Positions 1-64,000 of a stretch of 64,000 nucleotides of DNA are shown piece after piece. Each line of letters begins with the position of its first letter. Positions within the stretch are counted from its first letter, which is position 1. The DNA is from Tubulanus polymorphus (lineage: Eukaryota > Nemertea > Palaeonemertea > Tubulaniformes > Tubulanidae), in NCBI RefSeq assembly GCF_964204645.1, contig NC_134029.1:16882450-16946449 (forward strand). Reading direction: 5' to 3'. A model generated the notes under the pieces. The model had not been told where the DNA came from. It made no database searches and saw only the letters and a list, made by a program, of their open reading frames with translations. Position numbers and translations under genes: made by a program.

Positions 1-453
1 GGGGCAGCGAAAATGGGCTTGTCTTTTCATGTAAGGATATATTAACAGAAAATGAACATTATCGCCACATAGCCTATACCATCTTAACTATTTTAAAACT
101 TGTTACATCGTTTCAATGTAAATCTTTCTGTAAAACTTTGAATACTAAATCATTCTTCTTCTACTGCATCATGAAGGTAAAAGGCCCGTGGGCCTCTTGT
201 TGTAACAAGTGATTGATTTATGTCTGAAAGCGGTTTTGAGACTCTGATTATTTAAGCCATATTTAATTCGGGTCTGAACATGGCTTTACCTCGAAAATAG
301 GCAACACTTGTAACTGTATAAAGTTTTCATTGAAGGATGGTTTTAGATTATATTTGTATTTTTCTCGCTTCAACAACGAATCATTGAAAGGTCTAAACAG
401 ATTTTGAACAACTCCGCGATTAACATAGCGATCTGAAATTCTATTTGTTACAG
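1..453 (+). other. Intron of CRTC (upstream part), no gene seen
   Basis: No exon is recognised here. The stretch ends in a TTGTTACAG acceptor that opens the first CRTC exon of the window, so it is taken as intron. The CREB-binding and regulatory N-terminal exons of CRTC must lie left of the window. Confidence 0.6.
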
Positions 454-13724
<13,271 letters not shown>

Positions 13725-16700
13725 AATCGTCGTGGCAACGACGGATATCATAGATTTTTAAAATCGCATTTTTCTTACAAAAATTTGTCTCAAACCAGAA
13801 TTAGCATTGCAGACGTGAGATGCAGGGAATGCGAATCTTTAGGAACGATTTGACGCACAAATGGAGATCGCGTCAAGTAAACTGGCAGCTATCCGGGTCA
13901 CGAAAAAATCATCATGACATTGTATCATATCTGTATAACCAGTCTGGACATGTTAAAGTCCGGTGGTGCTTTAATGCTTTAATGATCAAATCTTCAATGT
14001 GAGAGTAATACAACATCAAGGTCAGAATTTGTGTAATGAGAAGTTTTTTCTTCAAACGAAATTCATGTGCTAAAATGTATGAAACTGTATAAATGGAATA
14101 TTGTGCTTTGGTTTCATTGGCTCTTTCTTGCTTTCAATTTTTTTTCTGTAAAAGCAACTCATTATCCTATCAAGGAAAATGTGTGCAGTGTTACTATAAA
14201 GCTGTCACCAGATCTTTGATAAATTTTTTGTAATTGACCCCAGAAATGCGATAGATAAATTCATTCATCTTAACAATCATAGTTTTGAGGACATCTGTTT
14301 CTTATATACACATTGTTTTAACTTACAACTACGTATATTTTTTTCAATAGCCCTTTAGCTAGCTGCTAATATTTTATCATTTTATGATATAAGAAGCTCT
14401 ACTAATGGGTGAATATCTATACATTTGACGCAGTTCACCCATAGTAATTATTGGTTGTCTCAGTTAAAAAAAACTCTGTGCGCAATGTCTCAGTAATTGA
14501 TGTGGCTTACACCAATTACCAGGGCTGTACCTAGCTGAGGGGAAGGGGATAGTTGCCCCCCAGAAAATTTGAAAGGTGCGGCCCTGTTTACTGGCAGGTT
14601 CCAGCATACTACTGAGCAGAAAAGTTTCTTGATGATAAACAACCTTGATTATGTCAGTAAATTTTGAATTATTAAGATATATACAAAAATAAATGCAACA
14701 GTTGCTATAAATGGGGATGTGGCTTTTTATTCATCCAGGATTCGAAATTATTTAGTCTTCACAGTGTTTACAAAATCATAAGAAAACATGTTTACAAGAT
14801 GAAAATTCCTTGTGTGTGATTGATCCACTATCTACAGACATATGTAGTTATCACTAGCCTGAAAACATCCCTTCAAACATTCACCGCTGCAGTGTAAACT
14901 TTTGATAGAATATCCTAATGCAATGTTCTCCATATGCTGGGCCTTAGGAGGGGCTGCATTCATTCTTAACCTCCCTTGAAAACTTCTCGTGGAGAGCGTT
15001 ATAAATTTAGGTCATTTGTAAGTTCACTTTCAATAAAAGATATCTAAGTTGATATTTGGACAATCAAAAATTGAAAGAGTGGTAATGAAATATTACATAT
15101 ATGAGTTGAAGGGTCCTGCTTGCATTAAGTACCCGTTGTTTCCTGAAATAACATATTTGAAATGCTCAAACGCACAAAGATCATATCTGGAAACTCAAGT
15201 TTTTAAAAAAGACTTCTATTCCTCGTGCTCATTAAACTCCTAGATTAATCTGGAGCAAGAGTAATTTGTACTTTGTGTCTGTCAAGCAATTGTTGAATAA
15301 GGTTTTTGCTAAAAATTGTCATAGGCATAGGAACACATATCAGATTTGGGGGCCAACATGCAATGGTTTCTTCACTGCACGTCAAATAACACTTATTTTT
15401 TCCTTACGTGTAGTAAAACGAGTAACAGTTTTTAAATGTTATAGATTTTAGGCCTGTAGGGTGAGGAATATGTGGATGGGTTTCGTTTTAACTTTTTGGT
15501 ATCTGGCCCCTCAGAAAATTGTGATGCTCAGCTGATATGGCCTCTTAGCAATTTCTGTTGATATATCGAAAGTCTAGGAAAATGAACAAATTCAAAATAC
15601 ATGCATAAATTATGTTGTAATAGTTTTGTTTGGTCACTAATTAATCAACCAATATTGTGACACCTGACCATAGGCTACCTGTCTTCGCTTACCAATATTT
15701 CGAAATTAAATCAAACACCCCATGCTACCGGCCTATATTTGATAGCCAGCAATAAGCAATACCAACAAAATAGGTAACCAATATGCCACTTCGGAATATG
15801 TCATGTCTAATCTTAGAATTACTGTCTATGAATATACATTATTATTGTCGTTAAGGTGCTCTTTTGAACAGTTGCTTTAGAACGAAACATCTTGCCTCTG
15901 ACTAAACGGCCAAAATATATGATATATGTTGGCTGTTTTGCATTTTGAAAATCGGGGGAGGCCAGGCAAGTTTCCCTGACCTCATATTCCGATGCCTATG
16001 ATTGTTTTTAGCGATTTTTCACTTGTAGGAAATAATCGAGTTACTGGTATAATTAACATTGTGAGCATTCATTCCTTTCTAGTCAGTGTGTAAGTTAATG
16101 TGTATATGTTTATCTTTTTTATTAGAAGTAATAGTTAATTTTTTCTGGCTCTCAATCAATGTAAATAATGATTGATGTCGTTTATTTTTAAGGATGGTCG
16201 GTGTACAGATACAACCTTGAAAACAATCTCATTCGCTAATCTGTTCAATCACAGCATCCGTAATGTACTCGTTAAACATAAAAATCCCACTATCATGTTT
16301 ACCCTAAGTCAAATTGAGGAATTTTTACATTTATATCATTTGATAGGAGAGAAAATTAGGTTTCAAATTAATATTTTGTTATTTCATGCTATTTTTAAAA
16401 AAATTCTGAACTCATCGATTGAAAACTCATCCTTTTGAAAATTTGCTCTGAAAATGCAGGCCTTCGGTTTAAGCCCTGTCAGAATTGATTGCTGAGGACA
16501 ATGGTCAGGAATTATCTATTGCTTTAGACTGTCAAATGTTGCTAAATGCAGTGTATTTGTAACAACAATCGGCAATTCTGGAATTGAATGACAAAGTGTA
16601 GACAGGGCACGGCTTAAACGTACCAACATTTCTGTGAATGTGACATGATGCCTCAGTGGTACATAGTTTAATGGTTTGTCTTCCACCATTGAGCAGTTTA

Positions 16701-17864
16701 TGTTTTTATGATACAGTTCACCTTTGAATTTGAAATATGTTAAAATGAACTTATCTTTACCCCTGGGTGAATTTCAGCTAATCTCATCTCATAAAAGGTT
16801 AGCTGAAGGGACACTCATAGGGGTCTGTTGTTAAGTTTCAATGAATAAATAAATACATTCCTGTTAAGATATCCATGTTTAGTACCGATTATATGAAGGG
16901 ATATTACACCCTTCAAATTCTCTGATCACTTAATGATTATATCAGGATTAAGTTCTACTATTATCGTCATTGTCAGTCTTTGCCAATTACTGGAACTGGT
17001 TGCTTAGCATAACAGGTTCTGTATAGATCTTGGTTTTACTTATGCTGGTGTTGTGACATCAGTTAAAAGTTACCGTATTTGCATTTTTCAAAGCGATCAT
17101 CATTGAGTAAATGTTTGACTTATATTTCTAAGTAAAGAGAATGTTCATATGAAAACTGTGTAAAATAATGAAAAAACATAACTGTAATAATGATTTATTT
17201 TCTAATTGAATTAGCGCAATGTACATGATGCCCCCTAGTGGCTGTGTAATGAAACTAGATGTGATGATGATTAAATTATTGTGTTGTAATTTGTTACCTG
17301 GATTTTATACTTTTAAACCTGTAACTGTTTCTGCCCTCTCTGAGTTGACATTAAACCTGAGCCTACAGACGCCTCCCACTGAAAATTAAGTATGGCTCAA
17401 CATTTTTGGCCCACATGTGTCCAGCAGGGTTTTGCATTTACTTTTCATATGTTGTGTTCTTTGGGAACTTCTCAACTAGCTTAGATAGTTAGTCTTGATA
17501 TATGGTTTATACCTGCATCTTCGCTCGCCTCATCACTGTTTCAGGAATGCCTGATTATGGGAGTAAAGATTGTGCCAGTATATCGGGGTGTCACTTTAAG
17601 TTCACAAGCCTCTCAACCGAGGCCTCCCTCATAAGTATGGTATCTTGATTAGTATTACTGGTGAGTAAAATATCAGAGAAACATGACAACCGATTTAAAA
17701 CTCGGTATATTAAACGAGAAAGAAATTCCTTCACGATTTCAGCTGTAATTTTCACATGTTCACAGTCCATTGATTTGAGTAAACTGGTTTCACTAATTAA
17801 AGCTAGGCATGAATCATGTGAGCATTAATGATAGATTGTTTTCTCAGATCAAAGGTAATTTTTG

Positions 17865-18645
17865 CTGCAGATTCTGAGTCCTGTAGCTTGTGCCATTTCC
17901 TATTGACATTTATTTTGTGATAGTTAGGTATGCTTTGGGAAGGGATCTTAAACATATGAGACAGGTTATTCGATCAGTCAATTTTTACGCGATTGGCGTC
18001 CATCACCAGGGGGCATTGAATAGCGAGATAACAAGGTATGATTGTGGTTATCAATATATGTGGTAAGCACAATCATTAGCAGAGTTGTAGCTTATAGCAG
18101 TCTCTATGATTACCAGGTTTGTTCACCAAGCGGTGTTGAATATTGAAATTGTCAGATTGTCAAGCAGGAAGCATTTCATGGGCAGCGTCCCTGTCCCTGG
18201 ATCACTCTAGGAGTAGGGCCAATCAGAATCAAGATGGCCATCAATTTGATACTTATTTCCGGCCTCGGCTCCAGGCCATATAGCTTCTACCATCAGGGTT
18301 TTTGCATCACATTAGGCATAGTGAAGTTCTTTGTATGTTCCCTCCCCCATATTGGATTCTGTGCAGTTCTATAGATGGGTTGTATAAGACACTAGAACTA
18401 TAAACTATGCCCGTGGCCTCAAATGTAAAATTGATGATGCTGCCCTTTATGATACTCATATGCTTAATGCATAGATTACAATTTATAACCCCTATCAGTT
18501 GCAAGGTCGTAGGTCATGACATGTTCTATGGTTATGGTGCAATACATTGGTTTGTGTGCCACCGGGTAACATTGAATATCGAAATTGTCGGATTGTCAAG
18601 TATTTCACCAGTTCCCGAGTGGGTATGGTATCGCTCTACTGTTTA
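17865..18645 (+). mobile_element. Degenerate Helentron/HINE-like copy
   Basis: Shares GAGTCCTGTAGCTT, GGGGGCATTGAATAG and GAGTGGGTATGGTATC with better preserved copies, but is strongly diverged. Confidence 0.45.
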
Positions 18646-19230
18646 AAGAAACTGGACTGCTTAACCAAATGTATATATTGGCTCCCCTGGTGGTTCTACT
18701 CTTCGAGTTGAACTGATGTTTCTGTCTCATCGAATATTTGAATTCATCGAGATTTACATTTTGCAATGTAAGCAGTTGAACGGACATTTACATTAAAGGT
18801 GTAGTGTGTTGTTTACAAAGTTGTATATAGAGTAACCAGTCACATTGAGAATAAGAGATAATGTCTACTAATGAACAGTACGATAGGGTTTGTTGTTTTA
18901 CCCAAGGATTTGTATAGTATTGTGTATAATTCAGTGGCAGTTTTTGTATATATTGTAAACCTATAGTGCTATTGATTATACCGAGTTGTTTTTAATTTTT
19001 CCTTCAAAAGGATTTCAAATGAATAGATAATTCTCGGTCGCGTAAATACCGGTACCGGTAATTATAACTGTAGGTCGTGTTAGGTTATTGATGATTGTGA
19101 AGTCTGTTGATAATTGTTTCAATTTTACCGCGGAGCTTATGAGAAAATGCTGTCCTTCGTAACTTCATTATAAAAGTTGTTTCTAGTGATGTGAAATTTG
19201 GATATAATGAAGCCGTTTTTTTATTTGTTG

Positions 19231-19236
19231 AATAAA
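19231..19236 (+). terminator. Candidate poly(A) signal AATAAA
   Basis: AATAAA in an A/T-rich stretch, at the right side of the long non-coding region after CRTC. Could end the longest CRTC transcript; unproven. Confidence 0.25.
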
Positions 19237-19250
19237 AAAAGTTTATGTTG

Positions 19251-20247
19251 ATGGCTGGTTTTCTCTCTCTCTCTATTTCTCATGTTTCTGCTATTATTGG
19301 TTGATAATTAATAATGTTTACATACGTGTTGTATCTGTAGAAACAACAATAAAAAACTAAATACAAACTTTCAAATTAATTCTTGTTTTTTAACGCTTTT
19401 TTTCATGGGAAATGGAGATATTAGTGTGGGAGCAAAAGTTAAAAGGCAGAAAATGACATCGGGTTCTTCATCGACAATCGTTTGAATTTCTAAAGTTAGC
19501 AAATAGGGAATTGGGATGCGTGAAACGATCTTTCTCCTTTTTAGATGTAAATGTACAATTTTAACATTATTGTAAAATATAATTAATAGTCCGTCTGATC
19601 AGGGACAAGGTGGACTCCAACCTACCTGGTCTGATTTTGGGATGTAGTGCAATATCCGCAGGAGTTCAATGAATTAGCGCATGGACGTATAAACTAGTTT
19701 ATACGTGCATGATTAGAGAAAGTCCATAGAAGAGCAACCATTGTTGGAGCCATTTAGACTATGAAGAAAATTTGGAGTGGCCCTTGATTCGCTGGTTTTC
19801 AATAAACGATTTCGATAAAAGTCCAGATTTTAGCAGCAAATTATTGCCTGCCGGGGCTTTGAAGTCCCACTTGGAAAACATGATACATGTATCCACTATA
19901 ATATCCAGAAATCGTCTCCCATTTACAGGGTGTTTCAGAAAATATGTTACCGAAGTTATAAGATTAATTATTCATTAACTATAAGCCAAACTATCGTAGT
20001 TGGTTTTTGGGGGTAAGGTTGATCTGGATGTTTCCTTGAGGATGGAATGTTGTAATGCATGGCGTAGCACTAGCGTGTTTTTTAATAGCTATGTAAAATT
20101 GAGTCGAACCAAAAACATGAGATTTAAGGACTGTCCAATCGTGGACGTTTAATGATAAATGACCGGCTGCCATTTGAGATATGAGAATCAACTGAGACAG
20201 ATTCTCTTTATTAATTATAAGAAGCCTCAGAACATGTTCAATATTTT
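19251..20247. other. Intergenic sequence, nothing recognised
   Basis: Between the putative CRTC 3' end and the left edge of 5S-array sequence. Contains a short CT microsatellite at 19261-19273 and no supported gene. Confidence 0.6.
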
Positions 20248-20304
20248 AATAGATAATCGCCCGAATTTCCCTCCACGGTTTTCGCTCACAAAATCTCATT
20301 TTTA
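20248..20304 (+). repeat. Left fragment of 5S rDNA spacer
   Basis: About 55 bp identical to the intergenic spacer of the 5S units (GATAATCGCCCGAATTTCCC through CTCATTTTT). The spacer resumes at 27061 with ACTCATACCAG, so everything between is inserted into one spacer. This marks the left edge of the array. Confidence 0.9.
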
Positions 20305-21067
20305 GCCCACTTGGGACTTTAGTCCCAGCGGACTATTGCGTTCACTTTTCGTCCGTCGTCCGTCCGTCCGTAGACGGAATCCAGTTATTTTGGGAAGTTT
20401 TGAAGACGCTTCAAGGTAACGTTTTGATATTTGGGTTACACGTGTATCTACCCTAGACACATCTTCAGCCCAAAAACTGGCCCTGTCAGAATCAAGATGG
20501 CTGACTGGCAGCCATTGTTGTTCGCCAAAATCAGCACTTTTTACACATTTCTGAACTTTTTGAGGGAAATTTTGAAGACGCTTCGATCAATTACCTTGAT
20601 CTTTCGGATATATATGAATCCCCCCCAGGGCCCATCAACGAAACAAAAATTGGGTCGGTCAGACTCAAGATGGCCGTCCTATGACCTTTTTAGTGCCCAA
20701 AAATGTTAATTTTTGCCCGAATTCTGAGTCCTGTAGCTTCCTACTGGTTTACCATTTCTCATTGCAATTTGTGATGGGTATTCTTTGGAAAGGGATGTTT
20801 TATACCTCAGACAGGTATTTTTCATCAGCCAATTATGACGCAATTGGCGGCCATCTTGGTGTCACCAGTACTCATTCGTAAGTGGGAAAAAGTTTTTCCA
20901 CATTATATTGATACCTAAGCGTATTTTGCTACCACAATCAATTAGAAAGTTGTAGCTCATAACGTGTTCTATGATTGTGGTGAGTTTCAAGGTAATTGGA
21001 TTTCGTATATGGCCACCAGGGGGCGTTGAATAATACAATATCTTAGCATTTCTTTATTATATTTGTA

Positions 21068-21073
21068 CCTATG
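21068..21073 (+). repeat. Target-site duplication CCTATG (left)
   Basis: CCTATG here and at 26565-26570. Other copies of the host repeat have a single TACCTATGCATAT at the same place (for example near 7311), so this is a true duplicated target. Confidence 0.93.
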
Positions 21074-21284
21074 AGTAATAGGGGTAATGGGCTTTCAGGT
21101 CAAAGGTCGAACGGTTGAGCTCATTAAAAAACAAAACATTAAAAGTAATTAAAAACTATAATATATTTTCATAACCGTGTGTATTTTATATTAAAAACTA
21201 AATATTTATTCTAAGATATCAATAATCTAAAAAGCATATTGTATTAAATCAATTGGTCGCGAATTTATTTTTCATTTTCTAGAA

Positions 21285-21505
21285 AAAGTGTGAGTAAAGT
21301 GTGAGTGAAATAATTCATATTTTAACAGATTTCGAGTAAAAATATAAGTAAAATAAATGGATAACTAAAAGAATATAAAAGTGTGAGTAAAGTGTGAGTG
21401 AAATAGTTTATATTTTAAACATATTTCAATATTTATATTTGTATGAGTTAGATTTTTAAACATTAAAGTGTGAGTAAAGTGTGAGTGAAATAATTCATAT
21501 TTAAA
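21285..21505 (+). repeat. Three iteron-like repeats, left arm
   Basis: AAAGTGTGAGTAAAGTGTGA followed by GTGAAATAATTCATATTTTA occurs at about 21285, 21376 and 21464, spaced about 90 bp, just upstream of the first gene. Possibly promoter or replication-protein binding sites; function is inference. Confidence 0.7.
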
Positions 21506-21565
21506 ACATTGAATATTTATATTTATATGTGTTGGATTCATTTTAATAAAAGTTTTGTTATTAAA

Positions 21566-22186
21566 ATGAAGACAGAAGAAGAAGAACCCAACTTTAAAAT
21601 CGAAATCAATGAAACCAATAAATCATTTTCACAGTTTTACATTAAAAATTATATTTCAGCAACAAATTTAGTGTCCGCAAGACATTATAAAATCGATAAT
21701 ATTACTATGATTAATCAAATATTATCAAATGAAACATATTTAATTATTGAACTAGTAGATACTTTTGATAATGGCGTTAAAAATCCTAAATTGTTCAATA
21801 CAGTTTTTAATTTTAAAGGAACTTTAGATGAAAACATAATTAATATTCTTAAAACTCCTTTCAATGAAAGAAATGATGATATAATACTTTCAAAAGATTA
21901 CAATGATTTGATTGACTTAAGAATTGAAAGAAGACAATTATATTATTTCAATTTTGATAATAAACAAATTATCTATAATGAGAATTCATCAAATATTGGA
22001 ATTCAATGTGAATTAGATAATGAAAAATCATTTAAAGATATTGCAGTTCAATGTAATTTAGATGATGAATTTAGAAAATTCAATCCTAATGAAAAAGTGC
22101 ATTGTTATTGCGGAGGTAAATATTTAAAATCACATAAATCAAAGCATTATGAAACAATTAAACATAAAAACTGGTGTGAAGAGTAA
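21566..22186 (+). CDS. Palindrome gene 1, left arm: CxC/HxH finger protein (206 aa)
   Basis: I do not recognise a named family. The start is the ATG of MKTEEEEPNFKIE; the reading frame opens further upstream but without a better start. The N-terminal 140 residues look like a compact Asn/Lys/Ile-rich globular domain. Near residues 145-170 are two similar short motifs, IGIQCELD and IAVQCNLD. The C-terminus has a probable zinc finger: C180-x-C182, then GGKYLKSHKSKH with H190/H194, H200 and C204. Similar CxCGGxY...SKHxxTxxH fingers occur in small proteins of large DNA viruses and Polinton-like elements, which fits but does not prove the element's affiliation. Gene 2 starts 62 bp downstream on the same strand. 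Confidence 0.75.
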   Translation: MKTEEEEPNFKIEINETNKSFSQFYIKNYISATNLVSARHYKIDNITMINQILSNETYLIIELVDTFDNGVKNPKLFNTVFNFKGTLDENIINILKTPFNERNDDIILSKDYNDLIDLRIERRQLYYFNFDNKQIIYNENSSNIGIQCELDNEKSFKDIAVQCNLDDEFRKFNPNEKVHCYCGGKYLKSHKSKHYETIKHKNWCEE

Positions 22187-22248
22187 CAATTCTACATTAT
22201 AATTATTGAATTGAGTTAAAAGATTTAAATATCTAATAGACTGTTAAA

Positions 22249-22695
22249 ATGATAAATTGTTTGCCAGTTGAAATGTTAAATTGTTTGACAGTTGAAATGT
22301 TAAATTGTTTGACAGTTGAAATGTTAAATTGTTTGACAGTTGAAATGTTAAATTGTTTGACAGTTGAAATGATAAATTGTTTGACAGTTGAAATGATAAA
22401 TTGTTTGACAGTTGAAATGATAAATTGTTTGACAGTTGAAATGATAAATTGTTTGACAGTTGAAATGATAAATTGTTTGACAGTTGAAATGATAAATTGT
22501 TTGACAGTTGAAATGATAAATTGTTTGACAGTTGAAATGATAAATTGTTTGACAGTTGAAATGTTAAATTGTTTGACAGTTGAAATGATAAATTGTTTGA
22601 CAGTTGAAATGATAAATTGTTTGACAGTTGAAATGATAAATTGTTTGACAGTTGAAATGATAAATTGTTTGACTGTTGAAATGTTAAATTGTTAT
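22249..22695 (+). repeat. 24-bp minisatellite, left arm
   Basis: Tandem units based on ATGATAAATTGTTTGACAGT plus TGAA, with an A/T variant at position 4. Not a CRISPR array: units abut without spacers. Confidence 0.9.
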
Positions 22696-22704
22696 TCGAT
22701 TTGA
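22249..22704 (+). CDS. Palindrome gene 2, left arm: 8-residue repeat protein (151 aa)
   Basis: Eighteen tandem copies of M-(I/L)-N-C-L-T-V-E plus a truncated last copy ending NCYSI, with no other sequence. The first copy has Pro for Thr. Repeat types run I(P), L4, I8, L1, I4. The period of eight with alternating hydrophobic residues and a cysteine every eighth position suggests a solenoid or beta-type fibre, but this is inference. It could instead be a non-coding 24-bp minisatellite that happens to be open; the ATG start, clean stop and equal length in both arms favour coding only weakly. Confidence 0.5.
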   Translation: MINCLPVEMLNCLTVEMLNCLTVEMLNCLTVEMLNCLTVEMINCLTVEMINCLTVEMINCLTVEMINCLTVEMINCLTVEMINCLTVEMINCLTVEMINCLTVEMLNCLTVEMINCLTVEMINCLTVEMINCLTVEMINCLTVEMLNCYSI

Positions 22705-22773
22705 AACATATAAAAGTTAAATATTTCTAAAATATCAAATATTTATCAATTTAATAATTTTTTTCTTAAATAA

Positions 22774-22992
22774 ATGGATGGTTTCATTCCAACTGGGAAA
22801 AGTGATTTGAAACATTATTTAGTTGCTGGAGGTTTAATATTAGCAGCATTATATTTTTACTATGAGAATATTTCAAAAGATTTGATGAATGAAAATAATA
22901 AATTGAGTAAAAAATTAAAGAAGTTAAATGGAAACAATCACAGAAATAGAAAGAATAAAAAAGTTAATTTAGAAAATGATTTAGAGGATTAA
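22774..22992 (+). CDS. Palindrome gene 3, left arm: small membrane protein (72 aa)
   Basis: Unrecognised family. ATG start, MDGFIPTGKSD, then one hydrophobic segment at residues 14-32 (HYLVAGGLILAALYFYY), followed by a charged Lys/Asn-rich tail with a short coiled-coil-like stretch (ENNKLSKKLKKLN). Probably a single-pass membrane protein with a basic soluble tail. The right-arm copy differs by one residue (Gly to Glu at residue 53). Confidence 0.7.
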   Translation: MDGFIPTGKSDLKHYLVAGGLILAALYFYYENISKDLMNENNKLSKKLKKLNGNNHRNRKNKKVNLENDLED

Positions 22993-23030
22993 AACAGCAT
23001 CTTTCAATTTCATATATTTTGACTATAAAA

Positions 23031-23333
23031 ATGAGTGAAAATATATTAAACTTATTACATCTAATATATAAAAATCAACAGAATATTAAATCAATTATTA
23101 TGCTTACAGGTTTATTTTCATTCTCAGTTTATAGTATAAAACAGTTGTTAGAATTCTATGATTGCTGTAAAATTAGATACACTGAATTAATAGAAAATAT
23201 GAATTATATTTCAGATAGATTGAATAATATTAAATGCTGTGAAATATGCAATAAAAGATATAAAAATTTAAAGAGTTTAAAAACTCATAAATATATTCAT
23301 GAACTTGATGAAAAATTATATGAATCAAAATAA
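23031..23333 (+). CDS. Palindrome gene 4, left arm: membrane-anchored C2H2 finger protein (100 aa)
   Basis: Start chosen at MSENILNLLH. A hydrophobic segment at residues 21-41 is followed by a linker and one classical C2H2 zinc finger, C70-x2-C73-x12-H86-x3-H90, then an acidic end. A single finger joined to a transmembrane helix is an unusual architecture. The gene lies 38 bp after gene 3 and is transcribed in the same direction. The right-arm copy has Lys to Arg within the finger. Confidence 0.72.
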   Translation: MSENILNLLHLIYKNQQNIKSIIMLTGLFSFSVYSIKQLLEFYDCCKIRYTELIENMNYISDRLNNIKCCEICNKRYKNLKSLKTHKYIHELDEKLYESK

Positions 23334-24297
23334 GAAATCGACTGTTAAATTAGCTGAAAATATAAAATATATTAGTTGAAATGTATGAAAATGAGTAAAT
23401 TATATTTATGTTAAAAAAGGAAGGTTGAGGTATCAATGTATCAAATACGTATCAAATACGTATTAATGGTATTAAATACCATTAATACGTATTGATGGTA
23501 TTAAATACGTATTAATGGTATTAAATACATATTATGCTTTATTTCTGAAAATGAAGTAACAGAAGTAATTTATGTTTTAATTCATTCAAGTATGATATTT
23601 TAAATTCTTTACATTTGACTAGGATAATACAAGAGTGATATTAGTTAGTTGGCTTATTCAATAAGAGAAACAATGAAATAATACAAGAGTGATACTAACA
23701 GTTAAAGTTATTGAATTTCTTGTTAAATCTATTTGAATTCTTGTTAACCAATAGCGCGAATAGAAATCAAATAGATTTGAATAAAAAAACAATAATTTAA
23801 ATAAGTTAGTATTAGATAAAGTAACTTATTGTTTTTTTATTCAAATCTATTTGATTTCTATTCGCGCTATTGGTTAACAAGAATTGACTAGAATTCAAAT
23901 AGATTTAACAAGAAATTCAATAACTTTAACTGTTAGTATCACTCTTGTATTATTTCATTGTTTCTCTTATTGAATAAGCCAACTAACTAATATCACTCTT
24001 GTATTATCCTAGTCAAATGTAAAGAATTTAAAATATCATACTTGAATGAATTAAAACATAAATTACTTCTGTTACTTCATTTTCAGAAATAAAGCATAAT
24101 ATGTATTTAATACCATTAATACGTATTTAATACCATCAATACGTATTAATGGTATTTAATACCATTAATACATATTTGATACGTATTTGATACATTGATA
24201 CCTCAACCTTCCTTTTTTAACATAAATATAATTTACTCATTTTCATACATTTCAACTAATATATTTTATATTTTCAGCTAATTTAACAGTCGATTTC
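23334..24297. other. Central non-coding part of the palindrome
   Basis: No gene. It has clustered ATACGTATTAATGGTATTAA-type short palindromic repeats (23445-23528 and mirror 24100-24190), two AATACAAGAGTGATA repeats per arm, and the palindrome centre. Confidence 0.75.
23796..23825. other. 30-bp spacer at palindrome centre
   Basis: The only sequence not mirrored between arms; it joins CAATAA (23790-23795) to TTATTG (23826-23831). It can itself fold, AAGTTA against TAACTT, so single strands could form a capped hairpin. Confidence 0.75.
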
Positions 24298-24600
24298 TTA
24301 TTTTGATTCATATAATTTTTCATCAAGTTCATGAATATATTTATGAGTTTTTAAACTCTTTAAATTTCTATATCTTTTATTGCATATTTCACAGCATTTA
24401 ATATTATTCAATCTATCTGAAATATAATTCATATTTTCTATTAATTCAGTGTATCTAATTTTACAGCAATCATAGAATTCTAACAACTGTTTTATACTAT
24501 AAACTGAGAATGAAAATAAACCTGTAAGCATAATAATTGATTTAATATTCTGTTGATTTTTATATATTAGATGTAATAAGTTTAATATATTTTCACTCAT
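24298..24600 (-). CDS. Palindrome gene 4, right arm (100 aa)
   Basis: Mirror copy of the left-arm gene: hydrophobic segment at residues 21-41 and a C2H2 finger at residues 70-90. One residue differs (Arg for Lys in the finger); all zinc ligands are kept. Confidence 0.72.
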   Translation of the reverse strand: MSENILNLLHLIYKNQQNIKSIIMLTGLFSFSVYSIKQLLEFYDCCKIRYTELIENMNYISDRLNNIKCCEICNKRYRNLKSLKTHKYIHELDEKLYESK

Positions 24601-24638
24601 TTTTATAGTCAAAATATATGAAATTGAAAGATGCTGTT

Positions 24639-24857
24639 TTAATCCTCTAAATCATTTTCTAAATTAACTTTTTTATTCTTTCTATTTCTGTGATTGTTTT
24701 CATTTAACTTCTTTAATTTTTTACTCAATTTATTATTTTCATTCATCAAATCTTTTGAAATATTCTCATAGTAAAAATATAATGCTGCTAATATTAAACC
24801 TCCAGCAACTAAATAATGTTTCAAATCACTTTTCCCAGTTGGAATGAAACCATCCAT
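24639..24857 (-). CDS. Palindrome gene 3, right arm (72 aa)
   Basis: Mirror copy of the small membrane protein with Glu instead of Gly at residue 53. Reading frame and membrane segment are intact. Confidence 0.7.
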   Translation of the reverse strand: MDGFIPTGKSDLKHYLVAGGLILAALYFYYENISKDLMNENNKLSKKLKKLNENNHRNRKNKKVNLENDLED

Positions 24858-24926
24858 TTATTTAAGAAAAAAATTATTAAATTGATAAATATTTGATATT
24901 TTAGAAATATTTAACTTTTATATGTT

Positions 24927-25382
24927 TCAAATCGAATAACAATTTAACATTTCAACAGTCAAACAATTTATCATTTCAACTGTCAAACAATTTATCATTT
25001 CAACTGTCAAACAATTTATCATTTCAACTGTCAAACAATTTATCATTTCAACTGTCAAACAATTTAACATTTCAACTGTCAAACAATTTATCATTTCAAC
25101 TGTCAAACAATTTATCATTTCAACTGTCAAACAATTTATCATTTCAACTGTCAAACAATTTATCATTTCAACTGTCAAACAATTTATCATTTCAACTGTC
25201 AAACAATTTATCATTTCAACTGTCAAACAATTTATCATTTCAACTGTCAAACAATTTATCATTTCAACTGTCAAACAATTTAACATTTCAACTGTCAAAC
25301 AATTTAACATTTCAACTGTCAAACAATTTAACATTTCAACTGTCAAACAATTTAACATTTCAACTGTCAAACAATTTATCAT
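24927..25382 (-). CDS. Palindrome gene 2, right arm: 8-residue repeat protein (151 aa)
   Basis: Mirror copy with exactly the same number and order of repeat types; the first repeat has Thr rather than Pro. Same doubts about coding status as for the left copy. Confidence 0.5.
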   Translation of the reverse strand: MINCLTVEMLNCLTVEMLNCLTVEMLNCLTVEMLNCLTVEMINCLTVEMINCLTVEMINCLTVEMINCLTVEMINCLTVEMINCLTVEMINCLTVEMINCLTVEMLNCLTVEMINCLTVEMINCLTVEMINCLTVEMINCLTVEMLNCYSI

Positions 25383-25444
25383 TTTAACAGTCTATTAGAT
25401 ATTTAAATCTTTTAACTCAATTCAATAATTATAATGTAGAATAG

Positions 25445-26065
25445 TTACTCTTTACACCAGTTTTTATGTTTAATTGTTTCATAATGCTTTGATTTATGTG
25501 ATTTTAAATATTTACCTCCGCAATAACAATGCACTTTTTCATTAGGATTGAATTTTCTAAATTCATCATCTAAATTACATTGAACTGCAATATCTTTAAA
25601 TGATTTTTCATTATCTAATTCACATTGAATACCAATATTTGATGAATTCTCATTATAGATAATTTGTTTATTATCAAAATTGAAATAATATAATTGTCTT
25701 CTTTCAATTCTTAAGTCAATCAAATCATTGTAATCTTTTGAAAGTATTATATCATCATTTCTTTCATTGAAAGGAGTTTTAAGAATATTAATTATGTTTT
25801 CATCTAAAGTTCCTTTAAAATTAAAAACTGTATTGAACAATTTAGGATTTTTAACGCCATTATCAAAAGTATCTACTAGTTCAATAATTAAATATGTTTC
25901 ATTTGATAATATTTGATTAATCATAGTAATATTATCGATTTTATAATGTCTTGCGGACACTAAATTTGTTGCTGAAATATAATTTTTAATGTAAAACTGT
26001 GAAAATGATTTATTGGTTTCATTGATTTCGATTTTAAAGTTGGGTTCTTCTTCTTCTGTCTTCAT
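25445..26065 (-). CDS. Palindrome gene 1, right arm: CxC/HxH finger protein (206 aa)
   Basis: Mirror copy with Lys for Glu one residue from the C-terminus. The C-terminal finger ligands are unchanged. Confidence 0.75.
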   Translation of the reverse strand: MKTEEEEPNFKIEINETNKSFSQFYIKNYISATNLVSARHYKIDNITMINQILSNETYLIIELVDTFDNGVKNPKLFNTVFNFKGTLDENIINILKTPFNERNDDIILSKDYNDLIDLRIERRQLYYFNFDNKQIIYNENSSNIGIQCELDNEKSFKDIAVQCNLDDEFRKFNPNEKVHCYCGGKYLKSHKSKHYETIKHKNWCKE

Positions 26066-26135
26066 TTTAATTACAAAACTTTTATTAAAATGAATCCAAC
26101 ACATATAAATATAAATATTCAATGTTTTAAATATG

Positions 26136-26350
26136 AATTATTTCACTCACACTTTACTCACACTTTAATGTTTAAAAATCTAACTCATACAAATATAAAT
26201 ATTGAAATATGTTTAAAATATAAACTATTTCACTCACACTTTACTCACACTTTTATATTCTTTTAGTTATCCATTTATTTTACTTATATTTTTACTCGAA
26301 ATCTGTTAAAATATGAATTATTTCACTCACACTTTACTCACACTTTTTCT
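26136..26350 (-). repeat. Three iteron-like repeats, right arm
   Basis: Mirror copies of the GTGTGAGTAAAGTGTGAGTG repeats. The 7-bp insertion of this arm lies next to the outermost copy (about 26351-26358). Confidence 0.7.
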
Positions 26351-26564
26351 AGCGAGTAGAAAATGAAAAATAAATTCGCGACCAATTGATTTAATACAAT
26401 ATGCTTTTTAGATTATTGATATCTTAGAATAAATATTTAGTTTTTAATATAAAATACACACGGTTATGAAAATATATTATAGTTTTTAATTACTTTTAAT
26501 GTTTTGTTTTTTAATGAGCTCGACCGTTCGACCTTTGGCCTGAAATCCCATTACCCCTATTACT

Positions 26565-26570
26565 CCTATG
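26565..26570 (+). repeat. Target-site duplication CCTATG (right)
   Basis: Direct repeat of 21068-21073, followed by CATATTTTGT, which is how uninterrupted copies of the host repeat continue. Confidence 0.93.
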
Positions 26571-27583
26571 CATATTTTGTAACCACAATCAATTGGAAAG
26601 TTGTAGCTCATGACATCATCTATGATTGTTGTGAGTTTTAAGGACATTAGTTTTTCTATATGGTCACCAGGGGGCGTTGAATAGTAGAATAACTTAGTAT
26701 TTCCTTATTATATTGGTACCTAGGCATACTTTGTTACCATGATCAATTGCAAAGTTGTAGTTCATGACATGTTCTATGATTGTGGTGAGGTTCGAGGTCA
26801 TTGGGTTTTGAATATGGTCACCAGGGGGCGTTGAATAGTAGAATGACTTAGTATTTCCATATTAAATTGGTAACGAGGCATATTTTGTTATCACAATCAA
26901 TTACAAAATCGTAGCTGCTGACATGTTCTATGATTGTGGTGAGTTTCAAGGTCGTTGGTTTTTGTAAATGGTCACCAGGGGGCGTTGAATATTGAAATTG
27001 TTAGATTGTTGAGCATTTGAAACCATTTCCCAAGTGGGCATGGTGTCGCTGGACCCCTAGTTACTCATACCAGTTTCAGTTCGAATAGCCAGTCATAACG
27101 CACAAACACTGGCGCACCGACAAATTCGACCTAACGCACTCTACCGTCAAACGATTGACGACTTTTATTCGGCGCTATAAAGTTGTAGTTGTTTGCAGTA
27201 GCCAAATTTAAGTTGACGAACTATTATTCAAATCGCTTTGGAGATTCTCGAAAATACTGTCTTTGAGTCGATTGGCTATTTCGTGCAGTTGTGACGTCAC
27301 AGATTGAGTTGCTAAGTAGCTGTCGTCGTAGTTTCTACCGTCCTTACACCGGTCGTTGGGCCACAACTCGCAAAAATGGTCGTCGCTTTTCATATACGAA
27401 GATATATGACAATGATTCCTGGTCAAGTTATCGCAATTTGTACGTTGGTGCGAGTAAAGCGTTTTAATTAGGAGGCGGTGAAGCTTAGAAGGTTTGTGCC
27501 GCAAATATGACTTATGAAATATGAAAAATAGACTTATACGATCTAATGAGATATTCAAAAGCGGTACATTTTTGAGTTTTATT

Positions 27584-27701
27584 GTCTACGGCCATACCAC
27601 GTTGAAAGCACCGGTTCTCGTCCGATCACCGGAGTTAAGCAACGTCGGGCCCGGTTAGTACTTGGATGGGTGACCGCCTGGGAATACCGGATGCTGTAGA
27701 C
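27584..27701 (+). rRNA. 5S rRNA copy 1
   Basis: 118 nt, GTCTACGG...GTAGAC, followed by a T5 terminator. Internal promoter regions (AGTTAAGCAACGTCGGG and GGATGGGTGACCGCC) are intact. Differs from the window consensus at two positions (CCGGAG for CCGAAG, GGATGC for GGGTGC). Confidence 0.93.
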
Positions 27702-28379
27702 TTTTTCACCATTTTCATTAATCTTTTTCAAAAATTCACAATAACACGTTTCAAAAGCCGTTGTGCGTGTTTGTCATGTTTTTCGTCGTCACGAATGAGT
27801 GAAAAGATAATCGCCCGAATTTCCCTCCACGGTTTTCGCTCACAAAATCTCATTTTTACTCATACCAGTTTCAGTTCGAATAGCCAGTCATAACGCACAA
27901 ATACTGGCGCACCGACAAATTCGACCTAACGCATTCTACCGTCAAACGATTGACGACTTTTATTCGGCGCTATAAAGTTCTAGTTGTTTGCAGAAGCCAA
28001 ATTTAAGTGGACGAACTATTATTCAAATCGCATTGGAGATTCACGAAAATACTGTCTTTGAGTCGATTGGCTATTTCGTGCAGTTGTGACGTCACAGATT
28101 GAGTTGCTAAGTAGCTGTCGTCGTAGTTTCGACCGTCCTTACACCGGTCGTTGGGCCACAACTCGCAAAAAATGGTCGTCGCTTTTCATATACGAAGATA
28201 TATGACAATGATTCCTGGTCAAGTTATCGCAATTTGTACGTTGGTGGGAGTAAAGCGTTTTAATTAGGAGGCGGTGAAGCTTAGAAGGTTTGTGCCGCAA
28301 ATATGACTTATGAAATATGAAAAATAGACTAATACGATCTAATGAGATATTCAAAAGCGGTACATTTTTTAGTTTTGTT

Positions 28380-28497
28380 GTCTACGGCCATACCACGTTG
28401 AAAGCACCGGTTCTCGTCCGATCACCGAAGTTAAGCAACGTCGGGCCCGGTTAGTACCTGGATGGGTGTCCGCCTGGGAATACCGGGTGCTGTAGAC
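28380..28497 (+). rRNA. 5S rRNA copy 2
   Basis: 118 nt with T5 terminator. Carries the box C variant TACCTGGATGGGTGTCCGCC (two changes), shared with copies 6 and 8. This may weaken TFIIIA binding; inference. Confidence 0.88.
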
Positions 28498-29175
28498 TTT
28501 TTCACCATTTTCATTAATCTATTTCAAAAATTCACAATAACACGTTTCAAAAGCCGTTGTGCGTGTTTGTCATGTTTTTCGTCATCACGAATGAGTGAAA
28601 AGATAATCGCCCGAATTTCCCTCCACGGTTTTCGCTCATAAAATCTCATTTTTACTCATACCAGTTTCAGTTCGAATAGCCAGTCATAACGCACAAACAC
28701 TGGCGCACCGATAAATTTGACCTAACGCACTCTACCGTCAAACGATTGACGACTTTTATTCGGCGCTATAAAGTTCTAGTTGTTGGCAGTAGCCAAATGT
28801 AAGTGGACGAACTATAATTCAAATCGCTTTGGAGATTCACGAAAATACTGTCTTTGAGTCGATTGGCTATTTCGTGCAGTTGTGACGTCACAGATTGAGT
28901 TGCCAAGTAGCTGTCGTCGTAGTTTCTACCGTCCTTGCACTGGTCGTTGGGCCACAACTCGCAAAAAATGGTCGTCGCTATTTATATACGAAGATATATG
29001 ACAATGATTCCTGGTCAAGTTATCGCAATTTGTACGTTGGTGGGAGTAAAGCGTTTTAATTAGGAGGCGGTGAAGCTTAGAAGGTTTGTGCCGCAAATAT
29101 GACTTATGAAATATGAAAAATAGACTAATACGATCTAATGAGATATTCAAAAGTGGTAAATTTTTGAATTTTGTT

Positions 29176-29293
29176 GTCTACGGCCATACCACGTTGAAAG
29201 CAACGGTTCTCGTCCGATCGCCGAAGTTAAGGAACGTCGGGCCCGGTTAGTACTTGGATGGGTGACCGCCTGGGAATACCGGGTGGTGTAGAC
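29176..29293 (+). rRNA. 5S rRNA copy 3
   Basis: 118 nt. Variants: CAACGG for CACCGG, GATCGCCG, AAGGAACG for AAGCAACG, and GGGTGGTG in the closing stem. Most of these recur in copy 9. Confidence 0.85.
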
Positions 29294-29973
29294 TTTTTCA
29301 CCATTTTCATTAATCTATTTCAAAAATTCACAATAACACGTTTCAGAAGTCGTTGTGCGTGCTTGTCATGTTTTTCGTCTTCACGAATGAGTGAAGAGAT
29401 AATCGCCCGAATTTCCCTCCACGGTTTTCGCTCACAAAATCTCATTTTTACTCATACCAGTTTCAGTTCGAATAGCCAGTCATAACGCACAAACACTAGC
29501 GCACCGACAAATTCGACCTAACGCACTCTATAACCGTCAAACGATTGACGACTTTTATTCGGCGCTATAAAGTTCTAGTTGTTTGCAGTAGCCAAATTTA
29601 AGTGGACGAACTATTATTCAAATCGCTTTGGAGATTCACGAAAATACTGTCTTTGAGTCGATTGGCTATTTCGTGCAGTTGTGACGTCACAGATTGAGTT
29701 GCTAAGTAGCTGTCGTCGTAGTTTCTACCGTCCTTACACCGGTCGTTGGGCCACAACTCGCAAAAAATGGTCGTCGCTATTCATATACGAAGATATATGA
29801 CAATGATTCCAGGTCAAGTTATCGCAATTTGTACGTTGGTGGGAGTAAAGCGTTTTAATTAGGAGGCGGTGAAGCTTAGAAGGTTTGTTCCGCAAATATG
29901 ACTTATGAAATATAAAAACAGACTAATACGATCTAATCAGATATTCAAAAGCGGTACATTTTTGAGTTTTTTT

Positions 29974-30084
29974 GTCTACGGCCATACCACGTTGAAAGCA
30001 CCGGTTCTCGTCCAATCACCGTAGTTAACCAACGTCGGGCCCGGTTAGTTGGGTGACCGCATGGGAATACCGGGTGCTGTAGAA
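29974..30084 (+). pseudogene. 5S rRNA copy 4, deleted (111 nt)
   Basis: Seven nt are lost where the normal gene reads TAGTACTTGGATGGGTG, within the internal control region. It also has several substitutions (CCAATCACCGTAG, AACCAACG, GCATGGG) and ends GTAGAA, breaking the terminal stem. Probably not functional. Confidence 0.85.
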
Positions 30085-30758
30085 TTTTTCACCATTTTCA
30101 TTCATCTATTTCAAAAATTCACAATAACACGTTTCAAAAGCTGTTGTGCGTGCTTGTCATGTTTTTCGTCAACACGAATGAGTGAAAAGATAATCGCCCG
30201 AATTTCCCTCCACGGTTTTCGCTCACAAAATCTCATTTTTACTCATACCAGCTCAGTTCGAATAGCCATTCATAACGCACAAACACTGGCGCACCGACAA
30301 ATTCGACCTAACGCATTCTACCGTCAAACGATTGACGACTTTTATTCGGCGCTATATAGTTCTAGTTGTTTGCAGTAGCCAAATTTAAGTGGACGAACTA
30401 TTATTCAAATCGCTTTGGAGATTCACGAAAATACTGTCTTTGAGTCGATTGGCTATTTCGTGCAGTTGTGACGTCACAGATTGAGTTGCTAAGTAGCTGT
30501 CGTCGTAGTTTCTACCGTCCTTACACCGGTCGTTGGGCCACAACTCGCAAAAAATGGTCGTCGCTATTCATATACGAAGATATATGACAATGATTCCTGG
30601 TCAAGTTATCGCAATTTGTACGTTGGTGGGAGTAAAGCGTTTTAATTAGGAGGCGGCGAAGCTTAGGTTTGTGCCGCAAATATGACTTATGAAATATGAA
30701 AAATAGACTAATACGATCTAATGAGATATTCAAAAGCGGTACATTTTTGAGTTTTGTT

Positions 30759-30876
30759 GTCTACGCTCATACAACGTTGAAAGCACCGGTTCTCGTCCGA
30801 TCACCGAAGTTAAGCAACGTCGGGCCCGGTTAGTACTTGGATGGGTGACCGCCTGGGAATACCGGGTGCTGTAGAC
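30759..30876 (+). rRNA. 5S rRNA copy 5
   Basis: 118 nt. The 5' part reads GCTCATACAACG rather than GGCCATACCACG; two of the changes lie at the inner end of the terminal stem. Shared only with copy 7. Confidence 0.88.
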
Positions 30877-31558
30877 TTTTTCACCATTTTCATTAATCTT
30901 TTTCAAAAATTCACAATAACACGTTTCAAAAGCCGTTGTGCGTGTTTGTCATGTTTTTCGTCGTCACGAATGAGTGAAAAGATAATCGCCCGAATTTCCC
31001 TCCACGGTTTTCGCTCACAAAATCTCATTTTTACTCATACCAGTTTCAGTTCGAATAGCCAGTCATAACGCACAAACACTAGCGCATCGACAAATTCGAC
31101 CTAACGCACTCTATAACCGTCAAACGATTGACGACTTTTATTCGGCGCTATAAAGTTCTAGTTGTTTGCAGTAGCCAAATTTAAGTGGACGAACTATTAT
31201 TCAAATCGCTTTGGAGATTCACGAAAATACTGTCTTTGAGTCGATTGGCTATTTCGTGCAGATGTGACGTCACAGATTGAGTTGCTAAGTAGCTGTCGTC
31301 GTAGTTTCTACCGTCCTTTCACCGGTCGTTGGGCCACAACTCGCAAAAAAATGGTCGTCGCTATTCATATACGAAGATATATGACAATGATTCCTGGTCA
31401 AGCTATCGCAATTTGTACGTTGGTGGGAGTAAAGCGTTTTAATTAGGAGGCGGTGAAGCTTAGAAGGTTTGTGCCGCAAATATGACTTATGAAATATGAA
31501 AAATAGACTAATACGATCTAATGAGATATTCAAAAGCGGTACATTTTTTAGTTTTGTT

Positions 31559-31676
31559 GTCTACGGCCATACCACGTTGAAAGCACCGGTTCTCGTCCGA
31601 TCACCGAAGTTAAGCAACGTCGGGCCCGGTTAGTACCTGGATGGGTGTCCGCCTGGGAATACCGGGTGCTGTAGAC
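31559..31676 (+). rRNA. 5S rRNA copy 6
   Basis: 118 nt; same box C variant as copies 2 and 8 (CCTGGATGGGTGTCCGCC). Confidence 0.88.
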
Positions 31677-32351
31677 TTTTTCACCATTTTCATTAATCTA
31701 TTTCAAAAATTCACAATAACACGTTTCAAAAGCCGTTGTGCGTGTTTGTCATGTTTTTCGTCATCACGAATGAGTGAAAAGATAATCGCCCGAATTTCCC
31801 TCCACGGTTTTCGCTCATAAAATCTCATTTTTACTCATACCAGTTTCAGTTCGAATAGCCAGTCATAACGCACAAACACTGGCGCATCGATAAATTTGAC
31901 CTAACGCACTCTACCGTCAAACGATTGACGACTTTTATTCGGCGCTATAAAGTTCTAGTTGTTTGCAGTAGCCAAATTTAAGTGGACGAACTATAATTCA
32001 AATCGCTTTGGAGATTCACGAAAATACTGTCTTTGAGTCGATTGGCTATTTCGTGCAGTTGTGACGTCACAGATTGAGTTGCCAAGTAGCTGTCGTCGTA
32101 GTTTCTACCGTCCTTGCACTGGTCGTTGGGCCACAACTCGCAAAAAATGGTCGTCGCTATTTATATACGAAGATATATGACAATGATTCCTGGTCAAGTT
32201 ATCGCAATTTGTACGTTGGTGGGAGTAAAGCGTTTTAATTAGGAGGCGGCGAAGCTTAGGTTTGTGCCGCAAATATGACTTATGAAATATGAAAAATAGA
32301 CTAATACGATCTAATGAGATATTCAAAAGCGGTACATTTTTGAGTTTTGTT

Positions 32352-32469
32352 GTCTACGCTCATACAACGTTGAAAGCACCGGTTCTCGTCCGATCACCGA
32401 AGTTAAGCAACGTCGGGCCCGGTTAGTACTTGGATGGGTGACCGCCTGGGAATACCGGGTGCTGTAGAC
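32352..32469 (+). rRNA. 5S rRNA copy 7
   Basis: 118 nt; same GCTCATACAACG 5' variant as copy 5. Confidence 0.88.
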
Positions 32470-33150
32470 TTTTTCACCATTTTCATTAATCTTTTTCAAA
32501 AATTCACAATAACACGTTTCAAAAGCCGTTGTGCGTGTTTGTCATGTTTTTCGTCGTCACGAATGAGTGAAAAGATAATCGCCCGAATTTCCCTCCACGG
32601 TTTTCGCTCACAAAATCTCATTTTTACTCATACCAGTTTCAGTTCGAATAGCCAGTCATAACGCACAAACACTAGCGCATCGACAAATTCGACCTAACGC
32701 ACTCTATAACCGTCAAACGATTGACGACTTTTATTCGGCGCTATAAAGTTCTAGTTGTTTGCAGTAGCCAAATTTAAGTGGACGAACTATTATTCAAATC
32801 GCTTTGGAGATTCACGAAAATACTGTCTTTGAGTCGATTGGCTATTTCGTGCAGATGTGACGTCACAGATTGAGTTGCTAAGTAGCTGTCGTCGTAGTTT
32901 CTACCGTCCTTTCACCGGTCGTTGGGCCACAACTCGCAAAAAATGGTCGTCGCTATTCATATACGAAGACATATGACAATGATTCCTGGTCAAGCTATCG
33001 CAATTTGTACGTTGGTGGGAGTAAAGCGTTTTAATTAGGAGGCGGTGAAGCTTAGAAGGTTTGTGCCGCAAATATGACTTATGAAATATGAAAAATAGAC
33101 TAATACGATCTAATGAGATATTCAAAAGCGGTACATTTTTGAGTTTTGTT

Positions 33151-33268
33151 GTCTACGGCCATACCACGTTGAAAGCACCGGTTCTCGTCCGATCACCGAA
33201 GTTAAGCAACGTCGGGCCCGGTTAGTACCTGGATGGGTGTCCGCCTGGGAATACCGGGTGCTGTAGAC
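33151..33268 (+). rRNA. 5S rRNA copy 8
   Basis: 118 nt; same box C variant as copies 2 and 6. Confidence 0.88.
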
Positions 33269-33943
33269 TTTTTCACCATTTTCATTAATCTATTTCAAAA
33301 ATTCACAATAACACGTTTCAAAAGCCGTTGTGCGTGTTTGTCATGTTTTTCGTCATCACGAATGAGTGAAAAGATAATCGCCCGAATTTCCCTCCACGGT
33401 TTTCGCTCATAAAATCTCATTTTTACTCATACCAGTTTCAGTTCGAATAGCCAGTCATAACGCACAAACACTGGCGCACCGATAAATTTGACCTAACGCA
33501 CTCTACCGTCAAACGATTGACGACTTTTATTCGGCGCTATAAAGTTCTAGTTGTTTGCAGTAGCCAAATTTAAGTGGACGAACTATAATTCAAATCGCTT
33601 TGGAGATTCACGAAAATACTGTCTTTGAGTCGATTGGTTATTTCGTGCAGTTGTGACGTCACAGATTGAGTTGCTAAGTAGCTGTCGTCGTAGTTTCTAC
33701 CGTCCTTACACCGGTCGTTGGGCCACAACTCGCAAAAAATGGTCGTCGCTATTCATATACGAAGATATATGACAATGATTCCTGGTCAAGTTATCGCAAT
33801 TTGTACGTTGGTGGGAGTAAAGCGTTTTAATTAGGAGGCGGCGAAGCTTAGGTTTGTGCCGCAAATATGACTTATGAAATATGAAAAATAGACTAATACG
33901 ATCTAATGAGATATTCAAAAGTGGTACATTTTTGAATTTTGTT

Positions 33944-34061
33944 GTCTACGGCCATACCACGTTGAAAGCAACGGTTCTCGTCCGATCACCGAAGTTAAGG
34001 AACGTCGGGCCCGGTTAGTACTTGGATGGGTGACCGCCTGGGAATACCGGGTGGTGTAGAC
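33944..34061 (+). rRNA. 5S rRNA copy 9
   Basis: 118 nt; shares CAACGG, AAGGAACG and GGGTGGTG with copy 3 but keeps GATCACCG. Confidence 0.87.
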
Positions 34062-34741
34062 TTTTTCACCATTTTCATTAATCTATTTCAAAAATTCACA
34101 ATAACACGTTTCAGAAGTCGTTGTGCGTGCTTGTCATGTTTTTCGTCTTCACGAATGAGTGAAGAGATAATCGCCCGAATTTCCCTCCACGGTTTTCGCT
34201 CACAAAATCTCATTTTTACTCATACCAGTTTCAGTTCGAATAGCCAGTCATAACGCACAAACACTAGCGCACCGACAAATTCGACCTAACGCACTCTATA
34301 ACCGTCAAACGATTGACGACTTTTATTCGGCGCTATAAAGTTCTAGTTGTTTGCAGTAGCCAAATTTAAGTGGACGAACTATTATTCAAATCGCTTTGGA
34401 GATTTACGAAAATACTGTCTTTGAGTCGATTGGCTATTTCGTGCAGTTGTGACGTCACACATTGAGTTGCTAAGTAGCTGTCGTCGTAGTTTCTACCGTC
34501 CTTACACCGGTCTTTTGGCCACAACTCCCAAAAATGGTCGTCGCATTTCATATACGAAGATATATGACAATGATTCCTGGTCAAGTTATCGCAATTTGTA
34601 CGTTGGTGGGAGTAAAGCGTTTTAATTAGGAGGCGGTGAAGCTTAGAAGGTTTGTGCCGCGAATATGACTTATGAAATATGAAAAATAGACTAATACGAT
34701 CTAATGAGATATTCAAAAGCGGTACATTTTTGAATTTTGTT

Positions 34742-34859
34742 GTCGACGGCCATACCACGTTGAAAGCACCGGTTCTCGTCCGATCACCGAAGTTAAGCAA
34801 CGTCGGGCCCGGTTAGTACTTGGATGGGTGACCGCCTGGGAATACCGGGTGCTGTAGAC
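34742..34859 (+). rRNA. 5S rRNA copy 10
   Basis: 118 nt; the only change from the consensus is GTCGAC for GTCTAC at the 5' end, opposite GTAGAC in the terminal stem. One of the best candidates for an active copy. Confidence 0.92.
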
Positions 34860-35540
34860 TTTTTCACCATTTTCATTAATCTTTTTCAAAAATTCACAAT
34901 AACACGTTTCAAAAGCCGTTGTGCGTGTTTGTCATGTTTTTCGTCGTCACGAATGAGTGAAAAGATAATCGCCCGAATTTCCCTCCACGGTTTTCGCTCA
35001 CAAAATCTCATATTTACTCATACCAGTTTCAGTTCGAATAGCCAGTCATAACGCACAAATACTAGCACACCGACAAATTCGACCTAACGCACTCTATAAC
35101 CGTCAAACGATTGACGACTTTTATTCGGCGCTATAAAGTTCTAGTTGTTTGCAGTAGCCAAATTTAAGTGGACGAACTATTATTCAAATCGCTTTGGAGA
35201 TTCACGAAAATACTGTCTTTGAGTCGATTTGCTATTTCGCGCAGTTGTGACGTCACAGATTGAGTTGCTAAGTAGCTGTCGTCGTAGTTTCTACCGTCCT
35301 TACACCGGTCTTTTGGCCACAACTCGCAAAAAATGGTCGTCGCTTTTCATATACGAAGATATATGACAATGATTCCTGGTCAAGTTATCGCAATTTGTAA
35401 GTTGGTGGGAGTAAAGCGTTTTAATTAGGAGGCGGTGAAGCTTAGAAGGTTTGTGCCGCAAATATGACTTATGAAATATGAAAAATAGACTAATACGATC
35501 TAATGAGATATTCAAAAGCGGTACATTTTTTCGTTTTGTT

Positions 35541-35658
35541 GTCTACGGCCATACCACGTTGAAAGCACCGGTTCTCGTCCGATCACCGAAGTTAAGCAAC
35601 GTCGGGCCCGGTTAGTACTTGGATGGGTGAACGCCTGGGAATACCAGGTGCTGTAGAC
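35541..35658 (+). rRNA. 5S rRNA copy 11
   Basis: 118 nt; changes GGTGAACGCC (for GGTGACCGCC) in box C and ACCAGG (for ACCGGG) near the 3' end. Last gene of the array; its downstream spacer is degenerate. Confidence 0.9.
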
Positions 35659-36997
35659 TTTTTCACCATTTTCATTAATCTATTTCTAAAATTCACAATA
35701 ACACGTTTTAAAAGTCGTTGTGCGTGTTTGTCATGTTTTTTGTCGTCACGAATGAGTAAAAAGATAATCGCCCGAATTATCTTGTTTTACAAAATCTCAT
35801 TTTTACTCGTACCAGTTTCAGTTCGAATAGCCCGTCATACCGCACAAACACTGGCGCACCGACAAATTCAACCTGCGCACTCAAACGATTGACGACTTTT
35901 ATTCGGCGCTATTAAGTTCTAGTTGTTTGCAGCAGCTAAATTTAAGTGGATGAACTATTATTCAAGTCTTTTCGAGATTCACGAAAATACTGTCTTTGAG
36001 TCGATTGGCTATTTCGTGCAGTGTGACGTCACAGATTGAGTTGCGAAGTAGCTGTCGTCGTAGTTTCTACCGTCCTTACACCGGTCGTTGGGCCACAACT
36101 CGCAAAAAATGGTCGTCGCTTTTCATATACGAAGAGATATGACAATGTTTCCTGGCCAAGTAATCACATTTGTCCGTTGGTGGGACTTCAGCATTTTAAT
36201 TAGGAGGCAGCGAAGCTTACCGTCAAACGATTGACGTCTTTTATTCGGCGCTATTAAGTTCTAGTTGTTTGCAGCAGCCAAATCTTAGTGGACAAACTAT
36301 TATTCAAATGACTTCGAAGAGGCATTGTGCGTGGGCAGATCCAAGGGCAGGGGGTTTCGGGTTTTGTAACAATCTCGGATTCTTTCGTGCATTTATTTCT
36401 ACTGAGTTAAAACACGTAGCTTGTCTCACTCTAGTATCACTCTAAATCTTCACTGCCAACATCATTAGCGGGCAATAACAGAACTTTCTAACAAACAGAA
36501 CACTCACCAGAGGAGTCGGACTGTCTAGATCAGGTTCGTGTCGCTATATGTCACAGAGAAAAACGGCGTAGTCTGCAGCATACATGTACTCATAAATCGT
36601 ACTCACTGAATACGTAGTTCCCTCTGTAGAAGCAATAGTTATAGGGTTTTATATGTATGGTATTGGAAAAGATAGTGTATGTGTGCAGTGTGCACAATAG
36701 CGCACGCTAGATGTGTGCTGGTGCGCACACCGAAGGCAAATGGCTCGAATTACAAGGAGGGAGTATGTTGATAAGAAAGAACAGCATTGAGTAACTATAT
36801 CTAAAATGTAAGGACTTTTAAGGGATGGTTAGTGTAGTCCAGGAGGGAGTAGAATGGTAGTAGCAGGGATAAGATATACCAAAAAGGGTGATGATAGAGG
36901 TGGGCGAGGTCATGGTAAAGGAATGTAAAGAATGTACATATTAGTATATAAGTCTAAGGTTTTTGGTTCAGGGAGGGAACGAAAGAGAGTAAAGGCT

Positions 36998-37140
36998 GGC
37001 TTATGTCGACAAGCAACGCGACGACTCCTACCGACGCAACTGAGAGCACCCGCGATCGCAGCCCAGCTTATGTCGACTCCGCTCCGCTTCGCAGCAATTG
37101 AGCCCGACTATCGGGATACGAGATCCTCCCAGTTGCTTCC
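36998..37140. repeat. Fragment of GC-rich inverted-repeat family
   Basis: CTTATGTCGACAAGCAACGC and similar words relate it to 9009-9560 and 48225-48350. GC content is clearly above its surroundings. Confidence 0.3.
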
Positions 37141-37507
37141 CTGCTTATGCCGGTTACGATTACTGGCAACTGCAATGGCTCAGATGGTCACGTGATAAGC
37201 ATTTTGAGAATAAATTTGATCTATTTTGAATTATTGGGAAATACATTTCTATTAAAAGAAGCTATTTCTTTAAGATCATTATCTTTCTGATTCTGTCTGA
37301 ATTTAATGAGCTAGCGACATCATATAAAGATGGCCGTTCACACCATAATTCTACCAACTTTGCTTCTAGATCTTCGATCCAGTCATCTGCCGTGCTGAAA
37401 CTTTAGTTGACGTTTCGAAATACTTGAATTTGAAAGTTTATGACTAATTACGAATGACGCTAACTAGCGGTCATAATTTGTACTATGTATATGCGGTCTC
37501 TTATTGG

Positions 37508-37580
37508 CGAGGAGAGGGGGAGGGAGAGAGGGAGGGAGGGAGGGAGAGAGAGAGGGAGGGAGGGAGGGAGAGGGAGAGAG
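37508..37580 (+). repeat. Purine-only GGGAGAGA simple repeat
   Basis: About 70 bp of G/A only, built from GGGA and GAGA words. Open frames across it on both strands are low-complexity by-products. Confidence 0.9.
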
Positions 37581-39559
37581 AACTGGTAGTGGTGGAGAAC
37601 AGTCCCTTTACAAGTGGTGGAAGATCGTCGTGACATTAGAGCTAGCATCAAATAGAGCTAGGACATTACATACAAAAATAAATATTGCTATGTTTTTTCC
37701 TTTCCTTCCTTTTTTCTCAATAAAAATTAATAAAGATATATACCGACTCACTGTAGAATAAAATATAATTTAATGTAGAATCAATCATTTCAAAACAGTA
37801 ACTTTACAACTAAAATAAATTACATATACAGTTATATATAATTAATCTCGATAATAGACGAATATATCAATATCAGTTGTACATGGGAAGACTGCAGGAA
37901 GTTTTACTTTTAGGCAAAAATAATGAGCACTTTTCAAACAAATGAACATTAAAAATAATTTTAAAAAATCAAACAATTATAATTCTATGCAATAAAGCGA
38001 TCATTCATTTACTACATATGCATGAAATCACGCATTTGACCCCTTGCAATGTCCTCGATTTCCAACTAGAGTTTTACGTTCGCTTTGCAAATGCATGTGA
38101 ATATCCCTCGGCATCACGGAAGTAACCTCCAAACCCAGGTCCGGCATCAACATAGCATTTTGATGAAAACTGCTGTGTAATTTATAGATTTATAGATTCC
38201 TAGTTATAAGCCAAAATAAATATTTTAAGAATCTAATATAGCCACCATTCAGCCATCTTAGATGGGATAACGACCTAAGATTCATCCTGATATATAATGT
38301 AATTTAACATCGTCATAAGAAATATCAATGCTCTGTATAAAAATACACTCTAGTGAATAGGCCGAAATGTCAATCTTTTGAATTGATCATGGCTGCAAGT
38401 CAGCCATCTTGATTGGCATCATGACCTAGAATCAAACAGATATATAATGTTATCTAAACATTCCCATTTTAAATAACATCAATACTCTACATGAAATACA
38501 TTCGCAGTTATAGGCCAAAATAAATTTTTCGAATTCAATATGGCCGCAAATCAACCAATTGCAATTACTTATAAATTAAACAGGGTTCATCTACATGCCA
38601 CAGCACACCTAACATAAAAATCTAATTCGAGCAATTGCTGCAATAAAGCAAACTTCACGTTGAGGCAGTAAAGCCAAAACCATATTCTCCCTTCCCTCCC
38701 GACATCTGGGGGACCGTCAATTTAGTTGTATGATCCACGTGTAATTTCCTTTGCATTGTTATATTTTACTTGATTAATTGCCTCCTCATTCGAATTAATC
38801 TTAATAGTTGAATAGAATCTGTTCTATGATGTAAACACCTTATGTAGACAGAACTTCAAAAATCAGACAAAGATTTACAACTATATACAAGACTCAAAAG
38901 GTTCAATCATGCAAATTGAACTCAATGGACACACCACTGAAAAACACTGAAACCTCAAAACGCAAAATATAAAGTTCTTGTTTAGCTGAACGATGTTCTG
39001 TGTTGCACATATCCTCCCTTGGAAGGGATTCGAACCTGATGGCAGATTCGAATCCCTCGCATGCCAATTGTACCAAATCCCCATAATTTACACAGATGTT
39101 ATTTCATTCTTGCTGAATGTATCTTCGAAAATTAAAAAAAAAAACTCCACAAATTCAAAATTTTACAACTATCTTTGGAATTGGTCTATAAATTACAGAA
39201 AGTATGCTTTAAAGTAAAATGTATGCCTACAATGAATCAGAGACCTAAGGTGTAGATAAACAGCCTAATGTTTATTTCATTTCAAACCCTGGGATCTTTA
39301 GGCCACAATTCTGATATCTTTGAGAATACACACCAGAAAATAGATTTCAAAATGAACAAAATAGCGTTGCAGCTGAGTGTTTGAAGGATCGTTGAAGTCA
39401 TCTAGAAACACAGAAAAAAGCTACCATTTTCAAAAATTGTTCTATGCTTAAAGAATTATTATCATGCCTATGAGGTTATCAGCAGGAAAAAGCTATTGCA
39501 ATAATTCTCAACAGGAAATTGCTGGCTGAAAACAGCTAGAATGCTTGCTGCAGCTGCTT

Positions 39560-39655
39560 CCATACTCCCTCCGCAGGGGTTCGAACCTGATATCATCAAG
39601 ACTGCCCGACTCACCCGGGTGCACAGGTACATGGGCAGGTGAACCTATCAGATAT
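39560..39655 (-). repeat. tRNA-derived SINE-like fragment
   Basis: On the - strand a box B match GGTTCGAACCC is preceded by GTGAGTCGGGCAGTCTTGAT. No full cloverleaf, so not a tRNA gene. Similar tRNA-like fragments lie at 39000-39065 and 39788-39840. Confidence 0.4.
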
Positions 39656-40151
39656 CCAGTTGTATAATCCCTGAGGCAAATTTCACGAATAATAATAATT
39701 ATTATTATTATTGGAATAACCCGCGCTAAAATAAATCGTAATTTATGATTGGCTAATAATGACATCATCTTGTTGGGTAGGGTTTTGTGCAGTGGCTTAG
39801 TCTAGTGATGCCATAAGTTTTGAATCCCTGACGAGGGAGGATAACCTGTTTACTGCTCTGCCCCCAAAAAAGGTCGGCATTCTGAGTAAATGGCTATATT
39901 TCTAAGTGATTCAAGATACCGTAACTTTTTCATCCTAAATCCTTCATTATAGGCAAAACGGATTAATAAGTCCATGTGCTAGTTCAGTTGTCTCAGTTGT
40001 TCACTTGAACTATTTAAGATTTGTATCCCGAAGTTGACAAGACTTATGAATGATAATGTCTGTGCATATGAAATCAAACAGACATAGACATAAACCCTTC
40101 ACCCCTACACACTACTGTGATACGGTAACACAAAGAATCAACAGAACATTT

Positions 40152-40329
40152 CTAGAATGCATTATCATCATCGTCCTCCTCTTCATCTATTTCATCTTCA
40201 TCATCATCTTCTAAATCTTCATCATCCTCGTCATCATCATCTAATTCTGAATCTTCAGTAACTGATTCTTCTTCATTCTGATTGCAGGAGCATGCAGCAG
40301 TTTCAGCAGCCGACAATGATACATCAGTC
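40152..40329 (-). CDS. AGTPBP1: CCP1-like last exon, acidic C-terminus
   Basis: Starts at acceptor CAAACAG, completing a split Glu codon, and encodes [17 protein letters not shown], then an almost purely Asp/Glu tail (about 30 of the last 37 residues) ending DDDDNAF and TAG. An acidic C-terminal tail is common in this family; its length here is notable. Confidence 0.88.
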
Positions 40330-43300
40330 CTGTTTGAAAAAATAGACAGTTATATTATTTCAAGACTTTCATTGTCTTCCAGAGTCTGAGAAGATTGATG
40401 CCGGCTAAAATTATCATCACATATCATATCGCTTACTATCTATTTAATATATCTACAATAAAAATAAAGGCTAACGATTTCTTCCTTTGGTGATATTATA
40501 GGGTAATGTTAAGAAGTCAGTGATCTTTCTAGTAATGTGATGATTCTATCGAGGCCAGCAAGTTCGGGAGGTAAACATACTCAGTAGATTCTTTAGTAGA
40601 TGATTCTGATGGGATATTAACAGTAATCGGTAAAGTTGAACCATTCGTCGTTGTAGGTTTCATTCTTATTGTCATTTTGTGTAAACCATCGCAAAATTTT
40701 CGCCCCATCTCTTCCAATTCTTTAGTACTGATGTGTGAACCCTATAACATAACAAGTTTAAGCGTACATAAGAATACCACGCTTTTTACGAAAAATATTT
40801 CAGCAGGCCCATCACCAGCTGTCTTCGAGAATTTCATGAGAGTGAAGTAAAATGTCACGGCTTCCGACATATATTAGGGTGAAAATGGATGAAATTCTTT
40901 CAGTTCATCAAATCACCTGTCACTCCGAATTTTGCAACATTTTCCAGCAAAAGTAAGCTGGAAGCACAATTTGAGTGAGAACTTACAAAAGTGTGTCACC
41001 GATGAGGGAACTTTCTTAAATCGATGCTCAAAGCTTATTTTCGTACCTCCATTTAAGCGTTTGAGCCGCCAGTCTCAAATACAGGCCTGCTCAGGTTATA
41101 CATACCCTGTAAGGACCTATATCACATCCAGCATATGTACTCTCCATCGTATAACTACGTATGATTCCCATTTGTCTCCATACGACGACTCTCGCAGTTG
41201 ACTCTTTATTCTTCTCAATTATGTAATTACAGTTTGTCAAAGCAAATGATGGCGCCACTTGATTCAACATTTTCGGTAAGTGCTGTAAATATAGAAAAGA
41301 ACTACCATCAAGGCATATGGGATTCTAGTTTAAAATCAAACAACTAGAATTTCCAGTCAAAGAAAAGAACCGTGGATTTGATAGTGTAAGGCTAGAAAAA
41401 TGATACTTAGTGTCTCGTAATTAGTCGGGTCAAATTGCAATGAAATTCGTAATCTCCACAGAAAACTCTATTGATATTCACGTGATTTATTCTTTTTTTC
41501 CCTTTTCCACACTATTTTCGTCGAGAGAACATAGGCTTTTTTACCTGACCACTGTTTCCGATACAATCCGTTTAATTTCATTGTGCTCACTGTGATCTAG
41601 CCTACAGATACTCCGTGCGTATTTTGATAAATCAACGTTACAAAAGCACTGTCGGGCTGTAAACATCGAAAATTGAGCCCCATTCAATGAGGCGACATAT
41701 TTTTCTGAGTTGTCATCCCAAAATCCACCGCAGGCTGCTCGTCACTTCGATTGTCAATTCAAGTATAAATAAACAAATTTATTGCTGCAAGCTTCACATT
41801 CAGCCGTGGTCTTCAAACAGTAATTTAAACAATTACTCATTTTCTTCATCAGTACAATTTACCGATCAACAGAGAATTTACTGCTCTAAATATTATAAGC
41901 ACTGTTGAGCTGTAAAGATCGATGAATCAACGTGTTTCTTTACATCGTCGTTCCGCGGATCCGCTGCGCGTTCTCCTCGTCATGAGAATCAAATCAAATA
42001 AATTTATTACTCCCATTAATTTGGCTGCGGGCTTCAAACATTTTCCTTTACAAAATTTAGCGGATATTTAGTACGATAAATCAGTACCATCGAGTCGTAG
42101 TATGGGCGAGTCGTAGGCCTAAACTAAACACGCCAAACAGATGCAGCGGAGAAAAGCTGTAGTGTTGACGAGGTATCAACGTAAATAAATTTATTACTTT
42201 CAGTGATTCGGCCATGGGCTTCAACCGTGTATCAATATTCTATTTTTCACACAGTACACACGGATTTTTACCAAATCCACAGGATATTTACCAAATAACT
42301 GTATATAACAAATTCTTATATGTAAGCTGGACTCACGCTTGATATTTGGATTCAATGTTTCCAATACCGCGGGTGATAGATCGTTTGGCCGCTTGAAGTG
42401 TTTATTGAGTTGGGCCACTTTTAGGCCTACGTGCTTTACTGTTTCAAACAAACACAATTAAATTGTTGTGTTTATTTACGGAGACATGGATTGAAATTCA
42501 AACAAAATTTGCAATAGAAAATCCGGCAACATTGGTAAGCACGTAGTACAAAAGATTTGCTTCTTTGTCTGAAAATGAAATTGATTTTACAAATCGAATA
42601 CAACATGAGACCTAACCCTGTTAAATAGAGGTGTAGGAATATGATGTTTAGGAGGGTTAAAGTGCAATAGGTCTAAGCCTGCTCTGTCCGGATACTAGGC
42701 CTACGCGCATCAGTAGGCCTACATAAGCTGAAAATGAATATTTTTTTGAAAAGCTGTTAGCATTCGTCTGAGCAGGCATCCTTATAAACAAGAGTTTTCA
42801 TTTGAGTCTTGTTCATTACTAATGAAACTTATATTATATTAATTACTGATGACTTAAGTTACTACATAGCCCCAAATGATAGGATCTATTTTCGTCTACG
42901 AACATCTTGTCGTTGGAACAAACTTTTTTGAACAAAAAGTTTTTCGTTCGAACCAAAAATGTTTTATCCGATCGTTTTTTCGTTTGAACAAAACTTTTTC
43001 AGAAATTCGAAAATGTTCAATCGAACAATCGTTTTCATTCGAACTATTATTCGAACAAAATTGTTTTCACTCACCTATTTTTTTGTCAGGACAAAAAGTT
43101 TTTCCTTCTAACAATAACATACCGTAAAAACCGGCGTTAAGTCGAGTTTTTAACCCTTGATTTTACCACTTAATTATTGACCTCGACTTATACGCCGAGT
43201 ACAATTTTCAACTAAGTATTTTCAGGTCACAAGAAATATTGATTCTACCAGACAAAAAAGACAGTGTTCATCTTCTCACTGCTATAACAGTTTGAATAAT

Positions 43301-46300
43301 TATTCATTAAATAAATTTATTTAATGAAAAAAAACTTCTTTCATTTTGACACAGCTTCATTTAAAATGATGTATTCATATATGGGCGCTCATAGCAGCGC
43401 TTAATACATTAGGCTATATATAGTGTGTGACTCACACTACTGTATCACTGTATGGTAGTGTATTATACCCGAGTGTGAGTGTAACAGTCTATTGATTAAC
43501 GCACTGCAGCAATCAGGCTGACGCGCGGCGGCGTGCGTGAAGGCGCACATCGTTATCAAAACAAACTATTCAATATAATGATACAAGTAATTATTCTTCT
43601 AAGAGAAGTGACTCGACTTATAAGCCGGATATATGTTAAAATCATGAAATGTAGGTCTAAAAATCGACCTCGACTTATACGCCACGTAGACTTATACATC
43701 GGTTTTTACGGTAGCTTTTTATTTCAACAAAGTTTTTGTCAGAACAAAAAGTTTTCCATTCGAATCAAAAATATTTTCATCGATCCAACAAAATTGATTT
43801 CGTTCGAACAAAACTTTTTGTGGTAAAATTTGTTCAAAAGTGTTTTTGCTCAACATATTTTTTTGGTCGGAACAAAAGGTTTTTCGTTCAAACGTTAACA
43901 GCTTTTTATTCGAACACGTTTTTTATTAGGACGAAAAGTTTTTCATTCAGATAAACAGTATATTGTTCGATCGAACAGAATTTTCTTGTCAGAACATTTT
44001 TTTCGTTTTTTCGAAAGTTTTTCATTCGAACAAGTATATTGATCCATCAAAGCGTTTTTCATTCCAAAGAAAAAGATTTTCGTGGAACGAAATAGTCTTT
44101 TCATCATAATGAATTATCTTCATTCAAACAAAATAATCTTCACACTCGAACACAATAGGTAGAAAATGAACTTGGGTTTTATTTGTATCTAATATCCATA
44201 TTATGCCTTTTCAGGTTGAAGCTTATCTTACATGTTTCTGACCATGTATGGGACACAACTTGATTAGGTCGTTTTGGAAATTAACTTCGTCCTTACGTTG
44301 ATTTCGGCCACCTGTTTTTGATTGGAGAAAACTGCTGAGCCAATTTAAGCGACCCATCATTGATACCGATTCCTAAAAGCTTTTTTAAGAAATCGCTGAT
44401 GTAGTACCTAATCAAATGCTTTTTACATAATAATCATCGGGAAACATCATCAGGAAAACATCGTAGGCTAGCATAGGAATCACATCACATGCAACATTGA
44501 TTGTTCATACGACGATACCAATCGCTCTGCAGATCCATTCGTAAATAGACATGCCACTGTACGCCGCCTTTAAAGGGCAAATGCCATCAAAATTGTACTT
44601 TCCGCGATTCCTTAACCAGAAGAAACTTTAGTATACATATAACAACCTGAGATGTTACTGATTGAAAAAAGGAGCATGAATTAGCCATAATAGTTAGCGG
44701 AATAGTCATCTATTTATCCTTCACTCCGTGTGTATAGTTCATATTCAACCCACGGGTGGCGCTATTTATGATGTTAACTATGACAATCAACACAAGCACG
44801 TGTGCGTGCTCTTACGCGTAGCCTATGTATAATCAATAAAATAAACACCATTTGTTCACCGTATTCATTGACCTACAGCGCTACTCACTGATATACGATT
44901 ATCATGTCATATACAACGGTAGCAACACTATACAATGGTAAGAGTTTATTAATTCAAATCACTCCCAAAACAATAAAATATCGCATGAAATGTCTAGTGA
45001 AATGACTGAAAGCCGCGAGCGTTTGTCAGAGATGACGTCAGAAACACGCACCTGCTAAGATAAACAATAACAGTGAGCACATGCTGAAATTGCCAATTTA
45101 AAAGTCATATTTCTCAGTAATGGCTGAACTGAAATTCAAACCAGTTCCATATTTGATATTTGTGAATACATCACATATGAAAATGAATCTTACACAATAT
45201 TCTATTTTGATGGCATATGCTCTTTAATGCAAATATCGCCGTAAATTACTGTCTTATTCCATTGTATGGAAAATAATGGTCAGCTATTTTCTATTGCGAT
45301 CAATCTTTATTCCTCCTGTTTTTCTTTTACCGTTAATTCAATTTTTTTCGGTGTTGGTGCCATCTAATGAAATAGTTTTAATTACAGTACCTTAGTGGAG
45401 GGCTAGACTTACAACAAAGTGAGGTGGTCATCGGATCGATGAACGAGGTAATCGGAATAGTTAAGGTGGCATATCGTAATATTATTAAAGATCGAGTTAC
45501 TCAACTTTACGATGGCAGTAAATCGGGAAATATTGTAAAACATTTGTATAGGATTGTACTAGGAGATTACATTGGCTGTGGCGGTATGTGAGGGGCAGTC
45601 GAGGTATGACTGTATGTTAACTTTTGGCTGTTTCTTTCCATGATTTGTATTTTCCTTATTTAAAATCGTGTTTTGGTGGTTATGATAAACAAGAGCCCCA
45701 AGAGGCACTGCAGCCAGCCAGTCAGCTTTTCATAAAATGGCAAATGATGCATTCTGTGGGTTATATTTGTCAAAATACACTCCCTCCCAGTCCTAGCTCA
45801 TCAGAGTCAATACCTATAATTTACACAATACAATCGTGTTTTCTTAAGTAACACAGACAGCGACTGGAGCTGGCAGGAACAAATACCTCAGATAAATGTT
45901 TTCACTTGGTCTTATTTATTTGAATGTTGAATAGAATTGAATTTTCTGAAATTTGCTCAATAAAACAAAAGTGAATTGGATTTGATGTTTTATTTGTTCA
46001 ATAAAGTAAAATTTAATTGGATTTGATCCTTTTTGCAGAATAAAATTTAATTGAATTTGCAGTTTGAGCACATGGCTAATTAGCATATCAAGGTCATCTA
46101 TCCAATTTGAGAAAAAGCTATTTTCCCGGACTTAGCATAATTGTCAATGATATTTTCTGTAGTGCACATAAGAATATTCCTCCCAAAAACCAAATCAACT
46201 AAATATTTCACAGAAATCGATTTTGAAATACAATTTTGAATCTTAAAACAAAACCCGGAAGTAAAACGGTAGACGATCCCGCGGGTTCACGTGAACACCT

Positions 46301-49300
46301 GCTGATTTCTGCGGCTAAGCCAATCATAGAGGTGTCTTTGCTTTCTGATTGGCTTTTCAAAACCAATATTTTTGCGATCAGATATTCGCAAAAAATCTCA
46401 TATAAATTTTATCGAGGCCCTTTTTCAAAATTCAGCTTCGTAGGATTTGGAGAATGGATAATGCTTTAATGAATGATTTGTATGACTACATGCTTAGTTG
46501 CACAGTCAAAGGGCCTTAGTTCCGGAAACCATGTCATTTAAATTCGCTCCATTTGTGTAGTAAAACTTTTAAAAAACTTCCATCGTGTTTTATATCTGTC
46601 GTACCTTGTAAGACTGGTCCTCGAGTTTTGGTCCTAGATAAGTTGGATTATCACTATCTTCAGGAAGCCATGACTGAAATGGACTACACCCATACAGAAA
46701 TACATTCTTCTTACGAGAATGACCGTGATAGTCGCAGTACACCTAAAAAACAAATCAGTAAAATAATGCAACAAAAATACTAGAAAATAGGCAAGAATTA
46801 TCATCCATAGTTGCATCTAGTCGATGAAGACTTTTAACGAACAGAAACAGGAAAATTTTATTTCGATGGTAATAAGCAATCAAAAGAATTGAGGCTTATA
46901 TGGACAAATGGTAAAATTTCAGTAGAAGTTACCCTAGCAATTAAGGTAACTTACGAGCGGTGCTTTTCCAGTCACAGTCATATGTTGCATTAATCCTTTA
47001 GTATGATAAATAGTAGGATGTAGTGTGGGACATGGCTGTAGCCAACGTCGGTTCAAATCTTCTGCTGTCAATGACGTCCGATGACTAATTAACAAACACA
47101 AATCATGATTAGATTGAAAGCATTGAAAACCTATTATGCATCTTGTCTAAAGATTCACAATTGGCTAATCATTGATGAAACACTTTTTCCGTGATATAAG
47201 ATCTAAAATGATATAAAATACAACACTCAAATTAAAAAGGGTCTGAAATGTTTCTTTGAGCTAATATCTATTTGATGTTTAGGTATTGCTGAAAATGACA
47301 ATAAGGATATAGTCAAACCATTGAATGAATATTAGCTCAAGAACATTTCAGTCTCTTCTTATTCTTTGTTGTAAGTCTTTTATTTCCATATCATCATGTT
47401 CTGTATTAAACAACTGACTCGTGGAGCAGAGTTTAATGAAAATAGCCATCATAATTTAGAACTATTGAAGCAACTGGAAATTGCGAATTTGTTCTAATAC
47501 AGTTTAACTCAACTTCTATAAGCAGTGATATTTACTTTCCATTGATGACACCATCTGGGTTTAACATCGGTACTATCTTAAACACATACATATCCCGTAG
47601 ACTTTGTGCGGATGGACGATCACTTAATAAATGCTGAATTGTACCTAAACATCAAAAACACAAATAACTTAATACCCGGCATTTATCAAATTATGCAAGA
47701 GATTTAATGGGTTAATTAAATACATAGGGATAATTGATAGCAGTGAAAATGAGAACCCTTTTTAATAATTAGACGCTGGCTTTCTAATTCAAAAAAATGT
47801 TTGGTGATGAAGAGACGTACAAATATGATCGTGTTTACAAAACAAATGGACCCCAAAAGATCCATTTATAATATCATTTTAACAAAATACAATCATCTCC
47901 CCCAGAATTGAAGTTTTTCAAAAGTCTTAAATTGGATAATAATATCTGTATTCAAATTATCTATTATCCAAATCTCAAGGAACAAATGGCTAAGTGGCCA
48001 GATTTAGGCAGTCGGCATATCTGATGTTGGTTCGAAGTTTACACAGAGTGTATGATGCTTCCTAGTTGCTTATTGTGTATTGCATAAGACATAGTGTACG
48101 ATGTTCCTGTACTTTGAGAAAGGACAGACAGAATCATGGCGGGGTGTTGGGACCTATCATACAGTGTTGTAGTATAATAAAGCCATACCCATTATCATTG
48201 AAAGTGGGCATAGGTTAGCCTTGAACCCGAGGCCTTGAAACTCATCACAATGCAATTCTCCATGACCGCCAGCAACGATTGTGTTACTAAGACGTGTCAA
48301 CCTACACGCTCTTGTGACTGGCAGCAACACCAGTTGCAACGAGTCGCACAGTTGATGAGCGTCCTTTTTAAAAACTAGGGGTCCAGGGAAACCATGCCCA
48401 CTTGGGAAGTGGTTTCAAATGCTCAACAATCTAACGATTTTAATATTCAATGCCCCCAGGTGACCATATACAAAAACCAATGACCTTGAAACTCACCACA
48501 ATCATAGAACATGTTATGAACTTCAACTTTGCAATTGATCATGGTAACAAAATATACCTAGGTACCAATATAGTAAGGAAATACGGCAGAAGTTATTCGA
48601 CTATTCAACGCCCCCTGGTGACCATATAGAATATCCAATGTCCTAAAAACTCACCACAATCATAGCCGATGTCATGAGCTACAACTTGGCAATCGATCAT
48701 GGTAACAAAATATGCCTAGGTACAAATATAATATAGAAACACTAAGTTATTGTATTAATCAATGCCCCCTGGTGGCCATATACAAAAACCAATGACCTTA
48801 AAACTCACCAAAATCATATAACACTTTATGAGCTACAACTTTCCAATTGACAGTGTTAACAAAATATGCTTAGGTATCAATATAATGTGGAAAACTTTTT
48901 CCCACCTCCGAATGAGTACTGATGACACCAAGATGGCCGCCAATTGTGTCGTTATTAACTGATCAAAAATACCTGTCTCAGGTGTAAAACATCCCTCTCC
49001 AAAGAATACCCATCATAAATTGCAATGAGAAAAGGCAAACCAGTAGGACGCTACAGGACTCGGAATTCGGGCCAAAATTAACATTTTTGGGCATTAAAAG
49101 GTCATAGAACAGCCATCTTGAGTCCAATCGACCCAATTTTTCTTAAGCTGATGGACCCTTGGGGGATTCAAATATATTCAAAAGATCAAGGTAAGCGATC
49201 CAAGCGTCTTCAAAATTTCCCTTGAAAACTTCAAAATTGTATAAAAAGTGCTGATTTTGGAAACAACAATGGCTTCCATTGAATTTTCACATTTTATCAA

Positions 49301-52300
49301 TTCAGCCTGTATGGAAAATCCCGATTGTGGCAATAAATTCAATTCAAATCAAATCAAAAAATTCTCCGGTTAGCGATTTAGAAAAACACAATCATTGAGT
49401 ACAAAGGTTTGATTTCACACTAAAATCAGTTGTTGCATTGCAATAAACAGGAGTTAAACTCTATATGACAGTTAAGCATCAGACGTTGTAGGGAACCTGT
49501 AACAATGACTGGTATTCAGACTACAGGTCGACCATTGCCCTCCTTTTGATTGAGAAACAAAATAAAGGTCCAATGGCCCTGTGGCTCACCATTAAATCAT
49601 TGAGTGCATATATTGTCAAAAATATTATACTAAATATCAACTAATTTGGATTGAAGATGTTTGAGGCTGATAATATATGCGCCTGCGGATGTGTGAGAGT
49701 GCTGTGTACACTATCACAGCCTATATATAGACTCGCTCAGGTGATTACTAACACACACAGCCATATACTCTCTGACCTATATTCGCACACACGCGGCTGA
49801 CTGCTGAAGTGCGTACATACAAATGTACTAGCGACGCAGTATTAGATTGACCGCAATTTCAAGTCAGAATCCATCCATCGACAAATGTCAAAAAATACAA
49901 ACACATGGCTGCCAGTCGGCCATCTTGATTCTGACAGGGCCAGTTTTTGGGCTGAAGATGTGTCTAGGGTAGATACATGTGTAACCCAAATATCAAGACA
50001 TTACATTGAAGCGTCTTCAAAACTTCCCAAAATAACTGGATTCTATCGACGGACGGACAGACGGATGATGGACGAAAAGTGAACGCAATAGCCCGCTGGG
50101 ACTAAAGTCCCAAGTGGGCTAAAAACGTGCCATTACTTATTGCAAAAAGCAGGTTTTTGTGTGTTTTTCAAGAATAAGTCCCCTAAAAATAACTCGATCA
50201 CTATGAAATTTTTGTGGGCTCGAGAACTCATTAAGCCAAACCATGACACCAAAAATCAACACTATTGGTTCAATAGCCAATGTTTGTGCCTTGTTGACAC
50301 ACCCGTACAAAATTTTCAATGAAAACTGCTTCATCAGACCGTTTGCATAGGCTAACCTACAGTTCGCAAAAAAGTATGTAACACTAATATTTTACTTATT
50401 TCAAACTTTTGAGGGTGAAAGGTTTTGTCCGACTTATCTAGCTTCTGACTTGGAGAGATAAAGAAATCCGTCAGATTTCTTAATTTTTCTCACTTCAGTT
50501 TTACTGCATTTCTATATCAAGAAAAGTACCTTTCATGACCCAACTGGCATTGCTTTCTCCTGGGTGAACTCTGGACGTTAAGAATATATATGGACGGTTT
50601 TCTACAATGACAGGAAACAAAATCAAAATTAAAAGTGTTCTCTTATTCATAACTAAGTTTGAGAGGTGATTGTAAATGAACTTACTGTCAGCGATATCTT
50701 TGGAATGAGAGGTAATAGTGAGAACAGGTACTGGATTACCGCTGAGTGTTTGAGTTAGTTTTTGTCTTCTGAACAGAAACTGTGAACTATCATGTGAATT
50801 CTCCCAATGATCTAGATCAGCCTTAAAATATACATTAAAACAAGACCCACTCAATTTAGGAGACTATATTAACAATAAAAATTGCATTGTAACCATGGTA
50901 TTTATGCAATGGTTGATTTATTCCAGGCTTTGCCCAACTGACCCAAGGGGCAGTGGCTCAGAAGGTCAACATGGCATCTGTTAAAACTTCACTGTAATGG
51001 TATATATTGATCATTTACTAGCAATTTGACCCAACTTTTGAGCAACCATGGCCCAGTGCTAGAGCAACATCCCTCGGCCGATAAAAATATTAAAGAAAAT
51101 AAATATGTAGCGATCACTAACTTTTAAGAAGGCTATACTTCAGAAATGACTGCCTGCGGAACAGGGACAGGCTTTATTTTAATCATTCAAATTCGTTCCA
51201 TTTGTATAGCAATAGGCTCAGCCTATGGTTGGCCGGTGTTTAAGACATCGGATAAATGAATACAGTTTTTTGCAGTAACAAATGAGACATCTTCTTATTT
51301 CTAATAGTTAAAAACACTAGGCATGAACTGAAATGGAAGAGAAGTACAGCTAAGGACATACCTGCAACATGGAGTACGTGTACGGATAATGATAAGCTAT
51401 GTAACAAACATCCTTCTCATGTTTAAACTTCACTGTAAATGTTGTAGTATAGTATGTTTTACCGGACACTCCGCCAGTTGTCTGAGAACTACGAATGAAA
51501 TGATTTTTGTAGTAGCAAATCTCTGTACCGAACCGTTTCCAGTATGGTCGACCGGCAACTGCTTCCACAACAGAATAGATCACTGGTTGCATCCCTGAAA
51601 TTATTACAAAAAGAATTCAGAATATAACATTTCAGGTCATAACAACTGGAAGAGGCTTTATCAGTTAATCATGAACTACAATGTATGGAACAAACTGTAC
51701 CAGCACTGTTGAACAAATAACAAGCTACAAGGCATCAACGGTTCTCGGGCTCAGGCTCAAACGTTTAACTTCGAAATTACCATGCATTAGTTCCCATAGC
51801 ATTTTGGATATGTTCTACCTAGGGCCAATAGCTAAATTTTGTCAAAACAACTTTTCGAGGTCATCTTCAAGGTCATGTCATCGTCAAACCCGCGATTCAG
51901 TGCCTTGTTCTGCCACTAGGCGATGCACTAGGCCTATTTTTTGTGCTGCACAACTAGACCCCCATAATAGCATTGTACCCAAGTTTCATCAAAATCGACC
52001 ATGTTCGAAGCTAAGTAGCAGTAAGACAGACACAGAGACCCGGGCTCAGGCTCCTAATCTATCTCCGAAATTACCATGCCTTAGTTCCCATTGCATTTTA
52101 GATATGTTTTACCTAGGGCCAATCGCTTAATTTTGCCCAGACAAATCTTTGATTTTCGACCAAGTTTCTGAGTTATGAGGTCATCTTCAAGGTCATGTCG
52201 CTGAAAATGAGAATCTTTAGTGTCTAGTTCTGCCACTAGATGGCTCATTGGGCCCATTCCTTACACTGCACAACTAGACCCACATACTTACATTGTACCC

Positions 52301-55300
52301 CTACATTTAACAAAGCAAAGTACCTGAAAGACAGACATGCACGTGCAGACAAACTGACAAACCAAAAAATAAGGGTCATGCGGAAGCCGGACACCCAATA
52401 TTCCAAAAATTTGTATGACAAAGTCGTGGAACGTTTTTTGTTAAGCATTCTGAATTACGAACAACTACCTGCTTTGCACCAGGTTTACTGAAATGCTCAG
52501 GAATAGGTAGTGCAAATTACATCTGGTCGAAATGTACATTTACCCAACAAGAATCTCAAGACCAATCGAAACTGTCCCAAGGCCCGGTCAATAGAAGTGT
52601 AATTAGGGGTCCAGACCAGTGCTTCATCTAGCATTAAAAAAGGGCAGGGTGCTGATTTCAAATAAGGGCATTTTTGTGTGTGATTCCATCGGAGCAAGGG
52701 CACATAATAACGCCCTCACATCTGTTTTAGGGGCAAACTGCAATGTTCCCTATTGCATAGAATAGAGGTACCCCTTACTACGATTGAGGACTAGAAACTA
52801 TGTTTAACTCTGATTTTGCCATGAGTGACACACTTGACCACAGTACATCCTTACACCTATGCCTGTCAATGAACAAAAGTTAATCTAGATAGGGCTTTCA
52901 AAATGATTTGGAAAACCAGTTGCAGACAAAAAAATTGCAGAAAAAAGCAATCTCAAGTAGCAAATACAGCGAAAAAGAGCCAGCAATAGTGTATAGGCCT
53001 ATATGAAATTGCATATTTTTAATCTTAGAAATATCAAATTAATTGATTTAAATTGATAGTGTAGATTGGCAATAACTGTTGATAATTGGTAAGCAGCCAG
53101 CTTAAGAACACATTATTGCTATTAGGCTACTCAAACTAATTGTCTGTGCGAGTCTCTCGGTGAGTTCACCGAACAAAGTTTTTCACCTTGTATATATAAA
53201 ATTTGTCTAATAGTCGAGATAAAAAGATCCAGAGCATCACGATGTGTTCAAAACGAAACAATCCATCGAATATATAAACTACCAGCTTTACAACGGCAGT
53301 TGCTAGAATGATTGGCAGTAGTTTGGAAGTCAGCCAATTTCCTGGAAACTTAAACTAGGCCACGCGTCTGAGGCACGTTTTCACACGATGCACACTGACT
53401 GCAGAACATTTAAATATAACCACTGATCACATGAGCTACTATCGTTGATATCATAGAGATATTTCATAGCCGTCGCAGGAAATTTACTAACAGTCGGATG
53501 CGTCGGCTTATTTTGAAAGCCCTGACTCGTTACTCGTGACTGACAAGGGCAGGATGGCAGACATACGGCAAGTGATGAGGGCACAAGGGCGAGCATGGGA
53601 CACATCTGAAGGGCACAAGGGCGGCTATTTTCGGGGGCGGGGCGGACAGCCCTTCTATTTTTGGCTAGATGAAGCACTGGCAGACGCACAGACAGGTGGG
53701 AAGAAGCCATGAAATAACCATTTAATAATAATAATCATGCAATAACCCAATGGGACTTCAGCCCCAAGTGGGCAAAAAACTTTCATTTTAAAGTACACTG
53801 ACCGAAATTGAATTGACTGTTTGGTTTTTCACAGTTGACAATATTAAACCTATATTTAACACCAGCCTCCATATTACTGACTTCAAAATAAAACCATTGA
53901 TGGTGATGATTTGTGTTTATATCTGGCGATAATATCAAATCGTATTCCATCGCTCGTACCTAGAAAATACACAGAAAGTATAAGGTGCTCGATGAAAAAT
54001 ATCTTTCGGTTTCAGTTTTCTTAGACAAACTACAAAATCATGGTAGGATTTGTGGTGGCAGTGATCTCTCGTGGACAGGTCGATATCAGGGCCAGTTGCA
54101 CAATTGGATTTGAGACCATCTTAGAACTGGTACAATAGACAATCTAACAACTTATGACCAGTTTTAGAACTAAAGATCATTTTTGGACTTAACTCAAGAC
54201 TGCGCAACTGGGCCTCTAGGGACGGTTTACAAAATTTGCCATTCTCGGTCATTATAGCGAAGAAATCAAATGGGAACGCACTTAAAAACTCCCGAAGCGT
54301 TCCTTTTCAATAATGAACTAAAGTGGCATATATCAATTCTAAATTCAGCCACAAACATACATACTTGTATAACTTTACGTAAATTCCCACTTTCAAACTG
54401 TGAATTGAATTTCAGACTGGTGGAATAATCATTGGATCGACCGAGACGCTGCTCATCCCGATTAGATAGATTGGAGAAGTTTGTATTGTACATATCTCCA
54501 GCCGATTTAACTACTGAATCCAAATCATACACCACTTTGTCTATTATATGTTCAGGATTGATCATTCGATCTATATCTTCAAATATCTTCACTCTGTAAT
54601 GAAATAGATATCGGGAGAGTCATTTTAATGCTTTTAACTAGGCACTTTATTCTATGGTGGTGGATATTACACACAGTTAACGAATAACGTCCCTAGCCAT
54701 TACCCTCCTTACTCAGCCAGTTCCAGCCAGGGTGAACTTCGATTATCGGGTTTAGTCGACTAGTCAAACTTAAATGAATCCGAATGTCAGTTAGTCAGAA
54801 CTATAGTCGAGAAATGGTCGACCATAGGATTGAGTACAGTTACCTTAGTGCGTACCTAGTTTCAAGATGGCCGATACTGTGAAATGCATTATGACTGAAC
54901 CTATAGTGCGCTATTAGTTATCAGTTCCGACCACTAGTCAGGGATCGCAGAGGGCCTTCAGCAAACCCGAGGAAATATCCAATGTTACAAAAAGATTAGA
55001 AGTAAATTGAACAAAACAGTATCACAGCACCCCTGGAGAGCTGGAGGGGGTGTCCCCCTCGAAGCTTCTAGATTTTTTTCCATCCGATAGTGGCTTTTTA
55101 ATCTAACGTGTCACACCATGGGGCCGCCATCTCGATTATCGCGCTAGTCTCGCGAGTCGGAAAGAGAGATGGTTAGAATCCCATCAATGTTGAATAAGAA
55201 CTCTAATATTACGTCCGGATATCAATCCGGATAATCCAGTAAATTCCGTGAAATAGAGTAAATGGAAGAATAGTGGAGAATGACTGTGCTATCAGCTAAT

Positions 55301-58300
55301 GGACTGGTTGCCTGTCGAATTCTGAGTCTAGACTGGTTGCCTATCTAAACACACATGTATGTTTTTAACCGTATGCCTCTACTCTCCACTTTCAAACAAC
55401 CATGCCTTCTAGAGTGCGCTAATTGATGGTTCCCACAGTTACATATATCAAAAATTTGCAGGTTTTTCCCAAGTATTCATGGGTTATTTTCAATTTTCCC
55501 AAATGAAAATTAACAGATACTATCATGCTACATTCAACATTTTAGTGGTGACTGGTTGATAAAGGTGATTCTCAAGGGAAATCCCTGGACGTATTGGCCC
55601 CATTCCGTGCGGTTGCCCCACAGCGTGGGATTTATGCAGCAAACATGGCCACCAAACATTTGAAGTTTCAATGATAGAAATTGTACATGAATTTCAATAC
55701 AATTTGAGCTGTTAGGATTTCAAGGCACAATATAACTAGATGATGTGATATAGCGATGTTAATAAAGATAATGCTGCAGTGAAGCTCGTCACGAACTGTC
55801 CTGATTGAGTGTACAGTGGTTAAAAACATACACATTTGCGTAGTTACATAACTATTTGCAGTGAATTGCAGATGAAACATGAAGCCTTAACGGTCATTTA
55901 CAACTAGGGGTCCAGGTACACCATGCCCACTTGGGAAGTGGTTTCAGATGCTCAACAATCTAAAAATTTCAATATTCAACGCCCCATCCAATGACCTTGA
56001 AAAAATCCAATGACCTTGAAACTCACTACAATCATAAAACATGTCAGCAGCTACAATTTTGTAATTGATTGTGGTAACAAAATATGCCTAGATACCAATA
56101 TGTATGGAAATTTTAAGTTACTCTACTATTCAACACACCCTGGTGACCATATGCGAAGCCCAATGACCTTAAATCTCATCATAATCACAGAACATGTCAT
56201 GAGCTACAATTTTGCAATTGATCATGGTAACAAAATATGCCTAGGTACCAATATAATAAGGAAATACTAATTTATTCTACTATTCAACGCCCCCTAGTGA
56301 CCATAGAGAATAACTAATGTCCTTGAAACTCACCACAACAATAGAGCATGTCATGAGCTACAACCTTCCAATTGATTGTGGTAACAAAATATGCATAGGT
56401 ACAAAAATAACATAGAAATACTAAGTTATTGCATTGTTCAATGCCTCCAGGTGTTATTGCATTGTTCAATGCCTCCTGGTGGCCATATGCAAAAACCAAT
56501 GACCTTGAAACTCACCACCATCATAGACCATGAGCTACAACTTCCCAGTTGATTGTGGCAACAAAATATGCTTGAGTATCAATATAATGTGGAAAACTTT
56601 CTTCCACCTACGAATGAGTACTGATATCACCAAGATGGCAGCCAATTGCATCATAATTGCTTGATCGTATAACCTGTCTTGGGTATAAAAGAAGATCATT
56701 TTCTAAAGAACACCCATCACAAATTGCAATGAAAAATGGCAAACCATTAGGAAGCTACAGGACTCCGAATTCAGGCCACAATTGACACTTTTGGGCACAA
56801 AAAAGGTCAAAGGACAGCCATCTTTAATCCGATCGACCCAATTTTTCTCTTTGATCAAGGTAATTGAAAAAAGATTCTTCGAGAAAAGATTTCCCTCGAA
56901 TAACTTTGAAAATGTGTAAAAAGTGCTGATTTTGGCAAACAACAATGGCTGCCAGTCGGCCATCTTGAATCTGACAATCTTGAATCTGACAGGGCCAGTT
57001 TTGGGCTGAAGATATGTCTAGGGTAGATACATGTATAAACCAATTATCAAGACATTACCTTAAGCGTCTTCAAAACTTCCCAAAATAACTGGATTCCGTC
57101 TACGGACGGATGGACGAACGCTGGGACTAAAGTCCCAAGTGGGCTAAAAACATTATAGCAATCTCAATTGAAAGATAATAATGATATACAACTTGAGTTA
57201 AAATTATGGCCATTTCTAAAATCATATCACTAAATTGTAGTCAGTGCAGAACGTTTGGTTTTGGAACAATAATGAGGGGTGGTAGGTAGTCATGATTTAA
57301 CACATGTTACTTATATGTTGTTGAAAATCTTGCAAGAATGGCGCAACATTGAAACTGGCAATAAATTCCAAATATCATACATGATTTTTTGTACATATTC
57401 ATAATTCATCTGCTATAAAGTTCCGATAAACAATTGCATGTTTACGACGATGTTTGACCGCAATGGTTGCCTGGGAAGCAATTTTTCCACCATCTCGTTG
57501 GCAGTGCACATGCCCCCCCATTCTGTTTGTAAACACAATCCACACGTGTACACTACACTCGCTGTATCAGCATTCGTGGCTCTCAAAAACAAAACAGCGT
57601 CAAATAGTCTACTGGAACCCACCCAGGGTTCATTGTCTCAAGCTCAGGTGAAATTCAAGCCATTTCAAGCTAGACTTTTACCATTTTCAAGCTGTTTTTT
57701 CAGGCACGTTGGAAGCAATTTTCGATAGTCACTGCCAATTTGCCTATTTTTAACAGGTTCTTGACGAGGGTCATATAAAAATGTTAAAAAAGAGGTAAAA
57801 TTTCGATTCATTTTACAGTGGAACCTCATTGATAGGACTCTGTTAGAGATGAAAACCGTTTATCACAATGATTTCCAACATTTGCTAGCTTAGATATTTA
57901 TATCAATTAATATTTGGATAAGGCCATCCCAAATTAATTGTCTGTTTGTTTGGAATAAGTTGGTAGGTAGGTACAATCGTTTTTTTTGCAAAATTTAAGG
58001 ACAAAGAAAAACAACAAATTTATCACTACTTTTAGTGGAAACAATATCCCAAATCTGCTTCGTGCAAGGGAAATTTGTATTTCAAGAATAATTTAAGATT
58101 TCAAGAATAAATTCTAAAACTAACTTTGTCCTGAGCGTCATCTCTGTGTTCAAAATGAAACAGTAGATTGAATATATGCGCGCTATAACATTACCAGCTA
58201 TAATATAGTGACTAAGAATGAATGGCAGCTTATTGGAACACTGCCAGTTTCCTGGAAAACTTTAACTAGGCCATAGTCGAGCAATGTTTTCACACGATGC

Positions 58301-61300
58301 ACACTTGACTTCAAACGTACGTAGCTAATAATTCATTAACAGTGAGTCGGTCGGTCGGCCATTTTTATCATATATAAAATTTATTTCAACGAATCCCAGA
58401 AAAAAGTTTCCACTCGGTACCTTTGAAGTCGGGTTGGTCGGGTTACGGCAAACAGACCTTTGATATTTTGGGATGGCCTAATAATACGAAATTTGTAATG
58501 TTCAATGACTTCGACGAGGCCTCGGTGCCTTCAACCTGGCTCTCACACCTGGCTGGTGTGGGATTTCAATGCCATCTATTTTACATCAATGCTCAACGAC
58601 ATGCATGACTGAAATTTCCCCATATTTTCTAGTCTCTAGACACCGGAGAGATTCACTACGTCGCGGTGCATGCGAGTCTCGTGATTCAATGCAATTAAAT
58701 TAATTTCTTTATGGATGCCTAAGACATGATGCACGCGTAGAAACGACTCGAGAACGTATTCTGTCTGCAATTATATCAAAAAAATTCTCGAAGAAGGAAA
58801 TTTGTCAAAATCAAGCATTTCAAGCCATATTTTTTCATTTCAAGTCAAAAATGATTATTTCAAGCTTTCAATCTATTTTCAAACCATTTTCAAGCGCTTG
58901 AATAGCATTTATCAAATTCAAGCCATTTCAAGCTTTTCAAGCACCGCGAGAACCCTGCCACCAACCTGGGCACCTTTTCTACGATTTTACATTTACATGA
59001 TTAAATCAATTTCTGACACCATTTTTGCATTGTTCATTCGTGTATCTAGTGTTTCAATGTGTTTATCAGCATACCGGGGACCTCCAGTGGTTAAGATGGA
59101 TCTTTGAATATATGAAAAATTTTGAAATATTGCTTTTTTCCCAGGTATGTCATTCATATATTTCAACTCATAAACTTTTGGAGGATTTAATTAAAGAAAT
59201 GGTCGTAAAGCCTTCAAATGATCGCACATGCGATCAGCCACCCCGCTCGTGCTTTAAATGGAAAATTAGTATCTCGTACGATAGTGATCGAAAATAAAAG
59301 ATGAAATCTAAATCATTCGATTCTTTCAAAGAAATGCATGGGAAAATTTGGTTTGGAAATAAACTGAATTTTTTATTAATTCATTTCAATGTTGCCTCAG
59401 TCTCCCTGGACGTACTAACTACACTTACTATGATCGTTGTGATCTGTGTGCTGGCCACAAATGCACATCACACTACACTACCCATTCAACACCCAACTAC
59501 CCACAGCTTTGATATAACCATCCTATTATCTAGTGTGTTTCTCCCTGGATAGAATTGCACTAGGCAAATGCAATATGTGAAATGTAAATAAATTTTCCAA
59601 ATATTTCCCTGATTTGAGGAAAATTTTTAAAATTCCCAAATATTTCGTAACTGGTTACTTTAAAATTCCCAAGTTTTCCAAATTTACCTGTTCTGTGGGA
59701 ACCATGATTGATCTTTTTGATGTTAATGTTACAACAACGATCGCGCTAATGATAGCGGCACTAAGTGAGCATCATCATTCTGAAGCAAACATCACTAAGT
59801 ATAATGATGCTGTAATAGCGAATTGGAGGAGCTCACTCTACCCCCCTCCCACTTATTTTTACATCAAATTTACATCGATCTCGCATCCACAAAATCATGG
59901 GCAAAACAGCAGATTTCCTCTGATCGGCGGAGCTCTGGAATCCCTTACTAGTCGACTAACTCCGATAACTGAATTTGGCCCAGATGTATTTGGACCGGGG
60001 TCCATTCCATAGCCGTCTCAATCAAATCCCAGTTGACGGCACATGAGCCACAAAGGGTTTTGAGGGAAGTACCAGCTTTTACATAATTACATGTTAATTC
60101 CTGGTACAATCAAATTTTGCCAATTTTAAGTATTCAGACTCATCGACATTCGAGATCAAGAATCAATTCATGACATAATTCGATTCCTGATTTCATAAAT
60201 ACGATACCTCTGTACTCCGTATTTCCTATCAATAAGTTGTTCGGCGTAAGGAGGCGGTTTGCTACCGAACAAATCCGGATACGATATTTTATTAAAACGA
60301 CCAACGCTTTTAGTCTGTGATGCGATATTCAGAAATCTGTCAGGATTCTCGATCGTATCGTTGTAATCGTCGCTAGCATCATCATTATAGATATCGTCCA
60401 TCGTTCCATCCGCTCCAGCTCCATCGCTTGTATTATCAACGGATGAACTCTCCTCCAATCGTTTATTCGTGCTTGAACCTACATTCTTCCGTCGCGCTGC
60501 CGACGCTTTCAATGATTTTCCTGTTGTTTTACGTTTGGCATTCTGTTTGTTGTCAAGGTAACTGCTACTTGATGATGGTTTTGCGGAGACAGAGCGTTGC
60601 ATGCCGTTGCTACGAGATGTTTTTGAACTGAACGATGTTATCACCAGGCTGTTTTTCAATCCAGCCAGTGCAGTATCACTGATATTGTTTGAGTTTGCAC
60701 TGCACGGACGTCTTCTGCTGGAGTCATCGCAATACACTGAAAATAAGAAAATATTGAAAGCTTTTCGATGCAAATTAGTTCAGATAAATTTCTTGAGGTC
60801 AGTTTTTCCAGACTGGAAATGAGATGCTTACACTCATAACGACAGGTTTAATGTGCTCATATTGGGTGATACTCATTGCGCTTGCGAGGATGCAACGATT
60901 GGCCTGCAAACTTCAATCAGGCACTAGTCGCACTTAACCTTTGAACCCGCCAAATCGAAATAATTACCTGTTACAGTTTGACGATAAATCTACCAGATGA
61001 TAAAATTGACCTACACGTGCTCTTTTTAAATAAGAATTATTTAAAACCTACTACATGTTACTACATGTAGTGGACAAAATACATGTAGTGGGCAAAAAAC
61101 GATCAAACATTCTAAAACATTGATTTAACAGTAAAAATTACTGTACCTAAATCTTTATAGAATGTAGGTAAAGTGGGAGCGCTATAACGTTGTCTGTTTG
61201 ATATCTCTGTTGCTGATTGAGAACCAACTACTGCACAGTGGTGTTTAGTATGGAATGAATTCTCTGATGAAGATCCAGTTGGCATGACTACTGGATAATC

Positions 61301-61974
61301 CTGATTATCTTCGTCCTCATCCGAGTCATCCTGAAATTAGGGATTTATTTCATTTACCGTAATATGGTTCAATTATGGTGATAAACATAAAAGATCGATA
61401 AGTCGCACCTCAAGTTCTAAAATTTCAGGGAAGAATTTCTCGTACATCTGTAGATCTTGAGGAGTTCTGCTGTAAAATTCAGCTGGATCTATTTCCTCCT
61501 GAAAAGGCGATAAATGAAATAAAAACATTCCGCTTGTACAAATCTTACATTCAATCGGCTGGAAAGATGACAGATGATTCTTTTCAGTGCGCCATCCTGA
61601 TCAAATTGATATGGCTCGAGCAGGATTAGTTTTACAGTAATAAGTATTACTTAGTCATGGTTGCAGAATTAGGGAATCATTAGAGAGACATACAGTGTAG
61701 TATCTTGGAGCAATCATTTGAAATCAGACAGCATAGAAGCTATGATTATTGCATTTAATTTTTGCAACTTTCGGTTAAATGGTCATCGAATTTCGTATTC
61801 CCACACTCTCTATCATCTACACCAGTGCACTTTGTACCCTTAGACCGCCATGGGTCAAAGACTTAATTACCTCATCAAGCTTAGGCTCTTTACGATCATC
61901 TTCACTACTTATGTCATCATCGTTATCTAAACTACTGTCATCTTCTTCCTCATTAGTAGAACGAACATGTGAAC
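40152..61974 (-). CDS. AGTPBP1: Cytosolic carboxypeptidase 1-like (tubulin deglutamylase), 15 exons, N-terminus outside window
   Basis: Fifteen exons join in phase to 874 codons plus stop. Family M14 zinc carboxypeptidases of this type remove glutamates from polyglutamylated tubulin and other proteins in the cytoplasm. Seen in order: acidic linker ([13 protein letters not shown]), DPAEFYS...FFPEI, a Ser/Lys-rich stretch, [53 protein letters not shown]-type [29 protein letters not shown], zinc site [43 protein letters not shown] and SYTMEST, then a very acidic tail. These match the AGTPBP1/AGBL1 branch; AGBL1 is the alternative. The armadillo-like N-terminal region is expected beyond 64000. 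Confidence 0.93.
40581..40741 (-). CDS. AGTPBP1: CCP1-like exon ([11 protein letters not shown])
   Basis: Acceptor GTTATAG, donor GA|GTATGT. Encodes [20 protein letters not shown], which matches the end of the carboxypeptidase domain in vertebrate CCP1 (TRELEEMGAKFC), then a Thr/Ser-rich linker. Confidence 0.93.
41106..41282 (-). CDS. AGTPBP1: CCP1-like exon with catalytic glutamate region
   Basis: 59 codons, phase 0. Encodes [33 protein letters not shown] and [17 protein letters not shown]. The Glu of SYTMES is the expected general base of the M14 mechanism. Confidence 0.95.
42895..44160. repeat. GAACAAAAAGTTTTTC-type degenerate tandem repeat
   Basis: Words such as GAACAAAAAGTTTTTCGTTC and close variants recur every 15 to 35 bp at 42895-43115 and 43725-44160. 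The interruption is a MITE. Most units are themselves near-palindromic (TTCGAACAAAA). Confidence 0.8.
43122..43711. mobile_element. MITE with CCGTAAAAACCG ends flanked by TA
   Basis: TIRs CCGTAAAAACCGG and (reversed) CCGTAAAAACCGA, each flanked outside by TA, with internal CTCGACTTATACGCC motifs near both ends. TA flanks and length (590 bp) suggest a Tc1/mariner-related non-autonomous element. Confidence 0.7.
46605..46742 (-). CDS. AGTPBP1: CCP1-like exon with third zinc ligand ([13 protein letters not shown])
   Basis: 46 codons, phase 0; acceptor TTTTTTAG, donor [29 protein letters not shown] is the family signature carrying the zinc-binding His. The rest ([17 protein letters not shown]) is lineage-specific. 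Confidence 0.96.
46955..47084 (-). CDS. AGTPBP1: CCP1-like exon with EDLNRRW motif
   Basis: 130 bp; one base completes the Asn codon of GVING-N. Encodes [29 protein letters not shown] and GKAPL, then donor CTC|GTAAGT. The Arg of NRRW is the expected binder of the substrate C-terminal carboxylate. Vertebrate proteins have SGEDLNRQW; the SG to TA change is a mild divergence. Confidence 0.95.
47536..47644 (-). CDS. AGTPBP1: CCP1-like exon ([15 protein letters not shown])
   Basis: 109 bp, phases 1 to 2. Encodes (G)[17 protein letters not shown] then [18 protein letters not shown], a conserved core strand of the M14 fold. Confidence 0.95.
47985..48045 (+). repeat. tRNA-derived SINE-like fragment
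   Basis: TGGCTAAGTGG (box A-like) and GTTGGTTCGAAGTT (box B-like), 45 bp apart. Arms do not fold into a proper tRNA. Confidence 0.45.
48373..50125 (-). mobile_element. Helentron/HINE-like repeat, inverted copy with insertion
   Basis: Reverse orientation: AACTAGGGGTCCAGGGA at the left is its 3' end and TCCCAAGTGGGCTAAAAA at the right is its 5' end. About 620 bp (roughly 49278-49898) interrupt the 5' leader, where other copies read AACAATGGCTGCCAGTCGGC; the insert was not identified. Confidence 0.65.
50530..50601 (-). CDS. AGTPBP1: CCP1-like exon with zinc site HPGES
   Basis: 72 bp between acceptor ATTGTAG and donor AAAG|GTACTT. Encodes [20 protein letters not shown] and VMKG. The His and Glu of HPGE are zinc ligands of M14 enzymes. 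Confidence 0.96.
50686..50821 (-). CDS. AGTPBP1: CCP1-like exon ([16 protein letters not shown])
   Basis: 136 bp. Encodes [20 protein letters not shown] and [20 protein letters not shown], matching the CCP1 segment with CQTLGGNPCPLVTIT just before the zinc site. Confidence 0.94.
51362..51594 (-). CDS. AGTPBP1: CCP1-like exon ([11 protein letters not shown]...[10 protein letters not shown])
   Basis: 233 bp. Encodes [46 protein letters not shown] and [17 protein letters not shown]. This is the family-specific N-domain beta-sandwich that precedes the catalytic domain in cytosolic carboxypeptidases. Confidence 0.96.
51745..52330 (+). repeat. Two direct repeats of about 295 bp
   Basis: CGGGCTCAGGCTC, GAAATTACCATGC and ACCTAGGGCCAAT recur in the same order at 295-bp spacing, followed by GGTCATCTTCAAGGTCATGTC in both. 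Probably part of a dispersed repeat family. Confidence 0.7.
52617..53679. mobile_element. hAT-like element with CAGTGCTTCATCTAGC ends
   Basis: Perfect 16-bp inverted ends CAGTGCTTCATCTAGC / GCTAGATGAAGCACTG. Flanks CCAGAC and GCAGAC agree at 5 of 6 positions, a possible degenerate TSD. The interior (about 53250-53400) is similar to the interior of the CAGGGTT elements (GTTTTCACACGATGCACAC). No transposase seen. Confidence 0.7.
53803..53959 (-). CDS. AGTPBP1: CCP1-like exon ([13 protein letters not shown])
   Basis: 157 bp. Encodes [40 protein letters not shown] and [12 protein letters not shown], matching the CCP1 segment REFEYDL...QWFYFKVS...[15 protein letters not shown]. Confidence 0.96.
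54365..54593 (-). CDS. AGTPBP1: CCP1-like exon ([13 protein letters not shown]...FESGNLRK)
   Basis: 229 bp. Encodes [26 protein letters not shown], a variable Asn/Ser/Arg-rich insert, then [19 protein letters not shown][12 protein letters not shown] is a hallmark at the start of the conserved part of cytosolic carboxypeptidases. Confidence 0.95.
55902..57150 (-). mobile_element. Helentron/HINE-like repeat, inverted copy
   Basis: Begins AACTAGGGGTCCAGGTA (3' end) and ends TCCCAAGTGGGCTAAAAA (5' end). Internal repeats of about 150 bp with CCCCCTAGTGACCAT or CACCCTGGTGACCAT cores. Confidence 0.65.
57624..58957 (-). mobile_element. CAGGGTT-ended DNA transposon, copy 2 (inverted), 5-bp TSD
   Basis: 1334 bp, CAGGGTT...AACCCTG, flanked by CCACC at 57619-57623 and 58958-58962. 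It is the inverted, shorter homologue of 2725-5792 and lacks the 299-bp nested element, so it shows the empty site. No transposase recognised. Confidence 0.78.
60208..60736 (-). CDS. AGTPBP1: CCP1-like exon (Ser/Lys-rich linker, YGVQR)
   Basis: 529 bp, largest exon. It opens (V)[15 protein letters not shown], continues as a Ser/Lys/Arg-rich disordered linker with an Asp-rich patch ([14 protein letters not shown]), and ends [20 protein letters not shown] and KYGVQR, then donor AGAG|GTATCG. The PDLFG...YGVQR end joins directly to the VKIFEDI exon. The linker is poorly conserved in the family. Confidence 0.9.
61147..61330 (-). CDS. AGTPBP1: CCP1-like exon (Ser-rich linker)
   Basis: 184 bp, acceptor TTTCAG, donor TTAG|GTACAG. 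Encodes [20 protein letters not shown] and a Ser/His/Thr-rich stretch ending [10 protein letters not shown]. Phases match both neighbours; no domain of its own. Confidence 0.82.
61409..61498 (-). CDS. AGTPBP1: CCP1-like exon (DPAEFYS...FFPEI)
   Basis: 90 bp, 30 codons, phase 0: [20 protein letters not shown] and [10 protein letters not shown]. Bounded by TTTTCAG and GAG|GTGCGA. Confidence 0.85.
61871..61974 (-). CDS. AGTPBP1: CCP1-like exon (acidic linker), first exon seen in window
   Basis: 104 bp: (x)[21 protein letters not shown] and [14 protein letters not shown], acceptor TTTTTAG, donor GAG|GTAATT. It starts in the middle of a codon, so upstream exons must exist to the right. Confidence 0.78.
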
Positions 61975-64000
61975 CTAAAAATGTAAATCAATAATACCCA
62001 TAAAGTACAAACAAATCAAGAGCAGCTCTGACTTGAAGAGAGTTTTCAAGTTATCATCATTCACCAAATACTATCTGACCATAGTAGGATGGCTGTGCAC
62101 ATGAATTGAAGTTGGTCATGCTTTGAGTAGGTATGTATGTGGCATTAGTGAAAACCACAACAGGCGCAGATTCAGATGATAGCACCGTAGGCACTTGCTA
62201 CCATCGCGAAAATTTTGACCCCTTTTACATTTTTTCATGAATTATAAAGGGCGCAATAGTCGTCCCTATAAATCCCAAACGTAGACTAGAAAATGGCATA
62301 TTTTTAGAAAACGAGGCATATAATTCTCTGGGGGTAGCCAAGACCACCTCGTTTGTCCTGGATTAATGCCTTTGTTGTGCTACCCTCATTAGTGGTCCCT
62401 GTATCCGCCCCTGCAGAAACAATGTTTCCATAATGAACATTCTTAAAACGAGCATACACAGCAAGAAATAAACCAAAAAGATTTGCGCTTATATTTCAAT
62501 AATTCAGTTCACCAGCTATCGCGCCAATGGAAATTGTATATCGACAAACCGATTTCATGTTTCACGGGCACACACCGTCATGTAACAATCCAGAAAAGTG
62601 TTTCAGTTTTTTGTGTAGGGTTTATTTCACGCTATGCGTACTAGGCTTTAGCTGATGTGTAAACAAAATCCACTCAAGAGCAGACTTCTGACGGCTCTTA
62701 ATACTGTGACTATTTTCACCCCTATTTGATATGTGCTTGACATTCAAAACTGTGCTTCATGTTATGATGATTCACATACCAGGTATACAAACTGACCATA
62801 TGAACTGACCAAGTCTGAAATTTCTTAAAATGCCTTAAAAAAATGGCTGAATCTTAAACCACTGACGATTACATAGGTGGATGACAATGAAATTTTTTAC
62901 TACTGATAAAATGTGTAGAGCTTTATGGAAACATGCTTATATGAGAGAAGCCTGCAGTTGACTCCTACAAAATAGTGTGAAGTAGAAAAAAATACGCGAC
63001 CCTGTTTCACGAATAGCCTCGGTTAGAAAATCAAATACTTTTCTTGAAACTGGGTCAAAAATCTTTTACATACGATTTTGTAGTATATACAATAAAGACG
63101 TATAAAACATAATTGCATGAATGCCACAACCTCCTAAAGAGACAGATAAAATCAAAAATTCAGGAAGCATTCAGACCATCTAAAATAAATTCTGACAATT
63201 AATGGCAAAGTAAAAATTTGTTTTGAAAAAAAGAAAGAACTTCACCAGTTTCCGCGGAGTTGACCTGTGTCGGATAAGTAAACGTTATGACAAATAGGCA
63301 TTCTTTGATGGTTAACTTGATTTTATTGAAACTAATACCCGTGGAAAACACTGGTGATTTTCTTTGGCCCACAACTTAGAACTGTTCAATCTATCAATAA
63401 CCTGTAACCAAACAAAATATGTATGTAGGTACGCAGGACTCGAACTTCTGATCCATTAGATGCAAGTTTAGTGCCCTGCTAACTGGGCCATTGTGGCAAT
63501 AGTACTGCACTGCATTGATCAAGTGAGTCTATGATTAGAATTCCAGCTCACTGATTGGCTGAAATTTTGACTGCCTCTGTTTGGCCCCTATCAATATTTT
63601 AATACCCGTTTATAGCCATTGCACAAGTTTATACCATTATTGACTTCAGCATCAATTTTTAAGGCCCAATTCTTCTCTATGGCGACAGTACGGTATAGCC
63701 TCGAAGAAACTTAACTCCGTTTTCGCTTGTGTTTAGTATTATACCATTCAGACTGCGTTCTGTAATTCCTAATCTTTTAGTTCTGAACACGTTCGACAAT
63801 AGTTAGGGACCGTTTCAGAATTACGCATTTCGCTGCATGCCTATGGGTGCCACTTCCACTATGGGTGAAACTTTGAACACTCCTATTAGACGTTTATAAT
63901 GTAACTGCATGTACTTTATCATGTGGTCATCGAAAAGGAAGGGAGCTGCTATTAATTGCATTCGAAGCACGCGCGCCAGACGCGTTGAATTTGAACTACG
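61975..64000 (-). other. CCP1-like intron (no further exon seen)
   Basis: No exon of the N-terminal region was recognised before the window edge. A tRNA-derived fragment lies at 63424-63500. Confidence 0.6.
63424..63500 (-). repeat. tRNA-derived SINE-like fragment
   Basis: On the - strand: GCCACAATGGCCCAGTTAGC (box A-like) and AAGTTCGAGTCCTGC (box B-like) 35 bp apart. The overall spacing is tRNA-like but the acceptor stem does not pair well, so a SINE head or tRNA pseudogene is more likely than a tRNA gene. Confidence 0.5.

Follow-up and report, generated by a model that had tools for sequence, protein, structure and literature searches.

The element at positions 21074-26564 of the window, i.e., of the whole 64,000-nt stretch of Tubulanus polymorphus DNA that was analysed, is one copy of a multicopy palindromic family and not a one-off. 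Judged from its sequence, it probably belongs to a non-autonomous satellite lineage of Polinton/Maverick elements, which resident Polintons would mobilise in trans. Its palindromic form is inherited and stable, and did not come about by accident at the window locus. A literature search found no such palindromic Polinton-satellite element.

Structure and insertion site of the palindromic element

The coordinates given above are the exact bounds of the element, which is a palindrome from end to end. In a global self-alignment the left arm (21074-23808, + strand, with the AGTAATAGGGGTAATGGGCTTTC end) and the right arm (23810-26564, - strand) were aligned over 2733 pairs, of which 13 (0.48%) were mismatched, with 5 small indels, around an axis near 23809 whose loop lies, with approximate limits, at 23796-23822. 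When the window was compared with itself, an ungapped inverted repeat of 2484 nt (21264-23747 / 23884-26367, 99% complementary) and an outer one of 212 nt (21070-21281 / 26357-26568, 98%) were observed. Three subterminal repeats with AAAGTGTGAGTAAAGTGTGAGTG are present in the left arm (21279-21509, + strand, repeat family D5) and are matched in the right arm (26122-26352, - strand, repeat family D6). The termini are AGTAATAGGGG...CCCCTATTACT, with AG...CT terminal inverted repeats, and the 6-bp TSD CCTATG flanks the element on both sides (21068-21073 and 26565-26570). The host site is a 154-bp satellite array, and the flanks, once joined with a single TSD copy, match 154-bp monomers that stand uninterrupted at other places in the window; the junction of this rejoined empty site was crossed by 14 of 18 HSPs (all eight for which alignments were listed are ungapped, 81-87%). 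The sequence-only reading had described a near-entire inverted repeat with AG...CT ends and a clean 6-bp TSD, and this was borne out by the self-alignment, the CCTATG copies and the empty-site match, so that the element is supported as mobile DNA that has the ends and TSD of a Polinton and is a palindrome over its full length.

Genes of the arms and related copies in the genome

Four genes had been read in each arm. Three of them, P1, P3 and P4, stood as conserved genes, and the second (P2) was rejected: this ORF is a 24-bp minisatellite of 19 units (22239-22693, + strand; 24938-25392, - strand), which is a single open array in the window element and is broken up by stop codons at 14 of the 20 other loci examined (in one arm only at L024). 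P1 (21566-22186, + strand; 25445-26065, - strand) encodes 206 aa from its ATG, with a Cys/His-rich C-terminus; P3 (22774-22992, + strand; 24639-24857, - strand) encodes 72 aa, with a hydrophobic segment, recognised by eye, and a basic tail; and P4 (23031-23333, + strand; 24298-24600, - strand) encodes 100 aa, with a hydrophobic segment, also recognised by eye, and one C2H2-like finger below the Pfam cut-off. Across copies, dN/dS was 0.33 for P1, 0.15 for P3 and 0.31 for P4, and 20/31, 22/27 and 21/28 copies, respectively, were intact, in a set from which matches covering <85% of the gene had been dropped (P1 6, P3 5, P4 0) and in which the tandem duplicates L006 and L007 were entered as two loci. 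In another gene-copy comparison, rows covering <90% were dropped. The dN/dS values indicate that P1, P3 and P4 are under purifying selection. Each arm carries three conserved genes and not four.

A Pfam scan of the four ORFs originally read revealed no rve integrase, no protein-primed PolB (the longest ORF listed for the element has 225 aa) and no capsid, ATPase or protease family over the cut-off. Weak Pfam, PHROG and PDB matches of these ORFs (E 0.0008-0.72) were taken as chance, no Pfam match being over the cut-off, with the C2H2-like finger of P4 as the exception. P1, in its 225-aa reading from a TTG, had no match at E≤1 in a large protein set, and its predicted structure had a mean pLDDT of 34.9, too low for use. 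The P4 profile search gave one match, P0001, on a contig of 1030 bp (69% identity, query coverage 87%), the P3 profile search gave no candidate, and scans of viral contigs with P1, the P4 profile and the P1 profile gave no match in any of them.

Exact terminus matches numbered 369 + 378 in the genome, with 0 for the control, and there were at least 162 matches to P1 and at least 150 to P4. Among the 150 P1 copies listed, 29 adjacent pairs within 10 kb were found, all inward-facing (0 outward, 0 same-strand), and only 58 of the 150 listed copies are in pairs. The P1 pairs on C2 and C14 are probably one locus assembled twice. In the 19.7-kb P1 pair at C5:11848115/11867206, the 1.5 kb of interior that was read covers P3, the end of P1 and a portion of P4, without a Polinton end. 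Among the matches listed, TTAGG arrays occurred only inside C3 and C9. TSDs of 6 bp, all different, were detected in 14 of the 17 elements checked, a count in which L020 was scored as a miss, yet the right end taken for it probably does not belong to it. Arms of ~1.65 kb or more were present in 11 of 15 elements, five of these 11 self-aligned essentially end to end, and the other 4 of the 15 are not long palindromes. Further palindromic copies with different TSDs, as envisaged from the window alone, are present in the same genome.

Palindrome axes, arm homogenisation and the search for a parent

The window copy and L014 share their centre, in opposite orientation (95.6% over 331 bp). Since L014, an independent insertion, has the same axis, the palindrome did not arise at the window locus. 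A second axis is common to L010, L013, L016 and L018 (86-96% in 5 of their 6 pairs). Since sequence across the axis is not shared between the two types, L012 matches neither and the centre of L011 aligned poorly, the centre has changed at least once. Within a copy, the P1 genes of the two arms differed by 0-1.0%, versus a mean of 2.2-3.7% to other copies, and the partner arm was the nearest relative for P1 in 10 of 11 loci (the exception being L018, whose nearest P1 is that of L017) and for P3-P4 in 6 of 6. Because the arms of a copy are each other's closest relatives at 10 of 11 loci and the same axis recurs in independent insertions, the palindrome is inherited and its arms are homogenised.

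This homogenisation plausibly proceeds by fold-back replication, and one test of this failed. Arm-arm differences were predicted to be neutral, but 28 of 43 were nonsynonymous versus a neutral expectation of 0.83 (p=0.007, with transition bias uncorrected), and the nonsynonymous share of arm-arm differences was not different from that of between-copy differences (p=0.21). This result argues against a simple model of arms that start out identical on insertion and decay without constraint afterwards. In large sex-chromosome palindromes the arms are homogenised by gene conversion, and conversion between the chromosomal arms could do the same here without any contribution of the mobile phase; a special replication mode would then be unnecessary, and the arm-arm differences do look partly constrained (pN/pS 0.40). 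We consider this unlikely, if worth serious attention, given that arm identity is 95.7% in L019 and 94.8% in L018 (BLAST, aligned parts, gaps included) and that the L026-28 arms are 2.0% apart at P3-P4. The arms of some copies have thus drifted apart, so that conversion, if any, is not keeping up everywhere.

It could also be that every palindrome arose anew, as a sterile product without a lineage, when template switching joined two copies of one end of a larger element head to head and the dimer was then inserted. Recent dimers would give near-identical arms, and snap-back defective genomes are known in AAV (PMC8235507). This explanation is nevertheless improbable, given the axes common to independently inserted copies, the constraint under which the genes evolve and the outcome of the search for a larger element that carries them. 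Of 24 intervals that are candidates for full-size Polintons, 23 have neither P1 nor P4 among the matches listed, these incomplete lists being lower bounds and the genome-wide interval test having used P1 and P4. The 24th interval, C1:14063817-14085649, does have such matches and was rejected as a parent Polinton, as it is itself a palindromic element into which a type-B Polinton with its own TSD (AAAGCG) has inserted. The P1 at C4:14836629 and a PolB 13 kb away were likewise rejected as one element, as a Polinton-like terminus that differs from type B at 7 positions (L033:2387) separates the two. The proposal that the element originated as half of a larger one carrying these genes is not supported on this evidence, and neither is a one-off half-copy origin.

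Polinton ends, presumed helpers and a possible replication cycle

A full-size Polinton with the same terminus, of the kind that the sequence-only reading had proposed to look for, is present in the genome: a 17.4-kb element, flanked by the TSD GATAAC, has the ends of the window element (93% over about 185 bp) and carries both an rve integrase and a PolB segment, which makes it a candidate helper. Type-B Polintons are further candidates. The outer ~185 bp of the left arm (21074-21258, + strand) share 92-94% identity with the termini of L029-L030 and L031/L032, which are full-size elements of type A. Two Polinton terminus types (A and B) each occur with the P1/P3/P4 cassette; the cassette element with type-B ends is 98.7% identical over 227 bp to a type-B Polinton end, has the TSD TGCGGC and showed no P1 in the 1.36 kb of right arm that was read. 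PolB is listed in 12 of 13 type-B Polintons, and in only 1 of 11 candidate type-A intervals, where it belongs to a nested type-B Polinton, the PolB list being incomplete (91 of 1342 candidates scored). In the 1686-aa PolB-bearing ORF of L027, residues 661-1107 alone match PF03175 at 71.2 bits; PF03175 was absent from Pfam scans of the whole ORF, and no PDB sequence matched this ORF at E≤0.01. From the shared ends and the TSD length, the earlier suggestion of an integrase supplied in trans is probable, and both integrase and protein-primed PolB would most likely come from resident Polintons with the same ends.

Foldback (FB) elements have a TSD of about 9 bp. The window element resembles them in its long inverted repeats with short tandem repeats inside, and differs in TSD length, termini and coding content; that the family consists of FB/Mutator-type elements with chance Polinton-like ends is very improbable, given the 6-bp TSDs and the identity of its ends to those of resident Polintons (92-98.7%, counting the type-B relative). 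Inverted-duplication artefacts occur in long-read data, but an assembly or fold-back read artefact is scarcely credible here, since satellite DNA continues on both sides of a TSD-flanked insertion whose empty site is matched, 13 substitutions and 5 indels distinguish the arms, and 29 inward pairs were counted genome-wide.

The element shares AG...CT ends, a 6-bp TSD and terminal inverted repeats with Polinton/Maverick elements (polintoviruses, adintoviruses); unlike them, it is 5.5 kb long instead of about 16-19 kb, its inverted repeat is the whole element, and it carries three other genes, with no integrase, PolB, ATPase or capsid gene recognised. Like MITE-like and other non-autonomous DNA transposons, it has cis ends only and is presumably mobilised in trans; unlike MITE-like elements, it has conserved genes under purifying selection and is fully palindromic, and no larger source element emerged from the P1 and P4 matches listed. 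Virophages and satellite viruses rely on a larger virus-like element and keep their own genes; by analogy the window element may do the same, although no capsid or replication gene was recognised in it and its presumed helper is a Polinton, not a giant virus. AAV snap-back defective genomes, too, rely on helper functions. These self-complementary genomes are head-to-head palindromic DNA (PMC8235507), a form that the window element shares, whereas its own genes were not found in the presumed helpers and it belongs to a heritable chromosomal family with shared axes.

On the reading of a Polinton satellite mobilised in trans, we tentatively propose that self-complementary Polinton satellites are hyperparasites, which may replicate as a single-arm hairpin, integrate as a full palindrome, maintain their own set of three genes and borrow the ends of the resident Polinton that happens to be active. 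The satellite would encode only P1, P3 and P4, once per arm, and neither integrase nor polymerase. While the element is mobile, a single strand released by displacement would fold back on itself to form one hairpin of 2.7 kb, open only at the terminus, and copying round the loop, together with correction of stem mismatches, would yield a full palindrome with near-identical arms. Each of the two arms would supply an end competent for integration.

If this is true, a gene-bearing satellite living off virus-like transposons would add an extra layer to the Polinton/virus world, and its whole-element palindrome architecture would report on the replication of its helper. The comparison of arm-to-arm with copy-to-copy divergence would offer a sequence-only handle on fold-back replication, and the occurrence of one gene cassette with two terminus types would provide a natural test of helper specificity.

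The window element and its family

The window element (21074-26564) pairs along its entire length when compared with itself, and a global alignment of the two arms is mismatched at 13 of 2733 pairs, contains five small indels and places the axis (the centre of the palindrome) near position 23809. Its termini are AGTAATAGGGGTAATGGG... and the complement at the other end, and CCTATG flanks it on both sides. When the flanks were joined with a single CCTATG, the joined sequence matched uninterrupted monomers of a 154-bp satellite at other places in the window, with the junction spanned by 14 of 18 HSPs; hence, the window element is a real insertion. Short arrays of this satellite are dispersed across the window (7285-7707, 26565-26991, 48447-48893 and 55998-56430), and one of them hosts the element.

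With the window element as query, the 267.8-Mb assembly (77 contigs), in which the window occupies C5:16882450-16946449, gave at least 451 matches (33 of 4385 candidates scored), a figure that is not a copy number, since each arm matches in both orientations. Exact terminus sequences occurred 369 and 378 times, and the reversed control 0 times. Twenty stretches were chosen for close reading from the top of the match list. Identical 6-bp TSDs were present in 12 of the 15 elements whose ends were read (L014, L020 and L024 had none), and two further elements carried TGCGGA (L026-L028) and TGCGGC (L035-L036), so that 14 of 17 elements have a 6-bp TSD. All 14 are different, and the copies that bear them are therefore independent insertions. 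Further palindromic copies with different 6-bp TSDs, which the sequence-only reading had proposed as a check, are present. Two other features of the assembly were observed: a tandem duplication of ~13.3 kb (L006-L008, C5:8641000-8667000; ~99% identical) includes a one-armed copy of the element, and TTAGG arrays were only interstitial (C3:4313853-4313927 and C9:818422-818591), with none at contig ends among the matches listed.

An inherited palindrome whose arms evolve jointly

The palindrome is a trait of the family. Of the 15 elements examined, 11 have inverted arms at least ~1.65 kb long; L009, L020, L021 and L023 do not. A genome search with P1, one of three small conserved genes (P1, P3 and P4) carried once per arm, gave at least 162 matches (150 of 675 candidates scored). 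Among the 150 copies listed, 92 had no partner, and the 29 adjacent pairs less than 10 kb apart all faced inward, none being outward or same-strand; those on C2 and C14 probably represent a single locus present twice in the assembly.

The axis, too, is inherited. Sequence spanning it is 95.6% identical over 331 bp between the window copy and L014, and L010, L013, L016 and L018 have a common, longer and distinct centre (86-96% in five of six pairs; for L010 and L013 no HSP spanned the axis). No match across the axis was obtained between the two centre types, and the L012 centre matched neither; L011, whose centre self-aligns poorly (62 mismatches in 1960 pairs), was left out of this comparison. 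Since independent copies have common axes, of two centre types, the palindrome is not made afresh at every site, and the centre has been swapped at least once.

Within a copy, the P1 genes of the two arms differ by 0-1.0%, versus a mean of 2.2-3.7% to other copies. The nearest sequence was the partner arm in 10 of 11 two-armed loci for P1 (the exception, L018, is nearest to L017) and in 6 of 6 for P3-P4. Private variants found in both arms of a copy numbered 21 for P1 and 17 for P3-P4, versus 28 and 13 arm-arm differences, respectively. Because such variants are common to both arms, changes have been transferred between them, and the arms evolve jointly; in some copies (L018, L019 and L026-L028) they have since diverged.

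Arm-arm differences were predicted to be neutral after insertion, and this prediction failed: 28 of 43 were nonsynonymous, versus a neutral expectation of 0.83, calculated without transition-bias correction (p = 0.007). Their nonsynonymous share was not distinguishable from that of between-copy differences (p = 0.21). Given this outcome, homogenisation may be incomplete during the mobile phase, or the arms may undergo gene conversion within the chromosome. The latter process is the main rival explanation of the homogenisation step, and the non-neutral differences are compatible with it.

Genes of the cassette

The dN/dS values of P1 (206 aa from ATG; 0.33 over 20 loci), P3 (72 aa; 0.15 over 20 loci) and P4 (100 aa; 0.31 over 21 loci) indicate purifying selection, and the genes are intact in 20 of 31, 22 of 27 and 21 of 28 cases, respectively, with both tandem duplicates, L006 and L007, included. 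Comparisons with Pfam, PHROG and PDB recognised no known family for the three proteins, and the sole outside relative found was a 95-aa P4 homologue. P4 carries a C2H2-like finger (under the Pfam cut-off) and a hydrophobic stretch, P3 a basic tail and a hydrophobic stretch (both stretches called by eye), and the P1 C-terminus a Cys/His-rich segment, which in L028 differs markedly. The sequence-only reading had counted four genes per arm; the second of these is a 24-bp minisatellite that forms one open array in the window copy but is interrupted by stops in 14 of the 20 other loci (not in L006, L007, L011, L015, L016 and L023; in L024 in one arm). In L021 (3354-5877) this array is hugely expanded, with ~100 units counted, within a 4.3-kb element with the matching TSD TGCGTC.

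Resident Polintons and a model for the palindrome

A full-size relative with the same ends, also proposed as a check by the sequence-only reading, lies at C2:11594832-11612208 (L029-L030). This 17.4-kb element has the TSD GATAAC and the ends of the window element (type A; 93% over about 185 bp), one ORF with rve over the cut-off and chromo just under it, and another with a PolB match; tblastn (E<=0.01) found no P1, P3 or P4 in it. In full-size elements of type A, the outer ~380-410 bp make up an imperfect palindrome (77-80% self-complementarity in BLAST; L029:133-542, L030:8133-8509 and L031:109-514), so that the ends could form hairpins; shorter versions occur in the satellite elements L019, L022, L025 and L026.

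A Polinton with a second terminus (type B; ends beginning AGTAATTAGAAAAG, TSD AAAGCG) sits nested in the palindromic copy L026-L028 (C1:14063817-14085649), so that a satellite element with one end type is the landing site for a Polinton of the other. Besides an rve integrase and an A32-type ATPase, it carries a 1687-aa ORF (L027:2804-7867, C1:14076503-14081566), residues 661-1107 of which match PolB (71.2 bits; PolB is absent from the whole-ORF Pfam listings). Residues 1200-1482 match the intein-like PF14890 (E 9e-7, under the cut-off) and LAGLIDADG_3 (over it); insertions of homing endonucleases into Polinton PolB have been published before (PMC11071308).

The type-B end matched 40 places in the genome; these include 13 pairs with a spacing of 15.8-17.7 kb, and PolB is listed in 12 of the 13. 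Another pair, 6.25 kb apart (the TGCGGC-flanked L035-L036, C12:8079984-8086237), resembles the type-B Polinton end at 98.7% identity over its outer 227 bp, and holds P1 (73%), P3 (97.5% over 40 aa) and P4 (64.5%) in the ~4.5 of 6.25 kb read. Since the window-type and C12 elements match Polinton ends A and B, a single gene cassette occurs with both terminus types, and each type has its counterpart in a resident Polinton. The 24 candidate full-size intervals comprised these 13 of type B and 11 of type A, the latter being pairs of hairpin-ended termini separated by 13-23 kb within the first 100 places listed (two have a common end and, besides the nested case, one was read whole). P1 or P4 was listed in the nested case and in none of the other 23 intervals, the P1, P4 and PolB lists being lower bounds.

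No palindromic Polinton satellite is described among the full-text literature matches listed, or mentioned in passages of PMC6431247, PMC6035795 and PMC2871265; this is not proof of absence, because subscription journals and Repbase lay outside the scope of the search. In the mechanism that seems most likely, for which the snap-back genome of AAV is the nearest named analogy (PMC8235507), the integrase and the protein-primed polymerase would work in trans, and the displaced strand would fold into a 2.7-kb hairpin; its stem would be corrected, and copying round the loop would restore the dimer.
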